Assembly (NCBI GenBank): GCA_019187225.1
Contig: JABAQQ010000026.1
Coordinates: forward strand, 150,192 to 214,191
Origin: Saprospiraceae bacterium
GTDB lineage: Bacteria; Bacteroidota; Bacteroidia; Chitinophagales; Saprospiraceae
Direction: 5' to 3'
DNA length: 64,000 nucleotides
Positions 1 through 64,000 of this stretch are shown here, one piece after another. Within the stretch, counting starts at the first letter, position 1. Every line of letters starts with the position of its first letter. Both the position numbers and the translations under genes were made by a program. The notes below the pieces were generated by a model. The model did not search any database. It saw only the letters and a list, made by a program, of their open reading frames with translations, and was not told the DNA's origin.

Positions 1-2
1 TT

Positions 3-344
3 TCCGGGCAGCCTCTTTTTCAAATAAAATCTTCCGATCCATACACCAGCCGTCTGTTGCCGAGGTCGCTGGGCATCTCTTCCACCGGCTTGATCGCCGT
101 GACCGGCGGGGCCGACAACCGCCGCGCGTTCGCGCAAATGCTGGACGGAAATGGCGCAGGCAGATGGTCGAAAGCCTACGGCCCTACGGATCATACGCAT
201 TTTGACGATTTTGTCTTCACTCCTTCGGGCAATATCATCGCCCTGATGAATCACCCTTCCGGCGGAGCCGAACGCATCAATATTTATTCGCTGGATACCA
301 ACGGCGTTGTGCTCTGGGAAAAACATGGACAGTGCCCGACATAG
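3..344 (+). CDS. T9SS surface protein, N-terminal part (5' partial, upstream of a frameshift)
   Basis: This frame is open from the left window edge, so the gene begins outside. It encodes repeats of a beta-propeller type in which each blade ends in a pattern like GxxLWxK (here GVVLWEK). The frame ends shortly after an A5 run at 319-323. Adding one A there joins it in frame with the following segment and gives the natural continuation EKTWTVPDIEYQRLEAI. I therefore read this and the next feature as one gene interrupted by a single-base deletion, or by a homopolymer sequencing or assembly error. The TTG at 57 is an internal codon, not a start. Confidence 0.6.
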   Translation, partial: SGQPLFQIKSSDPYTSRLLPRSLGISSTGLIAVTGGADNRRAFAQMLDGNGAGRWSKAYGPTDHTHFDDFVFTPSGNIIALMNHPSGGAERINIYSLDTNGVVLWEKHGQCPT

Positions 345-1777
345 AGTACCAGCGATTGGAGGCCATCGAGGCGGTTCCCGGCGGCTATATTGCGGTAGGT
401 TATGCCAATGATACCGAATCCAGCGACGGGAAAGGTATTATTCTTAAAATAGACGAATCGGGCACCTTGCTGTGGCACCGGATTATTGAAACAGGCGTGA
501 CGCTTTACATGTATGATTTTTGTACCGACGAAGCAGGGAATTCGTATCTGCCCGCTCAGGTGTACAACTCGCACAATGTCACGGTATTCAAATTTTCGCC
601 GGACGGAGATTTGATATGGGTACGATATTTTGATGCTCCTGACGATGATAATGGGATTCTGCTATTCCCTTCTATAGGTACCAATGGCGACGTCTTGCTG
701 GCTGGCCAGTATGTCGCTTATGCTGGCTCTACTGCTGAATATTTCGGCTGGGCCGTCAACATTGACCGCGAAACCGGAAATATTCGCTGGTCAAAAAAAT
801 ACCAGTCCGTGAACGAATCGGCTCGTTTTAATAAAATAATTCCGCTAAAAAACGGTCATTGGCTGGTGAGTATGTCTAACCCGGGACCCGATTCCACCTG
901 TGTTTTTAAAGCGCATTTGCTTGAATTGGATGCCACCGGGCAAGTATTGTGGGCAAAAAAATATGCTGCCCGAACGATATTTGATTTTGTGGATTTGCCG
1001 GGCGGGCAACTTCTGTTGCTGGCAAGTTGGCCCGACAACGACCGCACGGCAATGGCCATCATGAAAACCGACGCGCAGGGTTTTTTCCCTGGCTGTTGTT
1101 CGCCGGACTCGGTGGAGGTTTCCGTTGCGGATGCCAATGTGCTGCAAAGCAATGGAACCATTGACATCAGCCAATCCCTGCAACTATGGGCACAGGGTAT
1201 TTATGAATACGATTACAACCTGGAGATCAGCCCGCTTTGCGATAAAAAGGCTGAGTTTGAATTGCCTGCTCCATCCATTTGCGCAGGTGCTTATCTCGCC
1301 GGTTTGAACGTAAAAAAACACATAGAATGTGCGGATTATCGGTGGACCATTGAAGGGGGCATTCCCGCGGAGAGCCATTTTTTATACCTCGATTCCGTTC
1401 AGTTTTGCGTTCCCGGCTCTTACAACATCACCCTTCAGATAGACCCTGAAAAGTGCAACGAAAGCCAAACGGAAGTCCTGGAAGTTAAAAATTGCGGTTT
1501 TTTCGAACCCAACGCTTTTACGCCCAATGGCGACGACGTCAACGATTTGTTCCGGCTGCCCGTTTGCTCCGATGTGGAAGACTATTCTTTTTATGTGTAC
1601 AACCGCTGGGGTGAACCGGTTTTTCACTCCACTATACCCAATGCTGCCTGGGACGGCACCCACAACGGACAACCCCTTGCGTCGGATGTGTATGTCTGGC
1701 GGATGCAATACCGGGCGGTTGAAAACGGGCAGGAGGCACCGGTGAAACGGAAAGGGGAGGTGGCGTTGTTGCGGTGA
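332..1777 (+). CDS. T9SS-secreted surface protein with gliding-motility-type (type B) C-terminal domain
   Basis: This is the C-terminal part of the frameshifted gene above. Repeated motifs such as GTLLWHR, GDLIWVRYF, NIRWSKKY and GQVLWAKKY suggest a beta-propeller or delta-60-like region (about residues 1-260). A PKD-like segment follows. The last ~90 residues contain FxPNAFTPNGDDVNDxF and YNRWGEPVF with a WDGTHNGQ element. That is the gliding motility-associated C-terminal domain of type B T9SS cargo (TIGR04131-like), so the protein is probably exported and attached to, or released from, the cell surface. The ATG at 332 lies inside the coding sequence and is not the true start. Ligand and function are unknown. 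Confidence 0.8.
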   Translation: MPDIEYQRLEAIEAVPGGYIAVGYANDTESSDGKGIILKIDESGTLLWHRIIETGVTLYMYDFCTDEAGNSYLPAQVYNSHNVTVFKFSPDGDLIWVRYFDAPDDDNGILLFPSIGTNGDVLLAGQYVAYAGSTAEYFGWAVNIDRETGNIRWSKKYQSVNESARFNKIIPLKNGHWLVSMSNPGPDSTCVFKAHLLELDATGQVLWAKKYAARTIFDFVDLPGGQLLLLASWPDNDRTAMAIMKTDAQGFFPGCCSPDSVEVSVADANVLQSNGTIDISQSLQLWAQGIYEYDYNLEISPLCDKKAEFELPAPSICAGAYLAGLNVKKHIECADYRWTIEGGIPAESHFLYLDSVQFCVPGSYNITLQIDPEKCNESQTEVLEVKNCGFFEPNAFTPNGDDVNDLFRLPVCSDVEDYSFYVYNRWGEPVFHSTIPNAAWDGTHNGQPLASDVYVWRMQYRAVENGQEAPVKRKGEVALLR

Positions 1778-1808
1778 AGATACTAAATGAAGTGAAGTGC
1801 CTCATTGC

Positions 1809-2798
1809 TTAGGAGTGCGTAACCTTCGGCTCTAGTTGACCTGCTTGCTCGATCCAACTTTCTACTTCATTCAAATGCGGCGCTCGACCAGCGTAATTGT
1901 CTTGAGCGTTGATTTCAATGAGTCTGGCGTGGAGACTTGCTGCATTCCGGGTGCGAAGTTCTTTCATCGTGTTTACGCCGGCTTTTTCAAGCAGATCGGA
2001 GAATTCTGCCTCGATGCCCTTAATACGGAATAGATCGGCCATATTGACCCAGCGGAGGATGTGTGCCTCGCTAATTCCGGTTTTGACGGCAATCTCTTGG
2101 CGACCTTTTTTAGATGCGCCTAGTTCAAGTAGTTCTTCTACACTACTGATTCCAAGTTTGTCTTGAAGTATCGTAGCATAGGAAGGTCCGATACCTTCGA
2201 TGTCTATCAATTTTGTGGATTTCTTTGTGTACTGGGCAACATTTGTGTCGCTATCAGCTACCTGGCTTGATAGTTCAGGGGTGTGCGGATAAACGTGAAT
2301 CTTTTTTTGAGCAGCGGATTTTTCCAAAAAGTGTTGAATTTTGGGTAGATTCAAACAGAGTTCTGCTTCAAAAAAACTCTCTGCAGTTGGAAGATATTCT
2401 TTTGATAATTCAGCCACCTTTTTGCTTTCTACCTTGTTGAGTTTCATATCACCATTCATGTTCACGATTCGAACAGTGGCCGGGTTGTTCAACCAAAGCA
2501 GGTCTTCGTTGGTCAGTTTTCCTTCCAAATAAAGTTGCAAAGCACGATGCGAAACGGGATACAGCAACCAGCGATGAAAACCCTCTTGGACATCCACCCA
2601 ATGCAGTAAAAAAAGGTCGCCGGAGGTTTTTTCTTCGAACAAAGAAATCAACGCGCCTTCGAACCATTCGAGGTCGCCGATGCGTTCGAAGATTTCATTG
2701 CCAATTTTAAAAGTGCCGATGGAGCGTTCCATATCATTGCTTGATAATGGGTTCGATGTTTTCGATTTTTTGCTGAAAATCGCATCCAATATACTCAT
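1809..2798 (-). CDS. DUF4332 (helix-hairpin-helix) protein with extra N-terminal domain
   Basis: A 329-residue protein. The C-terminal ~130 residues (from LIDIEGIGPSYA) are a DUF4332 domain made of helix-hairpin-helix motifs. They are very close to the free-standing DUF4332 gene at 35795-36202, sharing motifs such as HILRWVNMADLFRIKGI and KELRTRNAA. The N-terminal ~190 residues are not recognised; they are charged and soluble in character. The start at 2798 (MSILDAIFSKK) overlaps the preceding gene by 65 bases. An ATG at 2732, one base after that gene's stop, is a plausible alternative (307 residues). HhH domains often bind DNA or proteins non-specifically; the actual role is unknown. Confidence 0.75.
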   Translation of the reverse strand: MSILDAIFSKKSKTSNPLSSNDMERSIGTFKIGNEIFERIGDLEWFEGALISLFEEKTSGDLFLLHWVDVQEGFHRWLLYPVSHRALQLYLEGKLTNEDLLWLNNPATVRIVNMNGDMKLNKVESKKVAELSKEYLPTAESFFEAELCLNLPKIQHFLEKSAAQKKIHVYPHTPELSSQVADSDTNVAQYTKKSTKLIDIEGIGPSYATILQDKLGISSVEELLELGASKKGRQEIAVKTGISEAHILRWVNMADLFRIKGIEAEFSDLLEKAGVNTMKELRTRNAASLHARLIEINAQDNYAGRAPHLNEVESWIEQAGQLEPKVTHS

Positions 2799-3165
2799 GA
2801 AATGTGAAATGCCCGGAATTAGTTTCTTTAGGCACTATAAATGCTCCATCTTCCGGTGAAATGGAGATAGTCGCAATATGTTCCCCTACAGTTTTTGCGA
2901 AAGAAGGTGACTTGGCAGATATTTTCTGGAAAGTTAGTCTCGCTTTATTCTTTTCTGTGAAGAACGAAAGTCCCAGCGCTTTACATCGGGTATCATCATC
3001 TTCAAATTTTCGGGAGGGATATATTAACTGAACTGGTTTAAAATTGTCAGGGTGATTTTGGGCATGAACAAACCGGAACGCTGTTACTGAAATTTCACGG
3101 TAACCAGAAGGAGGGCAGTTTGGAACCAGGTCGAGCAAAGATTGATATTTGAAAACAGGTTTCAT
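2734..3165 (-). CDS. hypothetical protein, 143 residues
   Basis: Not recognised. A soluble, mixed alpha/beta-looking protein with no signal peptide or membrane segment. It lies directly upstream of the DUF4332 fusion gene and overlaps it by 65 bases if that gene starts at 2798, so the two are probably co-transcribed. The region upstream (3166-3218) is AT-rich and shared with the divergently transcribed fumC. Confidence 0.6.
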   Translation of the reverse strand: MKPVFKYQSLLDLVPNCPPSGYREISVTAFRFVHAQNHPDNFKPVQLIYPSRKFEDDDTRCKALGLSFFTEKNKARLTFQKISAKSPSFAKTVGEHIATISISPEDGAFIVPKETNSGHFTFHEYIGCDFQQKIENIEPIIKQ

Positions 3166-3218
3166 CCAGTTTATTAAAGTCTAAAAATTTTTACAAAGAT
3201 AAGGGATTCGACAAATTT

Positions 3219-3226
3219 TACCTTTG
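3219..3226 (+). promoter_or_regulatory. Bacteroidota -7 box upstream of fumC
   Basis: TACCTTTG matches the Bacteroidota -7 consensus TAnnTTTG and lies 44 bases before the fumC ATG. A clear -33 TTTG is not visible at the expected distance. Confidence 0.4.
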
Positions 3227-3270
3227 CCCCATCCGCATCACCAAATCCACAACTCAACAAATCCACATCA

Positions 3271-4665
3271 ATGGACTATCGCATCGAAAAAGACACCATG
3301 GGCAAAGTGCAGGTGCCTGCCCACGTCTATTGGGGCGCGCAGACGCAGCGCTCCATCGAGAATTTTAAAATCGCCCGCGACACCAACCGCATGCCCATCG
3401 AGATCATCCGGGCGTTCGCTTACCTGAAAAAAGCCGCCGCGCTCACCAACCTCGAAGCGGGGGTGTTGCCGAAAGAAAAATGCGATCTCATCGGCCGTGT
3501 ATGCGACGAGATTCTGGAGGGGAAATTAGACGACCAGTTCCCGCTCGTGGTGTGGCAAACCGGCTCCGGCACCCAAAGCAACATGAACGCCAACGAGGTG
3601 ATCGCTTACCGCGCCCACGTGCTCAACGGCGGCCAACTCACCGACGAACAAAAATTTGTGCACCCCAACGACGACGTGAACAAGTCGCAATCCTCGAACG
3701 ACACCTTTCCTACGGCCATGCACATCGCGGCCTATAAAATGCTCGTGGAAGTGACGATCCCGGGTATCGAAAAACTGCGCGACACGCTGAAAGCCAAATC
3801 CGAAGCTTTTATGGACGTGGTGAAAATCGGTCGCACGCACTTCATGGACGCCACGCCGCTCACGCTGGGACAGGAGTTTTCGGGCTACGTGGCCCAACTC
3901 GACCACGGCCTGCGGGCCATCCGCAATACGCTGCCACATCTGAGCGAGCTCGCGCTCGGCGGAACGGCAGTCGGCACAGGCATCAACACCCCGAAAGGAT
4001 ATTCCGAAAATGTTGCCCGGCACATCGCAGCGTTGACGGGTTTGCCCTTTGTGACCGCTCCCAACAAATTCGAAGCCCTCGCCGCGCACGACGGCATTGT
4101 GGAGGCCCACGGCGCCCTGAAAACCATCGCCGTCAGCCTGATGAAAATCGCCAACGACGTGCGGATGTTGTCTTCAGGCCCGCGTTCGGGTATCGGGGAG
4201 ATATTTATCCCCGACAACGAACCCGGCTCCAGTATCATGCCGGGCAAAGTGAACCCGACCCAATGCGAGGCACTGACGATGGTGGCCGCCCAGGTCATGG
4301 GCAACGACGTAGCCATCAGCATCGGCGGTTCCAACGGCCACTTCGAACTCAACGTATTCAAGCCGGTGATGATCTACAACTTCCTGCACTCTGCGCGGCT
4401 CATCGGCGAAGCCTGCGTGTCGTTCAACGACAAATGCGCGGGCGGTATCGAGCCAATACGCGAGAATATCGCGAAACACGTGAACAACTCGCTGATGCTG
4501 GTGACGGCATTGAACACGAAAATCGGATATTACAAAGCCGCTGAAATCGCGCAAAAAGCGCATAAAGAAGGCCTTACCCTAAAAGAATCGGCGCTGGCGC
4601 TGGGCTATCTCACGGCCGAAGAGTTCGATCAATGGGTAAAGCCTGAGGATATGGTGGGAAGGTGA
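3271..4665 (+). CDS. fumC: class II fumarate hydratase
   Basis: A full-length (464-residue) class II fumarase. It interconverts fumarate and L-malate in the TCA cycle in the cytosol. Family motifs are all present: [40 protein letters not shown] (with the active-site His of the GRTH motif) and the fumarase/aspartase signature [11 protein letters not shown]. The start ATGGACTATCGC at 3271 gives the usual family N-terminus. The gene stands alone, with its own -7 box upstream. No iron-sulfur (class I) fumarase is seen here. Confidence 0.97.
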
Positions 4666-4715
4666 AGTGACACGAGAGGCGAAAATATCTCATGCTTAGA
4701 ATTAACACCGTTCCT

Positions 4716-4931
4716 ATGAAGTATTTCCTCCACTTACTTCTTGTTTGCTTGTTTTACACAAACAATCTGAAAGGCCAGTACCCACACCAATTATCGTTTG
4801 ACTCGTTGGAGCCAACCGTTCTCTTAAAATCGCTTTTCACTTCGTCGGTAGTGATAAAGAATAAGTCTGGCAGGTTGATGGCGCAGTGGAAACCGAGCTT
4901 TGCGGGAATCTTTGTTGAAGAGAAAAAATGA
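4716..4931 (+). CDS. short exported protein or gene remnant
   Basis: A 71-residue frame starting at MKYFLHLLLVCLF, which looks like a signal peptide (hydrophobic core, then LKGQ). The mature part is only about 50 residues and resembles no family I know. It sits between fumC and the WD40 gene without overlap. It may be a small secreted protein or the 5' remnant of a longer gene; coding status is uncertain. Confidence 0.35.
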   Translation: MKYFLHLLLVCLFYTNNLKGQYPHQLSFDSLEPTVLLKSLFTSSVVIKNKSGRLMAQWKPSFAGIFVEEKK

Positions 4932-4978
4932 GTGTTTGGGGTGACACCTCATCTACTGCTTAATTACTCCCGTCAATC

Positions 4979-5896
4979 GTGCAAATTGAAAAAATCCACA
5001 CCTGTACCGGCCATCGCGCGGCCGTTTATGCCCTCGCCACCGGCAAAGATGAACGGCATTTCCTCTCTGCCGGCGGCGACGGTTGGGTGGTGGAGTGGAA
5101 CCTCGACGACCCGGAAACGGGGCAACTGGTAGCATCGGTCGAGACGCAGGTTTTTTCGCTTTGTGCCCTCGATGCCAATCGTTTGGTGGCGGGCAACATG
5201 AACGGCGGCGTGCATTGGATTGACAGGAACGATCCGGAGAAGACACGCAATATCCGGCATCACAATAAGGGTGTTTACCATATATTGGACACGGGTAAGT
5301 GGGTATTCACTGCTGGCGGCGACGGCATCCTTACCCGCTGGAACCGCGAGTCTGGCAGCAGCGTGGAGAGTTTTCAATTGTCCAACCAGGCGTTGCGGGC
5401 GATTGCTTTTTCCTATAAAAGAAAAGAACTGGCCGTCGGCGCAAGCGACAATTCGATTTACTTCCTCGATGTGGAAACACTTGAACTGAAAGGCATTTTG
5501 AAAGACGCGCATGCCAATTCCATTTTCACAGTTGTTTATTCCCCTGACAGCCAATACCTTTTGAGTGGGGGACGCGATGCCCTGCTGAAAGTATGGGAGT
5601 TGGAAAATCCGCAATCCGAGATCCCTTATCTTTCTCCGCTTTCTCCCGAACATCCCGCGCATTTATTCACTGTCAACCACATCGTTTTTTCCTCCGACGG
5701 CCGGCTCTTCGCCACCGCCAGCCGCGACAAAACGCTGAAGATATGGGATGCACACACCTTCCGACTGCTAAAAGTGATAGATACGATCCGCTACGGCGGG
5801 CATATCAATTCGGTGAACCGGTTGCTGTGGCTGCCCGGTTGCTTAGTGTCGTGCAGTGATGACCGGACGATGATGTTGTGGCGTGTGGTTAATTGA
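4979..5896 (+). CDS. WD40 repeat protein
   Basis: A 305-residue protein made almost entirely of WD40 blades, with recurring GH and WD-type dipeptides (DGWVVEWNL, DGILTRWNR, DALLKVWEL, DKTLKIWD, DRTMMLWR). About seven blades would form one propeller. No signal peptide is present, so it is probably a cytosolic scaffold; partners are unknown. The start is a GTG at 4979. Around 5606-5623 the sequence contains a short copy of the GGATTGC-type repeat seen elsewhere (encoding ENPQSEI), inside a long inter-blade loop. The stop codon overlaps the end of the convergent gpmI fragment. Confidence 0.9.
   Translation: MQIEKIHTCTGHRAAVYALATGKDERHFLSAGGDGWVVEWNLDDPETGQLVASVETQVFSLCALDANRLVAGNMNGGVHWIDRNDPEKTRNIRHHNKGVYHILDTGKWVFTAGGDGILTRWNRESGSSVESFQLSNQALRAIAFSYKRKELAVGASDNSIYFLDVETLELKGILKDAHANSIFTVVYSPDSQYLLSGGRDALLKVWELENPQSEIPYLSPLSPEHPAHLFTVNHIVFSSDGRLFATASRDKTLKIWDAHTFRLLKVIDTIRYGGHINSVNRLLWLPGCLVSCSDDRTMMLWRVVN
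5606..5623. repeat. short GGATTGC-type unit inside the WD40 gene
   Basis: AATCCGCAATCCGAGATC, the reverse complement of about two units of the GGATTGC/GGATCTC family, encoding NPQSEI in a loop between blades. Confidence 0.4.
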
Positions 5897-6149
5897 TCAA
5901 ACTCCCCCCCGTCATCTCCTTACCCTTTTCCATCCCCATCAGCGCCAGCAAAGTCGGCGCGACATCTGCCAGTCGCCCATTCTTAAGTTTTTCATTTTCA
6001 GTGAGGCGGCGGCTGACGAGAATGCAAGGCACGGGATTTTTCGTGTGTGCGGTGTTGGGCGTCCAGTCTTCGTTGATCATGTAGCCCGAATTGTCGTGGT
6101 TGGCAATGATGAAGCAGGAATAATCGTGCTTGAGCGCGAGTGGGATGAT
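5889..6149 (-). pseudogene. duplicated 3' end of gpmI (fragment)
   Basis: On the minus strand this stretch encodes the last ~86 residues of 2,3-bisphosphoglycerate-independent phosphoglycerate mutase, ending in its own stop codon (TAA at 5889-5891). By eye it matches 71 of 86 residues of the intact gpmI C-terminus (6885-7145). Homology begins immediately after the antitoxin stop codon. The metal-binding DHGNSD of the intact enzyme reads NHDNSG here. There is no start codon or upstream domain, so it cannot make an enzyme. Together with gpmI it flanks the toxin-antitoxin pair as a direct repeat. Confidence 0.9.
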
Positions 6150-6151
6150 TT

Positions 6152-6502
6152 TTACGCCATTTCCAAGTCAGTATCAAGCATTTGCACCTGAAAATGTACT
6201 TTTGCCTGAAGCGCATTGAACACGCGCAGGACGGTTTCAATCGTCACGTTGCTGGCGTTGCGTTCCAATTTTGAGATTTGGGCTTTTTGCACGCCTATCA
6301 ATTGTCCTAATTGCTCCTGCGTCAGGTTGCGTTCCTGTCGGGCGGTTTTTATCATCTCGCCCAAGAGTTCCAGGTTGAGTTCAAACTCATAATTATCTCT
6401 TTGGGGAGTGCCTTTTGCACCAATCATCTCATCTTTGATCTGATCGAGGGTATAAACTTTCAAGGGTTGTTTTTCCATAAATGTCATTTTATTTTTGCTC
6501 AA
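6152..6502 (-). CDS. XRE-family antitoxin (HigA-like)
   Basis: A 116-residue protein with a central helix-turn-helix (about residues 50-105) containing LTQEQLGQLIGVQKAQISKLERNAS, typical of Cro/C1-type (XRE) regulators. It follows the toxin gene (toxin first, antitoxin second), the HigBA order. It probably neutralises the toxin and represses the pair's promoter. Alternative starts at 6487 (MTFMEKQ) and 6478 would remove the 14-base overlap with the toxin gene. Its stop codon abuts the duplicated gpmI tail. Confidence 0.85.
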   Translation of the reverse strand: MSKNKMTFMEKQPLKVYTLDQIKDEMIGAKGTPQRDNYEFELNLELLGEMIKTARQERNLTQEQLGQLIGVQKAQISKLERNASNVTIETVLRVFNALQAKVHFQVQMLDTDLEMA

Positions 6503-6824
6503 AATATTGCCGGCGAAGCTGCTCGGCCTTCAACACTTCTTTTTCAGGCACTTTGTCCGTTTTTTTGGCAAATCCGTGCGTTGCCACCACGAGCGTCCGT
6601 TGCTTATCGGTCTTGTCCCAAAAAGCGAGCAACCGATGTTGCAAGCCATTATACAGCGTCCGGAATTCCCAAATTTCTCCGGCGAGCTTTTTAAACAACT
6701 TGGGGTCATTCAAAACTTTTGCCTTGTCAATGTTGAAGATGATTTTCTCTCTTGTTTTTTGGTTAAGTCCCAAGAGATATTCCCGTGCTTCACCCAGAAA
6801 AAGAACTTCAAATTTTTCATTCAT
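6489..6824 (-). CDS. RelE/HigB-type toxin (phage Gp49-like family)
   Basis: A toxin-like protein of 111 residues when started at MNEKFEVLFLGEAREYL (ATG at 6824). The longer frame from 6878 adds 18 residues, but a -7 box (TATCTTTG, 6845-6852) would then lie inside the gene, so 6824 is preferred. Features typical of the RelE/ParE superfamily, HigB/Gp49 branch: an early helix pair, then ELR-like GEIWEFRTLYNGLQHRLLAFW and a basic VVATHGFAKKTDKVP segment. It is predicted to be an mRNA interferase acting at the ribosome, inhibited by the adjacent XRE protein. Confidence 0.85.
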   Translation of the reverse strand: MNEKFEVLFLGEAREYLLGLNQKTREKIIFNIDKAKVLNDPKLFKKLAGEIWEFRTLYNGLQHRLLAFWDKTDKQRTLVVATHGFAKKTDKVPEKEVLKAEQLRRQYFEQK

Positions 6825-6844
6825 CAGGTGGGATTTTGCAATGG

Positions 6845-6852
6845 CAAAGATA
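6845..6852 (-). promoter_or_regulatory. -7 box for the toxin-antitoxin pair
   Basis: On the minus strand TATCTTTG matches the Bacteroidota -7 consensus, 20 bases before the preferred toxin start. A TTTG at 6876-6879 lies 23 bases further upstream and could serve as a -33 element. This lets the pair be transcribed independently of gpmI. Confidence 0.5.
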
Positions 6853-6884
6853 AAGAAAGTTTCGTTATATGGAAACAAAAAAAA

Positions 6885-8432
6885 TTACGATACCAAATTC
6901 TCCCCCGTCATCTCCTTCCCCTTCTCCATCCCCATCATTGCCAGCAAGGTTGGCGCCACATCGGCCAAACGTCCATTCTTCAGTCTTTCATTCCCAGAGA
7001 GATGGCGGCTGACGAGGATACACGGTACCGGGTTTTTCGTATGCGCCGTGTTCGGCGTTCCGTCCTCGTTGATCATATAGTCCGAATTGCCATGATCGGC
7101 AATGATAAGACAGGAATAATCGTGTTCGAGCGCGAGCGGTATGATCTGGCTCAGGCACTGATCCACCGTTTCGGCCGCTTTCATGGCGGCTTTGAATACG
7201 CCTGTGTGGCCTACCATATCGGTATTGGCGAAGTTGAGACAGATAAAATCCGGCTCGTTTTCCCGGATATCTTTCATAATGGCGTCGCGGATGTCGGGCG
7301 CGCTCATTTCAGGTTGCAGGTCGTAGGTCGCCACTTTGGGCGAAGGGCATAAGAGGCGGCGCTCCCCTTTGAACGGCTCCTCGCGCCCGCCCGAAAAAAA
7401 GAAGGTGACGTGCGGGTATTTCTCCGTTTCGGCGATGCGCACCTGGGTTTTGCCTGCTTTTTCCAGTATCTCGCCCATCGTCATGCTCACGTCGTCTTTT
7501 TCAAACATCACCTGCACGTTGCGGTACTTATCGTCGTAGCGCGTCATGGTGACGTAGTGCAGCGGGAGGGTGTGCATGTTGTACTCGTGCATGTCCTCCT
7601 GTGTAAGCGCCATAGTGATCTCGCGGCAGCGGTCGGTGCGGAAATTGAAGCAGATGACAGCGTCGTCGGGTTGAATGGTTGATTGCGGATTGCGGATTGC
7701 AGATTGCGGATTGGGGGCGACGAACATGGGCTTCAAAAACTCGTCGGTCACGCCGGCATCGTAACTCTTTCGGATGGCCGAGGGAATATCGGTGACCGCT
7801 TCTCCGATCCCGTTCACGAGCAGATCGTAGGCGAGTTTGACGCGTTCCCAGCGTTTGTCGCGGTCCATGGCGTAGTAGCGCCCGATGACGGAGGCTACTT
7901 TTACGGGTTGATTCTCAATGTGTTTCAATAAGTCCTCCAGAAAACCCGCTCCGCTTTTGGGATCGCAGTCGCGTCCGTCGGTGAAGGCATGGACGAACAC
8001 TTTCCGGTTGCCGTTTTCGGTGGCGATATCGCACAAGGCCTTGAGGTGTTCGATGTGCGAATGCACGCCGCCGTCGCTCACCAGTCCGATAAAATGCACG
8101 GCTTTGCCGTTGGTTTTGGCGTAATCGAGGGCGTCGAGCAGCACTTTGTTGTCGTGCAATTCGCGTTCTCGGACGGCTTTGTTGATGCGCGCCAGTTCCT
8201 GCCATACAATGCGTCCGGCGCCGATGTTGAGGTGGCCGACTTCGGAGTTGCCCATTTGTCCTTCGGGTAGGCCCACATCTTCGCCGTGCGTGACGAGCGT
8301 GCTGTGCGGGTATGTTGACCAAAGATGGTCGAAGAAGGGCGTATTGGCTTGCCGGATGGCGTCGGCTTCGGGTTTCTGGCCGAGGCCCCAGCCGTCGAGG
8401 ATGAGGAGGAAGGCGCGGTGTATATTTCCCAT
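6885..8432 (-). CDS. gpmI: 2,3-bisphosphoglycerate-independent phosphoglycerate mutase
   Basis: A full-length iPGM of 515 residues (alkaline phosphatase superfamily). It converts 3-phosphoglycerate to 2-phosphoglycerate in glycolysis and gluconeogenesis. It carries the N-terminal LDGWG metal site, the catalytic serine region GNSEVGHLNIGAGR, the HSHIEHL and DGRDCDP motifs, and a C-terminal IIADHGNSD metal site. About residues 239-251 (DNA 7681-7716) are an in-frame run of the genome's GGATTGC-type repeat, read as NPQSAIRNPQS, inserted in a surface loop. The ATPase gene ends 10 bases upstream and the toxin gene follows closely, so this housekeeping gene is sandwiched between conflict genes. Confidence 0.96.
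   Translation of the reverse strand: MGNIHRAFLLILDGWGLGQKPEADAIRQANTPFFDHLWSTYPHSTLVTHGEDVGLPEGQMGNSEVGHLNIGAGRIVWQELARINKAVRERELHDNKVLLDALDYAKTNGKAVHFIGLVSDGGVHSHIEHLKALCDIATENGNRKVFVHAFTDGRDCDPKSGAGFLEDLLKHIENQPVKVASVIGRYYAMDRDKRWERVKLAYDLLVNGIGEAVTDIPSAIRKSYDAGVTDEFLKPMFVAPNPQSAIRNPQSTIQPDDAVICFNFRTDRCREITMALTQEDMHEYNMHTLPLHYVTMTRYDDKYRNVQVMFEKDDVSMTMGEILEKAGKTQVRIAETEKYPHVTFFFSGGREEPFKGERRLLCPSPKVATYDLQPEMSAPDIRDAIMKDIRENEPDFICLNFANTDMVGHTGVFKAAMKAAETVDQCLSQIIPLALEHDYSCLIIADHGNSDYMINEDGTPNTAHTKNPVPCILVSRHLSGNERLKNGRLADVAPTLLAMMGMEKGKEMTGENLVS
7681..7716. repeat. GGATTGC-type short tandem repeat inside gpmI
   Basis: About five imperfect copies of a 7-8 base unit (GGATTGC/AGATTGC). Related arrays occur at 27047-27091, 35651-35687 and 40063-40100, all intergenic. 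Here the array is in frame within gpmI. Confidence 0.85.
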
Positions 8433-8442
8433 TGATATGCTC

Positions 8443-9732
8443 TTAAGTATTTTTAATTTTTGGTTTTATGGCTTGGGATAATGTCCGACCTGTATTTAAA
8501 AATAAATCATCCAATGTATCAGCTCTATTTAGAACCTCCAACATAATTTTATCTAGTTCGAGATAGAACTCATCTCTATGCATTCTGGCAGTATAAAAGT
8601 CTTCCAAAAGGCGCTTGTAACGGGCCTTTAGCATGATTAAGATATTCAAGTCTTGTCTAGAGTCAATTGATTTAAAATAGACTTCTAAAGCTTCTATTGC
8701 AGGAATTATCTCTTGATTCCCAATATGCTTTTTGACTTGTTTTATCAGATCGGTACTCTTTTGCGGACTACTACCAATATAAATTTCCCTTTTTTCCACA
8801 AACTCCTCCACCCGCTCTAATTTGTTGGCAATCAGTGAAGCAATGCCTTCATAGGCATATCCCATACTGCTGGGATCGAAAGTGCCATCTTTGATCACAG
8901 CGAGTTTTTCCCCAAACGTGTAATATGGCACATGTGGAATTTTGGTCATTTTCAAAAATTCGTCGGGCGTCACGCGGCTATTCAATGTAGGCAGCCAGTA
9001 TTTGTATATCTCGGTCAGATTTTCAGCAAAATGGTTGACCCAGGTGTTGGTCAATTCCAATTCCGTTGTGGATTCCAGTCTTGAAAGAATAGGCAGAAAA
9101 AGCAGCTTACCCCGGTCATAGGGTAGTTTTTGTTGAGCGGCTGTGGACCGGTAAGCGATATCGAGAGCCCCCTCAAAACTTTGATTGGTGGCGGTAAACA
9201 GCAACACGATCAAGTTGGGCATTTGGATGGTGGATATGCCGTTGATCTCGGAGACGCCGGTTCGACTATCAATTAAGATGAAGTCGTAAGCGTTCCACCA
9301 AGACTGCCGAAGGTTTTCGATGTATTGTCCGCCTTTCTTTTTGGAATAAAAGGTTTCTACGTTGAAATCACGGACACGTTTAAAATAGTCATCGTCGCGC
9401 CGACCGGCAGAGATGAAGTGGAGAGGTTCCCGGGCATCCGGAATGGGTATTGAGATAAGAGCTTCTTTCCAACCGTCTTTCTTACGCTCTGTCAGCAAGT
9501 CGATCAAGCCTGATTTTTCCTTCACTATTTTCAAATCTATCCCTGTTGTTGTGTTTTGCCCTTTACCATTGAAATTTTCTGCAACGAAATACCGCTCCAA
9601 CCCCGGCGCTTCCAGGTCCCAATCCACCATAAGTATTTTATGCCCCCATTTGGCGAGCAATACGGCAATGTTCGCTAAGCACATAGTACGGCCAACTCCG
9701 CCTTTATATGAGTAAAAAGTAATAATTTTCAT
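8443..9732 (-). CDS. KGGVGR-type P-loop ATPase (MinD/ParA-like) paired with TIR protein
   Basis: A 429-residue protein whose N-terminal ~270 residues are a SIMIBI-class (ParA/MinD-like) ATPase. The deviant Walker A reads KGGVGRT (residues 10-16), with Arg where most relatives have the catalytic Lys. A DxD-type DWDLEAPG (switch I region) and a Walker B-like FILIDSRTG follow. The C-terminal ~150 residues are helical and unrecognised. KGGVGR-variant ATPases are known from predicted bacterial conflict systems. The gene starts four bases inside the TIR gene (ATGA overlap), so the two are translationally coupled. A likely role is NTP-dependent control or sensing for the TIR effector; this is inference. 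Confidence 0.85.
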   Translation of the reverse strand: MKIITFYSYKGGVGRTMCLANIAVLLAKWGHKILMVDWDLEAPGLERYFVAENFNGKGQNTTTGIDLKIVKEKSGLIDLLTERKKDGWKEALISIPIPDAREPLHFISAGRRDDDYFKRVRDFNVETFYSKKKGGQYIENLRQSWWNAYDFILIDSRTGVSEINGISTIQMPNLIVLLFTATNQSFEGALDIAYRSTAAQQKLPYDRGKLLFLPILSRLESTTELELTNTWVNHFAENLTEIYKYWLPTLNSRVTPDEFLKMTKIPHVPYYTFGEKLAVIKDGTFDPSSMGYAYEGIASLIANKLERVEEFVEKREIYIGSSPQKSTDLIKQVKKHIGNQEIIPAIEALEVYFKSIDSRQDLNILIMLKARYKRLLEDFYTARMHRDEFYLELDKIMLEVLNRADTLDDLFLNTGRTLSQAIKPKIKNT

Positions 9733-10376
9733 CTCAAAATGCCTTTTTCGTTTTCGATGGAAGGGGGAGTATTCATCACTGGGGGAGGAAGGCGGTTTTT
9801 AAGCAGGTTTTGATAGGGGGTGTCGCACCAGGCAGCACGGTTATTTGCCCAGTCGGGGTTCCAGGCAGGTGTTTTGCTCAATCCATCGAACACATCTTTG
9901 GCAAAACGCTCAACTGCTTTTCTGAATGGTTTGTTCTCTGGCGAGTCTTTCCTGATTTCTCCGTAATTATACTCACTGAAGTCAGCGAGTTGGATGCGTT
10001 CGGTCACGTGGGCAGGCAAATCCCCCACTTTTGTAAAAAGAACTGGGAAGATGAGTCCGTCGTCACCCATATTGGCTTGTTGTTCGCGGTGGTAGAAAAC
10101 GGCATACTCACGCAAACACCATTCGCGATGGAAGTAAGATGGGATCAGAATTGGCACCAATATCTTGGAGTGGGCCAACCCTTTGTGGATAGTGCCTGGC
10201 CACTTCTTGCCTGTACGTATATCGTGACGGTCATAAAAGATGCGTACTCCATTTGGTTGAAGCATTTCATTGAGCAGCCCTCGAAAAACCCCAATAAATG
10301 ATCGCTCAAGAAAGGTCTGTACGGGTGGTTCGTCGGTTCGCCTGTAACTAATGAAAACCTCGTATTCGTAGGCCAT
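9729..10376 (-). CDS. TIR-domain protein
   Basis: A 215-residue protein consisting of a TIR domain (about residues 5-165) plus a short C-terminal extension. It shows the VFISYRR strand, the box-2 loop region IFYDRHDIRTGKKW, a SKILVPILIPSYF strand, and WCLRE, whose Glu (about residue 90) is in the position of the catalytic NADase glutamate of enzymatic TIRs. It may therefore cleave NAD or make a cyclic ADP-ribose signal, as TIR effectors of anti-phage systems do; this is inferred, not shown. It is the first gene of the TIR-ATPase pair and has a good promoter just upstream. Confidence 0.9.
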   Translation of the reverse strand: MAYEYEVFISYRRTDEPPVQTFLERSFIGVFRGLLNEMLQPNGVRIFYDRHDIRTGKKWPGTIHKGLAHSKILVPILIPSYFHREWCLREYAVFYHREQQANMGDDGLIFPVLFTKVGDLPAHVTERIQLADFSEYNYGEIRKDSPENKPFRKAVERFAKDVFDGLSKTPAWNPDWANNRAAWCDTPYQNLLKNRLPPPVMNTPPSIENEKGILR

Positions 10377-10396
10377 TTTGGTAATTGTTTGCCGCT

Positions 10397-10427
10397 CAAA
10401 GGTAATTTTACTTGATCAAAACCCAAA
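10397..10427 (-). promoter_or_regulatory. promoter of the TIR-ATPase operon
   Basis: On the minus strand TTTG (10427-10424), 19 bases, then TACCTTTG (10404-10397), 20 bases before the TIR start codon. This is a close match to the Bacteroidota -33/-7 promoter pattern. Confidence 0.6.
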
Positions 10428-10461
10428 TAAAAAAGCCCGGCAGACTTCACGTCAACCGGGC
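10427..10461 (-). terminator. intrinsic terminator of the SnoaL-like gene
   Basis: On the minus strand GCCCGG, a 15-base loop, CCGGGC and six T residues. It lies about 40 bases after the stop codon of the SnoaL-like gene and just before the TIR promoter. Confidence 0.8.
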
Positions 10462-10501
10462 CTGATTTGTTTGTTCCGTCTGTTTTGTCCTTGTCTGTGA
10501 A

Positions 10502-11092
10502 TTACTTGCGTACGGTCTTTTTCGCAGCCGGCTTTTTTTCAGCCGCAGGTGCGGCGGCTTTCTTGTCTGCCGTTTTCTTAGCGGCGACGGGTTCAGCCGA
10601 TTTTTTGGCAGCCGGCTTTTTATCAGCTACCGGTTCGGCGGCTTTTTTGGCAGCCGGTTTTTTGTCGGCTACCGGCTCCGCTTTTTTCGCAGCAGTGGCT
10701 TTTTTCGCGGCGGCAGCGGGCTTTTCGTTTTGCAGGGTTGCGCCCATGAAGTACTGCTCTTCCACAATTTTGTCGCCTTTCCAGGTGCGGCGGATCACTT
10801 CATTGTACACCATTTGATTGCCGGATCTGTCGGTAAAGTCGAACACAAACTGGGAGTCTGTGGTGTTTTTGCCCACTTGCGAAGCGAGGCGTTCGATGCG
10901 GTTGACGGAAGCGACATTGTTGAAAAACCAACGCAATGCTTCCATTTTCTGGGCTTTGGAGGTGGTTTTATCTTCGGGGGTGCTGAGTGTGACGCAGTTG
11001 TCGGCGGCGAATTGGTCGAAAGCGGTGATGATGTCCCCTTTCACGACCAGCGCGTCGAGTGCATCCACGAGTTGATTCAAAGTCATTTTCAA
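10502..11092 (-). CDS. SnoaL-like protein with Lys/Ala-rich histone-H1-like tail
   Basis: A 196-residue protein. Residues ~1-118 look like a SnoaL/NTF2-like alpha+beta cone (two N-terminal helices, then FVFDFTDRSG, NEVIRRTWKGDKIVEEQYF). Residues ~122-196 are a very basic, low-complexity tail of repeats of the form AEPVADKKPAAKK, like eukaryotic histone H1 tails and bacterial nucleoid proteins. No signal peptide. The tail suggests binding to DNA, RNA or another polyanion, with the SnoaL fold giving dimerisation or small-ligand binding. The gene is monocistronic, with its own promoter and terminator. Confidence 0.8.
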   Translation of the reverse strand: MKMTLNQLVDALDALVVKGDIITAFDQFAADNCVTLSTPEDKTTSKAQKMEALRWFFNNVASVNRIERLASQVGKNTTDSQFVFDFTDRSGNQMVYNEVIRRTWKGDKIVEEQYFMGATLQNEKPAAAAKKATAAKKAEPVADKKPAAKKAAEPVADKKPAAKKSAEPVAAKKTADKKAAAPAAEKKPAAKKTVRK

Positions 11093-11120
11093 ACTATGGT
11101 TTGGTGAACAAATAACGGTG

Positions 11121-11149
11121 CAAAGGTACTATAACTTTTGCTAACCAAA
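11121..11149 (-). promoter_or_regulatory. promoter of the SnoaL-like gene
   Basis: On the minus strand TTTG (11149-11146), 17 bases, TACCTTTG (11128-11121), 28 bases before the start codon. Confidence 0.5.
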
Positions 11150-11334
11150 TAATAGTTGGCAACGCGCTATTTTGTTAAGTTATTGTAAAATTAAAATTTG
11201 CGACGAATATTTTTCTCGCGAATACGATGTTGTAAAAAATCAAATTGCTTCGGTTTTCAACTTTTTGCCCATTTTGCCAGAATTTAATTTTTAAAAACGG
11301 CGCCATTTCAGAGGATTGCCGCTAAAACTGGAAA

Positions 11335-11463
11335 GAGGCTGTCTTATAAGTCGGCTATCTGTTTAATTGTGGATTTGTTTATTTGAAAACAACCCTGGTT
11401 ATGAGGGTGTAACGAATAACCAAATCCACAATTAAACAGATAGCCGACTTACGAGACAGCCTC
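11335..11463. mobile_element. MITE-like palindromic element, family 1, copy A
   Basis: A 129-base element whose 43-base ends are inverted repeats (41 of 43 match by eye), beginning and ending GAGGCTGTCT...AGACAGCCTC. It has no coding capacity. A relative with the same termini and the same centre (a GGGTTGTTTTCAAATAAACA segment), in opposite orientation, lies at 25061-25191. The terminal sequence resembles Bacteroidota insertion-sequence ends, so it is probably a non-autonomous transposable element. It sits between mscL and the SnoaL-like gene. Confidence 0.7.
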
Positions 11464-11497
11464 CTTCAAATGTGCTGAAAAGAAGCGATTCATCAAT

Positions 11498-11785
11498 TTA
11501 TTTCACTTCTTCTCCTTTTTTACCAGCCGCTTTTATGAGGAAAAACAGCACCGTGCCGACGATCAGAAAATTGACGACGGCGTTCAAAAATTTGCCCACC
11601 ATGATGCTTTCGCCGATCTTGATGGAAGAAAAATCGGGCGTGCCGATGATCATTCCGATGATGGGCATGATCACGTCTTCAACCAGTGACGTAACGATTG
11701 AGTTAAATGCGCCGCCAATGATGAACGCTACGGCCAATGTGACGACATCGCCGCGCAGGAGGAAGTTTTTAAGTTCTGACCACAT
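11498..11785 (-). CDS. mscL: large-conductance mechanosensitive channel
   Basis: A 95-residue inner-membrane channel that opens under hypo-osmotic shock. It begins MWSELKNFLLRGDVVTLAVAF, typical of the family (an amphipathic N-terminal helix, then TM1 with AVAFIIGGAFNSIV). The second membrane segment is FLNAVVNFLIVGTVLFFLIKA. A longer frame extends upstream through a tandem repeat (encoding VQLSN units), but that extension has no counterpart in MscL, so ATG 11785 is chosen. Confidence 0.93.
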   Translation of the reverse strand: MWSELKNFLLRGDVVTLAVAFIIGGAFNSIVTSLVEDVIMPIIGMIIGTPDFSSIKIGESIMVGKFLNAVVNFLIVGTVLFFLIKAAGKKGEEVK

Positions 11786-11812
11786 ACGTTTTTCGTTTTG
11801 ATTGTTGAAAAT

Positions 11813-11917
11813 TTGGACGTTGGACAATTGGACGTTGGACAATTGGACGTTGGATAATTGGACGTTGGACAATTGGACGTTGGATAATTGGACGTTGGAT
11901 AATTGGACAATTAGACG
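11813..11917. repeat. 15-base tandem repeat upstream of mscL
   Basis: Six copies of TTGGACGTTGGACAA or TTGGACGTTGGATAA followed by a degenerate seventh. It lies 28 bases before the mscL start on the transcribed side, so it is in the promoter/leader region. There are no spacers, so it is not a CRISPR array. A related degenerate stretch occurs at 44919-45011. Confidence 0.9.
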
Positions 11918-12128
11918 TTTGACTTTGAACTGTTTTGTGGTAAGTAAAAGCAGTTTTATTGCCATTTCACATTTCAAACAATCCAATGTCCATTGTCTAA
12001 CTCTCCAAAGTCATTGTTGCGGTAAAAGTATCTAAGTCGTTGATATTTACACCTTTTTGGCAAGAAAAATTTTAAACGCCGCTGCCATCGCAGGCTGAAT
12101 TACTGGACTGAAATGACTTGTTGAAATT

Positions 12129-13265
12129 TTATTTTTCCGAATCCGGCCAAAACAATTCGGCGGCAATGCCGTCGGCCAGAAATTTGCCGGCAGGGGTCAG
12201 CCGGTATTTATCCCCCGTTCGTTCCATCGTGCCCTGATCCAAAAACGGCTGCGCTGCACGCTCGAAATATGCGGCGAACTGCCCGCCCCATTGCTGTATT
12301 TTCTCTATGTCTGTTCCCCACATCGTTCGCAGCGAGGTCATCACGTACTCATTATAGCGCTGGGCAGCCGTCAGGATTTCCATTTCGAAAGGGATTCGAT
12401 TTTCAGCCAACGCCTTGATATAGAGTGCATTATTGGCAACGTTCCACTGCCGGCTCCGGCCGTCGAACGAGTGCGCCGAAGGGCCGACACCGAGATAAGG
12501 TTCGCCGGACCAGTAACTGCTGTTGTGGCGGGCGTAGCGACCCGGCAGGGCGAAATTGGAGATTTCATAATGTTCGTAGCCGCGTTCGGCGGCGGCAGCC
12601 ATCAGGTATTCGAACTGGCGGGCGGCCTTTTCTTCATCCACCGGTGGTTGCTGTCCCTTTCGTACCCAGGCGCCGAGCGCCGTGCCTTCTTCCACCGTGA
12701 GGCAATAGCAGGAGAGGTGCGGAATACCGTAGTCGAAGGCAATGCGCAGGTTTTCAGCCCATTGCGCGTCGGAAGTGACCGGCGCGCCGTAGATCAGATC
12801 AATCGTGAGATCATCGAAACCGGTAGCCAGGGCTTTGTCGAGACAGGCGTGCGCATGAGCAGCGTTGTGGGCGCGGTTCATCCATAGAAGGTCTTCGTCG
12901 CCGAACGACTGAATGCCGATGCTCAGCCGGTTCACGGGCGTATAGTTTTTAAGGTCGCGGAGTTTTTCAGGGGAGAGGTCGTCCGGATTGGCTTCCAGGG
13001 TGATCTCGGCCTCGGGGGAAATGCGGTGAAGGGCGTTTATTGTTTCAAAAATATGTTCCAACTCCCTCATTTCCAGCAAAGAAGGTGTGCCTCCACCGAA
13101 ATAAACGGAATTTAGTTCAGCTCCATCGAGGTAGTCGCGCTGCAATTCCAGTTCTTTCACAATTGCCGCCACCATATCGCCTTTGCTTCGCAGCGATGTG
13201 GAAAAATGAAAGTTGCAATAGTGGCAAGCCTGTTTGCAGAAAGGGATATGTAGGTAAAGGCCCAA
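12129..13265 (-). CDS. hemW: radical SAM heme chaperone HemW
   Basis: A 378-residue protein of the coproporphyrinogen III oxidase-like radical SAM family. The cluster motif is C10xxxC14xxC17NF. Phe in the fourth position is the HemW hallmark, whereas true HemN has CxC. YFGGGTPSLL and the TLEANPDDL/NRLSIGIQSF motifs follow, then a C-terminal HemN_C domain. HemW binds heme and is thought to deliver it to respiratory enzymes. The gene precedes nothing obviously coupled on its strand. Confidence 0.92.
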   Translation of the reverse strand: MGLYLHIPFCKQACHYCNFHFSTSLRSKGDMVAAIVKELELQRDYLDGAELNSVYFGGGTPSLLEMRELEHIFETINALHRISPEAEITLEANPDDLSPEKLRDLKNYTPVNRLSIGIQSFGDEDLLWMNRAHNAAHAHACLDKALATGFDDLTIDLIYGAPVTSDAQWAENLRIAFDYGIPHLSCYCLTVEEGTALGAWVRKGQQPPVDEEKAARQFEYLMAAAAERGYEHYEISNFALPGRYARHNSSYWSGEPYLGVGPSAHSFDGRSRQWNVANNALYIKALAENRIPFEMEILTAAQRYNEYVMTSLRTMWGTDIEKIQQWGGQFAAYFERAAQPFLDQGTMERTGDKYRLTPAGKFLADGIAAELFWPDSEK

Positions 13266-13278
13266 GTGTGAGAGGTGT

Positions 13279-13372
13279 GAGGGTGTAAGCGTATCTGCGG
13301 TAATCTGCGGGCTAAATCTGCGGTAATCTGCGGGAAATAATTAAGATTTGCACACCGGACATCTGCGGGAAA
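13279..13372. repeat. short-period ATCTGCGG repeat region
   Basis: Five imperfect copies of ATCTGCGG(TA/GG) between hemW and ung, another of the short-period arrays in this genome. Confidence 0.6.
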
Positions 13373-13376
13373 CGAC

Positions 13377-14072
13377 TCAAGGATCAACGCGCCAGTTGAC
13401 AGGCGTTTTTCCCTGTTTTTCCAGAATTTCATTGGTGTGTGCAAAATGCCCGCAGCCCATAAAAGCGTCGCCGGCGAGCGGCGAAGGATGTGCGGCTTCG
13501 AGCACGTAGTGTTTCGTCTGGTCAATGAGCGCCTTTTTGCTTTTGGCGAAGTTGCCCCACAGTAAAAACACCACACCTTCCTTTTCGTTCGAGATGTGGC
13601 GGATCACGGCATCAGTAAAGGTTTGCCAGCCGATCTTCTGGTGCGAGGCGGGTTGGCGGGCTTCCACGGTGAGGATGGCGTTGAGCAGGAGCACGCCCTG
13701 CTCCGCCCAGTACGTCAAATCGCCGTGATTCGGCACGGGCAGGCCGAGTTCCGCATTGATCTCTTTATAAATATTGACCAGCGAGGGTGGTATTTTGACG
13801 CCTTTGGGCACGGAGAAACACAGTCCCATGGCTTCGCCGGGGTTGTGATAGGGGTCCTGTCCGAGGATAACGACCTTCACCGCGTCGAACGGCGTTTTGT
13901 TGAACGCATTGAAGATCAGCGGTCCCGGCGGATAAATCGTTTTGCCGGCCTTTTTTTCATTCACCAGAAAAGTCTTGATGGCGGCGAAATACGGCTGGTT
14001 GAATTCGTCGGCGAGTACTTTTTTCCAGGATTCTTCGATCTGGACGTTGGAAGGGGGCGGAGTGGATTCCAT
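13377..14072 (-). CDS. ung: uracil-DNA glycosylase (family 1)
   Basis: A 231-residue enzyme that excises uracil from DNA to start base excision repair. The catalytic water-activating motif GQDPYH and the downstream GLCFSVPKG are present, as are LLLNAILTVE and the HPSPLAGDAF minor-groove loop. Length matches the family. The start ATG at 14072 begins MESTPPPSNVQIEESW. Confidence 0.96.
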   Translation of the reverse strand: MESTPPPSNVQIEESWKKVLADEFNQPYFAAIKTFLVNEKKAGKTIYPPGPLIFNAFNKTPFDAVKVVILGQDPYHNPGEAMGLCFSVPKGVKIPPSLVNIYKEINAELGLPVPNHGDLTYWAEQGVLLLNAILTVEARQPASHQKIGWQTFTDAVIRHISNEKEGVVFLLWGNFAKSKKALIDQTKHYVLEAAHPSPLAGDAFMGCGHFAHTNEILEKQGKTPVNWRVDP

Positions 14073-14152
14073 GACGCGTATCTTTTGCCCGCAAGTTAGT
14101 TTGCCGGCGGAACTTTGCCAAAAGCGGTGCAGTTGAGTTGGTTAAAAGTTTT

Positions 14153-14160
14153 TATTTTTG
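14153..14160 (+). promoter_or_regulatory. -7 box upstream of tRNA-Arg
   Basis: TATTTTTG matches TAnnTTTG, 18 bases before the mature 5' end of the tRNA. TTG triplets lie upstream at 14133-14141. Confidence 0.4.
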
Positions 14161-14178
14161 CACCGTCCAAAAAAGTTT

Positions 14179-14251
14179 GGTCCCGTAGCTCAACGGATAG
14201 AGCAACTGCCTTCTAAGCAGTAGGTTACAGGTTCGAGCCCTGTCGGGATCA
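14179..14251 (+). tRNA. tRNA-Arg (anticodon TCT)
   Basis: A 73-base cloverleaf. Acceptor GGTCCCG pairs with CGGGATC (one G-T), D stem GCTC/GAGC, anticodon stem ACTGC/GCAGT with loop CTTCTAA (anticodon TCT, reading AGA), variable AGGTT, T stem ACAGG/CCTGT with loop TTCGAGC, discriminator A. The CCA end is not encoded. Confidence 0.97.
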
Positions 14252-14253
14252 CG

Positions 14254-14286
14254 AGCCCGGTTGCCGAGACGGCATCCGGGCTTTTT
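14254..14286 (+). terminator. intrinsic terminator after tRNA-Arg
   Basis: GCCCGG (14255-14260) pairs with CCGGGC (14276-14281), with an inner TGCC/GGCA stem, followed by five T residues. Confidence 0.85.
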
Positions 14287-15761
14287 CATGCGGCACGGTG
14301 GGTTTTCCGCGCTTTTTTCAGCATTTCCTCCAGTTTTTCAGTAAGCCAATAGCGTTCTGCGATGTAGGGTGTCGTTTTGACTTTCTGCAGGATGCGTTTT
14401 ATCCTTTTTTCGTTGCCCAGCGTATTCGAGCTGACCATCTGTTTGAGCACGTCTACGAAGGTGTTAAAAAGAGTCTTCTTTTCGTCAGGCAGCAACTCGT
14501 CGCGGTGGAAAAACATCTTCGCTGCGCTCAATTTGGACGCTACGATTTCCGGTATGGTTTCATAGTACACTTTTAGTTCGAGAATTCGCGCCCATACCTT
14601 GTAGTGATGGTCTTCATAATGCCCTTCCTGTAAATGATCAAGGCATTTTTCATAGTCTTTGTTATAAAACAAATAATTGGCAATGTTGTATTTGTAGGGC
14701 TCCAAAGACTGCTCGTAGCCTAAAATCCTGAGTTTATTTTCCTCGATGAATTGTAAGGTCCAATCCATTTCTCCCAACCGCAACCCTGCTACGGTAATAC
14801 TTTGGTATTCACTGGGAGATAACATGCCGTCGGTGTATATGCGTCCCGATTCCACTCTTTCTTTTTGTAGTTCGAAAAGGTCGGGGAGAAAATCCCACTC
14901 ATTGGCGTTGACACGGGCGATACATAAATTACATATGAACATTTCCAGTGCAGTGAGTAACCCGGGGTCGAGCCTGAAGGAAACAGCCCTTATTTTAAGG
15001 CGCAGGGCGCTGAGTTCTTCGCGGGTAAATAATGTTGGCGCGGATAAAAAGGACGCGATTTGCTCCAGAATGCCGATGAGCGGATCTTCAAAGGAGTAAT
15101 TTAGATGTAAGATTGTTTGGTAATCCCGGAAAATATTGTACAAGGAAGTATCAATTTTTACCAGGCGGCTTTGACTTAGAAGCAAACAGCAGAGATAAAG
15201 TCTTTCCGCAATGTAGTAGGTATCGAATGCGCGAATAGCATGGGGTAAGTCCAGATCATCGCGGCGAAGGTGAAGATAACTTTTCAGACTAACGGTTGCT
15301 TTCCATAAAAGATAGTGGTCGTAGTATTGATTGAGGCTTAATTCGCCCGGATTGTGGAGCAATTTTTGGGCGCGGTGGAGCGCCGAAAATCCTTTTTCCA
15401 CCAGATCATTTTCCTGGTAATAGCCGGCCAGGTAAACCAGTTCGCGTGCGGTACCGGTCTCCTTTTCAAATTTTTGCCAGGCGATCATTTTTCTGACCAA
15501 TTCCAGCACCTCATTCATCAGGCTGTCCAATTTTGCAGTGTCCGGTTCGGACAAACCAAACACGGCCTGGCAGACGGTGAGTTTTTCAAGAAGGGAATTT
15601 TTCCCTTTGGCGATATGTTCGACCAAATACCGCAGCAATTTTTCCCGGACAGGTGCATTCTTGCCCCGGTTGAGGAACTTCGAAGAAAAAAAATCGAGCA
15701 ATTTCTGTTTGTGTGCAGGTAAAAGCGCCCGAAGTGTAACGACGAGTACGCTATCGTCCAT
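14286..15761 (-). CDS. large helical (TPR-like) hypothetical protein
   Basis: A 491-residue protein when started at MDDSVLVVTLRALLPAHK (15761). The upstream extension of the frame to 15893 has no coding character. It is predicted to be almost entirely alpha-helical, with repeated tyrosine/leucine-rich helices suggestive of TPR-like repeats (for example KYNIANYLFYNKDYEKCLDHL). No enzyme motif, signal peptide or membrane segment is visible. It converges on the tRNA terminator. Function unknown. Confidence 0.75.
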   Translation of the reverse strand: MDDSVLVVTLRALLPAHKQKLLDFFSSKFLNRGKNAPVREKLLRYLVEHIAKGKNSLLEKLTVCQAVFGLSEPDTAKLDSLMNEVLELVRKMIAWQKFEKETGTARELVYLAGYYQENDLVEKGFSALHRAQKLLHNPGELSLNQYYDHYLLWKATVSLKSYLHLRRDDLDLPHAIRAFDTYYIAERLYLCCLLLSQSRLVKIDTSLYNIFRDYQTILHLNYSFEDPLIGILEQIASFLSAPTLFTREELSALRLKIRAVSFRLDPGLLTALEMFICNLCIARVNANEWDFLPDLFELQKERVESGRIYTDGMLSPSEYQSITVAGLRLGEMDWTLQFIEENKLRILGYEQSLEPYKYNIANYLFYNKDYEKCLDHLQEGHYEDHHYKVWARILELKVYYETIPEIVASKLSAAKMFFHRDELLPDEKKTLFNTFVDVLKQMVSSNTLGNEKRIKRILQKVKTTPYIAERYWLTEKLEEMLKKARKTHRAA

Positions 15762-15856
15762 AGGGTGAAAATGCCGGTAAAAAGTGAAGAATCCGCAAAA
15801 AATGTTATCAGATGTAAAAATGCAAACTCTTACGTTTGTAGCAAAAAAATAGTTAT

Positions 15857-16705
15857 ATGGCCAGCTTCGCAAAATTTTCCATTTTTCTTGCACTCATCGC
15901 CGCAACATCTTTTTTGTCGTGCAAAAAATCCGATGCGGTTCCGCCTCGTGTGCCGGAGATAAAGGTCGGGCGGGATTTCGGTTTGTCGGTGAGTTGGGCA
16001 GAGTCAGACGGCGAAGCGAAAACGAAAGTGATTCTGCAAAAAACCAAAAAGAAAATCGTTGATTGGGACACCACTTTTATTATTGATGCGCCGAGTTTTA
16101 CCATCCCCGATGTATTCAAATCTAAGGTCGAAGTCAGATTGATCCCTGTCGGGAAAGACGGAAAAGAAGGGCCTGCGACGTCCTTTCTCATCGCCGGCCC
16201 CGCTTACCTCGATACTACTATTATTGTCGCCTCGGACGTCATTGCAGGGCGCACCACTGTAGGAGACCCGGCTGAGAATCCTTGCCAGGGCCAAACCTAT
16301 GTTGCGGCCACCTTGCTTGCCGAAACAACGATTGGAGATATCAAAACCTCAGAATACGACGCGAGCAACAGTGTTGATAAAGTGTTCAAAGTCACAGTAA
16401 CCAGAGGTTCGACCAATGTTGTTTTTCTCGTCTCGCCTACGTCCGACCAGGAAACCTCTTCCCCCAACCGGTTTAAGTCCTCCTATGCAGAGTTTATCAG
16501 CGGCAGCAACAACTACACTTGCCTTACCGCCGGAGGTTTTAGCATGGAGAATGATACGACGCTCAAATACGACGCCAATGGGTTACTATTCAGGACTTAT
16601 GTAAAATGCGATCATCTGAATAACAGTTGCTCGTCGAGGGTTATCCGCATCAAACGGCATAAAGATATCGGGGTTGCCGTTGAAAAATGCACCACCTGCA
16701 ATTGA
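15857..16705 (+). CDS. putative lipoprotein, 282 residues
   Basis: The N-terminus MASFAKFSIFLALIAATSF ends in a cysteine followed by KKSD, a signal-peptide-plus-lipobox-like arrangement usual for Bacteroidota outer-membrane lipoproteins. The mature part starts with a fibronectin-like beta segment (about 30-115) and ends with a cysteine-rich tail (several Cys, terminating CTTCN). A TACGTTTG box lies at 15831-15838. It is followed 10 bases later by the papain-like protease gene and is probably co-transcribed with it, so it could be an accessory or inhibitor of that protease; this is speculation. Confidence 0.75.
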   Translation: MASFAKFSIFLALIAATSFLSCKKSDAVPPRVPEIKVGRDFGLSVSWAESDGEAKTKVILQKTKKKIVDWDTTFIIDAPSFTIPDVFKSKVEVRLIPVGKDGKEGPATSFLIAGPAYLDTTIIVASDVIAGRTTVGDPAENPCQGQTYVAATLLAETTIGDIKTSEYDASNSVDKVFKVTVTRGSTNVVFLVSPTSDQETSSPNRFKSSYAEFISGSNNYTCLTAGGFSMENDTTLKYDANGLLFRTYVKCDHLNNSCSSRVIRIKRHKDIGVAVEKCTTCN

Positions 16706-16715
16706 TCTTGAGATC

Positions 16716-18557
16716 ATGGTAAAATATGCCTCCATTTTTGTTCATTATTGGTCACTCCAAATACCGTTAAAAATTGGGGCGATCGCTGCTATGACCTGCA
16801 CTTCCTTGTACGGGCAACCCTATTTAAACGGTTTGGACCCCGATGCCCTCTCGCTCGATCTTCGGGATATTTATGGCGAATCGTCATTTGAATTCGAATC
16901 GGAACCAAATTCATGCTGGGCGCATGCTGTGGTCGCGGCTTATGAATCCAACTACATGCTATTGACCCATTATCCCGGTTGGGTATTGAATTTGTCTGAA
17001 AGCGGGGTGCTCTGTTGTGTGGGCAATCCGACCGACGGTTTTTTTCACGAGGTCGCATTACAAAAATTTAAAGACCGTTCTCACGGTTTTAAAGATGAAG
17101 GAAGCGACATAATATGCGGAGGCAATATGTGTAATTGCGAAGGAGCACAAGAATGGTTGGTGAACAATACCAATACGGTATCTCTGATGTTTATACCTCC
17201 TGTCCGCAATATAAAAGAAGCCATTTGTACCCATGGCGCAATAGCGGTTTCAGTAAAACCGGATAACTCTTTTTTATCCATAAAGCAGCATGAAGCGCCG
17301 CAAAAACTTACGCCCGGAACCGGTCATGCAGTGGTAATTATGGGGTGGGATGACGGCAAGAGAGCCTGGCTGATTCGAAATTCATCCGGTAGCGCCACTT
17401 GGGGCAACAGGGGCTATGCCTGGATAGAATACGGTACAATCGGTCTCTTTGCGGCATGGGTTGAGGCGAAAGACAATCGCAATTATTTACAAAGAGCAAA
17501 TGGTTCGCTTGTCGCTTGTGTTCGGAATTATGGGGAAGACCCGGATGAGTTAGCGCTTTTTGGTTCAAATCTCGACTGTAATGTGTGGAGCGGATATTGG
17601 AAAAGCGGATTCTGCTGGAAATCGAATGCGGTGGCCGTGCCGGATGCAGAAGTTTCGATGGAATCGAACATCGCCGCCGTATGGCGCAACGGCAAATACT
17701 ACTTTTTCTGGATATCCGGCAATGGAGCCGTGAATGTGGCCGAAAGGAATGAAAACGTATCCGACTGGTCGGGGTCTTCCGGTTTCTCCCAAATTGCGCC
17801 GCCGCGTTCGGCTTCCTTGTCGGGGAGTATCGCTGCCATTTCGCGCAAAGAAGGCCATATTGACGTTTTTTGGCTCGACCCCGAAGGACGATTGTATACT
17901 GCAAGTCTTGAAAATAACGCGCCCGATTGGACAGAGCCTTCCCGCTTGCCGGTAGTCGTGCGCGGAATTCCCAATGGGTCTATAGCTCTCACCACCCGCT
18001 CGCCCGCCACAATGGACGTGTTCTGGACTACTTCCGATGGTAACATCCGCGCAGTTTATTTTGATGAAAACGGACGGACAAATAAAAAGTGGAAAGACGA
18101 AATGGTATTGCCGGCCGGCAACCTGCCTCTCCGGCAAAAAAACTCATTGAGTGCCGTCGTTTCCAAAAATGGTAAAATTCATCTTTCTTTTATTACCAAA
18201 GAAGGAGTCATTGCGCAACTAACCTGGAGGGGCGCCCGATGGGAAGTGAAAAAGTTTGTAAACGCCCGGGTGGGCAACAATGGCAATATTGCATCGGTCA
18301 TTGGGCAGGACGACGGCGTGGTGCGGGTTTTCGGCGTGAATGAAGAAGGCGCCGTTTTTACCTTATCCGATGAAAATGGCAGATCCACTGCGCCAACTAT
18401 TATTTCTGCCGGCCAGCCCGCTGATCCAGCCAGAGGCATAAGCGCCGTCGCCCGCGCCAATGGCATCATTGATGTTTTTTGGACCAACAGCCGGGGCGAA
18501 TTGTTTGCCTGCTGGAAACCGCAAGGCAAAGACTGGGCGCTTCCGTACAAAATTTAA
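16716..18557 (+). CDS. secreted papain-like (C1) protease with beta-propeller domain
   Basis: A 613-residue exported protein (signal peptide MVKYASIFVHYWSLQ.. to about residue 34). Residues ~50-260 carry a papain-type triad: NSCWAHAVVAAYES with the nucleophile Cys near 67, GHAVVIMGWDD with the His near 203, and WLIRNSSGSATWGNRGYAWI with the Asn near 221. The remaining ~340 residues are repeats of about 50 residues with DVFWxxxDGxL and SGSIAAxxR patterns, like PLL/tachylectin-type sugar-binding propellers. A protease targeted to glycans is the natural reading. The start at 16716 is preferred over 16674, which overlaps the upstream gene. Confidence 0.85.
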   Translation: MVKYASIFVHYWSLQIPLKIGAIAAMTCTSLYGQPYLNGLDPDALSLDLRDIYGESSFEFESEPNSCWAHAVVAAYESNYMLLTHYPGWVLNLSESGVLCCVGNPTDGFFHEVALQKFKDRSHGFKDEGSDIICGGNMCNCEGAQEWLVNNTNTVSLMFIPPVRNIKEAICTHGAIAVSVKPDNSFLSIKQHEAPQKLTPGTGHAVVIMGWDDGKRAWLIRNSSGSATWGNRGYAWIEYGTIGLFAAWVEAKDNRNYLQRANGSLVACVRNYGEDPDELALFGSNLDCNVWSGYWKSGFCWKSNAVAVPDAEVSMESNIAAVWRNGKYYFFWISGNGAVNVAERNENVSDWSGSSGFSQIAPPRSASLSGSIAAISRKEGHIDVFWLDPEGRLYTASLENNAPDWTEPSRLPVVVRGIPNGSIALTTRSPATMDVFWTTSDGNIRAVYFDENGRTNKKWKDEMVLPAGNLPLRQKNSLSAVVSKNGKIHLSFITKEGVIAQLTWRGARWEVKKFVNARVGNNGNIASVIGQDDGVVRVFGVNEEGAVFTLSDENGRSTAPTIISAGQPADPARGISAVARANGIIDVFWTNSRGELFACWKPQGKDWALPYKI

Positions 18558-18700
18558 AGCGAGCAGGTCCTCCTGAAAACGCAAGATTGGCCAAAAAATG
18601 TGATTGAAACCGGAGGGGACACAAGGGCATCTTTGTACAGCCAATGAAAACAAACACCCTGTTCTCCTCGAATACCATAACCCCAAAAAACGTTGACCCT

Positions 18701-18728
18701 GGTAGCGCGATGTAAAGTCGTCGCTACC
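18701..18728. repeat. hairpin between convergent genes
   Basis: GGTAGCG and CGCTACC separated by 14 bases, lying between the protease gene end and the glycosyltransferase gene end. There is no clear T-run, so it may be a palindromic repeat rather than a terminator. Confidence 0.4.
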
Positions 18729-18732
18729 CATT

Positions 18733-19887
18733 TTACTTTGACAAGATAACCTCCACCAAATTCTCCCACGAGAAGCGCTCCTTCTCTTTCCGCACTCCCG
18801 CCTGCATCCCTTCTGCCTGCCCGTTTTCAAAAAAATCGCGCATCGCCCCTGCAATGGCTCCCGGTTCCGGCGCCACGACATAGCCCGACACCCCGTCCGC
18901 CACGATTTCCGGCAGACCGCCCACATTCGTGACGATCATCGGTATTTCAAAATGGAAAGCGATCTGTGAAATACCGCTCTGTGTGGCCGTCCGGTAAGGT
19001 TGCACCAGCAGGTCGGCTGCCGAAAAATAGAGCCGCACCTGATCCGCAGGGATGAATTTGAGGTGGAGATGCGCCCGGTCTGCCAGTCCCTTGTCGTCTA
19101 TTATTTTTTGGTAAACTTCCCATCCGTCGTAGCATTCGCCCGCCACAATCACGTGAATACCAGGCGCTTGCCCCAGTGCTTCGAGCAGGAGGTCGAGTCC
19201 CTTGTATTTTCGGATAAGGCCGAAAAACAGCACAACGGGCGCGTTTTCCGGCAAGCCAAGCTGTTGGCGGGCGGCGGCTTTTTCGAGTGGTTCGCCGTAG
19301 ATGTCGTAAATGGGGTGAGGTGCGAAACGGATCAATTTCGCTTCCCTGCCCCCGGCTGCGATCTGCCTTTCAGGCAAAAACTGCCCGATCTCTTCTCCCA
19401 CCGATTTCGACATCACCACAAAATCATCGCAGGCGCGGACAAAATAACGTGCAAATGTCCGGTCGCCGAAGCGCTTTTCATGGGGGATGATGTTGTCCAC
19501 CAACGCGGTGACGCGGAACACTGTTTTGGCAAAAAAACGCACAACCCGCAGCACCGTTCCGAGGCAAGGCCCCATGAAAGGCAGCCAGAAACGGACGATG
19601 ATCCGTCCGGGTTTTTCCCGCGCGATCTCGCGCCCCACGAACAGCCAGTTGAAAGGATTGACCGAATTGATCCGGGTTTTAATTTTCAGATTTGACGGCG
19701 GCGCGTCGTCGGTGTATTGCGTTTTCCCGGGAAAAAGAAAAGCAGGGTATTGCAATGAGAACGAGTATATTACAACTTCGTGTCCGGCTTGTTGCAGGGC
19801 TTGGGCGAGTCGTTCGGAAGATGCTGCAATGCCGCCGCGCAGGGGATGGGCGGGAGAAATGAGGACGATTTTTTTGTGTTGGGCCAA
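18733..19887 (-). CDS. glycosyltransferase, GT4-like (GT-B fold)
   Basis: A 384-residue protein. The N-terminal domain starts KKIVLISPAHPLRGGIAASSERLAQAL (a glycine-rich acceptor-side loop). The C-terminal donor-binding domain contains VVLFFGLIRKYKGLDLLLEAL and PYRTATQSGISQIAFHFEIP followed by GGLPEIV, the group 1 glycosyltransferase pattern. It transfers a sugar from a nucleotide donor in the cytosol; acceptor and sugar cannot be told from sequence. No other cell-surface polysaccharide genes are adjacent. Confidence 0.88.
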   Translation of the reverse strand: MAQHKKIVLISPAHPLRGGIAASSERLAQALQQAGHEVVIYSFSLQYPAFLFPGKTQYTDDAPPSNLKIKTRINSVNPFNWLFVGREIAREKPGRIIVRFWLPFMGPCLGTVLRVVRFFAKTVFRVTALVDNIIPHEKRFGDRTFARYFVRACDDFVVMSKSVGEEIGQFLPERQIAAGGREAKLIRFAPHPIYDIYGEPLEKAAARQQLGLPENAPVVLFFGLIRKYKGLDLLLEALGQAPGIHVIVAGECYDGWEVYQKIIDDKGLADRAHLHLKFIPADQVRLYFSAADLLVQPYRTATQSGISQIAFHFEIPMIVTNVGGLPEIVADGVSGYVVAPEPGAIAGAMRDFFENGQAEGMQAGVRKEKERFSWENLVEVILSK

Positions 19888-19915
19888 AACGAATTTTTCC
19901 GCAAAAGTAGCAAAA

Positions 19916-20626
19916 TCACCCCCCGGATAAATTTTCCAATGCCCGCGCTACTTCTTCCTTGTATTGCCGTCCAACCGGAATTTCTGTCCCGCCTGCTGTT
20001 ACCTCCGTCGCCGTGAACGCCTCGATGTGTCGCAAGGCTACGATAAAAGAACGGTGGACGCGCAAAAAGCCGAAGCCTTCCAGGGAGCGCTCCAATTCGC
20101 CCAACTGCATTTTGGTCACGATGGATCTTCCGCCCGGTAGAAAGATCCGCACGTATTCTTTCAGGCTTTCCACATGCTGAATTTCGTCGAGCCACACACG
20201 CACCATTTTTTTGTTGACGTTGAAAAACTGGAAAGGGCGGCCCGCCTTCGCCAAAGCTTCGGCGGGCGAGCCGGGGCGCTTCAGTTTTTGAACAGCCTTA
20301 ATAAATCGCTCGAAATCAATGGGTTTTAGCAGGTAGTCAACGACGCCGAGGTCATAACTTTCTAATGCGTATTCGTGATAGGCCGTCGTCAGGATGACTT
20401 GAGGCGGATACTGGAGTGAGCGCAAAAAATCAAGTCCTTTCAACCCCGGCAGGTTAATGTCGAGGAACAGCACATCCACCGGCGCTTCGCGCAGGGCTTC
20501 GAGGGCCTGAAGCGCGTCGGCACAGCGGCCGGTGAGGCGCAGGTAGGGTATCTGTCGCACGTAGTCTTCGAGTATGGTAGCGGCCAGCGGTTCGTCCTCG
20601 ACAATGAGGCAGTTGAGGGAGGTCAT
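19916..20626 (-). CDS. LytTR-family response regulator
   Basis: A 236-residue regulator. Receiver domain (residues ~1-120) with the acidic pair at ED(10-11), phospho-acceptor Asp near 56 in VLFLDINLPGLKGLDF, and the conserved Lys near 101 (LLKPIDF). The C-terminal LytTR DNA-binding domain (~140-236) carries HVESLKEYVRIFL and FLRVHRSFIVAL. It is the partner of the LytS-type kinase directly upstream (32-base gap) and probably controls envelope or cell-surface genes. Confidence 0.95.
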   Translation of the reverse strand: MTSLNCLIVEDEPLAATILEDYVRQIPYLRLTGRCADALQALEALREAPVDVLFLDINLPGLKGLDFLRSLQYPPQVILTTAYHEYALESYDLGVVDYLLKPIDFERFIKAVQKLKRPGSPAEALAKAGRPFQFFNVNKKMVRVWLDEIQHVESLKEYVRIFLPGGRSIVTKMQLGELERSLEGFGFLRVHRSFIVALRHIEAFTATEVTAGGTEIPVGRQYKEEVARALENLSGG

Positions 20627-20657
20627 TTTGATTTTTAAGTCATTGTTGAAATTTCAG

Positions 20658-21695
20658 TCATTTTGTCATTGAAGTCATTTCGTCATTGAGGTCAATGCGC
20701 AGTTCGGAGGAGAAGGCATCCATTGTTTGGGAGATACTGAATTTGTGACGGTGGGGATACAACAATTCCAATTGCCGCCGCACATTTTGCAAACCGATCC
20801 CTTGTGGGTTGGCAGCCTGACCGGCACCGGCGGAGTTTTCGATTTTGGCTTCTAAAACCTTGTTTTTCAATGAGATGGAAATATTGACCCATGCATGATC
20901 ACGTTGCTCGCTCACACCGTGTTTGAAAGCGTTTTCCACTAAGGGCAACAGTAGCAGTGGGGTAATCGTGCAGCCTGGATCATCGAGTTTTACGTCCATT
21001 TTTACCGAAAGGCGGTCGTCGTCGAAGCGGATTTTTTCCAGCTCCACGTAGTCACGCAGGTTCTGAACCTCCTTTTCCAAAGGCATTCCGGATTTGGCCG
21101 ATTCGTAGAGAACGTAGCGGAGCAGGTGCGCGAGTTTCAACGCTACCGGTGCGGTTTTGGGCGATTTCATGCGCGCCAAGGCGTAGAGGTTGTTGATGGT
21201 ATTGAACAAAAAATGCGGCTGGATCTGGCCTTTCAGGGCGCGCAGTTCGGCTTCCGATTTTTCTGCCCGGAGTTGGGCTTCGCGGCGTTGCAAAGCCTGT
21301 TGCCTGAAATACATTCGCGCCGACAACGCCGTGCAACTTGCCAGCACACAGTCGAAAATGTCGTACACCATGCGATAACTCCAGAACGAATAGGTGGCAT
21401 CAGGGAAATAAACGGGTACGATATAAGCGCCTTTCAGCGCCCGGTTGAGCAGGCCGCCGAGCAGATTGGCCGCCGCCGCGCCGCCGAAAGCCAGCCAGGT
21501 CTTTTGCTCGCCCCCGCCTGAAAACCGTTCGAAAAACCAAAAACACAGATAGGTCGCCAGCATCCGCGCAGGCATTTGCAGCCCTTCGGTCAGGGCATAT
21601 TTCCCTAAATTCCCGTCGTAGCGGCTATACGTATAGGCATAAATAAACCAGAAGGCCAGCCAGAAAGCGAGGTGGTACCAGACGCGGCGTTTCAT
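20658..21695 (-). CDS. LytS-type sensor histidine kinase
   Basis: A 345-residue kinase when started at MKRRVWYHLAFWLAFWF (21695). The N-terminal ~140 residues hold several membrane helices. The HisKA_7TM/His_kinase domain carries IQPHFLFNTINNLYALAR (phospho-acceptor His) and the ATPase N-box VENAFKHGV. The frame continues upstream to 21986 through GC-rich sequence that does not look coding. Operon with the LytTR regulator. Confidence 0.9.
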   Translation of the reverse strand: MKRRVWYHLAFWLAFWFIYAYTYSRYDGNLGKYALTEGLQMPARMLATYLCFWFFERFSGGGEQKTWLAFGGAAAANLLGGLLNRALKGAYIVPVYFPDATYSFWSYRMVYDIFDCVLASCTALSARMYFRQQALQRREAQLRAEKSEAELRALKGQIQPHFLFNTINNLYALARMKSPKTAPVALKLAHLLRYVLYESAKSGMPLEKEVQNLRDYVELEKIRFDDDRLSVKMDVKLDDPGCTITPLLLLPLVENAFKHGVSEQRDHAWVNISISLKNKVLEAKIENSAGAGQAANPQGIGLQNVRRQLELLYPHRHKFSISQTMDAFSSELRIDLNDEMTSMTK

Positions 21696-21851
21696 GGCGC
21701 AAACATCGGGAAAAACCCGGCGTCGAAAACCGCTTTCCGTAGGGAGCAAGCCGTTGTTCGTTGACGATCGTGGGGCAGGGCAGGGCATTCGGTGCACATT
21801 TGGGCCTTCAACGGGGGCGTTTCGTAAGTGGCGTCGGGCAGTTGGTAGCGC

Positions 21852-21942
21852 GGCGTTCACACCGCCCGGTACATGGCCATTTATGGCCGCTTTTATGCAG
21901 GACTCAGGCGTAAACGCCCTTGAACCGGGCGGCGCGAACGCC
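21852..21942. repeat. imperfect inverted repeat in the kinase/T9SS protein intergenic region
   Basis: GGCGTTCACACCGCCCGG (21852-21869) faces CCGGGCGGCGCGAACGCC (21925-21942), 16 of 18 bases paired. It is in the 319-base divergent intergenic region 21696-22014, which otherwise shows no gene. Confidence 0.6.
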
Positions 21943-22014
21943 ATACTACCCATGAACACGACCAATACCCCCTCATTGACATACACAAAAACGCAACATT
22001 TCTAACACTTCGCT

Positions 22015-24948
22015 ATGAAAACAGTACATTCCCGCCTTTTTCTTTTTTCCTTGCCCGCCAAAGTTTCGACGAAGGCGTGGCTGCCCGCCATAGTTTTAAC
22101 GACGGCAGGTCTTCTTTTCCCCTTTCTCCTTTTTTCCCAAACCACCCGTCACGTCCCTGCCGACTTTCCCACGATTCAGGCAGCGGTAAATGCGGCACAG
22201 GAAGGCGATACGGTGCTCGTCAGTCCCGGTATTTACTATGAAAATGTGCAGTTGCAGGGGCGCAACATCGTGCTGACCAGCCGTTATTTTCTGGAAAGCG
22301 ATCCGGCAAAGGTGATCCGCCAAACGGTCATTGATGGCAGTCAACCCGTGCATCCCGATACGGCAAGTTGTATCCTCATCTGGAAAGGCGAATCGGCCGC
22401 CACAGTGATCCAGGGTTTCACGCTGCGCGGCGGCAAGGGCACGCGTTGGTACGACCACTATGTGCCGGGTTATTTCCGCGAAGGCGGCGGCATTCTTTCC
22501 GAATTTTCCTCGCCGGTCATTCGCCACAACATCATCCGCGACAACACGGTGCCCAAGGAAGGCGCCAGCCTCATCAGTCATGGAGGAGGAGGCATCCGTT
22601 GCGGCGACGGCGCGCCGCGCATTGCGAACAATTGCATTGTCCGCAACCGGGCCGACGGCTACGGCGGCGGTATCGTCCTGAACTACTGCCCTGGCGCTAT
22701 CGTCGAGAACAACCTCATCGCGTTTAATACCGGCGGTAAGGATTTTTCGGGTGGCGGTTTTTGGGCTACCGGACTTGACCAACTCACGGTCAATATTTTC
22801 CGAAACAATACCGTCGCGTACAACCATTCGCCGTCAGGATCGGGCCAATGGAGCGGTAAGGCAGGCGGCGTGTGGATATTTTCCATTAAACTGGAAATGG
22901 AAAACAACATCGTTTGGGGCAATACCCAGGTCAGCGGCAAACAAATTGCCAAATCGGGTGGCGCGCTGGTACTCGAATACAATTGTGTGGAAACGGGTTT
23001 TTCCGGAACGGCCACCACCGCCGCCGACCCGGTATTTCGCGATACCCTGAGTTTCGTCCTCGAAGCGGGTTCTCCTGCCATTGATGCCGGTAATCCCGAC
23101 CCCGCGTACCAGGATTGGTCGAAAAACAACCGCAGCGCGGCGTTCCCGGCAAGGGGCAAACTGACTGCCGACCTCGGCGTCTATGGCGGCACCGATCCGA
23201 CGAACCCGGCTTGTCCGGAGTCGTTTCAGGTTCCGGGCAATTTTTCAAAAGTCCTTCAATCGCCGGTAGTCACGGCACCCGGCGATTCGCGCTCGGTGAA
23301 TTGGATAGATGTAGATGGCGACGCGGACCTCGACCTGTTTATCAGCAATGGTCCGCAGCAGGGGGAAAATAATTTCCTCTACCTCAACAATGGTACGGGC
23401 GGTTTCACACCGCTGACCGGCGATCCCATCGTTCAGGACGCCAAACCCTCCGACGGCGCCACATGGGCCGACGCGGACAACGACGGCGACAACGACTGTT
23501 TCGTCGTTAACTGGTACAATGTCAATAACTTGTTTTACAGAAACAACGGCAATGGTGCGTTTGAACAAGTGACAACCGGCCAGCTTGTAAATGATGGCGG
23601 CTACTCCGAAACGGCATCCTGGGGCGACTACGACAACGATGGCAAACTCGACCTCTATGTGACCAACAGCGAGGGCAACAAAAAGAATTTTCTTTACAAA
23701 GGAAACGGCGACGCTACCTTCACGAAGGTGACAACAGGCGCGCCGGTAACAGATGCCTTTACTTCCCGTTCTGTGAACTGGACAGACTTTGACAATGACG
23801 GCGATGTAGATATGTTCGTGACCAGCGAAGGCAACCAAAATGAGAATTTGTACCGCAACAACAACGACGGCACCTTTACGAAACTGACATCGGGCGCCTT
23901 GGTAACCGACGGCGGCAGTACCATGAGCAGCAGTTGGGGCGATTACGACAACGACGGCGATCCCGACGTGTTCCTCGCCAACGACCAGGGCAACGACGCT
24001 TTGTTTCGTAACGACGGCAACGAGACCTTTACGAAGGTGGTAAATGACCCGGTAGTCATGAGCGGCGGCAATTCCTTCGGAAGTCAGTGGGCCGACGTGG
24101 ACAACGACGGCGACCTCGATCTCTTCGTAACCAATTCATTTGGTGGTGGCCCCTGGAAAAATTTCCTTTTTTGGAACAACGGCGACGGTTCTTTCAGCCG
24201 CGATACGGCAGAAGTTTGCTCGAAGGACGAAGGCTGGTCGTACGGCTGCGCGTTCGGCGATTTCGACCGCGACGGCGATCTCGACCTGGGCGTGGCCAAC
24301 TGTTACAACGCCGCACAACCGGATTACCTGTACGAAAACCACGCCGCCGAATCCCCGAATAACTGGCTGGTGATCCATTGTGTAGGCACGACGAGCAACC
24401 GCAGCGCCATCGGCGCGAAGGTGCGCGTGACGGCTACCATTGGCGGGCAGGAAGTGACGCAATTGCGCGAGATCAGCGCCCAGTCGGGCTATTGCGGACA
24501 AAACCAACTGGCCGCGCACTTCGGTTTGGCGGACGCCGCAAGTTTCACCGTAACCATCCAGTGGCCATCGGGCCTGGAGGAGACTTTCGGCAACCTCGCT
24601 CCCAACCAGTATGTTGCGATTGTGGAAGGACAGGGCGTTACAGGAGTGCTGTCGCCCCGTCCGGGCGGAAAAGGACTGCGCTTATTACCGGCTGCACCCA
24701 ACCCATTCCGCGATTCTGTCGTAATCAGATGGGAGCAGGACAAAGCGGCTCCGGTGTTGATTGAAATCACTGATATGCAGGGAAAGATCATCTATTCCGA
24801 AAAAATGCAATCCCCGGCAGGCAAACGGGAATGGCGCTGGAATGGTCTGGATGCCGGGGGCTCCAGAGTGGCCGACGGCGTTTATGCCGTGACGTTGAAA
24901 GGGCAAGGAGGGCAGGCTACCCAACAGGTCATAAAAATGGGCGACTGA
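22015..24948 (+). CDS. T9SS-secreted protein: beta-helix, VCBS/FG-GAP repeats, ASPIC/UnbV and type A sorting domain
   Basis: A 977-residue exported protein. After a signal peptide ending near FSQ (residue ~42), residues ~45-400 form a right-handed beta-helix (FPTIQAAVNAAQEGDTVLVSPG start, pectate-lyase/NosD-like). Residues ~415-770 contain seven or more VCBS/FG-GAP repeats with Ca-binding DxDxDGDxD patterns (DVDGDADLDLF, DYDNDGKLDLYV). Residues ~785-880 resemble ASPIC/UnbV. The C-terminal ~85 residues, with PNPF and a GVYAV motif, are the type A T9SS sorting domain. The protein is likely a calcium-stabilised surface adhesin or glycan-acting protein. Two copies of a dispersed CCCGCC-type repeat lie in its signal-peptide coding region. 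Confidence 0.92.
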   Translation: MKTVHSRLFLFSLPAKVSTKAWLPAIVLTTAGLLFPFLLFSQTTRHVPADFPTIQAAVNAAQEGDTVLVSPGIYYENVQLQGRNIVLTSRYFLESDPAKVIRQTVIDGSQPVHPDTASCILIWKGESAATVIQGFTLRGGKGTRWYDHYVPGYFREGGGILSEFSSPVIRHNIIRDNTVPKEGASLISHGGGGIRCGDGAPRIANNCIVRNRADGYGGGIVLNYCPGAIVENNLIAFNTGGKDFSGGGFWATGLDQLTVNIFRNNTVAYNHSPSGSGQWSGKAGGVWIFSIKLEMENNIVWGNTQVSGKQIAKSGGALVLEYNCVETGFSGTATTAADPVFRDTLSFVLEAGSPAIDAGNPDPAYQDWSKNNRSAAFPARGKLTADLGVYGGTDPTNPACPESFQVPGNFSKVLQSPVVTAPGDSRSVNWIDVDGDADLDLFISNGPQQGENNFLYLNNGTGGFTPLTGDPIVQDAKPSDGATWADADNDGDNDCFVVNWYNVNNLFYRNNGNGAFEQVTTGQLVNDGGYSETASWGDYDNDGKLDLYVTNSEGNKKNFLYKGNGDATFTKVTTGAPVTDAFTSRSVNWTDFDNDGDVDMFVTSEGNQNENLYRNNNDGTFTKLTSGALVTDGGSTMSSSWGDYDNDGDPDVFLANDQGNDALFRNDGNETFTKVVNDPVVMSGGNSFGSQWADVDNDGDLDLFVTNSFGGGPWKNFLFWNNGDGSFSRDTAEVCSKDEGWSYGCAFGDFDRDGDLDLGVANCYNAAQPDYLYENHAAESPNNWLVIHCVGTTSNRSAIGAKVRVTATIGGQEVTQLREISAQSGYCGQNQLAAHFGLADAASFTVTIQWPSGLEETFGNLAPNQYVAIVEGQGVTGVLSPRPGGKGLRLLPAAPNPFRDSVVIRWEQDKAAPVLIEITDMQGKIIYSEKMQSPAGKREWRWNGLDAGGSRVADGVYAVTLKGQGGQATQQVIKMGD
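22053..22110. repeat. two tandem copies of a CCCGCC...GAAGGCGG-type dispersed repeat in a signal peptide
   Basis: GCCCGCCAAAGTTTCGACGA (from 22053) and GCCCGCCATAGTTTTAACGA (from 22083) are related to the palindromic units at 40174-40201 and 51024-51051. Here both are translated, as part of the signal peptide of the T9SS protein. Confidence 0.6.
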
Positions 24949-25060
24949 CTGCAGACGACTTGGGTCTGGTCGGTAACGAATAGTACAAAATGCAGTATAT
25001 CAATGCGTTAAGAAAGTTTGATCTGCTCTTTTTTGAAATAACAATTGCTGTCAATTTTCG

Positions 25061-25191
25061 GAGGCTGTCTCATAAGTCTGTTTATTCGTTTATTTGGTGA
25101 TTTGATTATTGCGTTACACCCACATAGGCAGGGTTGTTTTCAAATAAACAAATCACCCAATGAACAAATCACCGACTTGAGAGACAGCCTC
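25061..25191. mobile_element. MITE-like palindromic element, family 1, copy B
   Basis: A 131-base element starting GAGGCTGTCTCATAAGTC and ending GACTTGAGAGACAGCCTC, with long imperfect inverted ends. The centre (TGCGTTACACCCACATAGGC...GGGTTGTTTTCAAATAAACA) matches copy A at 11335-11463 read on the other strand. The rest of 24949-25473 holds no gene I can support; 25200-25290 is GC-rich with repeated GGGGCGCTGCCCC/GCGCCGCCCC strings. Confidence 0.7.
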
Positions 25192-25473
25192 TTATTTTTA
25201 ACTCGCCGGGGCGCTGCCCCTCCAAGGGCGATATCGGGCATAAACGACTACAAATATAACGGAGCGCCGCCCCTACCTAAAGAGTTACTTTAAAACATAC
25301 TCCATCTGCACGCTCCCAAATGCTTAGGTTGCAAGTCGTAAGTCTTATGCCATTTTCCAACAAATCCGTACATTCGCCCGCTCCAATAAAAAACCTTTGC
25401 CCCTGTTTTCAGAATTTTGCCCGCCTCCGCTTCGTTCATCTGTCTCGTTCACCACCAAACAGATTCCTCTTTG

Positions 25474-27045
25474 ATGCATTACAAACAACTGCTGCGTCTT
25501 TTTGTGCCAGCCCTATTTGTGGCGTTTCTGACATGGCCGGCTTGTAAAAAAGCCGATTTCGACGACCCCGAATTGGCCGACCACACTGCCGAATTCGCCT
25601 TTCCGCTTTTTTCCACCACGCTGAACCTGAAAGACCTGATGTTCAAGGTTCTCAACGACACGCTTTCCGGCGACACCATCCTGGTCAACCCGGACAACAC
25701 AATGACGCTGTTTTACACGGGCGACGTGGCGCAAAAACCCGCCACTGATATTTTTGCCAGTTTCACCGGCGGACTCTTTCCACTGACCGATACCCTCTCT
25801 TACGGCCCCCTCGACAGTTTGCCGGGCGTGACTATTTACCAGGCAGATCTGAAAAAAGGCAAAATCGGTTTTACGATTTACAACATACTGGCAGATACAC
25901 TGACCGGTACCTTGCGTATTCCCCAGATGTCAAAAAACGGAACCGTTTTTACCTGGCAATTTGTTGCGCCGACCGGTTTCTCCGGATCCCCACAGATTGA
26001 CCTGACAGGCTACGTGCTCGAATCCGACAACAATACACTCGAGTTCAGATACAATGCTTATAAACCCAATGGTGAACAGGTCGTAATCGAGCCTGTTTTT
26101 GGCATCCCCAGTTTTATCGTTCAATTCGACAGCCTGGAATTCAGTTACTTAGAAGGCTATTGGGCCAACCAGCGCTACTCCCTTATCCGCGATACCATCG
26201 AGATTGACATCAACCAGACCGACCTCGTCGGCGACGTGAAAATCGTCAATCCCAAAGTCACCATGCGCATCGCCAATTCGTGGGGTTTCCCGACGCGGGG
26301 CGTGGTGAAATACCTGAGTTTTATCGGGCAAAATGGCGAAGAGATTCCGCTGGAAAGCACCGTTTTTGTGGACAGCGCAGTGGATTTCAATTATCCTTCC
26401 TTCGCGCTCGGCGAAGTAGGCCAAACGAAATACACCGATATCACGCTGGATTCATCCAATTCCAATATCGCGGAAATATTCAACTCGCAACCGACCCGCC
26501 TGATTTATGAAGTAGATGGCATTTCGAACGCCCAAAACGATCCAAGCATCATTGGATTCCTGACCGACAGCAGTGTCATCAGTTTGTCCATGCGGGTCGA
26601 ACTGCTGCTCGAAGGGTCAGCCAAAAATTTCGGCGCGGAACAGACCATTGACCTCGACTTCGGCGACCTGACCGACCTGGATACCAGCAACATCGAGTCG
26701 GTCGAGTTCAAATTAGTGAGCGAAAACGGCACGCCCATTTCTTCCAGCCTTCAGTTGTATTTCCTCGACGAAGCGGGCACGGCAGTGGATTCTCTTTTCA
26801 GCGACGGCGCGCAATTTGTCATAGAAGCCGCACCCGTCAACAGCGAAGGAGTGGTTACCGGCATTAAAAGAACGGAACATTTTATTCCGATGTCGGCGGC
26901 GCGATTCGAAGGGGTCCGGCAGGCCAAAAAAGCTTTTCTGAAAACGGCATTCACCACTGCCCAGGGCGGCACGACACCGGTAAAGTTGCTTTCGACCAAC
27001 GACGTCACGGTGAAAATGGGCATAAAGGCGAAGACGAAATACTGA
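25474..27045 (+). CDS. putative outer-membrane lipoprotein, 523 residues
   Basis: Starts MHYKQLLRLFVPALFVAFLTWPACKKADF, a lipoprotein signal peptide with Cys at about 24. The rest is beta-rich with many Asp/Thr/Ser residues, without a domain I can name. It precedes the DUF5723 barrel gene by 122 bases in the same direction. Such lipoprotein-barrel pairs are common in this phylum, so the two may work together at the outer membrane. An upstream in-frame ATG at 25417 would bury the signal peptide and is not chosen. Confidence 0.8.
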   Translation: MHYKQLLRLFVPALFVAFLTWPACKKADFDDPELADHTAEFAFPLFSTTLNLKDLMFKVLNDTLSGDTILVNPDNTMTLFYTGDVAQKPATDIFASFTGGLFPLTDTLSYGPLDSLPGVTIYQADLKKGKIGFTIYNILADTLTGTLRIPQMSKNGTVFTWQFVAPTGFSGSPQIDLTGYVLESDNNTLEFRYNAYKPNGEQVVIEPVFGIPSFIVQFDSLEFSYLEGYWANQRYSLIRDTIEIDINQTDLVGDVKIVNPKVTMRIANSWGFPTRGVVKYLSFIGQNGEEIPLESTVFVDSAVDFNYPSFALGEVGQTKYTDITLDSSNSNIAEIFNSQPTRLIYEVDGISNAQNDPSIIGFLTDSSVISLSMRVELLLEGSAKNFGAEQTIDLDFGDLTDLDTSNIESVEFKLVSENGTPISSSLQLYFLDEAGTAVDSLFSDGAQFVIEAAPVNSEGVVTGIKRTEHFIPMSAARFEGVRQAKKAFLKTAFTTAQGGTTPVKLLSTNDVTVKMGIKAKTKY

Positions 27046-27046
27046 T

Positions 27047-27157
27047 TGGCGATTTCGGATTTCGGATTGCGGATTTCGGATTTCGGATTGGCGTTCCTTG
27101 CCCAAAATCCCCAGCATGCGCTAAACCCTCTTTAACCCTCTAAACCTTCTAAACTTG
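27047..27157. repeat. GGATTTC/GGATTGC array followed by TAAACCCTCT repeats
   Basis: 27047-27091 holds about five units of GGATTTC/GGATTGC (same family as 7681-7716, 35651 and 40063). 27119-27157 holds four imperfect units of TAAACCCTCT. Both are intergenic, between the lipoprotein gene and the DUF5723 gene. Confidence 0.8.
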
Positions 27158-27167
27158 TTCAATAACA

Positions 27168-28514
27168 ATGCTTTTCAAATATAAAACAGCCCTTTTTTGT
27201 CTCTTTTTGACCGCTGAAATGGCGGCGCAGCAGGAACTGATGCTTTCTTCGATGCCCGATATGTGGCACAGCAACAGCGTGAATCCGGCTTTTTATACCA
27301 AAGGCAAGCGGTTTTTCATCGGTCTGCCTGCCTATGCGCTCGATGTGGCTCATTCGGGCGACATCGCCTACGACGATATTTTCAGGGAAGAAGGCGACCG
27401 GACGGTCATTGACCTGGACAATGCGATCGGGCGACTGGAGCCTGAAAACGATATTTTTTATGACCAGCGCATCGAAACGGTGTCGCTGGGGTTCCGGACG
27501 CGCAACGACCGCTGGGGATTGCAGCTCGGCCACGCCATCGTCACGAGCGGCTGGAGCAAGTACCCCAAAGCGCTCGCAGAGGTCCTCTGGTACGGCAACG
27601 CCCCCTACGTGGGTCAAACGCTGGAGATCGGCCCGCAGGCGGATATTTTTGACTGGCACGAATGGAATGTCGGCGTGTCGCGGCGTTTCGGCAAGATCAA
27701 TTTAGGCGCCCGCTTCAAGTATCTGACAGGCGTAAGCGCGCTCCGGACGGATGAAAACCGATCCCAAATGAGCATTTATACCGACCCGGATATTTACCAG
27801 TTGACCTTGAAGACCAATTACACTTTTTATTCGTCGCACATCGTCGAAGCGATTGATACCTCCGGATTGGGCTATGATTTCAATACCAATTCGTTCGGCG
27901 GCAGCCCTTCCACACAAAATGCGGGCTATGCCTTCGACCTCGGCTTCGATGCGCAACTTTCTGAAAACTTGTCCGTCAACGCATCGGTGCTGAACCTCGG
28001 CGGTTCCATCAACTGGAAAAAAGAAACGGCTTCCTTTACCAGCAACAACGAATACCTGTATGAGGGTGCAGAGATTCCGGGCATAGACATCATCAATGGC
28101 TCTGACAGCCTCGATTTCGATGCCAAAATTGATACGCTGAACGATATTTTTCGTTTCGTGAAAAGCACCGATAACGTCGAATTGACAACCGACCTGCCCT
28201 TGCGCATTTTCGGCGGCGCTTCTTTCCGGCTTTCTCCGAGATGGCTGTTGGGTGTCAGCGCCATGTATCAAACGCGGGACAACCGCACCAATACCGCCTT
28301 CGGCGTGAGCGCGCGCTGGCAGATGTTCGACTGGCTCTCGCTGGGCGGCATGTACAGCGCCAACAACCGCAGCGCTGCCAATATCGGCTTCCACCTGCTT
28401 TTCCAGCCGGGACCGTTCCAGGTGTATGTCCTGTCCGACAATTTGCTCAACGGATTTTCGGCGAGAAATTCACCGGCAGTGAATCTCCGCATGGGAGCGT
28501 CGCTGGTGTTTTGA
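27168..28514 (+). CDS. DUF5723 family outer-membrane beta-barrel protein
   Basis: A 448-residue exported protein (signal peptide ending near AAQQ, residue ~21). It contains alternating beta-strands, an early PDMWHSNSVNPAF motif typical of DUF5723/PorV-like barrels, and a C-terminal aromatic-ended strand (VNLRMGASLVF). It is probably an integral outer-membrane protein of about 14 strands. Some relatives act in T9SS or lipid handling, but the role is not established. Follows a lipoprotein gene in a likely operon. Confidence 0.8.
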   Translation: MLFKYKTALFCLFLTAEMAAQQELMLSSMPDMWHSNSVNPAFYTKGKRFFIGLPAYALDVAHSGDIAYDDIFREEGDRTVIDLDNAIGRLEPENDIFYDQRIETVSLGFRTRNDRWGLQLGHAIVTSGWSKYPKALAEVLWYGNAPYVGQTLEIGPQADIFDWHEWNVGVSRRFGKINLGARFKYLTGVSALRTDENRSQMSIYTDPDIYQLTLKTNYTFYSSHIVEAIDTSGLGYDFNTNSFGGSPSTQNAGYAFDLGFDAQLSENLSVNASVLNLGGSINWKKETASFTSNNEYLYEGAEIPGIDIINGSDSLDFDAKIDTLNDIFRFVKSTDNVELTTDLPLRIFGGASFRLSPRWLLGVSAMYQTRDNRTNTAFGVSARWQMFDWLSLGGMYSANNRSAANIGFHLLFQPGPFQVYVLSDNLLNGFSARNSPAVNLRMGASLVF

Positions 28515-28589
28515 TGCTTAATGGTTGTTGGTGGATTGGTTAAATTACATATAAAAAACTGTTTTTCAGGCGCTTATGAGTTATTAAAC

Positions 28590-28703
28590 TGGGCTGTTCA
28601 AAACATTGTGTTTTTGTTCGTTGATTCATTGTTTAAAGAATTGGTTATAAACTACTTGAATATTTTAATTTTATAAACTTTACACATATTTTTGAACACC
28701 CTC
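28590..28703. mobile_element. MITE-like element, family 2, copy A
   Basis: A 114-base AT-rich segment starting GGGCTGTTCAAAAC and ending TTTTTGAACACCCTC, with short terminal inverted repeats (G[AG]GGCTGTTCAAAA against GAGGGTGTTCAAAAA). A second copy in the same orientation is at 37129-37241, sharing most of its length (ATAAACTACTTGAATAT, TTTTATAAA). No coding capacity. It lies in the gene-free stretch 28515-28857. Confidence 0.7.
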
Positions 28704-28744
28704 GAGCAGTCGCAGTCCCGCGCTTATTGGCTATTAAAATTTTG

Positions 28745-28802
28745 ATCACCAATCACCAATCACCAACAACCAATCACGAACAACCAATCACGAACAACCA
28801 AT
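28745..28802. repeat. CACCAAT/CAACCAATCACGAA short-period repeat
   Basis: Tandem units of ATCACCA, then AACAACCAATCACG, between MITE family 2 copy A and the lytic transglycosylase promoter. Confidence 0.75.
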
Positions 28803-28821
28803 AACCTACAACTAAAAACGT

Positions 28822-28829
28822 TATCTTTG
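28822..28829 (+). promoter_or_regulatory. -7 box upstream of the lytic transglycosylase gene
   Basis: TATCTTTG matches TAnnTTTG, 28 bases before the ATG at 28858. Confidence 0.4.
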
Positions 28830-28857
28830 TACATCGTTTCTCTAAACACCTTCGGCT

Positions 28858-29778
28858 ATGGATGCAGCAAAAAATGTTCGTATTCTTTTGGTTGTCAATG
28901 TTTTTCTGATCGCCGCGCTGGCGCCCTTTTTCATTACTTCCTTTAAAGGCGACGGCGATAAAGCCGGAGGCACCCGGTCGCCCGAGCAAACGGTGCGTTC
29001 CGTCAACCTCGACAAAGAATTCGATTTTTGCGGCGAAAAATTCCCGATGGACAACTGGGATGTGCGGCAGCGCCTCGATGCCGAGTTGTTGCGCAACGTT
29101 TATTTTCATTCTCAAACCATCCTTGCCGTCAAACGGGCGAATGCCATTTTTCCCGTGATCGAACCGATCCTGAAAGAAGAAGGGGTGCCGAATGATCTGA
29201 AATACTTAGCTGTCGCAGAAAGTGCGCTTTCCAACGCCGTCTCACCTGCGGGTGCGCGCGGCGTGTGGCAGTTTATGAAAGATGCCGCTAACGGTTACGG
29301 CCTCGAAGTCAACGGAGAAGTAGATGAGCGTTATCACTTAGAAAAAGCCACCCATGCTGCCTGTAAATACCTGAAAAAGGAAAAAGAGCGGCTCGGCTCG
29401 TGGACGCTCGCCGCCGCCGCTTACAACGGAGGCCCCGGACGTATTGCCGACGAAATGGAAAAACAGCGCGCCAAATCCTTCTTCGAACTCAATCTCGCCG
29501 CCGACGAAACCATGCGCTATCCTTTCCGGATCGTGGCCATCAAGGAGGTCATGGAAAATCCGGAAGAGTACGAATATGCCATTGAAAAAGACCACCTCTA
29601 TTCCCCACTGACCGAGTACCGCACTGTGGAGGTAAGCCGCCCGGTAGCCAATTGGGGCGATTTCGCGCGGGAAAACGGCACCAACTACCGGATGCTCAAA
29701 TTGTACAACCCCTGGCTTGTGGACAGCAAACTGACCAACAAAACGGGTAAAACATACAAAATACGGCTGCCGAAATAA
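28858..29778 (+). CDS. membrane-anchored lytic transglycosylase (SLT domain)
   Basis: A 306-residue protein with an N-terminal membrane anchor or signal (VRILLVVNVFLIAALAPFF). The SLT lysozyme-like domain spans ~80-260, with the catalytic Glu near 121 in YLAVAESALSNAVSPAGARG, then VWQFM and AAAYNGGPGRI. It cleaves peptidoglycan glycan strands to 1,6-anhydro products in the periplasm, like MltD-type enzymes; no LysM domain is seen. A strong terminator follows. Confidence 0.92.
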   Translation: MDAAKNVRILLVVNVFLIAALAPFFITSFKGDGDKAGGTRSPEQTVRSVNLDKEFDFCGEKFPMDNWDVRQRLDAELLRNVYFHSQTILAVKRANAIFPVIEPILKEEGVPNDLKYLAVAESALSNAVSPAGARGVWQFMKDAANGYGLEVNGEVDERYHLEKATHAACKYLKKEKERLGSWTLAAAAYNGGPGRIADEMEKQRAKSFFELNLAADETMRYPFRIVAIKEVMENPEEYEYAIEKDHLYSPLTEYRTVEVSRPVANWGDFARENGTNYRMLKLYNPWLVDSKLTNKTGKTYKIRLPK

Positions 29779-29798
29779 GATTTGCCGGCACAAAAGAG

Positions 29799-29833
29799 AA
29801 AGCCACTCCGGGAAAAACGGCGTGGCTTTTTTT
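29799..29833 (+). terminator. intrinsic terminator
   Basis: AGCCAC(T)CCG pairs with CGG(C)GTGGCT around a GGAAAAA loop, followed by seven T residues, 20 bases after the transglycosylase stop. Confidence 0.88.
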
Positions 29834-29984
29834 GTCCCTTCCGACGATCGCTCGTTTAAGCGATGCGCTTGATAGAAAACCGCTGCCACACTTCCCATTT
29901 CAACCTGAAAACCACCTACATTTATCCCACCAAATTCCGATTCCCGAACCGTTTTCCATTCACACTTTCACCTCTCTCCAACCC

Positions 29985-32900
29985 ATGCGGAAGCGCGCTC
30001 TTATCCTTGCACTTTGCTCTTTTGCCCTTTTGCTCTTCGATTCCTGTCGCAAACTTGCCAAAAACGAGGCCTACTACCTCGCCGTCTCGAAGTACGTATA
30101 CGCTTACACAAGCGGCGCGATCGGACGTAGCGACGCCATCCGCGTCCGGTTCATCAACCCCGCCGTCGGCAACGACCAGGTGGGGCAAAAAGTGCCGGCC
30201 AATCTCTTTTCCGTGTCGCCTTCCATACCCGGCGACGCGGTGTGGGAGGACGACCGCACCATCCTGCTGCAGCCGGTCGAACCGCTGCCTTATGGGGAAA
30301 AATTTACCGGGACGGTGGCGCTCGGCAAGATTTTCAGCAATGTGCCGAAAGAGGCCAGAGTGTTTGAATTCGAATTCAGTGTGCGCGAACTCTCCTTCGA
30401 GGTGCTTGCTTTCGGTTTGCGCACACAGGATGCTTCCAACCTGAGCATCCAGCAACTGACCGGGCATATCTTAACCAGCGACCCTGTGGACAACGCGGCG
30501 GTGGAAAAAATGATGCTGGCCAAACAGGGCAACAAAACCCTCAGCATCGGCTGGGTACACAAAGAAAATGTACACGAATTTTACGTGAATGAGGTGGAAC
30601 GCGCCAACGTCCGTTCATCAGTGCAACTCTCCTGGTCGGGCGAACCCATCGGGGTGGACAAAGAGGGCAGCCTGGAACAAATGGTGCCGGCATTGGACGA
30701 ATTCGTCGTGCTCAGCGCTGTGGTTTCCCAAAAAGAAAGCCAGCACATCCTGCTCAATTTTTCCGATCCCATCACGCCTTCGCAGGATTTGAATGGCCTC
30801 ATTCGCCTCGAAGGGTACGATGGCAACCTGACTTTCGCCATAGATGGCAATTTTGTACGGGTTTATCCCGGCGGCCGTATCACCGGTGAAAAGAACCTGC
30901 GGGTGGAAGCGGGTATCAAAAATGTGGCAGGCGCTTCGATGAAGGAGCGCAGCGACTGGCCGTTGGTGTTCGAAGACCTCAAGCCGGCTGTGCGGCTCGT
31001 GGGGCGCGGCGCCGTCATTCCGCAAAACGCCGACGGTGGCGTTATTTTCCCCTTCGAAGCGGTGGGCCTCCGCGCGGTAGATGTCGAAGTGTTCAAAATT
31101 TATAACTCTAACATCCTCCAGTATTTACAGGTCAACGAACTCGAAGGCGAGTACGAACTGGAACGCGTCGGTAAAATTATTTTGCAGAAAAAGATCACGC
31201 TCCGCGACCTCAATCCCGAAGCCAGCGCCAGCGCCTGGCAACGCTATGCCCTCGACCTCAAGGACATTGTGCGGCAAGACCCCGGAGCGATCTACCAGAT
31301 CCGCCTCGCATTCCGGCGCGGCTATGCCAGCTATGCCTGCACGACATCCGAAAGCGATGGAACGGGCAACGGGCGACAAACACCGGATACGGAAGAGGAT
31401 GGCATGGCCCATTTGGGCAGTACCGACGACAATGGCAATCTCCGCAGCATCATGGGCGGCTATCGCGGCATCTACTACGGAGAAGATTGGTACGACGATG
31501 ACGGCGAAGGTTACAACTGGAGTAACCGGGACAATCCGTGTGCGCAGGAATATTACAATTACGAACACTTCGTCAAACGCAACGTCTTCGTCAGCGACCT
31601 GGGCATCACCGCCAAACGCGGCAAGGACAATTCCCTTTTCGTCGCCGTCACCGACCTCCATACGACCGATCCTGTGAGCGGTGTAGATGTGGAATTGTAC
31701 AGTTACCAGTTGCAATCCATCGCAAAAGCCACAACCGACGGCTCCGGCACAGCGATGATAGAAGGACTGCGGGAGGTGCCGTTCGTAACGGTGGCGAGCA
31801 GCGGTGAGCGCCGCGGCTATTTGCGCATGGCCGATGGCAACACCTTGTCACTCAGCCGTTTCGATGTGGCCGGTGTGGAAGCGCAGCGGGGTTTGAAGGG
31901 ATATCTCTACGGCGAGCGCGGCGTGTGGCGCCCGGGCGATTCACTCTATTTGAATTTTGTCCTGGAAGACAAAACGGGTAATCTGCCGGAGGGCCACCCC
32001 GTCACGCTCGAACTCACCGATCCGCGCGGGGCGCTGCAAATCCGCACGGTGACGACTCGAGGCACCGGCGGCGTGTACGCCCTGCACTGCGCTACCCGTC
32101 CCAATGCGCCCACGGGCGACTGGACAGCCAAAGTGCAGGTGGGCGGCGCGACTTTTACCAAACAGCTGAAGATCGAAACGGTCAAACCCAACCGCCTGAA
32201 ACTCGACCTGGATTTCGGGAAAAAAGAACTCGGCAAAAACGACGAAAATCTGAATGGCAAACTCTCGGTCAAATGGCTGCACGGCGCCATCGCCAAAGAC
32301 CTGAAAGCCAAAGTGGAATTGCAAATGCGGTCGGTGAAAACCGAATTCAAAGACTACAAAGATTTTGCCTTTGACGATCCGGCCAGGAGTTTTTACAGCG
32401 ATCCGCAGGTGTTGTTCGACGCCAGCGTGGACGACAACGGCCAGGCTACCGTGCCGCTCCAACTCGGCGACAACGACCAGGCGCCCGGCAAACTCATCGC
32501 CAATTTCCGCGTCCGCGCCTTTGAAAAAAGCGGCGATTTCAGCACCGACAACTTTGCGCTCGATTATTTTCCCTACGACCACTTTGCAGGCGTGTTCGTA
32601 CCGACCAACCGCTGGGGCTCCAAGGAAATTGACCGCAACGGCGGTGAGGTACAGTTCATTGTGGTGGATAAAAACAGCCGCCCGCAACCCAGTAAAAAAA
32701 TAGAAGTCGGACTGTACCGCTGCGACTGGCGCTGGTGGTGGGACGAAGACCGCGCTTCCAACGTCGCCCAATTCAATTCCGCCAATCACGTCAATGCTTT
32801 GGACAAAGCCACTTTGACCACCGACGGTCGCGGCCTGGCGAAATGGAAAGTTCGTCCCGGCAACTGGGGCCGCTTCCTTGTGCGCGCTGTGGACCCCGAG

Positions 32901-35651
32901 GGCGGCCACGCGGGCGGCGACTTTTTCTGGAGCGGCTACCCCGACCAACTCGACGACATTAAGAGCCGCAACGCCGCCGCGATGCTTCCGTTTTCCGTTG
33001 AAAAAGAAAAATATGCCGTCGGTGAAGAGGTGACTCTGAAAGTGCCGGCGAGCGAAAACGGCCGAATTTTGCTCACTTTGGAGAACGGCACGCGAGTGGC
33101 CCAGCACATTTGGTTCGACGCCAAAACGGGCGATAACCTGCTGAAATTCAAGACAACCGAGGAAATGGCGCCAACCGTGTATGCCCACGTCAGCCTGCTA
33201 CAACCCCATGCCCAGACAAAAAATGACCTCCCCATCCGCATGTATGGCGTGATGCCGGTGAGCGTCGAAAACCCGCAGACGCACCTGCAGCCGAAACTCG
33301 ACATGCCCGACGTGCTCAAGCCGGGCGAACCCTTCACCGTCAGCGTCAGCGAAAGCAGCGGCAACGCCTGCGCCTACACGCTTGCCATCGTGGACGAAGG
33401 CTTGCTCGACCTCACCCGCTTCAAAACGCCCAATCCCTGGGATGCTTTTTACGCCCGCGAGGCACTCGGCGTCAAAACCTGGGACATGTACGACTACGTG
33501 CTCGGCGCTTACGGCGCCGAACTCGAGCGCATCCTCGCGGTTGGCGGCGACGGCATCAACCGGAAAGCGAAAAACGCCGCGCAAGTCAACCGCTTCAAAG
33601 CTGCCGTCGTCCACGTCGGGCCGTTTTATTTGGAAAAAGGCAAAACGGCTAAACACACCCTGAAACTCGACAACTACGTCGGGTCGGTGCGCGCCATGCT
33701 CGTTTGTTCCGCACCCGCGCCCGGCAGCAAAGGCGCGTATGGCATGGCCGAAAAAACCTGCCCCGTTCGCAAACCGCTGATGATCCTGCCCACCTTGCCC
33801 CGCGTGCTCGGTCCCGGCGAGACGTTGCGCCTGCCGGTGGACGTGTTCGCCATGGAAAACAAGGTCAAAAACGCCACCGTGCGGGTACAGGAAAAATCCG
33901 GCCTTGTCAGCGTGCAGGGCGACGGTTCCAATGCGCTGAGTTTCAGCCAACCCGGCGAGCAAATGACTTATTTCGACCTGAAAGTCGGCAACAAAACGGG
34001 CGTCGCCAGATTCAGCATCACAGCGCAGGGTGGGGGAGAAACCACTTCACAGGACATAGAACTGCTGGTGCGCAATCCCAACCCGCTGGTATCCAACGTA
34101 TGGGAAGGCGTCGTCGAAGCAGGCCAGGAGTGGTCGGGCAATTTTGACCCCGGCCAGTATACCGACATCGCTTCAGCAGTACTGGAAGTCAGCGCCCTGC
34201 CTCCCATTAATCTGAGCCGCCATTTGGAATATTTGATCCAGTATCCGCACGGCTGCGTAGAACAAACGACATCGGGCGCCTTTCCGCAACTCTATGTGGA
34301 GCTGCTGACGCCGCTTTCGGAAAAACAAAAAGCCGACATCACGAAAAACGTGACCGCTGCCATCGAAAAACTCCGCAACTTCCAGCAACCAGGCGGCGGT
34401 TTTTCCTATTGGCCGGGCGGCTCGGAAGTGAATGACTGGAGCAGTACCTACGCGGGGCATTTTTTGCTGGAGGCCAAAAACAAAGGTTACTCGATCCCCG
34501 CCAATGTGCTGGAAAAATGGGTGGGTTATCAAACGATCATGAGCCGCCAATGGAACAGCGGCGGCGGTCAGTACTACTTCGATAACGATCTTACCCAGGC
34601 ATATCGGCTCTACACGCTGGCGCTGGCCGGCAAACCCGATCTGGCGGGCATGAACCGCCTCCGGGAGAAGAAGGACATGTACTCATCGAGCGCTTATATG
34701 CTGGCTTCCGCTTACGCTCAGGCAGGTAAACCCGAAGCCGCCAAAGAGGTCATCGCTGCCAAATGGCGCGAAGACTGGCGTTACGACTGGTGCGGCTATA
34801 CCTACGGAAGCGACCTGCGCGACCGGGCGCTGATCCTCGAAACCTACACCGCCATCGGCGATGTGAACCGCGCGCAGGCAATGGCCAATTTCGTCTGTAC
34901 CGAACTCGGCAAAGAACAGGGCTGGTACTGGAACACCCAAAGTCTCGCCACCTCGCTGCGGGCTTTGTCGAAATACGTGATCAAAAACTTCGGCGGCGGC
35001 GCAGTTTTTGCCTATAAGATAAACGGCGCAGCCTTCGGCAAGCCTTCGGCGACCGCGGCCGGCTGGAAAAACGGCGACAGCAGCAAACCCATCAGCACAG
35101 TGCATTTCACCGGCGAAGGCTCGAAGGTGGCGGTGAAAAACAACGGCTCCGCACGGATGTACGCCCGCCTCATCGTCAACGCCCGCCCGGTTGTGGGCGA
35201 CCAGAACGCTGCGGCGAGCAACATCGCCATGAACATCCGCTACACCGATGCCAAAGGCAACCCGGTAGACATCAGCCGTCTGGCGCAGGGCACTGATTTT
35301 GTGGCGGAAGTGACAGTAAAGCGCAGTTCGTCGTTCGAATTTCCCTTCAACGAACTGGCGCTATCGCAGACCTTCCCCTCCGGCTGGGAAATTCTCAACG
35401 CCCGCATGAACGGCGTGTCCGGCGTGGTCAACAGCCCCTCCGATTACCAGGATGTGCGCGACGACCGGGTGTATACTTACTTCGACCTGCCATACTCTTA
35501 CCGGCAAAACCAACCCGATACCCGCGTCTACCGCATCCAACTCAATGCCGCCTACGCCGGGCGCTACTACCTCCCGACGGTAGCCTGCGAAGCGATGTAT
35601 GACAACCGGATACGGGCGACGGTGCCGGGGAGATGGGTGGAGGTGATTTGA
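29985..35651 (+). CDS. bacterial alpha-2-macroglobulin family lipoprotein
   Basis: A giant 1888-residue protein. The start MRKRALILALCSFALLLFDSC gives a lipoprotein-type signal; the longer frame from 29832 is rejected. It has MG-type beta domains, the hallmark GVWRPGDSLYLNFVL segment, a bait-like region, an ANGLETIVE-like A2M domain (about 1000-1200) and a thioester-domain helical barrel with PHGCVEQTTS. The Cys near 1424 and the Gln of CVEQ could form the internal thioester. Bacterial A2Ms trap attacking proteases in the periplasm or at the surface. The usual penicillin-binding protein 1C partner is not adjacent. Confidence 0.9.
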   Translation: MRKRALILALCSFALLLFDSCRKLAKNEAYYLAVSKYVYAYTSGAIGRSDAIRVRFINPAVGNDQVGQKVPANLFSVSPSIPGDAVWEDDRTILLQPVEPLPYGEKFTGTVALGKIFSNVPKEARVFEFEFSVRELSFEVLAFGLRTQDASNLSIQQLTGHILTSDPVDNAAVEKMMLAKQGNKTLSIGWVHKENVHEFYVNEVERANVRSSVQLSWSGEPIGVDKEGSLEQMVPALDEFVVLSAVVSQKESQHILLNFSDPITPSQDLNGLIRLEGYDGNLTFAIDGNFVRVYPGGRITGEKNLRVEAGIKNVAGASMKERSDWPLVFEDLKPAVRLVGRGAVIPQNADGGVIFPFEAVGLRAVDVEVFKIYNSNILQYLQVNELEGEYELERVGKIILQKKITLRDLNPEASASAWQRYALDLKDIVRQDPGAIYQIRLAFRRGYASYACTTSESDGTGNGRQTPDTEEDGMAHLGSTDDNGNLRSIMGGYRGIYYGEDWYDDDGEGYNWSNRDNPCAQEYYNYEHFVKRNVFVSDLGITAKRGKDNSLFVAVTDLHTTDPVSGVDVELYSYQLQSIAKATTDGSGTAMIEGLREVPFVTVASSGERRGYLRMADGNTLSLSRFDVAGVEAQRGLKGYLYGERGVWRPGDSLYLNFVLEDKTGNLPEGHPVTLELTDPRGALQIRTVTTRGTGGVYALHCATRPNAPTGDWTAKVQVGGATFTKQLKIETVKPNRLKLDLDFGKKELGKNDENLNGKLSVKWLHGAIAKDLKAKVELQMRSVKTEFKDYKDFAFDDPARSFYSDPQVLFDASVDDNGQATVPLQLGDNDQAPGKLIANFRVRAFEKSGDFSTDNFALDYFPYDHFAGVFVPTNRWGSKEIDRNGGEVQFIVVDKNSRPQPSKKIEVGLYRCDWRWWWDEDRASNVAQFNSANHVNALDKATLTTDGRGLAKWKVRPGNWGRFLVRAVDPEGGHAGGDFFWSGYPDQLDDIKSRNAAAMLPFSVEKEKYAVGEEVTLKVPASENGRILLTLENGTRVAQHIWFDAKTGDNLLKFKTTEEMAPTVYAHVSLLQPHAQTKNDLPIRMYGVMPVSVENPQTHLQPKLDMPDVLKPGEPFTVSVSESSGNACAYTLAIVDEGLLDLTRFKTPNPWDAFYAREALGVKTWDMYDYVLGAYGAELERILAVGGDGINRKAKNAAQVNRFKAAVVHVGPFYLEKGKTAKHTLKLDNYVGSVRAMLVCSAPAPGSKGAYGMAEKTCPVRKPLMILPTLPRVLGPGETLRLPVDVFAMENKVKNATVRVQEKSGLVSVQGDGSNALSFSQPGEQMTYFDLKVGNKTGVARFSITAQGGGETTSQDIELLVRNPNPLVSNVWEGVVEAGQEWSGNFDPGQYTDIASAVLEVSALPPINLSRHLEYLIQYPHGCVEQTTSGAFPQLYVELLTPLSEKQKADITKNVTAAIEKLRNFQQPGGGFSYWPGGSEVNDWSSTYAGHFLLEAKNKGYSIPANVLEKWVGYQTIMSRQWNSGGGQYYFDNDLTQAYRLYTLALAGKPDLAGMNRLREKKDMYSSSAYMLASAYAQAGKPEAAKEVIAAKWREDWRYDWCGYTYGSDLRDRALILETYTAIGDVNRAQAMANFVCTELGKEQGWYWNTQSLATSLRALSKYVIKNFGGGAVFAYKINGAAFGKPSATAAGWKNGDSSKPISTVHFTGEGSKVAVKNNGSARMYARLIVNARPVVGDQNAAASNIAMNIRYTDAKGNPVDISRLAQGTDFVAEVTVKRSSSFEFPFNELALSQTFPSGWEILNARMNGVSGVVNSPSDYQDVRDDRVYTYFDLPYSYRQNQPDTRVYRIQLNAAYAGRYYLPTVACEAMYDNRIRATVPGRWVEVI

Positions 35652-35687
35652 TTGCGGATTGCGGATTGCGGATTGCGGATTGCGGAC
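35651..35687. repeat. GGATTGC tandem array
   Basis: Five near-perfect copies of ATTGCGG directly after the alpha-2-macroglobulin stop codon. Confidence 0.9.
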
Positions 35688-35724
35688 TTTTCTCCCTTTT
35701 CCTTCCTTTTTTCGTGCCCTTTCG

Positions 35725-35732
35725 TATGTTTG
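35725..35732 (+). promoter_or_regulatory. -7 box upstream of the DUF4332 gene
   Basis: TATGTTTG matches TAnnTTTG, 62 bases before the start codon. No clear -33 element. Confidence 0.35.
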
Positions 35733-35794
35733 CCGCACAAACACCATAAAAACGACCACAAATCTTTCTCAATAACAATTCAAAACCAGACACA

Positions 35795-36202
35795 ATGGCT
35801 AAACTGATCGACATCGAAGGCATCGGCCCAACGTATGCCGCCACGCTCAAAGACAAACTCGGCATTTCTACCGTGGAACAACTGCTCGAAATGGGCGCTT
35901 CCAAAAAAGGGCGCGACGAAATCGCCTCCAAAACCGGAATCGGCGACGGCCATATCCTGCGCTGGGTCAACATGGCCGACCTGTTCCGCATCAAAGGCAT
36001 CGGCGAAGAATTCTCCGACCTGCTCGAAAAAGCCGGTGTGGACACGGTGAAAGAACTGCGCACCCGCAACGCCGCCAACCTGCACGCCAAACTCTCCGAA
36101 GTCGCTGCACAAACCCAAAGAACGCGCCGCGCGCCGCGCATGGACGAAGTGGAAAGTTGGATCGAACAGGCCGGCAAACTGGAACCAAAAGTGACGCACT
36201 GA
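35795..36202 (+). CDS. DUF4332 (helix-hairpin-helix) protein
   Basis: A 135-residue stand-alone DUF4332 protein (LIDIEGIGPTYA, KDKLGISTVEQLL, HILRWVNMADLFRIKGIGEEF). Two HhH units suggest DNA or protein binding. It is clearly paralogous to the C-terminal half of the 1809-2798 protein, including the C-terminal EVESWIEQAG and LEPKVTH. Cytosolic; function unknown. A stem (36214-36246, ACTCACCGG/CCGGTGAGT) follows the stop codon. Confidence 0.88.
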   Translation: MAKLIDIEGIGPTYAATLKDKLGISTVEQLLEMGASKKGRDEIASKTGIGDGHILRWVNMADLFRIKGIGEEFSDLLEKAGVDTVKELRTRNAANLHAKLSEVAAQTQRTRRAPRMDEVESWIEQAGKLEPKVTH

Positions 36203-36267
36203 TTCCGTTCGATACTCACCGGGTGACTCGAAGTCAGCCGGTGAGTTATTCCCTTTTGAGGTTAAAT

Positions 36268-36337
36268 ACATAGGCACATAGTGCACATAGTATTGAAATT
36301 CAACAATCTATGTGAACTATGTGCCTATGTGTTTTTT
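36268..36337. repeat. long hairpin (23-base arms) with T-run
   Basis: ACATAGGCACATAGTGCACA (from 36268) through TAG pairs with CTATGTGAACTATGTGCCTATGT (36308-36330), one mismatch, followed by six T residues. It may act as a terminator for the DUF4332 gene, or it may be one of the palindromic repeats of this genome. Confidence 0.65.
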
Positions 36338-36457
36338 AACACCCACCTGAACAGGCCATATTGAAATTGAGTTGTGCTTTGCAACCTTGCCGGGTCCGGG
36401 CTGTCTTTGGGGGCAAACGATTCCAACAGAAAGACATTCACACCAACTCACATTTCT

Positions 36458-37090
36458 ATGAAATTACGTTTGTTCTTCCCGGCCCTTACAACCCTTTTCC
36501 TGTTCAGCTTCAGCAGCTTCGCTCAAAACACCGTCACACGCAGCCTTTCTTCTTTCGACAAGATCGCCGTTTCCGGCGGATTCGACAAGGTCATCCTGAA
36601 AGAAGGCAGCACGGAAAGCGTCACCCTCGAAGTCAGCGGCATTGACCCCGACAACATCAAAACCGAAGTGAAAGGCAGTACCCTTGAAATCGGCATGAAA
36701 AAGGGACGCTGGTCCAACTTCAAAGCCCAAATCACAGTCACTTACAAAAGTATCCGCGAACTCGCCAGCAGCGGTTCCACCGACATCGTGGCCGAATCGG
36801 TCATCAAAGGCGACGAATTCGAACTCGCCACCAGCGGCTCAGGCGACTTCACCGGCACGCTCGACGTGCGCGAACTCGAGATCGCCATCTCCGGCAGCAG
36901 CGATATGCACCTCAAAGGCCGCGCCGACGAGCAGGAGATCGCCATCAGCGGCTCCGGCGACGTGAATGCCTCTGAACTGAAGGGCAAACAGGCCGAAGTT
37001 GCCATCTCCGGCTCCGGCGATGTCAAACTCGCTGTGAGCGGCCCGGTCAAAACAGCCGTGTCGGGATCAGGAAGCGTGACGAATCATTAA
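36458..37090 (+). CDS. GIN-domain (DUF2807) protein, putative auto-transporter adhesin type
   Basis: A 210-residue exported protein (signal peptide MKLRLFFPALTTLFLFSF.. to about residue 24). The mature part is the head GIN domain (PF10988): FDKIAVSGGFDKVILKEG, then repeats of ISGSGDV/ATSGSGDF and a C-terminal SGSGSV, building a beta-helix-like fold. The start at 36458 is chosen because the frame further upstream would place the signal peptide inside. Function is not established; the family is common at Bacteroidota surfaces. Confidence 0.9.
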   Translation: MKLRLFFPALTTLFLFSFSSFAQNTVTRSLSSFDKIAVSGGFDKVILKEGSTESVTLEVSGIDPDNIKTEVKGSTLEIGMKKGRWSNFKAQITVTYKSIRELASSGSTDIVAESVIKGDEFELATSGSGDFTGTLDVRELEIAISGSSDMHLKGRADEQEIAISGSGDVNASELKGKQAEVAISGSGDVKLAVSGPVKTAVSGSGSVTNH

Positions 37091-37278
37091 CGGTGGACGG
37101 TGGAGAGTTAATAAAAAACTCCCAATCAGAGGCTGTTCAAAATAGTGTGTTTTTGTTAGTTGTTTCTTTGTTTAAGAAATGATTATAAATTACTTGAATA
37201 TATCAATTTTATAAATTTAAAATATATTATTGAATACCCTCTTCAGGGAATTTTCTGTTAACTCTCCACCGTCCACCG
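37091..37278. repeat. inverted CGGTGGACGG repeat enclosing a MITE-like element
   Basis: The 21 bases at 37091-37111 are the perfect reverse complement of 37258-37278 (outer arms built from GGTGGAC units). They enclose MITE family 2 copy B (37129-37241). Confidence 0.85.
37129..37241. mobile_element. MITE-like element, family 2, copy B
   Basis: A 113-base AT-rich segment from GAGGCTGTTCAAAAT to TTGAATACCCTC, homologous to 28590-28703 over its whole length and in the same orientation. No open frame. Confidence 0.7.
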
Positions 37279-37412
37279 TCCACCCCAAATAAAGAAGCGT
37301 TTGTAGTCCAATTTCGTGGGGCGCGGCCGTATGGTTGCGCCTCATTTTTTTCGTACCGGCTGCTTTATCTGCAGAATGTTGCGTTGGTCGGCAGCTAAAG
37401 CAGCCGGCACCC

Positions 37413-37420
37413 TATCTTTG
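37413..37420 (+). promoter_or_regulatory. -7 box that fixes the selU start
   Basis: TATCTTTG lies only 7 bases before ATG 37428, giving a nearly leaderless transcript. This supports ATG 37428 over the ATG at 37335. Confidence 0.5.
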
Positions 37421-37427
37421 CCCCGCA

Positions 37428-38447
37428 ATGGAAAACCGCCTGTCCGCTCCCGAATTTCTCGCCGAACGCGCCCGCCGCGTTGTGCTCGATGTGCGTTCGC
37501 CCGGCGAATACGCGCAGGGGCACATTCCCGGCGCGGTGAGTTTTCCCTTGTTCACCGACGAAGAGCGGGCACGGGTGGGAACATGGTACAAACAAAACGG
37601 AAAGGAGTCGGCGCTGGAACTGGGCCTCGGGATTGTGGGACCGAAAATGGCGGATTTTGTGCAAAAAGCCAGGGCGCTGGCGCCTGAAAAACGACTGGCT
37701 GTCCATTGCTGGCGCGGTGGTCAACGCAGCCAGAGCATGGCCTGGCTCCTGCGGCAAGCCGGTTTCGATGTGGTGACCCTGGAAGGAGGGTACAAAGCCT
37801 ATCGCCAGTATGTTCTCGACAATATTGGAAATTGGAAATTGGAAATACTGGTAGTGGGCGGAAAAACGGGCACGGGCAAAACAAAGATACTGCGTGCCTT
37901 GCAGGCTATGGGCGAACAGATCATTGACCTGGAGCAAATGGCACACCACAAAGGCTCGGCGTTCGGTTTCATTGGCGAAGCGCCGCAACCGACGGTGGAA
38001 CAATTTGAAAACGACCTGTTCGGGGCGATTTCGCGGCTCGATCCCGCGCGCCGGGTATGGATCGAGAATGAAAGCCGCAGCATCGGGCGGGTGTACATTC
38101 CCGACGGTTTCTGGAAAAAAATGAAATCGGCGCCGCTGCTCAATATCGAAATCCCGGACGAGGCCCGCATCCAAAATCTCCTGGCAGATTACGTATTGAC
38201 CGACAAAACCGACCTCGAGGCCGCCTTCCGGAAGATAGACAAAAAACTCGGCGGCCAGCATCTGAAAGCGGCCATAGAAGCACTTTATCACGATGACTTC
38301 GCTATAGCAGCCCGCATTGCGCTGCGTTATTACGATAAAACCTACCAGCACTGTTTGGATACAAATCCTTCACCCGACATACGGAATTTGACATTCGGTG
38401 ACGGCGACCCCGAAATAATTGCGCGTTTTTTAAAAACGATTATTTAG
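37428..38447 (+). CDS. selU: tRNA 2-selenouridine synthase
   Basis: Also called mnmH/ybbB; 339 residues. It replaces sulfur by selenium in 2-thiouridine at the wobble base of certain tRNAs, via a geranylated intermediate. N-terminal rhodanese domain (~1-125) with the catalytic Cys near 94 in HCWRGGQRS. Then a P-loop domain with GGKTGTGKT (~143-151), AHHKGSAFG and VWIENESRSIG. DNA 37824-37847 is a short TTGGAAA repeat read in frame as IGNWKLEI, just before the P-loop strand. Presence of the gene implies selenophosphate supply elsewhere, though some relatives may act without selenium. Confidence 0.93.
   Translation: MENRLSAPEFLAERARRVVLDVRSPGEYAQGHIPGAVSFPLFTDEERARVGTWYKQNGKESALELGLGIVGPKMADFVQKARALAPEKRLAVHCWRGGQRSQSMAWLLRQAGFDVVTLEGGYKAYRQYVLDNIGNWKLEILVVGGKTGTGKTKILRALQAMGEQIIDLEQMAHHKGSAFGFIGEAPQPTVEQFENDLFGAISRLDPARRVWIENESRSIGRVYIPDGFWKKMKSAPLLNIEIPDEARIQNLLADYVLTDKTDLEAAFRKIDKKLGGQHLKAAIEALYHDDFAIAARIALRYYDKTYQHCLDTNPSPDIRNLTFGDGDPEIIARFLKTII
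37824..37847. repeat. TTGGAAA tandem repeat inside selU
   Basis: Three units of ATTGGAA(A), read in frame as IGNWKLEI between the rhodanese and P-loop domains. Confidence 0.65.
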
Positions 38448-38531
38448 GTTTGCTACCTGCTTTTAATCCGATCGCCGCATAAGATATTCTTAATCAGTTT
38501 AATCCGCCTGTTCAATGCCGCGCCCGTCGCG

Positions 38532-40061
38532 GTGATGGTTTCACCCAAACTTCGGTTACGCATGCGGTCCCTGCTGTTCGTTTTGCTGCTTCTCCCTTGT
38601 TCCGGTTTTTCCAAACCCATTCGCTACGAAATCTCCCCTTTGTTTCGCGACGGCGCTTTGTGTCTGCAGGTACGCGCGTGGTTCGAAGGCGACGCTGATG
38701 GGGAAACGGAACTGGCGATCCCCTACCAATTCGGCGGCGCAGACCGGCTGTTCCGCTGCATTCAAAATCTTGCCTGCACTACCTCCGGCTGCCGTTTGCG
38801 GATGGATTCGGATACCCTTTTTGCCATAGTGGAACACACCCCCGGCCAGGAATTGAAGCTGTATTATGAAATCGCACAGGATTTTAAAGGCGATCATATA
38901 CCGGAGAACAACGCTTTCCGGCCGGTATTACAACCCGCTTATTTCCATATTTTGGGCAATTCGCTTTTTGTCGCCCCGAAGTGGAGCGACAGCTATGATG
39001 TGACGCTCGAATGGCGCAGTTTTCCTCCCAACTGGTTGTTGCACAATAGTTTCGGTTCGCAGTCAGTGTCGCAGCATTTTTCATTTCCCAACCTGCGCTG
39101 GCTCGAATCTGTCTTCGTCGGCGGCGATTACCGCCTGCACCGGACCGAAGTGCGGGGATATCCGGTATGGCTGGCGATCCGGGGCAACGAATGGGGATTT
39201 CGCGATGACAGCCTGCTTTCAATGCTACAGCGGACGGTTACACTCCAGCGCGATTTCTGGCAGGATTTTGAGGTGCCCTATTACACCGTCACGCTCACAC
39301 CACTTGCGGTGCGCACTGCCAAATCGCCGGGGCAGGTATTCGTTTCGACCCGGATTTCCTATTTGGGAACGGGACTGACGAATTCATTCGCCTCGTTCGC
39401 AACGCCACACAAACAACTCGGCGTAGAGGACTTGTACCATTTATTTCACCACGAACTGATGCACAACTGGATCGGCTGCAAAATTCGCAACGGTTGCAGT
39501 CCCAACGACATGCAACTGGCGTGGTTTAGCGAGGGCTTTACCGAATATTTTGCCTTGAAAAATATGCTCAGAGGCGGTTTTGTTACGCCTGACCAATACA
39601 TAGACCGGTTGAACGAGCGCTTTTTCAAAGGTTTGTACCATTCGCCAAAACGCGAGGCGTCCAATGGCGCGGTGGCCGACAGTTTTTTTCTCGACCCCGA
39701 AATGGAGCGGCTTCCTTATCTGCGGGGCTGCGTATTCGCTTTTTTCCTGGATCATGCCATCAAAACCGGCAACGGCGGCCAACGCAATCTCCATCTTCTG
39801 ATGCTCGATATGCTGGAATACTACCAGCGTCCCGACCGCGACATGCGCGATAACTTCGACTTTTTTCTCGACCTGTGTACGGAGTATTTACAAAAAGACG
39901 CTGCGCCGCTCTACCAGAAGCACATTCTGAACGGCAAATTGATACCTGCCGAAGCCTTTGTCTTACCTCCTTGCCTCAAAATGGAAGTGGATGCCGAAGG
40001 TACGCCTTTTTTCTGGCTGGATAAAAGTATGGCCGGATGGGAAAGAGAGATGGGGGAGTAG
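38532..40061 (+). CDS. exported zinc metallopeptidase, M1/M61-like
   Basis: A 509-residue protein with a signal peptide (RSLLFVLLLLPCSGFS; ATG 38562 is an alternative start). The zinc-binding HELMH (around residue 307) and the third ligand Glu in WFSEGFTEYFA (~331) give HExxH-18-E, the gluzincin pattern of M1 and M61 peptidases. The N-terminal beta domain and the lack of a clear GAMEN motif make an M61 (glycyl aminopeptidase-like) assignment more likely. Acts outside the cytosol. It stands alone and is followed by a GGATTTC-type repeat. Confidence 0.82.
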   Translation: MMVSPKLRLRMRSLLFVLLLLPCSGFSKPIRYEISPLFRDGALCLQVRAWFEGDADGETELAIPYQFGGADRLFRCIQNLACTTSGCRLRMDSDTLFAIVEHTPGQELKLYYEIAQDFKGDHIPENNAFRPVLQPAYFHILGNSLFVAPKWSDSYDVTLEWRSFPPNWLLHNSFGSQSVSQHFSFPNLRWLESVFVGGDYRLHRTEVRGYPVWLAIRGNEWGFRDDSLLSMLQRTVTLQRDFWQDFEVPYYTVTLTPLAVRTAKSPGQVFVSTRISYLGTGLTNSFASFATPHKQLGVEDLYHLFHHELMHNWIGCKIRNGCSPNDMQLAWFSEGFTEYFALKNMLRGGFVTPDQYIDRLNERFFKGLYHSPKREASNGAVADSFFLDPEMERLPYLRGCVFAFFLDHAIKTGNGGQRNLHLLMLDMLEYYQRPDRDMRDNFDFFLDLCTEYLQKDAAPLYQKHILNGKLIPAEAFVLPPCLKMEVDAEGTPFFWLDKSMAGWEREMGE

Positions 40062-40062
40062 G

Positions 40063-40100
40063 GGGATTGGGGATTTCGGATTTCGGATTGCAGATTGGGG
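40063..40100. repeat. GGATTTC/GGATTGC array
   Basis: About five imperfect 7-8 base units directly after the metallopeptidase stop codon. Confidence 0.8.
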
Positions 40101-40154
40101 AAATAATTTTCATGCCCGTTTGAATACCGGAGGATTCAAAATACAAACTTTTCC

Positions 40155-40162
40155 TACCTTTG
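40155..40162 (+). promoter_or_regulatory. -7 box upstream of efp
   Basis: TACCTTTG matches TAnnTTTG, 97 bases before ATG 40259; the palindromic repeat at 40174-40201 would lie in the leader. Confidence 0.4.
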
Positions 40163-40173
40163 CGCGCTTTTTT

Positions 40174-40201
40174 ACCCGCCGTAGTCCTGACGAAGGCGGG
40201 T
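40174..40201. repeat. CCCGCC...GGCGGG palindromic dispersed repeat in the efp leader
   Basis: ACCCGCC and GGCGGGT enclose GTAGTCCTGACGAA. The reverse complement closely matches 51024-51051, just before the tmRNA. Confidence 0.75.
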
Positions 40202-40258
40202 CACTCTTGCCGTTACGGCGGACCAACATTTCACCATTTCAACAAATCAACAGAAAAA

Positions 40259-40825
40259 ATGGCAACGACGGCAGATATCCGCAACGGCCTTTGCATCGAA
40301 CACAACAACGACATCGTCAAAGTCATAGACTTTTCAAAATTCCAGGTAGGCCGGGGCAGCGGTAAAGTGTGGACCAAACTGAAGAGCACTACTACCGGCA
40401 GAGTTGTGGAATTCACCTTCAATAGCGGCGCTACCATCAACGAAGTACGCGTGGAACGCCGCAAATTTCAGTACCTCTATCCCGAAGACGACGGCTACGC
40501 ACTGATGAACCAGGAAACTTTCGATCAGATATCTATCCCCAAAGAAATGGTGGAGAATGGTCATTTCCTCAAAGAAGGCGATGTCGTGGATGTGCTTTAC
40601 CACGCGGCCAAAGATTCCGTTCTTTCGGTGGAATTACCTCAAACCGTTGTGCTTCAGATCACTTATTGCGAACCCGGCCTGCGTGGCGACACTGCTACCA
40701 ACACGTTGAAACCGGCCACTGTGGAGACGGGCGCGGAGGTGCGCGTGCCGCTTTTTTGTGAAGAGGGCGATTTGATCAAAATCGACACCACCACAGGTGC
40801 CTATATTGAGCGTGTGAAGAAATGA
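40259..40825 (+). CDS. efp: translation elongation factor P
   Basis: A 188-residue protein of normal length that relieves ribosome stalling at proline runs. KOW-like N-terminal domain, then OB domains (YPEDDGYALMNQETFDQI, ITYCEPGLRGDTATNTLKPATVETGAEVRVPLF). The loop that carries the modified residue reads SGKVW; the tip residue (K, in FQVGRGSGKVWTK) is a Lys. ATG 40259 (MATTADIRNG) is the family start; the longer frame from 40160 reads through a dispersed repeat. Confidence 0.97.
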   Translation: MATTADIRNGLCIEHNNDIVKVIDFSKFQVGRGSGKVWTKLKSTTTGRVVEFTFNSGATINEVRVERRKFQYLYPEDDGYALMNQETFDQISIPKEMVENGHFLKEGDVVDVLYHAAKDSVLSVELPQTVVLQITYCEPGLRGDTATNTLKPATVETGAEVRVPLFCEEGDLIKIDTTTGAYIERVKK

Positions 40826-40905
40826 TGAATGATGAATAATGAATGATGAATTTTGTGTTATGTTTGTCGTTCTCCATTCATCATTTATCTTTCGTCATTC
40901 CTCAT
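40823..40905. repeat. ATGATGAATGATGAA simple repeats between efp and accB
   Basis: ATGATGAATGATGAATAATG units overlapping the efp stop codon, later mirrored by complementary CATTCATCATT strings. A loose inverted repeat that could act as a weak hairpin. Confidence 0.5.
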
Positions 40906-41005
40906 TTTTTTCTTTTTGGGGGAGAAAGGAAAAATTTTTCGCGGGAAAGATTTTTTCTTTACTCCCCCTAATTTTTTTTTCGCCTTCGCAAAACGATCTT
41001 TTGAT

Positions 41006-41533
41006 ATGGATTTCAACCAGATACAAGAATTGATCCGGATGATGAGCAAGTACAAGTTGTCCGAATTTTCCCTCAAGGAAGGGGACTTCAAACTCGTCAT
41101 CCGCAACCAGGTGGCCGCAGAGGCAACTGCGGCCGCTACGCCTGTGGTCGTACCGGTCCAACAACCCATGGTAACCGTCGCTCCTCCTCCACCGGTAGCC
41201 GCTCCGGCACCGGCGGCGCCTGCGCCCGCAGCACCTTCCAAAACGGAAGCAGCGCCTGCCCCGGCAGCAGCCGATGAAGCCAACAACGCCAACCTGAAGC
41301 AGATCAAGTCGCCGATGGTAGGCACTTTCTATCGCAGCTCCGGGCCGGACAAACCCCCGTTTGTGAAAATCGGCGATACGGTGGATGTCGGCTCGAAAGT
41401 CTGCATCATCGAAGCCATGAAATTGTTCAACGAAATCGAATCGGAGTTGAAAGGCAAAATTGTCAAAATCCTGGCAGAAGATGCTTCGCCGGTGGAATAC
41501 GATCAGCCGCTGTTTTTGGTGGAGGTGGGATAG
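41006..41533 (+). CDS. accB: acetyl-CoA carboxylase biotin carboxyl carrier protein
   Basis: A 175-residue protein. Start MDFNQIQELIRMMSKYKLSEF (41006). Ala/Pro-rich linker (~40-95), then the biotinyl domain with IKSPMVGTFYRS and CIIEAMKLFNE, whose Lys (~139) receives biotin. It carries carboxybiotin between AccC and the carboxyltransferase in fatty-acid synthesis. It normally forms an operon with accC, which follows here after an unusual 264-base gap filled with two perfect palindromes. Confidence 0.97.
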   Translation: MDFNQIQELIRMMSKYKLSEFSLKEGDFKLVIRNQVAAEATAAATPVVVPVQQPMVTVAPPPPVAAPAPAAPAPAAPSKTEAAPAPAAADEANNANLKQIKSPMVGTFYRSSGPDKPPFVKIGDTVDVGSKVCIIEAMKLFNEIESELKGKIVKILAEDASPVEYDQPLFLVEVG

Positions 41534-41536
41534 GGG

Positions 41537-41606
41537 AATGAAGTTGTAGCGAGGGGATATGAAAATTTTTGAGAAAATTTTCATATCCCCTCGCTACAAC
41601 TTCATT
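41537..41606. repeat. perfect palindrome, 33-base arms, after accB
   Basis: Left arm 41537-41569, loop TGAG, right arm 41574-41606. The arms are exact reverse complements (start AATGAAGTTGTAGCGAGG). It begins 4 bases after the accB stop codon. Confidence 0.97.
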
Positions 41607-41707
41607 TACAATTTTTTATCCCGGAGTTTGTTCGGCTTCTGGTTGGGGTTAACCAGACTGGAGTTCCGGTGCGACCGAATTCATGTTCTTTTTCATTTTT
41701 TTAAAAC

Positions 41708-41789
41708 AACTTCACTCAGCGGAGGGCTCCGGAGACGGACGTTTTGCCCGCAAAACGTCCGTCTCCGGAGCCCTCCGCTGAGTGAAGTT
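41708..41789. repeat. perfect palindrome, 40-base arms, before accC
   Basis: Left arm 41708-41747 (starts AACTTCACTCAGCGGAGG), two-base loop CC, right arm 41750-41789, exactly complementary. It ends 8 bases before the accC ATG, so in mRNA it would form a very stable hairpin next to the ribosome-binding region. Confidence 0.97.
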
Positions 41790-41797
41790 TCCAAAAA

Positions 41798-43147
41798 ATG
41801 TTCAATAAAATACTCATAGCCAACCGAGGAGAAATTGCTTTGCGGGTCATCCGCACTTGCAAGGAAATGGGTGTCAAAACGGTGGCGATTTATTCTACTG
41901 CCGACCGCGACAGCCTGCACGTGCGATTTGCCGACGAAGCAGTGTGTATCGGACCACCTGCCTCATCTGAAAGTTATCTGAATGTGCCGCGCATCATGGC
42001 CGCCGTGGAGATCACGAATGCCGACGCGATACATCCCGGCTACGGCTTTTTATCTGAAAATGCCGCATTCGCCGAAGTCTGCAAACAATACGGCGTCAAG
42101 TTTATCGGCCCGACACCCGATCAGATCCGGGCGATGGGCGATAAAATTACCGCCAAAGACACGATGCTGAAAGCTGGTGTACCTTGTGTGCCCGGCACGG
42201 AAGGGTTGCTGCAGGACGCGAAAGCCGGGATGAAACTTGCCAAAGAGATCGGCTATCCGGTCATTTTGAAAGCCACGGCAGGCGGCGGCGGCAAAGGCAT
42301 GCGCATCGTCTGGAAACCCGAAGAGTTTGAAAACCAATGGGAGACCGCACGGCGCGAGGCAAAAGCGGCGTTTGGCAACGATGGCATCTACATGGAAAAA
42401 TTCATCGAAGAGCCGCGCCATATCGAGATACAGGTTGCGGGCGACCAATTGGGCAAAGCCTGCCACCTCTCCGAACGCGATTGCTCCATCCAGCGGCGTC
42501 ACCAGAAATTGGTGGAAGAAAGCCCGTCGCCCTTTATGACCCCCGAATTGCGCGAAAAAATGGGAGAAGCGGCGATCAAAGCCTGCAATGCCATCAGCTA
42601 CGAAGGTGTGGGGACGATCGAATTCCTGGTAGACAAATACCGGAATTTTTACTTCATGGAGATGAATACCCGCATCCAGGTGGAACACACCGTGACGGAG
42701 GAGGTCATTGATTTCGACCTCATCAAAGAGCAGATCAAAATTGCTGCGGGGCTGCCGATCTCCGGGAAGAACTATTTCCCGGAACTGCATGCCATCGAGT
42801 GTCGCATCAACGCGGAAGACCCTTTCAACGACTTCCGGCCAAGTCCCGGCAAGATCAGCTCGTTCCACTCCCCGAAAGGCCACGGCGTGCGTGTAGATAC
42901 GCATGTATATGCGGGTTATACCATTCCGCCCTACTACGATTCGATGATCGCCAAACTCATCTGCAGGGCCCGCACCCGCGACGAAGCGATCCTGAAAATG
43001 GAGCGTGCGCTCGATGAGTTCGTGATCGAAGGCGTTAAAACGACCGTACCCTTCCACCAGCGGTTGATGAAAAACAAGGATTTTCAGGAGGGTAATTTCA
43101 CGACGAACTTTCTGAACACCTGGGATTTTAAGAGTGTAGAGATTTAA
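41798..43147 (+). CDS. accC: acetyl-CoA carboxylase, biotin carboxylase subunit
   Basis: A 449-residue ATP-grasp enzyme that carboxylates biotin on AccB using ATP and bicarbonate. Motifs: [19 protein letters not shown] start, GYGFLSEN, the glycine-rich ATP loop [45 protein letters not shown] and RINAEDP. Length matches the bacterial subunit. Co-directional with accB. Confidence 0.97.
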
Positions 43148-43177
43148 GATTCGGAGGCTATCTCCAATATCTGTTCT

Positions 43178-44413
43178 ATGACGGCACCGCGCACTCCCGG
43201 TCTGATATTCATTTTCATCACCCTGCTCATAGATGTCATCGGGTTTGGGCTGATCATCCCTGTGTTGCCGGGTTTGCTGGAACAAATGACCGGCGGCGAC
43301 CTCAGCACGGCTTCGCGTTGGGGCGGTTGGCTGATGTTCACCTATGCTGCCATGCAATTCCTGTTTTCACCGGTAGTGGGTGGCCTGAGCGACCGGTATG
43401 GGCGCAGACCGGTCATATTGGCGGCGCTTTTTGCCTTTTCGATTGATTTTGTCATCCAGGGCCTTGCGCCGAATATCGGATGGTTTTTCGTGGGGCGGGT
43501 ATTGGCGGGTCTCACAGGAGCTACTTTCACGGCGGCAAGCGCGTATATCGCCGATATCAGTACGCCGGAAAAAAGAGCGCAGAACTTCGGCATTATCGGA
43601 GCGGCGTTCGGTATGGGCTTCGTTATCGGGCCGTTGCTGGGTGGTTTGGTATCGCATTACGGCGGATTGCGGGCGCCGTTTTTCGTAGCGGCAGGGCTGG
43701 CTTTGCTCAACTGGCTCTACGGATATTTCATCCTGCCCGAATCGCTGAAGCCCGAAAACCGCCGTCCTTTCGACTGGCGCCGTGCCAACCCCATTGGCTC
43801 CCTGCTCCATCTGCGCCGTTATCCGGTTATTCTCAGCCTGGTCGGTTCATTGGTCTGTATCTACATCGCCGGGCATGCCAACCATAGCACCTGGACCTAT
43901 ATTACAATGGAAAAATTTGGCTGGGATTCACGGGAAGTTGGCTTTTCGTTGGCATTTATCGGGCTGACTGTTGGCGCGGTGCAGGGCGGACTGTCGCGGA
44001 TACTGATCCCCAAATGGGGACTCCGTAATTCGGTCTTTATCGGGCTAGGGGTGTATGCGCTCGGTTTTGTGCTGTTCGCTTTCGCCACGCAGGGCTGGAT
44101 GATGTACGCTTTTATGATCCCTTTTTCATTGGGCGGTGTCGCCGGGCCGGCCTTGCAGGGCATTATCTCCAACCAGGTGCCACCCAACGGGCAGGGCGAA
44201 TTGCAGGGAGCGCTCACCAGCCTGATCAGCGTTACCTCCATCATCGGGCCGCTGCTGATGACAAACCTGTTCGCTTATTTTACCGCTCCCGATGCCCCGG
44301 TACATTTTTCGGGAGCGCCGTTTGTGCTGGGAGCGGTGTTATCGCTGGCAAGCATGCTGCTGGCGATACGGTCTTTGCTGAAACACAGCGGGGCGATAGC
44401 GCACGGTTCCTGA
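43178..44413 (+). CDS. TCR/Tet family MFS efflux transporter
   Basis: A 411-residue inner-membrane protein with 12 predicted helices. The N-terminus FITLLIDVIGFGLIIPVLPGLL and the loop 2-3 motif GGLSDRYGRRPVIL, followed by a conserved YIADISTPEKRAQNFGIIGAAFGMGFVIGPLLGG, are typical of the TetA/multidrug proton antiporters. Substrate cannot be told. It starts 30 bases after accC and could be read through from it. No tetR-like gene is adjacent. Confidence 0.9.
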   Translation: MTAPRTPGLIFIFITLLIDVIGFGLIIPVLPGLLEQMTGGDLSTASRWGGWLMFTYAAMQFLFSPVVGGLSDRYGRRPVILAALFAFSIDFVIQGLAPNIGWFFVGRVLAGLTGATFTAASAYIADISTPEKRAQNFGIIGAAFGMGFVIGPLLGGLVSHYGGLRAPFFVAAGLALLNWLYGYFILPESLKPENRRPFDWRRANPIGSLLHLRRYPVILSLVGSLVCIYIAGHANHSTWTYITMEKFGWDSREVGFSLAFIGLTVGAVQGGLSRILIPKWGLRNSVFIGLGVYALGFVLFAFATQGWMMYAFMIPFSLGGVAGPALQGIISNQVPPNGQGELQGALTSLISVTSIIGPLLMTNLFAYFTAPDAPVHFSGAPFVLGAVLSLASMLLAIRSLLKHSGAIAHGS

Positions 44414-44461
44414 TACATGGTATCGCCGTATTTTTGTCCGAAACAGAAAAATTCCCCCTTT

Positions 44462-44887
44462 ATGCGCATTTTGCTTCTATTCCTGTTCGTTCAGGCAAGC
44501 GCGACCGCTTTTACCCAGTCTGTTGTACCTGCTACGCTATCCTGTGCGGATACTACCGTTCGTCCTGTGTTGCTGATCTTTTCCGGCTCCGACTGGTGCC
44601 AACCCTGTATCCGTTTGGAAAAACAAGTGTTGGCAGACAGCGCATTTCAAAATTATGCGACAACGCATTTGTCCGTTGTAAAAGCGGATTTCCCCCAGAG
44701 AAAAAAACTGCCTGATGCCGAACGCCGGGAAAATGAACGGCTGGCCGATCGTTATAATCCTGAAGGTAAATTCCCGCACATCGTCCTGCTGCGGCCCGAC
44801 GGGGAAGTGTTGGCCGTACTTTCTTCCGATGCTGAAAACGGCGCGGCATTCATAACCCAAATCAAAAACCAGCTGTTCCGGCAATAA
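44462..44887 (+). CDS. exported thioredoxin-like protein
   Basis: A 141-residue protein with a signal peptide (MRILLLFLFVQASATAFTQ) and a thioredoxin fold with CxxC as WCQPC (~45-49), then FPHIVLLRPDGEVL. The frame extends upstream to 44417 but the signal peptide fixes ATG 44462. First gene of the cluster thioredoxin-apbE-DUF4266-DUF3570. Probably keeps or transfers thiols in the periplasm for that system. Confidence 0.85.
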   Translation: MRILLLFLFVQASATAFTQSVVPATLSCADTTVRPVLLIFSGSDWCQPCIRLEKQVLADSAFQNYATTHLSVVKADFPQRKKLPDAERRENERLADRYNPEGKFPHIVLLRPDGEVLAVLSSDAENGAAFITQIKNQLFRQ

Positions 44888-44918
44888 AAATTATACCTCG
44901 CGCCGCGAGGTATAAGTA

Positions 44919-45011
44919 ATTGGACAAAACAAATTGACGTTAGACATTGGACGTTTGACCTTGAAAACCAATCATTTGGTCAAATGTCCAATGTCAAAAA
45001 TCCATTGTCCA
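44919..45011. repeat. TTGGAC/TTAGAC/GTCCAAT degenerate repeats
   Basis: Degenerate units related to the 15-base repeat at 11813-11917 (TTGGACAA, TTAGACATTGGACG, then complementary GTCCAATGTC), forming a loose inverted arrangement. Confidence 0.6.
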
Positions 45012-45059
45012 TGTACTTGCCTCCAATTACCCTCAATATCCCTCAATATTCCACTCGAT

Positions 45060-45091
45060 ATGCTCCGCTAATTTCGCTGCGAGGCGCATCT
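45060..45091 (+). repeat. partial duplicate of the apbE 5' end
   Basis: ATGCTCCGCTAATTTCGCTG (from 45060) and the following bases resemble the true apbE start at 45190 (ATGCTCCGCGAATTTTGCCG), but codon 4 is a stop. The two copies are separated by the CTCAAACA array. Confidence 0.6.
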
Positions 45092-45096
45092 TATGC

Positions 45097-45187
45097 TCAA
45101 ACACTCAAACACTCAAACACTCAAACACTCAAACACTCAAACACTCCCACACTCAAACACTCAAACACTCAAACACTCAAACACTTA
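45097..45187. repeat. CTCAAACA minisatellite upstream of apbE
   Basis: About eleven copies of an 8-9 base unit (CTCAAACA/CTCAAACAC) ending three bases before the apbE ATG. No spacers; not a CRISPR array. Confidence 0.9.
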
Positions 45188-45189
45188 AC

Positions 45190-46107
45190 ATGCTCCGCGA
45201 ATTTTGCCGCGAGGCGCGCCTCATGGGTTCGGCGTTCGAATTGATCGTGGTGGCAACCGAAACACGTGGGGAAGCGCTCCTCGATTCCGGTATCCGGGAA
45301 GTGCAACGCCTCGAAAAGTTGCTCACCGAATTCAGCGACGACTCGCAAACGGCGCTGCTCAACCAGGCTGCCGGCCGGTCGCCGGTGGCGGTGGATGCCG
45401 AAACATTTGCCCTGCTTCAACGCTGCATTACCCTCTCCCGGCTCACCCAGGGCGCGTTCGACATCACGGCAGGCGTGTTGAAAAAATTATACAATTTCAA
45501 GGGCGGACAGGTTGTTTGGCCCGATCCCGGTATGCTCGAACAAACTTTGCAAAAGGTAGGCTTTCAGTATATTCAACTATTCCAGGACCAGCGGGTATCG
45601 CTTGAAAAACCGGGTATGCGCATCGGATTCGGCGCCATCGGCAAAGGCTACGCCGCCGATCGTGTAAAAGCGCTTTGGCAAAAAGAGGGTGTGGAAAGCG
45701 CCGTCGTCAACGCTTCGGGCGACCTCACGGCATGGGGTGTGCGCGCCGACGGTTCGCCCTGGAAAGTGGGCATTGCCGACCCCGGCAACCCGGCGCGGAT
45801 TTTGCTCTGGCTGCCGGTCAACGGCGCATCCGTAGCCACATCGGGCGATTACGAGCAGTTTTTTGAGCGCGACGGCGTGCGGTATTCGCATAACATTGAC
45901 CCCAAAACGGGGCTGCCGGTCAGCGGGGTTAAAAGCGTCACGGTCGTGAGTCGCAGCGCGGAATTGTCCGACGCACTGGCCACCGCCGTTTTCGTGATGG
46001 GGCCGGAGGTAGGGCTGCATTTCATCGGGCAATTGCCGGAAACCCATTGCGTTATCGTGGATGCGAACAATAAACTGCATATTTCCGGGAACTTGAAAAT
46101 AAATTGA
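45190..46107 (+). CDS. apbE: FAD:protein FMN transferase (ApbE family)
   Basis: A 305-residue enzyme that attaches FMN from FAD to Thr or Ser of target flavoproteins. Family motifs: RLMGSAFELIVV near the N-terminus, FGAIGKGYAADRV, NASGDLTAWG, and ELSDALATAVFVMG near the C-terminus. It lacks a visible signal peptide at this start, unlike many ApbE lipoproteins, so it may be cytosolic, or its true start may have been disrupted by the repeat array just upstream. Confidence 0.92.
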   Translation: MLREFCREARLMGSAFELIVVATETRGEALLDSGIREVQRLEKLLTEFSDDSQTALLNQAAGRSPVAVDAETFALLQRCITLSRLTQGAFDITAGVLKKLYNFKGGQVVWPDPGMLEQTLQKVGFQYIQLFQDQRVSLEKPGMRIGFGAIGKGYAADRVKALWQKEGVESAVVNASGDLTAWGVRADGSPWKVGIADPGNPARILLWLPVNGASVATSGDYEQFFERDGVRYSHNIDPKTGLPVSGVKSVTVVSRSAELSDALATAVFVMGPEVGLHFIGQLPETHCVIVDANNKLHISGNLKIN

Positions 46108-46124
46108 CTTTGGATATTCGACAC

Positions 46125-46355
46125 ATGGACTTCAGACGTTGCATTTTGAATTCGCCGGCTCTGTTGCTTTTGCTTGCCCTCCTCGCCACCGGCTGCCAAT
46201 CGGTAAAGCCCTATCAGCGGGCTTACCTCAACGATCGCGAAATGCAGGCGGGGCAAAAAAGTATCGCCCAACCCGAACAAAATGCGATGAGTTACCGCGA
46301 AGGCGCGACAGGCGGCGGCGGTGGCAAAGCCAGCGGCGGGTGCGGGTGCAATTGA
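46125..46355 (+). CDS. DUF4266 small lipoprotein
   Basis: A 76-residue protein with a canonical lipobox (LLATGC, Cys ~24) and the family core VKPYQRAYLNDREMQ, ending in a glycine/cysteine tail GGGGKASGGCGCN. A TTG at 46104 would overlap apbE by four bases; ATG 46125 is preferred. DUF4266 proteins sit next to apbE and DUF3570 genes in many genomes and have been linked to flavinylated redox systems. Confidence 0.9.
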   Translation: MDFRRCILNSPALLLLLALLATGCQSVKPYQRAYLNDREMQAGQKSIAQPEQNAMSYREGATGGGGGKASGGCGCN

Positions 46356-46367
46356 AAGCAATGAATT

Positions 46368-47579
46368 ATGCGAAAAATATCCCTATCGGTTGTCCTTTTC
46401 GTCGTTTCGCTTGGCGCGTACGGGCAAAAAGGCGATTCGTCGTATGCCAAAAAGCAACTCAGGCAAACGGATGTGCAACTGCTTTTTTCCTATTACGGTC
46501 AGGACGGCGATCATTCGGCAGTGACGGGCGGCACGGGTACGGAAAAACTGACGGTTTACGCGCCGGAGATCGGTCTGCAACACCGGTTCAATGATGCCAA
46601 CCGCCTCGATTTCAGCACCGGCGTAGACGTCATCACTTCGGCTTCGACGGACAAAATTGATTTCGTGGTATCGTCGGCATCCCGCCGCGACGCGCGGATA
46701 CATGCAAACGTCGGTTACAATCATACATTTAAAAGATACGGCCTGACGACGGGCGGCTCGGCGGCGTTTTCCATGGAGTCCGATTATTTGTCGTGGGGCG
46801 GCGGCTTATCTCTGAGTCACCAGGATCAGTCGCAGTCGCGGTTGCTGGGGCTTTCGTTCCGGGCATTTTTCGACGATTTGCGCTGGGGGAGGCTCGACGA
46901 CGACTTCCGGCGGCCGGTAACCCTCGTGTATCCTTCGGAACTGCGCTTCAAGGAATGGTTCAATCTTTACACCCGACAATCTTTCAACGTGGAGGCGGGT
47001 TGGTACCAGGTCGTCAACCGGCGGCTGTCAGTGGCTTTTTATCCCGGATTGATCTACCAGCGCGGCCTGCTTTCGACGCCTTTTCACCGGGTTTATTTCA
47101 ATGACCTCAAAACGACACGGGTGGAAAACCTGCCCGACCGGCGCCTGAAGATCCCGCTCGGCATACAGGCCAACGCCTTTATCGGTGGCAGGTGGATCGC
47201 ACGCGCCTATTACCGCTGGTATTGGGACGACTACGGCATCCGGGCGCATACCTTCGATCTCGAAACGCCGTTGAAACTGACACCCGCCATCACTTTGTCG
47301 CCTTTCGGCCGCTTCTACACGCAGACGGCTTCAAAGTATTTCAAACCCTACCGGCAGCATGCTCTGCCTGAGACTTTTTATACTTCCGACTACGATCTGT
47401 CGGCATTTCAGTCTTATAAAACGGGATTGGGATTGCGTTACGCGCCTTTTAAAAAAATTGGCAAACGCCTGGATTTCAAGGCGGTAGAATTGCGTTATGC
47501 CTTTTATTCCCGGACGGACGGGCTGAGGGCCCACATGGTGACGATGTTGTGGGAAGGGAGCACGCGGGGGAAGCGTTAA
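46368..47579 (+). CDS. DUF3570 outer-membrane beta-barrel protein
   Basis: A 403-residue exported protein (signal peptide RKISLSVVLFVVSLGAYGQ) made of long amphipathic beta-strands with aromatic girdles; a DUF3570-type barrel. It begins 12 bases after the DUF4266 gene and closes the cluster thioredoxin-apbE-DUF4266-DUF3570. A role in moving electrons or a flavoprotein across the outer membrane is a reasonable inference from context only. Confidence 0.9.
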   Translation: MRKISLSVVLFVVSLGAYGQKGDSSYAKKQLRQTDVQLLFSYYGQDGDHSAVTGGTGTEKLTVYAPEIGLQHRFNDANRLDFSTGVDVITSASTDKIDFVVSSASRRDARIHANVGYNHTFKRYGLTTGGSAAFSMESDYLSWGGGLSLSHQDQSQSRLLGLSFRAFFDDLRWGRLDDDFRRPVTLVYPSELRFKEWFNLYTRQSFNVEAGWYQVVNRRLSVAFYPGLIYQRGLLSTPFHRVYFNDLKTTRVENLPDRRLKIPLGIQANAFIGGRWIARAYYRWYWDDYGIRAHTFDLETPLKLTPAITLSPFGRFYTQTASKYFKPYRQHALPETFYTSDYDLSAFQSYKTGLGLRYAPFKKIGKRLDFKAVELRYAFYSRTDGLRAHMVTMLWEGSTRGKR

Positions 47580-47745
47580 GAACTTGTCAGATGGAATTAA
47601 GTACTCGAAATCTTTACTCCGTTATTGAAAATACAAAATGAGGCACTTAAGAAAAGGCAAAAAGTGATTTTCTTCATCCAGTATAATTTATTCTGGTTTG
47701 AAGATGTGCGCCATCATCAGTGGGTTGCCCGGTTGTATAAATAAC

Positions 47746-47910
47746 TAACGCAAGTTGTGACCTGCTTTTCGTAGGAACAATCGCAACGCGGATGACACAG
47801 ATTGGGCGGAGTTTCACTGATTTTTTCATTTGAAATCCGTTTTCATCCGCCCGATCCGCGTTATCCGTGTTCCCATTGATGTCACGTTAAGCAGGTCGCA
47901 ACTTGCGTAA
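47746..47910. repeat. 165-base composite palindrome in the gap 47580-47925
   Basis: Outer arms TAACGCAAGTTGTGACCTGC (from 47746) and AAGCAGGTCGCAACTTGCGT (from 47889) pair with two mismatches. Inner arms ACGCGGATGACACAGATTGG and CCGCCCGATCCGCGTTATCC pair imperfectly. No coding capacity; 47580-47745 shows nothing recognisable. Confidence 0.75.
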
Positions 47911-47925
47911 ATTAAGTGGCAGGTA

Positions 47926-48576
47926 TCAGACCTTTCCACCCTTCAGGTCATCCTGCAATTGCTTCAGTTCTTCCCATTTGCCCTGTTCGGCGAGGCGTGC
48001 CTGTGCGGGCCAGGTACCCGGGTCGTGGATCTGGAAATTCGGCCCGGCGGCGTCGAGTATTTCTCTCAGGCGGTCAATAGAAGTATCGGCCAATTGTTGC
48101 CAGGTCTTGATGCCATTTTCATGGAACAGTTCGGCGATCTTCGGGCCGATGCCTTCCACGATTTTCAGGTCGTCCCACTTCCATTTTGTTCCGGCGAAAG
48201 TAATGGACTGTGGAGCGGCTTTGGCTGTTTTGCCGCTGGCGGCTGCGAGTTGTTCACGCAGGGCGTTGCGCTCGCTCTCGCACATGATCACGTCATTTTT
48301 CAGTTTGCGCATCTGATCATTCAGCCGTTCGATTTCCGCTTCGCGCTGTGAAACGATCACGCGCAATTCGGTGGCTTCGCCGGTGAGCACGTTGATCTTT
48401 CCGCCCATCTCGGCATTGGTAGTCGTCAGGCTGGATATTTGACCTTTCAGTGAGCCGACGTTATAGAAAGCGTAAGCAGCCAGCCAGCCCAGAAGGAATG
48501 GCAGCAGACACAGCAGCAGAGCAGTCGGCAGGTTTTCGGCAAAAGTGCACTGGAGAATGATGTATGAAAAAAGCAT
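47926..48576 (-). CDS. membrane-anchored coiled-coil protein with HhH domain
   Basis: A 216-residue protein. One N-terminal transmembrane helix (LLLCLLPFLLGWLAAYAFY), a coiled coil (~45-115) and a C-terminal helix-hairpin-helix domain (DDLKIVEGIGPKIAELFHENGIKTWQQLA) with a conserved HDPGTWPAQARLA tail. It follows the OmpA-like gene by 21 bases in an operon; this pairing suggests a cell-envelope role. Confidence 0.85.
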   Translation of the reverse strand: MLFSYIILQCTFAENLPTALLLCLLPFLLGWLAAYAFYNVGSLKGQISSLTTTNAEMGGKINVLTGEATELRVIVSQREAEIERLNDQMRKLKNDVIMCESERNALREQLAAASGKTAKAAPQSITFAGTKWKWDDLKIVEGIGPKIAELFHENGIKTWQQLADTSIDRLREILDAAGPNFQIHDPGTWPAQARLAEQGKWEELKQLQDDLKGGKV

Positions 48577-48597
48577 GGCTTAGTTTGTTTTGAAAAT

Positions 48598-49401
48598 TTA
48601 TTGGTTGACGGTGATAACGACACGGCGGTTTTTCTGGCGGCCTTCGTCGGTGGCGTTGTCGGCAACGGGTTCCGATTCTCCTTTGGACGACGTTTGGATG
48701 CGGTTGGCGGCAATGCCGTATTCTGTCAGCGTTCTGACAACGGTCCTGGCGCGGGCAAGCCCCAGTTTCATGTTTTCCTCATCCGTGCCCACGTTGTCCG
48801 TGTGACCGACGACGTTGAAGGTGGCTGCAGTGCCCTTGTGTTTGTCGCACAATTGTTTCAGGTAGGCGTCCACTTTCGAGTCGCGGTCGCGTTCCGTGGA
48901 ATTGAAGGGGAACAGCAGAATCACGTCTTTGTCCGCTTCTATGACGGCGCTTTCTTCTTTTTTCAGCACCATTTTCGACCAGGAAAAGGAGGCCGATTCC
49001 ATGGCATTGCCGCCTTCGGCGAGGCCGTCGTCCACCATTCTGGCGGCGAGGCGCACGCGGCTGGCGGGAAATTCGGGTGCCAGCATGTCGCGGATAGCAG
49101 CGGCGCGGGCGAGTGCGAGTTGTTCGCCGTTGGCTTCGCCGGAGCGATAAAAGCCGGTGATGACCAGTGTGTCGCCCTGACCGCCTTTGGCCAGCAGGGC
49201 TTTTTTCCAGTCGGGGAATTTGGCGTCGGGTTCAGGTTTGTCGGTGTTCCAGCGGAAGAGCGGAACGCCGGTGGTCTCCGCAACGGCCGCCGTTTCGGCA
49301 CAACAATGCCGCAATTGGTAGTTGTGCCAGTAGTTGGCGGCCCAGATCGTGTACCCCACAAAAAGCAGGGCGATGAGCCAAAGTGGAATTTTCATGTGCA
49401 A
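48598..49401 (-). CDS. OmpA-family protein
   Basis: A 267-residue protein. N-terminal membrane helix (PLWLIALLFVGYTIWAA) and two OmpA-like modules. The second (~165-267) has the peptidoglycan-binding pattern FNVVGHTDNVGTDEENMKLGLARARTV and RRVVITV; the first (~70-140) is a degenerate copy. It anchors the envelope to peptidoglycan. ATG 49395 is an equally possible start. Confidence 0.9.
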   Translation of the reverse strand: MHMKIPLWLIALLFVGYTIWAANYWHNYQLRHCCAETAAVAETTGVPLFRWNTDKPEPDAKFPDWKKALLAKGGQGDTLVITGFYRSGEANGEQLALARAAAIRDMLAPEFPASRVRLAARMVDDGLAEGGNAMESASFSWSKMVLKKEESAVIEADKDVILLFPFNSTERDRDSKVDAYLKQLCDKHKGTAATFNVVGHTDNVGTDEENMKLGLARARTVVRTLTEYGIAANRIQTSSKGESEPVADNATDEGRQKNRRVVITVNQ

Positions 49402-49483
49402 TTTGATTTAACGTTTTTCCGATGCATTGTTTTGGCAAATGTCTGAAACGAAAAATCAAAATTTGAACTTTTTTGCAAAAACT

Positions 49484-50770
49484 TCATACATGAACTGCCA
49501 CATAATCAGCCAGATAATTAAATCCGGCGGTCAGGCTGCCGTTTTCGGCGATCATACCCCTGAGAATAGCGCCACTGGCACGGCCTTTCAGCAATTCGGG
49601 AAGGATTTTTTCTAATAATTGTCTTCCGAAAAAAGCCGAAGCATCGCGTGGCAATTCGGAGGGCAGGTTGTCAATCGCCATGACGTCAACCGAATCCTTC
49701 CGGTAGGGTGGGCATTCGAGACCGCTTTGGGGATTGAAACCATAAACCGGGTCGGCGATGGTACTGGCACGTACGGTACTGGGCACCGACGAGTCGGGCA
49801 TGATGTCGCAGGTAATATCGGCAATGACCCGAATGTAAAAATCGGGCCTCCGCATTTCTTCTGCCGTAAAAAATGCAGGCGCTTTTTTGTCGTAAAAAAT
49901 GCCGTTGATAAAAATATCGGCCTTCCGGTAAAAGGGAGCGAACGCGCTGACATACGCTTCACCGTCCGCGTAAAAATGTTGTTTATCAAAGGGTTTCCCC
50001 TCGCGGTGTACCACATAGTCCTGCGCGGTGATCTGGGTGAATACAGCTTCCGAAAAAGTATGCTCCAGAAATTCCTGCGGCGTCACCTGCCGGATGCCCA
50101 TGTCCAGCAGATTTTTGGCGGCGCCGGTGGAAACGCGCCCCGAGCCGGTGAGCACAATGCGCAGTGGTGGCAGTTGGAGTTGTTCGTATACTTCCAACAC
50201 GGTGGCGTAGTCGTGGCAATCGCACAGGCGCGGCAGGGAGAACTGTCCACTGCGTCGGCCCCAAGTCCACAGGGCGTTGTGAGCGCCTACGATACCTGCG
50301 TAAAAACCGAAGGCGATGAGGCGTTCGCCGCGTTCGTCTGTGAGGGCTTCGTAGTCAATCAAGCGGATATTTTTTTCCAGGACAGCTTGCAGCAGACGTC
50401 GGTTGTGCGGCTGTTTTTTCATGGTATGGGAAAAAAACAGGTACGTTTTGCCGGGTATCAGTTGTTCGACCGGCACCTCTTTAATGCCCAGCAAAATGTC
50501 GCAATCGCTCAAATCCTCCTGCAATGGGATGTTGTACGCGGAATACTCCTCGTTTTTAAAACAACGCACCGGAGAAGGTTGCACCGCAATGCGGACGGGC
50601 AATTCCACCATGGCTTCGGCGCATTGTTCGGGCGTGAGCGGGGCGCGGGCGTCGGGCGGGGTCTTGCCTTCGCGGATGATACCGATCTTTACGGTGGACG
50701 ATGGACGGTGGACGGTAGACGGTTGACGGTGGACGGTGGAGGGCGAGTCGGTGTTGGTTGAATTTGGCAC
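49484..50770 (-). CDS. alanine dehydrogenase / saccharopine dehydrogenase-like oxidoreductase
   Basis: A 428-residue protein of the AlaDH/PNT-N superfamily: KIGIIREGKTPPDARAPLTPEQ N-terminal motif, a Rossmann segment with VLTGSGRVSTGAAKNLLDMGI, and DITCDIMPDSS. It resembles lysine-forming saccharopine dehydrogenases more than true alanine dehydrogenases, but the substrate is not certain. Residues ~9-27 (STVHRQPSTVHRPSSTV) are the translation of a GGTGGAC-type repeat at the very start of the gene. The real start could therefore be downstream; there is no Met until the core. Confidence 0.82.
   Translation of the reverse strand: MPNSTNTDSPSTVHRQPSTVHRPSSTVKIGIIREGKTPPDARAPLTPEQCAEAMVELPVRIAVQPSPVRCFKNEEYSAYNIPLQEDLSDCDILLGIKEVPVEQLIPGKTYLFFSHTMKKQPHNRRLLQAVLEKNIRLIDYEALTDERGERLIAFGFYAGIVGAHNALWTWGRRSGQFSLPRLCDCHDYATVLEVYEQLQLPPLRIVLTGSGRVSTGAAKNLLDMGIRQVTPQEFLEHTFSEAVFTQITAQDYVVHREGKPFDKQHFYADGEAYVSAFAPFYRKADIFINGIFYDKKAPAFFTAEEMRRPDFYIRVIADITCDIMPDSSVPSTVRASTIADPVYGFNPQSGLECPPYRKDSVDVMAIDNLPSELPRDASAFFGRQLLEKILPELLKGRASGAILRGMIAENGSLTAGFNYLADYVAVHV
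50692..50746. repeat. GGTGGACGGT short-period repeat within a gene start
   Basis: About six imperfect GGTGGAC/GATGGAC/GGTAGAC units translated at the N-terminus of the dehydrogenase-like gene. Same family as the arms at 37091 and 37258. Confidence 0.85.
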
Positions 50771-51023
50771 TTTTAATTCAGTTTATCCTTGTGTTAGGGA
50801 AATATTCAGATATCGTTTTATTCAGACGCGGGCCCAAAGGTAGGTTTTTCGAAGGCGCTTTCTCCACTTGAAAAACACCTGTGACCCCGCGCGGAAGTCG
50901 CGTCTGAACGTGTGCAAAACATTCAAAAGCCGCGCCGAACTTATAATGCCGGATTTTGGTTTACCTTTGCGCAAGTTCTTTGAGGAGTCGTTTTTCAGAA
51001 ATGACTGCCCACGAATAAAAATG

Positions 51024-51051
51024 ACCCGCCTTCGCTGAGGCTACGGCGGGT
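51024..51051. repeat. CCCGCC...GGCGGG palindromic dispersed repeat before the tmRNA
   Basis: ACCCGCC and GGCGGGT enclose TTCGCTGAGGCTAC; ends three bases before the mature tmRNA 5' end. Relative of 40174-40201. The remainder of 50771-51023 holds a loose TTCAGACGCG/CGCGTCTGAA inverted repeat and no gene. Confidence 0.75.
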
Positions 51052-51054
51052 AAA

Positions 51055-51450
51055 GGGGCTGCCTGGTATTGACGGGAAAGTGTAGTCGCTTCGTAAGCAT
51101 GCCGGGGCATGGTTGGTTACCCCGTAAAAAATAACGACCGAACAACAACTGGCAACTATCAGTATGCCATGGCTGCCTAATTCAAGCGAATTAGAAAGCC
51201 TTTGCGCCGCGTAAGAGCCGACTAAGTCCGCTCTTTTTGCCTTGATGCCTGCTACACAGGCCGCCGCGCATCAAAAAAAAAGCAGGATTGCCCGACGGGA
51301 TGTCTCGACCGAAGGGTGAAACACAGAGGATAAGGTGCGGATGTGTCCGTTTTTGAACCAACCCGCACTCGAAAACCCAATCAAAAACTAAGCATGTAGA
51401 AAGCGTTGCGGCGCTTTGTCCGGACGCGGGTTCGAATCCCGCCAGCTCCA
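51055..51450 (+). ncRNA. ssrA: transfer-messenger RNA (tmRNA)
   Basis: Rescues stalled ribosomes and tags their products. The 5' GGGGCTG pairs with the 3' CAGCTCC (one G-T), forming the tRNA-like acceptor stem. The 3' T arm reads GCGGGTTCGAATCCCGC. The tag reading frame runs to TAA at 51178-51180 and ends TTTGNYQYAMAA; its start is probably near 51124-51130. The YAMAA end is of the type seen in other Bacteroidota. About 396 bases, normal length. CCA is not encoded. A terminator follows. Confidence 0.93.
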
Positions 51451-51460
51451 CAAAATTTTA

Positions 51461-51498
51461 AGCCAATCATCTGATTTTCAGGTGGTTGGCTTTTTTTA
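51461..51498 (+). terminator. intrinsic terminator of the tmRNA
   Basis: AGCCAATCATCTGA pairs with TCAGGTGGTTGGCT (one G-T), followed by seven T residues. Between here and 51862 no gene is visible. Confidence 0.9.
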
Positions 51499-51798
51499 TT
51501 TATTGGCCCTTGTGCTTCACCCAAAAAACTTGTCTGATGTTACCTAATTAGGCACCTTGGCTTCAAAATTAGCATATACCGGAAATAGACCGAATTTTGG
51601 GAATCTGTATTTGTGTATTTATCTGTGACCAACTGCTGCTCTACTTTTACACTTTTTACGATGAATATGAAGTGTTGATTGACATTCAACCCGTACCAAT
51701 CTGGAGTGTCGGCAAAGGCATGGGGAGGAAGGAATAGGCAATAGGTGAGGAAATTGGGTATGGAGGGGGAGGATGCAAACTATATTTTCAAATATTGC

Positions 51799-51806
51799 TA
51801 CATTTG
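51799..51806 (+). promoter_or_regulatory. -7 box upstream of the 51863 gene
   Basis: TACATTTG matches TAnnTTTG, 56 bases before the ATG. Confidence 0.35.
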
Positions 51807-51862
51807 CACAATAATCCGGTAGGTATTAGGTCAATCCTGAATTATTTAACTGTTAAAGCATT

Positions 51863-53533
51863 ATGCCCATTCCAAACTCAGCCTTTCATAACCCTGAGAA
51901 TCCAAACGAAGAAGACGAATATTGTAGGGTTAAATTAGAAAAATTAGTAGAAAAAATCAAGCGACGATTCCTGCAGGAGATTCCAAGTAACGATGCCTTG
52001 GTCAAGGCTGCTAACATGGGTATTACAAGAGCAGCACTTGAAAACGCCATGAAAAATGCTTGGGGCGATACAGCTGAGAGATATACCAATACCTTGTGTA
52101 AGTGGCTTAGGGAGGCAAAAAAAATAACACCTGACTGGAATAAAGAAATCCGGGAATGGTGGCTTACCGACCAAACCACCTATGCAACGGTTTCCAAACC
52201 AATGAACTTTATTGTCTTTTTACGGGAAGCTCTTAGCTTGCCGCCAGGCATGGATATACGCATCATCGGTACCTGGCCTCCATCCATCGTCGGGAAGGAA
52301 AACCAAGCTGCCAGGGATTTGCTGAATAACTTGGTGGAGCGTTCCAACAGCGTGCGTATGCTCCAGCCTCGACCTGACAGCCGCTTTTACGCCAAACGGC
52401 TTTATACCCAGCATTTGGAAGACGATGAGGATGAAAGAGAACGCAATTTTAATGCCAGCAAAGAAGACCTGTTTACCCATCTGGAAAAATTGCACCGCCT
52501 GAAAAGAGACCTCAAGAATCCTGAAAAATTTGATTTCCGCTTGTACGACGACTCGCCCGGAATGCGTATGTTTGCTCACGGGGAATATATCTATGTCAGC
52601 CATCTTTTGGATCATTTGGGCTCTAACGAAACTTTTTCTACCGTTTATGCCAACGATGGTTCTGATTCAGCCCGGCAATTGCTCGATCATTTCGACCATA
52701 TTTGGAAATCCGCTGCAGAATACCAGGGCATATCCAACCGTGAAAGGTTCAATCTTCAAATGATTGGAAAACTTGCCGGCATATATAAGGTGTTCAATTA
52801 CTGCCACAAGCTTGATCAGGTGCTTAACCGGGAAATTCCCGCCACCCAGATTGGCGCACTGAAAATTCATCCAAATGGATTTATTGAACAGCGAACTTAT
52901 CGTGGCGACACCGAAGATACAGACCGCAATGAAGGCTGGGCGCTCTTGGTGGGTAGTAACCTGTTGATGGAAGTGCGCAATGTGCGTTCGCCCAAATTCA
53001 CAGCTTTTTCCATCATTCGCCGCGCCAGAGGGTTTGAGGGGCTACCCGGCCAATATCTTTTTGGTACTTTGATTGTACCCAAAAAACGAGATTCAAATCC
53101 CACCGCATTACGGGTTATCTTGCAACGCCAAACTGAATCCACAAAACTTGATGACATAGAGTGCACTAAAATTGCTATTAAAGACCTCGCACCAGCGGAA
53201 AAAATTCCGCCCACCGTGCGCCGTTTTCTTTCTGGTGTGTTCAGAAATATGCTTCGATTCCGGGAGAATGCTATCCTGAACGATGCCTCGCTGGAGGAGG
53301 AAATGAACCATACTAAAGTCAAACTTGGCAGAGTGATGGCCGCTTATGCTAAGGTGCTTCAGTTGGAAAATGCAGAAATGGAAGACATCGTAAGCGCTCT
53401 GCGCTGGGCACTTACTCATGGTTACCGAAACTGGGAACGAATTCAAAAAGAATTCGGGGATACGGTTACCCAGCATGAAGGACTGGCCGAAATTTTCGCA
53501 AGAATAAAAATTGAAAACCCGTCAAAAAAATGA
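51863..53533 (+). CDS. unrecognised 556-residue protein at the island edge
   Basis: Soluble, strongly charged, no signal peptide. Residues ~85-200 are helical with a conserved-looking TWPPSIVGKENQAARDLL; the middle (~230-340) is acidic; the C-terminal ~120 residues are helical. I cannot assign it to a family. It is the first gene after the tmRNA, reads away from it, and is followed by a strong terminator, so it forms its own transcription unit. Its place next to defence genes makes it a candidate for an unknown defence or mobile-element function; this is guilt by association only. Confidence 0.75.
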   Translation: MPIPNSAFHNPENPNEEDEYCRVKLEKLVEKIKRRFLQEIPSNDALVKAANMGITRAALENAMKNAWGDTAERYTNTLCKWLREAKKITPDWNKEIREWWLTDQTTYATVSKPMNFIVFLREALSLPPGMDIRIIGTWPPSIVGKENQAARDLLNNLVERSNSVRMLQPRPDSRFYAKRLYTQHLEDDEDERERNFNASKEDLFTHLEKLHRLKRDLKNPEKFDFRLYDDSPGMRMFAHGEYIYVSHLLDHLGSNETFSTVYANDGSDSARQLLDHFDHIWKSAAEYQGISNRERFNLQMIGKLAGIYKVFNYCHKLDQVLNREIPATQIGALKIHPNGFIEQRTYRGDTEDTDRNEGWALLVGSNLLMEVRNVRSPKFTAFSIIRRARGFEGLPGQYLFGTLIVPKKRDSNPTALRVILQRQTESTKLDDIECTKIAIKDLAPAEKIPPTVRRFLSGVFRNMLRFRENAILNDASLEEEMNHTKVKLGRVMAAYAKVLQLENAEMEDIVSALRWALTHGYRNWERIQKEFGDTVTQHEGLAEIFARIKIENPSKK

Positions 53534-53596
53534 TCTAAAATATTGATTTTGATTTTATTTTTAAAATAAAAATTTAAAACTTTCATGCAATGCAAG

Positions 53597-53628
53597 GGAC
53601 TTTCAGGATAACTGAAAGTCCTTTTTTC
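53597..53628 (+). terminator. intrinsic terminator
   Basis: GGACTTTCAG and CTGAAAGTCC are a perfect 10-base stem with a 5-base loop, followed by six T residues. Confidence 0.92.
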
Positions 53629-53732
53629 TTTGAAAGTAATTGCATTCCAAATGCAAAACAGTATTCGATCGCGCCTGTGAAGAATATCGGACTTTTGACT
53701 CATTCAAATGTTAACCAAAATATGTTTTCGCC

Positions 53733-54107
53733 ATGAAATTTTTGATTCAACTGGTGCTGGTGGGGTTGACATTCAGAGTCGGGTACTCCTACTTCTATTC
53801 TATGCCCACTGCGCCCAAGCAAGTTCCTTCCCTGGTGAAGGTAAATGATCTGTTGACGCATCCCGGAGACTTTCAGGGAAAATACGTCATGCTTTCTGAT
53901 GGCTCGGCCGTTGATCCGATTTTTATTGGAGGCAGATGTTTCTTCCAAATTCAGGGTCGAGAATCAGTGGAGACCATTAAAGCGGTATCGTATCGCTTAT
54001 GGGAGACTCAAACGCCTACTTCAAGCGGCGTGTTTCTGTTTGAGGTGGCCTATTCCGACCCTAAAAATCGGTTGTTGTTACTCCGTGAGGTAAAGTTTCC
54101 AAGTTAA
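53733..54107 (+). CDS. small membrane-anchored hypothetical protein
   Basis: A 124-residue protein with an N-terminal hydrophobic signal or anchor (KFLIQLVLVGLTFRVGYSYF). The rest is a compact beta-rich domain (HPGDFQGKYVMLSDGSAVD), resembling an OB-like cytochrome-maturation fold at best; this is uncertain. First of three exported or membrane proteins (53733-55816) in the same direction. Confidence 0.65.
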   Translation: MKFLIQLVLVGLTFRVGYSYFYSMPTAPKQVPSLVKVNDLLTHPGDFQGKYVMLSDGSAVDPIFIGGRCFFQIQGRESVETIKAVSYRLWETQTPTSSGVFLFEVAYSDPKNRLLLLREVKFPS

Positions 54108-54168
54108 CCTTTCATCAGAGGCTGCCATTTCAATGTCCCGTAAAGGTAGACTCATAAACCTGTTCCAT

Positions 54169-54849
54169 ATGCGTCTATTATTGATTTTCCCTCTGCTCGC
54201 TTTTGCACTGCCAACCTGTCAAAACGACCGCGAAGAATTTGCTCTGGCCGTCGAACCAGTAGTGTCGGTAGTCCTGTTGACCGACGACTCTCTTTCCGAT
54301 TTGTTCATCCGGCCCGATACAGCCACTTTGCGGGTATTATTGTCGCCCTACCTGGTAGGTGGACTTGAATTGAGTGTTGTTTCGGTAAAGGCCGACAGCT
54401 ACAAACAAACCGTTTATTACTCAGGATTGCTACAAGTGGATACCCTGCCAAAGTCTTCCAATTTTATTAAAAGCCGCAACAACCGTGCGGAGAATAAAAA
54501 ACGCATGACTCAGGCAGCAGCCTTGCTAAAACCGGTGCTGGATTCTTTGCAACAGCGCTTCGACCATACACGCAAATGCGATAGCTCTGACGTTGACAAT
54601 GCGTTGTTTTGGGTCAACATTGCGGCAAGCAATGCGGTAAAAAAATCACATAAGGTTATCGTAATCCTCGCCAGCGATCTGGTACAGGATATGATCCATT
54701 ACGTCCAGGAATCTACTCATACCATACAACTGCCTCCGGGAATACAGTTGGTCGTAATCGGGCATCATCCTTCCGTAGATTTGAAACAGTTGTTTCCCGG
54801 GCAAAAGCCCTTGGTGCTCCCATCCTTCCAGCACTTGCAACAACTTTAA
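54169..54849 (+). CDS. exported VWA-like protein
   Basis: A 226-residue protein from ATG 54169 (signal peptide MRLLLIFPLLAFALPTC; 54133 is an upstream alternative). The Cys after the signal has a weak lipobox. VVLLTDDSLSD near the start of the mature part has the MIDAS pattern DxSxS, and KVIVILASDLVQD could supply a later strand with Asp, so a von Willebrand A-like fold is likely. Function unknown; it lies between two membrane proteins. Confidence 0.65.
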   Translation: MRLLLIFPLLAFALPTCQNDREEFALAVEPVVSVVLLTDDSLSDLFIRPDTATLRVLLSPYLVGGLELSVVSVKADSYKQTVYYSGLLQVDTLPKSSNFIKSRNNRAENKKRMTQAAALLKPVLDSLQQRFDHTRKCDSSDVDNALFWVNIAASNAVKKSHKVIVILASDLVQDMIHYVQESTHTIQLPPGIQLVVIGHHPSVDLKQLFPGQKPLVLPSFQHLQQL

Positions 54850-54931
54850 GGTTGGTTTGCAAGGAGTATTGATCCGGTTCAAATAAATATTTCACTTATT
54901 AGCTCTCTGGCTGTTTCTAACTCAAGCAGAA

Positions 54932-55816
54932 ATGCCAAATAATATGAGGTTGGAAATGGCGGGGAGATCAAAACTTTCTTGCCAGGCCATGACAACTATT
55001 CTAACAAACCTCCAAATGGTGGAGGATTCATTCCGGAAGGCAGAATTTGCCGCAGCCCAATTCTTTCAAACGCTGGTAAAACGCACCTTACTAATGCGTG
55101 AAAAAAACGATTTTGTTAACAGGAATCACCACTTCCTTATTATAGACGATGCCAAGCGGTTTACGCAAAAAATGGCTATTCCATTCTATGTCTCGGCGGG
55201 TCTGGTGCAGTCCATTTTCCTGTATAACATGTTGGATGCCGCATTTTTTGCAGATATGGAAAACGGAAAATTCTGGTACAATCTGCTTTGTGTATTGGCC
55301 GGAATTGCGCCCATTGGATGCAGCCTGTGGGCGGGAAATTGCTTTCTTCAAATTCAGCCGAAAGCAGACCCGGTGGTGCCGGGCCGACTCCATTATCACC
55401 GAGGCTGGTTAGCAAGTTTTCTAATTATCAGCTTCGTCTATCTTGGATTTGTGGTATTACTCACCAAATTCAACAGTAACCCAGGCGAATACGACTTGAT
55501 CATTGTGCCAGTTCTGGCAGTGGTTGAACTCATCCTCGGTGTTCCAGCTGTGGAAGGCCTTAATGCCTTAGCGCTTTTTTGGAACAAAAGAAACCACATC
55601 AAGGGACTCCTCGACAACTCAGCGGCGCTGCTGAAATGGGCCGGGAAGTGTGCAACAGCTTATCGACATTACCTGCAGTATCGCATTCTTTTCAATAAGC
55701 AACATCCTGAAAACCAAATAGATTTGCTCACTTCTCCTCAAATAGAGCGCGCTATTCAGTACTTTAAAGGTTATTGGAACTACGACAACCACTCGCTCAC
55801 AGATTGCACGGGATGA
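54932..55816 (+). CDS. multi-pass membrane protein, unrecognised
   Basis: A 294-residue protein with a helical cytoplasmic N-terminus (~1-75) and about four transmembrane helices (VSAGLVQSIFLYNML, WYNLLCVLAGIAPIGCSLW, WLASFLIISFVYLGFVVLL, YDLIIVPVLAVVELILGV). The C-terminus is helical. It precedes the type I restriction operon by ~100 bases. No family recognised. Confidence 0.7.
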   Translation: MPNNMRLEMAGRSKLSCQAMTTILTNLQMVEDSFRKAEFAAAQFFQTLVKRTLLMREKNDFVNRNHHFLIIDDAKRFTQKMAIPFYVSAGLVQSIFLYNMLDAAFFADMENGKFWYNLLCVLAGIAPIGCSLWAGNCFLQIQPKADPVVPGRLHYHRGWLASFLIISFVYLGFVVLLTKFNSNPGEYDLIIVPVLAVVELILGVPAVEGLNALALFWNKRNHIKGLLDNSAALLKWAGKCATAYRHYLQYRILFNKQHPENQIDLLTSPQIERAIQYFKGYWNYDNHSLTDCTG

Positions 55817-55914
55817 ACATCCTCTCAATGTATAAGCGGGCAAACCCCGAAAATCCAACAAAACACTTTTCTTTGCCCCCCAATGGCGCGAAGTTTGCGC
55901 GATACCCTACGCCA

Positions 55915-58302
55915 ATGGACGAAAAGAAAATCATTATCCTGCCAGACAGTGACAGCGAAGCCGATACCTGCCGAAAGGAGGTAACGCCGAAACTCTATGC
56001 GAGCGAGTGGACGGATGAACAGATATTGGAGCAGCGCGTGTTCACCGACGGCAAAATCATTGTGCTGGGAAAAGTGGCGAAGCGGCAAAAACCGAAAAAG
56101 GCCGACTACATTTTGCGCATCGGCCAAAACTTCCCGGTTGCCGTGATCGAGGCAAAGAAGAAATACAAAACCGCCGCCGCCGGGCTGCAACAGGCGAAAG
56201 ACTACGCCGAAACGTTGGGGCTGAAATTCGCATACGCGACCAACGGCGCGGAAATCGTGGAGTTTGATTATGTCACGGGGTTTGAAACGATTATTGATAG
56301 ATACCCGACCCCGCAAGAACTTTGGAACCGACTACAAGCCGCCGAACCTATTAGCGAACGCACGAAAGAAATCCTGCTCAAACCTCTTTTCCCAACGCCC
56401 AGCAAGCCGCCCCGCTATTATCAGGAAATCGCTGTCAACCGGGCGGTGCAAGCCATTTTGGAAGGCAAAAAACGGGTGTTGCTGACATTGGCGACGGGTA
56501 CAGGCAAAACTTCGGTTGCCTTTCAAATCATCTACAAACTTTGGAACAACCGTTGGAACAACACCGGCGAACACCGCCGCCCGAAAGTGTTGTTTTTGGC
56601 CGACCGCAAAGTTTTGGTGGATGACCCCTATGTGAAAGACTTTGCCGTGTTCGGCGATGCAAGGGCATCGGTTTTCGATAGCGGCGCGACCACAAGCCGC
56701 GAAATCTACTTTTCAACTTATCAGTCATTGGCCGAAAGCGAGAGCCGGGAAGGGCTGTTCCGGCGATTTCCCAAAAATTTCTTTAACCTGATAGTGGTGG
56801 ATGAATGTCATCGGGGCAGCGCATCGGATGACAGTAATTGGCGTGCCATTTTGGACTACTTCGCGGATGCCGTGAAATTGGGTTTGACGGCTACACCCTT
56901 GCGGCAAGACAACGTGGACACCTACGCCTATTTTGGAAACCCGCTTTACACTTACAGTTTGCGGCAAGGCATCGAAGATGGATTTTTAGCCCCTTATATG
57001 GTGCATCGTATTACGACCGAAGTGGACACACAACACGGTTGGCGACCAGAAGCAGGACAATTAGATGCTTTTGGTCGTGAAATTCCAGACGGTGTTTATT
57101 CAACCGCAGATTTTGAAAACACCCTCTCGCTGTTGCCGCGCACGAAAGCAGTTGCCCGGCATCTCACCGAGCATTTGAAAAAATACGGCAGGTTGGACAA
57201 GACCATCGTTTTTTGTGTTGACCAAGAACACGCCGACCAAATGCGCCGGGAGTTGGGAAATCTCAACGCCGATTTGGTGAAGCAAAACCCGAACTACGTT
57301 GCCCGTATCGTTTCGGATGAAGGCGATGAAGGGAAAAAATTGTTGGGCAATTTCATGGACATCGAGCAGGATTTCCCCGTCATTGTCACCACCTCCAAAC
57401 TGTTGAGCACCGGCGTTGACATCCCGACCTGCAAAAACATTGTCATTTTCCGCATGGTCAATTCGATGACCGAATTTAAGCAAATCGTTGGGCGCGGAAC
57501 GCGGGTAAGGGAAGATAAGGGCAAATTGTTCTTCACCATTTTAGACTACACCGGCAGCGCAACGCGCAACTTTGCCGACCCCGAATTTGACGGAGAACCG
57601 CCGTTAATCACTTCGGAAGAAATGGACGAAAACGGCGAAGTCGTAGAGGGCACTTTTGTTGAGGAACGCACCGAGCAACCGACCGCCGATTGGACAGACG
57701 AAGAAATCGCGGCGATGACCAACCAAAACCAGCAGCCCCGCAAATACTATGTGAAAGAGGGTGAAGTTACCATTGTGGCCGAATCGGTGCAAGTGTTGGA
57801 CGCGGGCGGCAAGTTGCGCACCGTGCAATTCACCCAATACGCCAAAGAGCAAATAACAACGCTTTACACCGATGCCGGAAGTTTCCGGGCGGCTTGGGCT
57901 GACCCCGAACGGCGGCAAGAAATCGTGGCTGAATTGGAAGGCAGGGGCATATCATTGGAACAACTTTCAGACATAACTAAGTTGACCGATGCCGACCCCT
58001 TCGATATGCTTTGCCACGTCGCGTTTGACCTCAAACCCATGACCCGCCGCGAACGCGCCGAACGGGTGCGCAAAGCCGCCGCTTTCGCCGCCTACTCCAA
58101 CGGGGCGCGGGAAGTCATTGATTTGATTTTGGACAAATACATTCAGTTTGGAGCGAACGAATTGAACGCGGGCATTTTGGAAGTGAAACCTATTTCCGAC
58201 AAAGGCAACGTCATGGAAATTGCCGCCATGTTCGGCGGCGCACCGAACCTGCTGAACGCATTGGACGAACTTCAAAAATTACTCTACGCCGAAGCCGCGT
58301 AA
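55915..58302 (+). CDS. hsdR: type I restriction endonuclease, R subunit (EcoEI-like)
   Basis: A 795-residue motor/nuclease subunit when started at ATG 55915 (MDEKKIIILPDSDSEAD). N-terminal PD-(D/E)xK nuclease region with VAVIEAKKKY (~76), SF2 helicase motifs LTLATGTGKTSVA (~187), VDECHRG (~295), LTATPLRQD and QIVGRGTRVRED, then an EcoEI_R_C-type C-terminal domain. Cleaves unmodified foreign DNA after translocation, together with HsdM and HsdS. The shorter length fits the EcoEI (type IB) group. Followed 8 bases later by hsdM. Confidence 0.95.
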   Translation: MDEKKIIILPDSDSEADTCRKEVTPKLYASEWTDEQILEQRVFTDGKIIVLGKVAKRQKPKKADYILRIGQNFPVAVIEAKKKYKTAAAGLQQAKDYAETLGLKFAYATNGAEIVEFDYVTGFETIIDRYPTPQELWNRLQAAEPISERTKEILLKPLFPTPSKPPRYYQEIAVNRAVQAILEGKKRVLLTLATGTGKTSVAFQIIYKLWNNRWNNTGEHRRPKVLFLADRKVLVDDPYVKDFAVFGDARASVFDSGATTSREIYFSTYQSLAESESREGLFRRFPKNFFNLIVVDECHRGSASDDSNWRAILDYFADAVKLGLTATPLRQDNVDTYAYFGNPLYTYSLRQGIEDGFLAPYMVHRITTEVDTQHGWRPEAGQLDAFGREIPDGVYSTADFENTLSLLPRTKAVARHLTEHLKKYGRLDKTIVFCVDQEHADQMRRELGNLNADLVKQNPNYVARIVSDEGDEGKKLLGNFMDIEQDFPVIVTTSKLLSTGVDIPTCKNIVIFRMVNSMTEFKQIVGRGTRVREDKGKLFFTILDYTGSATRNFADPEFDGEPPLITSEEMDENGEVVEGTFVEERTEQPTADWTDEEIAAMTNQNQQPRKYYVKEGEVTIVAESVQVLDAGGKLRTVQFTQYAKEQITTLYTDAGSFRAAWADPERRQEIVAELEGRGISLEQLSDITKLTDADPFDMLCHVAFDLKPMTRRERAERVRKAAAFAAYSNGAREVIDLILDKYIQFGANELNAGILEVKPISDKGNVMEIAAMFGGAPNLLNALDELQKLLYAEAA

Positions 58303-58310
58303 CCCTCCCT

Positions 58311-59894
58311 ATGGCAAAACGAGAAAAGCAAGAAAAGACCGTCAAAACCGAAACCACCGCTCAACGCTTGTCCGGCCTGATAAAGTCGTGCCGCGACATC
58401 ATGCGCAAGGACAAGGGCATGAATGGCGATGCCGACCGCCTGCCGATGCTGACTTGGATAATGTTCCTGAAATTTCTGGACGACGTGGAACAGGCACAGG
58501 AAACCAAAGCCTTGTTGAGCCGCCAAATCTACCGACCCGCCATTGGTGCGCCCTACCGTTGGCGCGATTGGGCGAAAAACCAGAACCTCACCGGCGACGA
58601 CCTCTTGGCATTTATCAACAACGAAAAATGTACCCTGCCCGACGGTACGGAAGGCGCGGGTTTGTTTTACCACCTGCGCAGCCTGCAAAGCGAATCAGGC
58701 CGGGAGCGCAAAGACGTAGTGGCAACCGTGTTTCGGGGCGTGACCAACCGAATGATTAACGGCTACCTGTTGCGCGACGTGGTGAACAAAATAGACAGCA
58801 TCCACTTCACCAGCACCGAAGAAATTTACACGCTTTCGCACCTGTACGAAAGCATCCTGAAAGAAATGCGCGACGCATCGGGCGACGCGGGCGAATTTTA
58901 CACACCTCGCCCCGTCGTGAAATTCATGGTGCAAATGCTCGACCCGCGATTGGGCGAAAGCATACTCGACCCCGCCGCCGGGACGGGCGGTTTTTTGGTG
59001 GAAGCCTTCGAGCATTTGCGCCGACAAGCCCAAACCGTAGAGCAGCGCGACACGCTGCAACAAAGCAGCATCTACGGCGGCGAAGCGAAACCCCTGCCTT
59101 ACCTGCTTTGTCAAATGAATTTGCTGTTGCACGGCCTCGAATATCCGAACATTGATAGCGGCAACTCCCTTCGCACCCCGCTACGCGACATCGGCGACCG
59201 CGACCGCGTGGACATCATTTTGACCAACCCGCCTTTCGGCGGCGAAGAAGAACGCGGCATCCTCAACAACTTCCCGGACGATATGCGCACGGCGGAAACC
59301 GCCCTGCTGTTCCTGCAACTGATTATGCGACGGCTGAAACGTGCCAAACCCGGCATACGGGGAGGCAGAGCCGCCGTTGTCGTGCCGAACGGAACGCTGT
59401 TTGCCGACGGCATCGCCGCCCGCATCAAAGAGCAGATGTTGAAAGAATACAACCTGCATACCGTCGTGCGGCTGCCCGACGGCGTGTTTGAACCTTACAC
59501 CTCCATCCCGGCCAACCTGCTGTTTTTTGAGCAAGGACAGCCAACCCGCGACGTGTGGTTTTACGAAATACAGCCGCCCGCCGAACGCAAAAAATACTCG
59601 AAAACCAAGCCCATGCAGTTCGATGAATTCGCCGGGTGCATGGCATGGTGGAACGACCGGCATGAAAATGAAAACGCTTGGCGCATACCCGCCGCCGAAA
59701 TCCTGCAATACGACGCGGGCGGCAGACTGCTTTCGGCCAACCTCGACCGCAAAAACCCCAACCGCCGCAACGAAGCCGAACACACCGACCCCGCCGAAGC
59801 CATTGCCGCCATACTCGAAAAGGAGCGGCAAATCATGGAACTGATGACCGAAATCCAACACCTGATTGGAGCGGAAAAGGAGGTGACGGCATGA
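58311..59894 (+). CDS. hsdM: type I restriction-modification methyltransferase, M subunit
   Basis: A 527-residue N6-adenine methyltransferase. HsdM N-terminal helical domain (LSGLIKSCRDIMRKDKG), SAM-binding DPAAGTGGF (~220) after FYTPRPVVKFMVQML, and catalytic NPPF (~305, LTNPPFGGEEERG). Methylates the system's target site. The last codons overlap hsdS by four bases (ATGA). Confidence 0.97.
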   Translation: MAKREKQEKTVKTETTAQRLSGLIKSCRDIMRKDKGMNGDADRLPMLTWIMFLKFLDDVEQAQETKALLSRQIYRPAIGAPYRWRDWAKNQNLTGDDLLAFINNEKCTLPDGTEGAGLFYHLRSLQSESGRERKDVVATVFRGVTNRMINGYLLRDVVNKIDSIHFTSTEEIYTLSHLYESILKEMRDASGDAGEFYTPRPVVKFMVQMLDPRLGESILDPAAGTGGFLVEAFEHLRRQAQTVEQRDTLQQSSIYGGEAKPLPYLLCQMNLLLHGLEYPNIDSGNSLRTPLRDIGDRDRVDIILTNPPFGGEEERGILNNFPDDMRTAETALLFLQLIMRRLKRAKPGIRGGRAAVVVPNGTLFADGIAARIKEQMLKEYNLHTVVRLPDGVFEPYTSIPANLLFFEQGQPTRDVWFYEIQPPAERKKYSKTKPMQFDEFAGCMAWWNDRHENENAWRIPAAEILQYDAGGRLLSANLDRKNPNRRNEAEHTDPAEAIAAILEKERQIMELMTEIQHLIGAEKEVTA

Positions 59895-61048
59895 AAGAGG
59901 GTTGGAAAATGGTAAAATTGGGCAAGGTGCTTCAACGGCAATTTGATAGCGTTCAAATTGATGACTTTGAAGCCTATAAGCGGCTAACTATCAAAACAAA
60001 AGGGCAGGGGATTTCTTTGCGAGATGAAGTTTTGGGCGCGGAAATCGGCACAAAAAATCAATTTAAAGTACGGGCTAATCAGTTTCTTCTTTCAAAAATT
60101 GATGCAATGAATGGAGCGTTCGGTATTATCCCAAAAGAGTGCGACGGCGGAATTATCACAGGAAATTTTTGGACTTTTGATTTTGATGAAGATGTTTTGA
60201 ACAGGGAATATTTGGATTTTTTGTGTATCGGGGGAGTATTTACAGATTTCAGTTTGAAAGCAAGCGAAGGAACGACCAACCGAAAATATTTGAGAGAAGA
60301 TAAATTCAACAACCTCGATTTCCCCCTCCCGCCTCTCACCGAGCAACAGCGCATCGCCGGGCGGTTGGCGGCGTTGAAGGGGAAAATAGATGCGGTGCGG
60401 GCATTGAGGGGGGAGCAGGTGCGGGAGGTGGAAAGGGTGAAAAACACCTATTTAGGGCAGGTTTTTGATGATTTGGAGAGCCAATATAAATCTGTAAAGT
60501 TGTCTGATATTGCATCAGTGAACATGGGGCAAAGCCCCGATGGAAGTTCCTACAATCAAAACGGCGAGGGAGTACCGTTACTTAATGGCCCCACCGAATT
60601 TGGCGCGATTCACCCAAAAGAGATTCAATGGACAACCTCACCAACTAAATTTTGTCAAAAGGGCGATTTGTTGATTTGTGTTAGGGGTGCAACGACAGGG
60701 AAAATGAATTGGGCGGACAAATCTTATTGCATCGGTCGCGGATTGGCTGCAATTCGAGCGAAAGCGGACGTCTTTGACAACGATTTCGTACAGCAATTTT
60801 TGGCAGCCAGAATAAACCAACTTTTAGCTTTGACTGCCGGAAGCACCTTCCCAAACTTGCCGGGAGAAAAATTGAAAACCTTTCAAATCCCACTTTTACC
60901 CCTCACCGAGCAACGCCGCATCGTTGCCGAAATTCAAGCCTTTCAAACCAAAATGGAGCAACTGAAAGCGGCGCAAGCGGGGCAGTTGGCCGGGTTGGAG
61001 GGATTGTTTCCGGCGGTGTTGGAGAAGGCGTTTCGGGGGGAGTGGTGA
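59891..61048 (+). CDS. hsdS: type I restriction-modification specificity subunit
   Basis: A 385-residue protein from ATG 59891. Two target-recognition domains, each ended by a conserved coiled-coil hinge: PLPPLTEQQRIAGRLAALKGK (~145) and PLLPLTEQRRIVAEIQAF (~335). Sets DNA specificity of the HsdRMS complex. The last 67 bases (60982-61048) recur at 62069-62135, beyond the AbiC-like gene. Confidence 0.95.
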   Translation: MKEGWKMVKLGKVLQRQFDSVQIDDFEAYKRLTIKTKGQGISLRDEVLGAEIGTKNQFKVRANQFLLSKIDAMNGAFGIIPKECDGGIITGNFWTFDFDEDVLNREYLDFLCIGGVFTDFSLKASEGTTNRKYLREDKFNNLDFPLPPLTEQQRIAGRLAALKGKIDAVRALRGEQVREVERVKNTYLGQVFDDLESQYKSVKLSDIASVNMGQSPDGSSYNQNGEGVPLLNGPTEFGAIHPKEIQWTTSPTKFCQKGDLLICVRGATTGKMNWADKSYCIGRGLAAIRAKADVFDNDFVQQFLAARINQLLALTAGSTFPNLPGEKLKTFQIPLLPLTEQRRIVAEIQAFQTKMEQLKAAQAGQLAGLEGLFPAVLEKAFRGEW

Positions 61049-62064
61049 GCAAAAAAATTGACTTAGATATGGGAACCAATCATTATCGGCTGTCAAATTT
61101 TTTTTGGAAGGCAGGTTTAATCTTGCTTGCAGCCATTACTTTGCTTTTTGGCCTGAAAACAACTCCGATACATTTTCACGATGCAATCAACACGGATATA
61201 TTTGACGATTATGGTTCATTCGTTGGAGGCTTGGTTGGAGCGTTTTTTTCGTTGGCAGGTATTTTTCTAATTCTCCATACCATCAATGAGCAGAAAAAAG
61301 AAATTAGTGACCGAGCATTGAACGAGCAACGTCAAAAAATAGAAAGTAGATTTTTTGAACTTTTAAAAATCCAACGGGAGATATGCAATGAAATACGATT
61401 AGGGGAAAAAATTGGAAAGTATGCTATTCAGGAGATGCTTCGTGAAATCAGAATATGCCAAGATATGGTCTCAGAACAAAGTGAAAAACTTGAAAACCCA
61501 TATTCCGAAGAACGAATGTTAAATTTTACATATCTGGCATTTTATTACGGAACTGTTACCTACGAAAGGTCAAAAAAATTGGAAACGTTTAGGCTAAGTG
61601 TTGAAGATTACGACCAAAATTTTGTCGAGGAAATCATTAAATTTTCCACTGAGAATAGGGAGCAATACAAAGAGCAGCATAAATTTAATTACAATGTATT
61701 TGGGGGACATCAAATCAGACTCAACCAATATTTCAGGCATTTATTTCATACAGTTACCTACATTGATAATCAACCTTCAATTGTTCTTTCTTATGCGGAA
61801 AAGTGCGAATATATTGAGACATTAAGAGCGCAACTTTCACCGCATGAGCAGGTATTACTTTTTCACAACTCGATGTCCGAATTGGGTAAGGAATGGGAAA
61901 AGATGCACACCGATAATCCTAATAAGGGACTAATTACAAAGTATAATCTAATAAAAAACATATTCAGTTTTCATCCGAGATATACAGAAAATTACCCCTG
62001 CGCGGAATTTGATAATAGACCTGTGCCGGAATGTCGGAAAGCATTGCTCAAAATATACCGATAG
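61042..62064 (+). CDS. putative phage abortive infection protein (AbiC-like, PF16872 type)
   Basis: A 340-residue protein. Two N-terminal transmembrane helices (FWKAGLILLAAITLLFGL and GSFVGGLVGAFFSLAGIFLIL), a coiled-coil linker, then a helical domain with FFELLKIQREICNEIRLGE, the YFRHLFHTVTYID motif and RAQLSPHEQVLLFHNS, which are features of the putAbiC family. Probably acts in anti-phage defence at the membrane. GTG start at 61042 overlaps the hsdS stop by seven bases; ATG 61069 is an alternative. It is flanked on both sides by the hsdS 3' end and has lower GC than hsdRMS, suggesting transfer. Confidence 0.85.
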   Translation: MVSKKIDLDMGTNHYRLSNFFWKAGLILLAAITLLFGLKTTPIHFHDAINTDIFDDYGSFVGGLVGAFFSLAGIFLILHTINEQKKEISDRALNEQRQKIESRFFELLKIQREICNEIRLGEKIGKYAIQEMLREIRICQDMVSEQSEKLENPYSEERMLNFTYLAFYYGTVTYERSKKLETFRLSVEDYDQNFVEEIIKFSTENREQYKEQHKFNYNVFGGHQIRLNQYFRHLFHTVTYIDNQPSIVLSYAEKCEYIETLRAQLSPHEQVLLFHNSMSELGKEWEKMHTDNPNKGLITKYNLIKNIFSFHPRYTENYPCAEFDNRPVPECRKALLKIYR

Positions 62065-62068
62065 CATT

Positions 62069-62135
62069 GCAGTTGATCGGGTTGGAGGGTTTGTTTCCGG
62101 CGGTGTTGGAGCGGGCGTTTCGGGGGGAGTGGTGA
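62069..62135 (+). pseudogene. duplicated 3' end of hsdS
   Basis: 67 bases matching the last 67 bases of hsdS (60982-61048) at 62 positions by eye, including the stop codon, coding for GLEGLFPAVLERAFRGEW. It begins 4 bases after the AbiC-like stop codon. Not a gene; it is the far-side repeat of the insertion. Confidence 0.93.
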
Positions 62136-62150
62136 GGGTTCTACTTTGGG

Positions 62151-62202
62151 GAACTGCCTGAAAACTGCTCTTTTACTGCCAAAAGACTGCCTGAATACTG
62201 CT
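62151..62202. repeat. 19-base direct repeat upstream of the HipA-like kinase
   Basis: GAACTGCCTGAAAACTGCT (62151-62169) and AGACTGCCTGAATACTGCT (62184-62202) match at 16 of 19 positions. Located 30-80 bases before the kinase start; a possible operator. Confidence 0.5.
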
Positions 62203-62231
62203 TTAAAACACCTACCTATTGAAGCCTAATC

Positions 62232-63266
62232 ATGTCAAACGCGCTGAAAAATATAGCCTACGAAAAACACTCCGGGTTTGACCCCGATTTGCGGGCGCAC
62301 ATACCGACCCTTCCCAAACGGCACATGGAAATTTTGGACGTGTCCATTTCGGGCGAAGCGCCAAAAGATTTTATCCGGGTGTACGAATACGGGCGCACCT
62401 CCCGCAAAAGCAAGCCTAAAACATGGACACCGTACATTGCCAAATGTGCCGAAAAATGGTATCCCAATGAAAGCATTACGGAACATTTGCTCAATCGTTT
62501 GGGTTTTGCTTTAGGTGTGAAGGTCGCCGCCTCCCGCTTGGTTGTGGACGAACAATTTGGGCGGCTTCGATTTTTGAGCGAGTATTTTTTGCGTTCGGGG
62601 GAAAAACTTGAACACGGGGCGGAAATTTTCGCCGGTTATCTTTCCGCCGATACCGGGTTGGTTGACGAAATCGAAAAAGACCGGAAAACAGTTCGAGACC
62701 TTTTTACGTTTCAGTTTGCGGAAAAAGCCATGCAACACCGCTTCGGGCATGGCGACGAATGTACGAAGTTAACCTTCGATTTGGTGCGGATGCTTTGCTT
62801 TGATGCCATTACCGGCAACAATGACCGGCACACTTACAATTGGGGCATCATCCGCGATTTGAGCGGCAAGCGAGCGCCGTGTTTTGCTCCGATTTACGAT
62901 ACTGCAAGGGGACTTCTTTGGAACGAACACGAAGAAAATTTGGCACGTTTTCAGGGGAAAGAAGGTGCGGCCAAACTTGAAAAATACCTTCGGGAATCCA
63001 AACCCCGCATTGGTTGGGAAGGTGAAAAAGACCCGAACCATTTTGAGTTGGCACTTCTTTTATATCAAACACGCCCCGACTTTCGTTTCATTTTCGATGA
63101 AATGCTTACCCCCGAACACAGGGAAGCCGCGAATGAATTGCTAAAAAGTGAGTTTGGAAAATTGTTTTCCGTAACTCGTTACGAATTGATAAAAGAATGT
63201 CTTAATTTGCGCATCCAAAAGTTAACCGACATCATTAACCAAATTAAAAAGGAGGAACGCACATGA
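62232..63266 (+). CDS. HipA-like serine/threonine kinase (HipT-like core)
   Basis: A 344-residue HipA_C-type kinase. Catalytic GNNDRHTYNW (Asp ~198, metal-binding Asn ~203) and the DFG-equivalent YDTARG (Asp ~223). It lacks the HipA N-subdomain, which is encoded by the next gene with a 4-base overlap. Relatives phosphorylate aminoacyl-tRNA synthetases and arrest growth. No HipB-like helix-turn-helix gene is seen in the window. Confidence 0.85.
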   Translation: MSNALKNIAYEKHSGFDPDLRAHIPTLPKRHMEILDVSISGEAPKDFIRVYEYGRTSRKSKPKTWTPYIAKCAEKWYPNESITEHLLNRLGFALGVKVAASRLVVDEQFGRLRFLSEYFLRSGEKLEHGAEIFAGYLSADTGLVDEIEKDRKTVRDLFTFQFAEKAMQHRFGHGDECTKLTFDLVRMLCFDAITGNNDRHTYNWGIIRDLSGKRAPCFAPIYDTARGLLWNEHEENLARFQGKEGAAKLEKYLRESKPRIGWEGEKDPNHFELALLLYQTRPDFRFIFDEMLTPEHREAANELLKSEFGKLFSVTRYELIKECLNLRIQKLTDIINQIKKEERT

Positions 63267-63688
63267 AAGCATGGCTAAAAAACCGCTGGAAGCGTTCTGA
63301 CGAAGCCAGTACGCAAGACGCGGAAAAACAAATGCAATCCGCCCCCCGAATCGTTTTTCGTCTCATTTACAAAAATGACGAAATTGGGACGCTGGAATTT
63401 AGCGGCGACAAATGGGTTTTTGCTTATTCGGATTGGTTCAAAAACCAATCGGACATTGAGCCATTTGCCAATTTCCCGGACGTAAATCACGAATACGTTT
63501 CCAATGATTTGCCGCCGTTTTTTGAAAGCCGCTTGCCGGGTATTTCACAACCACAGGTTGAGGCATATTTGGCGTTGCTGAAAGAGCGTGAAAAAACCAT
63601 CAACGAAGGCCAAAAGAAGGTTGCGCTTTTGAAGAAATTTGGTCGGCACACCATTACCAACCCGTTTGAGTTGCAACCGGCGTTTTAA
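63263..63688 (+). CDS. HipA N-terminal-domain protein (HipS-like)
   Basis: A 141-residue protein. Residues ~30-110 resemble the HipA N-subdomain 1 (Couple_hipA/HipN): FRLIYKNDEIGTLEFSGDKWVFAYSDWF and LPPFFESRLPG. In tripartite HipBST systems the small HipS is the antitoxin for HipT. Here the order is kinase then small protein, with ATGA overlap, the reverse of hipB-hipS-hipT. A strong terminator follows. Confidence 0.75.
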   Translation: MKAWLKNRWKRSDEASTQDAEKQMQSAPRIVFRLIYKNDEIGTLEFSGDKWVFAYSDWFKNQSDIEPFANFPDVNHEYVSNDLPPFFESRLPGISQPQVEAYLALLKEREKTINEGQKKVALLKKFGRHTITNPFELQPAF

Positions 63689-63709
63689 AGTAAAGAGGGG
63701 ACGGAACAG

Positions 63710-63753
63710 AAACGGCTTTTGACCTTAGTGCGGTCAAAAGCCGTTTGCTTTTT
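63710..63753 (+). terminator. intrinsic terminator of the split-HipA genes
   Basis: AAACGGCTTTTGACC pairs perfectly with GGTCAAAAGCCGTTT (7-base loop), followed by GCTTTTT. Confidence 0.92.
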
Positions 63754-63873
63754 GACAATGTAGGGTTTTACGGAAAACCCAAAGAGAAATTTACGAGTGG
63801 GGAATCAGGCTTTCGGTTGCCGCGTCAATGCGGCGAAAACATCAACGGGCGAAGGAATGAGAGCGCCAAGTAA

Positions 63874-64000
63874 GTAAGCGTCCGGCCAACTACACCTTTC
63901 ACGCTTAGGGTTTGTACCAGTGAGGGTATTGCACCAATGGTTTCCAGCGGTGGGGCAGCAGTTCGCTGATACGGTTTACGGGGTGTTCCTGGATTCGGAA
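63874..64000. mobile_element. end of an IS66-family insertion sequence (continues past the window)
   Basis: The terminal inverted repeat GTAAGCGTCCGGCC begins at 63874 and matches the IS66 GTAAGCG terminus. The transposase reading frame lies on the minus strand just inside. If correct, the 8-base target duplication is CCAAGTAA (63866-63873) and should recur beyond the other end. The stretch 63754-63873 before it holds only small hairpins. Confidence 0.75.
63905..64000 (-). CDS. IS66-family transposase, C-terminal fragment (partial)
   Basis: The minus-strand frame reads into a stop (TAA at 63907-63905) and encodes HPVNRISELLPHRWKPL near the end, the conserved C-terminal motif of IS66 transposases (NRxxELLPxxW). 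The rest of the gene lies outside the window. Confidence 0.75.
   Translation of the reverse strand, partial: FRIQEHPVNRISELLPHRWKPLVQYPHWYKP

Follow-up and report, generated by a model that had tools for sequence, protein, structure and literature searches.

Genes of the restriction island

The window analysed here is a stretch of 64,000 nucleotides from contig JABAQQ010000026.1 of a Saprospiraceae bacterium. Behind the tmRNA gene ssrA it carries a type I restriction-modification operon, an AbiC-like gene (abi) and a HipA-like gene pair, and the 3' end of hsdS occurs on both sides of abi. The features are:

51055-51453, plus strand: ssrA (tmRNA), left neighbour of the island
51501-55839: block of 4.3 kb; its ORFs (556, 124, 238 and 294 aa) match no Pfam family
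55915-58302, plus strand: hsdR, HsdR domains (Pfam), PADLOC
58311-59894, plus strand: hsdM, N6_Mtase/HsdM_N (Pfam), PADLOC
59891-61048, plus strand: hsdS, Methylase_S (Pfam), PADLOC; 385 aa, open
60982-61049, plus strand: repeat copy 1, the final 67 bases of hsdS plus one base
61042-62064, plus strand: abi, AbiC-like gene, putAbiC PF16872; 340 aa from the first GTG
62069-62136, plus strand: repeat copy 2, within a 38-codon open frame
62232-63266, plus strand: hipA, HipA C-terminal-domain protein (HipA_C; PADLOC candidate PDC-M03A)
63263-63688, plus strand: hipN, separate HipA N-terminal-domain protein (Couple_hipA; PDC-M03B)
63799-63873: right edge of the variable slot, 75 bases, 89% match to C2:653209-653283 of genome G749, behind that genome's own cargo

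The genes hsdR, hsdM and hsdS are adjacent and open, as in a type I restriction-modification system, and HipA_C and the HipA N-terminal domain are split over two adjacent genes, as in the PADLOC candidate PDC-M03. NCBIfam gave no name for abi, hipA or hipN. A scan of ten ORFs in 51863-63688 found no recombinase family; the contig extends no further than 64000. A second, different target-recognition domain was not found nearby, and a second hsdS is represented by its last 67 bases only. The 4.3 kb block between ssrA and hsdR is possibly an unnamed defence system. At the contig end, positions 63874-64000 have no sequence in common with G749 and may belong to the beginning of an insertion sequence, which they resemble.

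The 3' end of hsdS is repeated behind abi

From the letters alone, the sequence-only reading had counted by eye 62 of 67 identical bases between the hsdS end and a second copy beginning four bases past the AbiC-like stop. The alignment returned the same count (63/68, or 62/67 up to the stop codon, with differences at five positions), and four bases (62065-62068) separate the abi stop at 62064 from copy 2. The reading frame is kept in copy 2, which ends with ...QLIGLEGLFPAVLERAFRGEW and a stop, and copy 1 ends with ...QLAGLEGLFPAVLEKAFRGEW. The two tails are direct, in-register repeats at a distance of 1087 bases.

The background was determined with the 162 ORF ends of the window (ORFs of at least 100 aa, both strands), each compared with its best same-strand match elsewhere. 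The hsdS-end pair scored 63/68, followed by 54 and 53 for one unrelated duplicated region, by 44 and 40 for one ORF end each and by at most 38 for all others. Permuted tails (n=300) also reached 38 at most, and the repeat of the hsdS end is genuine and not a chance match. A third copy was not found: the genome of 7.18 Mb, a draft assembly of 73 contigs, gave only two matches at E 0.001 or better.

The duplicated region lies at about 5889-6151 and 6885-8432 of the window, where ORF ends match at 52-54 of 66 bases, and both of its copies match one and the same place in genome G761. An inverted match of 23 bases (22/23) was observed between 59578-59600 in hsdM and 62579-62601 in hipA, both coding sequence.

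Second hsdS ends were then sought in other loci. When 57 loci were scanned for a repeated hsdS end at 46 or more of 66 bases, the only loci found were the window's own sequence, in which the scan also picked up two ORF-end matches of 52 and 54/66 from the unrelated duplicated region. Behind 17 other hsdS genes, with 2.0 to 6 kb of downstream sequence, no second tail was observed (0/17). A finer scan gave best scores of 9 to 13 in these 17 loci versus 52 in the window, with permuted tails at 10 to 14; L022 and L025 scored 1 and 2 points above the best of the 12 permutations made for each. A search with the 26-aa tail in 298 genomes of the order, which would miss a remnant as short as that of G793 described below, gave hits in four genomes, and only the window has the tail twice.

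At the DNA level the repeat was matched in 2 of 150 family genomes and, at E 1e-3 or better, in 6 of 396 order genomes (G000, G761, G749, G093, G793 and G770); in the latter search two candidates were scored per genome for the 193 genomes with a match at E 1 or better, weaker matches being dropped. Good DNA matches were few and close by kinship. In many relatives the protein motif of the repeat was present and, where found, it ended hsdS ORFs. A common coding motif at the ends of unrelated genes, which the earlier reading had named as the finding that would speak against it, was therefore rejected as an explanation, given the narrow range of the DNA repeat. The other cargo bounded by the same repeat that it proposed to look for was not found among the loci tested. 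A second hsdS end is absent from all other tested loci, and on this sampling the repeat seems to go back to one event and not to a general cassette system. No description of an hsdS end, abi and hsdS end in this order was found in the titles and abstract openings of open-access papers among the matches listed.

The AbiC-like gene

The abi product matches putAbiC PF16872 with E 1.7e-14 and 54.5 bits, compared with a Pfam gathering score of 22. Seventeen relatives from the same phylum, including a short one of 191 aa, align with it from end to end; they extend at most 15 residues beyond its end, and no truncation is visible. With the conserved domain, the full length and two hydrophobic stretches close to the N terminus it resembles the rest of its family. 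PADLOC gave AbiP as the sole match, and a weak one (E 1.7e-6, residues 58-144). Solved structures gave two matches at E 0.39, which is not meaningful, and a structure model from the single sequence was poor (mean pLDDT 41) and was left unused.

The G+C content of abi is 35.6%, compared with 51.0% for the window, a composition that is foreign. Its first GTG (61042) overlaps the hsdS stop, as the sequence-only reading had claimed, though translation could also begin at a second GTG (61045) or at an in-frame ATG (61069). Given the overlap, coupled translation of hsdS and abi is plausible, and from its family and position the product is probably an abortive-infection protein that is anchored in the membrane and translated from the hsd transcript.

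Relatives of abi are rare and were found, the own genome included, in 5 of 150 family genomes at E 1e-3 and in 16 of 395 phylum genomes at E 1e-8. The window differs from these relatives in that its abi overlaps the end of an hsd operon: at the 17 loci (16 genomes) that contain an abi relative, no relative of the window's HsdR, HsdM or HsdS was observed at E 1e-4, a count for which some loci were short, the queries were proteins of the window's subtype and three weak abi matches (L007-L009) were left out. A general link between abi and hsdS was rejected on this count. A viral source of abi was also considered, and no relative was confirmed among 10 candidate stretches.

Empty sites and the same locus in close kin

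The earlier reading held that abi interrupts an hsdRMS-to-HipA gene order and proposed a search for empty sites with a single hsdS end. Such a site was found in G093 (JABWBR010000055.1), a Saprospiraceae genome of another genus, where hsdR, hsdM, a small ORF, hsdS, hipA and hipN follow each other without interruption. Here hipA lies 43 bases past the hsdS stop, there is one hsdS end and no abi, and the HipA pair shows a 70% match to that of the window. The order has further support from G793, a genome of the window's own genus, in which hipA-hipN is directly preceded by the last 26-28 bases of hsdS (27/28 identical). This remnant lies directly behind a shortened Bro-N gene, and no HsdS relative was found in the stretch around it. 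From these two genomes, the hsdS end before hipA-hipN is probably older than the insertion of abi.

Relatives of hipA (E 1e-40) occur in 16 of 199 family genomes, G793 not being among the 16, and of these only the window and G093 show an hsdS-type end in the fetched stretch. A general unit of hsdS end plus hipA was rejected on these grounds. The Bro-N gene before hsdS or its scar is whole in G749 and shortened in G793 (L103 9870-10754 and L104 9488-9874), and G093 has a Bro-N-like ORF of 85 aa without a Pfam match (L011 4291-4548); in the window no gene lies between hsdM and hsdS.

Two genomes of the same genus, G761 (JAHBTU010000003.1) and G749, have the same chromosomal surroundings as the window, with 85-87% DNA identity in hsdR-hsdM. 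Both have a single hsdS end. In G749 a DUF2971 gene lies 27 bases past hsdS and is followed, on the other strand, by umuC- and umuD-like genes; the window realigns with this genome from 63799. In G761 the gene behind hsdS, on the other strand, encodes an SDH-type protease. The hsdM subtype of the window (at least 92% identity) is present in 3 of 42 genus genomes, the window's included.

In both G749 and G761 the hsdR region begins less than 30 bases past the ssrA terminator, and the 4.3 kb block (51501-55839) is absent between ssrA and hsdR. The end of ssrA with its terminator is repeated about 10 kb further on in G749 (C2:654654-654722) and about 8 kb further on in G761 (C3:65198-65124), as in an island integrated at ssrA. 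Genomic islands are known at this gene, and the locus resembles them in that hsdRMS adjoins ssrA and in the repeated ssrA ends of these two genomes. It differs from them in that no integrase was seen among the scanned ORFs and in that the window's contig ends before the right side.

Genes behind hsdS in wider relatives

The cargo between hsdS and the downstream gene was compared among relatives, as the earlier reading had proposed, and it does vary. A same-strand ORF of at least 100 codons starts within 150 bases past hsdS in 11 of 18 relatives. The 18 consist of 24 relative loci and G749, minus L020, L027, L030 and L031-L033 (no usable hsdS) and L015 (only 352 bases behind hsdS); more distant loci also stand outside the comparison. 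ORFs past hsdS, or past a fused hsdM-hsdS ORF, were taken mechanically, with at least 2 kb downstream in each case. L028, where a 108-codon ORF lies inside a longer other-strand ORF, was not counted, and a separate hsdS is not clear in L023 and L029. Behind hsdS were found:

L012 10702-12190, L019 7793-9336, L024 4923-6429: Kiwa (KwaA-KwaB)
L025: Kiwa, assigned by near identity to the Kiwa locus L024
G749: DUF2971 (PADLOC candidate PDC-S31)
G093: HipA pair, by the match to the window's pair
L021: GmrSD
L022: HTH-IrrE protein
L014, L018, L026: ORFs without a Pfam family

In L012, L019 and L024 the Kiwa genes either overlap the end of hsdS (or of a fused hsdM-hsdS ORF) or begin only a few bases away from it. 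Similar-looking ORFs of 415-423 aa with a common start motif and no Pfam or PADLOC family were observed behind hsdS or Kiwa in three relatives (L018 10704-11951, L026 10169-11419 and L012 12196-13467). From this comparison, the position behind hsdS in the ssrA-linked island looks like a slot for exchangeable, mostly defence-type genes. Swapping of defence genes at this place is suggested because abi sits between two hsdS ends and the relatives without abi have one.

Origin of the arrangement

Type I systems swap hsdS through conserved 5', central and 3' segments. Between the hsdS genes of the window and of G761, blastn matches were confined to the 5' end, 116 central bases (94%) and the final 144 bases (98%), the pattern expected of an exchange through such segments. 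The reading that we favour, and to which we give about an even chance, is that an incoming hsdS-abi piece replaced an older hsdS at the slot, with the right join inside the old hsdS end. In the earlier state hsdS would have been followed directly by hipA-hipN. This hsdS would have been swapped via its conserved segments for a new one that carried abi attached at its stop codon. With the right-hand join within the end of the old hsdS, the latter would have been lost save for its last 67 bases, still standing before hipA-hipN. Since the two tails are in direct orientation and in register, recombination between them could delete abi and would leave an intact hsdS of 385 codons before hipA-hipN. 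The order of events, the right-hand join and this way of deleting abi are what we infer from the comparison.

Replacement agrees with the empty site of G093, the scar of G793 and the single hsdS ends of G749 and G761 with their other neighbours. The sequence past the hsdS end begins alike in G093 and G793, and the alignment of the window with G093 starts at 62187, within the spacer, and runs through hipA-hipN. The full length and foreign G+C of abi and the lack of window-type HsdRMS at the 17 loci of its relatives also count for it. With regard to copy 2, the sequence-only reading had taken the direct repeats to be formed by the 3' end of the neighbouring gene. The flanking repeats are real, and copy 2 is perhaps not a copy of the present hsdS: it differs at 5 bases from copy 1 and at 3 from the hsdS end of G749, with which it has in common a two-base Lys-to-Arg codon change that is not present in copy 1, G761 or G093. 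Copy 2 is probably the displaced end of an earlier hsdS leading into hipA-hipN. Against this, the G749 end has fewer differences from copy 1 (2) than from copy 2 (3), the comparison spans 67 bases, and a single codon links copy 2 to G749. The presumed donor, hsdS followed by abi alone, was not found in any genome, and no homology that would explain the right-hand join is visible. The closest relatives, G761 and G749, have no match to hipA-hipN in the fetched stretches, so that the evidence for the earlier state comes from G793 and, in another genus, G093.

Other origins were weighed against the replacement. A small circle of abi and one hsdS end may have entered the hsdS end of an hsdS-hipA-hipN locus by ordinary homologous recombination. 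The insert would then be abi with one tail, and the crossover would account for the tail on either side. For such a circle the insert is suitably compact, being little more than one ORF with four bases on its right and an overlap on its left, and a crossover between the in-register tails leaves hsdS open. Circular intermediates via hsdS direct repeats are known from the pneumococcal tvr locus, where, according to PMC6265443, excised circles also form in a recA mutant. A donor with abi already beside an hsdS end is required, however, 67 bases are short for homologous recombination, and no second tail was found elsewhere in 298 order genomes by protein or in 396 by DNA with two candidates scored per genome; we regard this origin as unlikely. 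Rather unlikely, too, is that tandem hsdS genes once flanked abi and that the second was deleted down to its last 67 bases. G793 shows that an hsdS can be reduced to 26-28 bases before hipA-hipN, and duplicated hsdS loci, with inverted repeats, account for 3.9% of the type I systems in one survey (PMC7394358), but no trace of the rest of a second hsdS was observed and abi ends just four bases short of the tail.

Some elements integrate into the 3' ends of genes and restore their target, as SCCmec does in rlmH and e14 in icd. The locus resembles them in its open target gene and in the second end on the far side, and differs in that the insert is one gene of the putAbiC family, has no integrase and was seen once. 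It is highly improbable that the hsdS end is such an attachment-like site, at which a recombinase acting in trans placed a mobile abi unit and restored hsdS with its own copy of the end. The anatomy fits, with the compact insert as a further point, and other genes, several of defence families, lie closely behind hsdS in relatives; against it are the lack of a recombinase family among the ten scanned ORFs and of a second tail at the 17 other hsdS loci (9 to 13 versus 52). To chance resemblance or an assembly artefact we give practically no credence. Permuted tails stay at 38 or below where the pair reaches 63/68, and the five mismatches between the two copies, together with the empty site found independently in a relative, make an assembly duplication unlikely.

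Relation to known systems and significance

Each component of the locus is of a known kind; the arrangement itself is a new variation, and the repeat was seen once. The pneumococcal SpnIV tvr locus and the inverting hsdS loci (PMC6265443, PMC7394358) also exchange hsdS segments via conserved parts and carry repeats of hsdS pieces, and here too a deletion between direct repeats would keep hsdS open. Unlike these examples, the window has no recombinase gene, no second complete hsdS and no spare target-recognition domain, and it has a defence-type gene between the repeats.

It is very doubtful that the hsdS 3' end serves for the exchange of single defence genes, which would join or leave an hsd operon as units of ORF plus tail, with hsdS left open each time and the newcomer overlapping it. 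If true, another phage defence would be layered onto restriction in one step. Taken as it stands, the locus has an unusually legible history: it offers a snapshot of a defence gene joining a restriction operon, with the join, the scar and an empty site open to view. Of wider interest is that defence-type genes repeatedly occupy the position behind hsdS, which looks like a recurrent place for them in this restriction subtype. Its unnamed neighbours, such as the 415- and 416-aa ORFs of L018 and L026, may thus be candidates for new defence genes.
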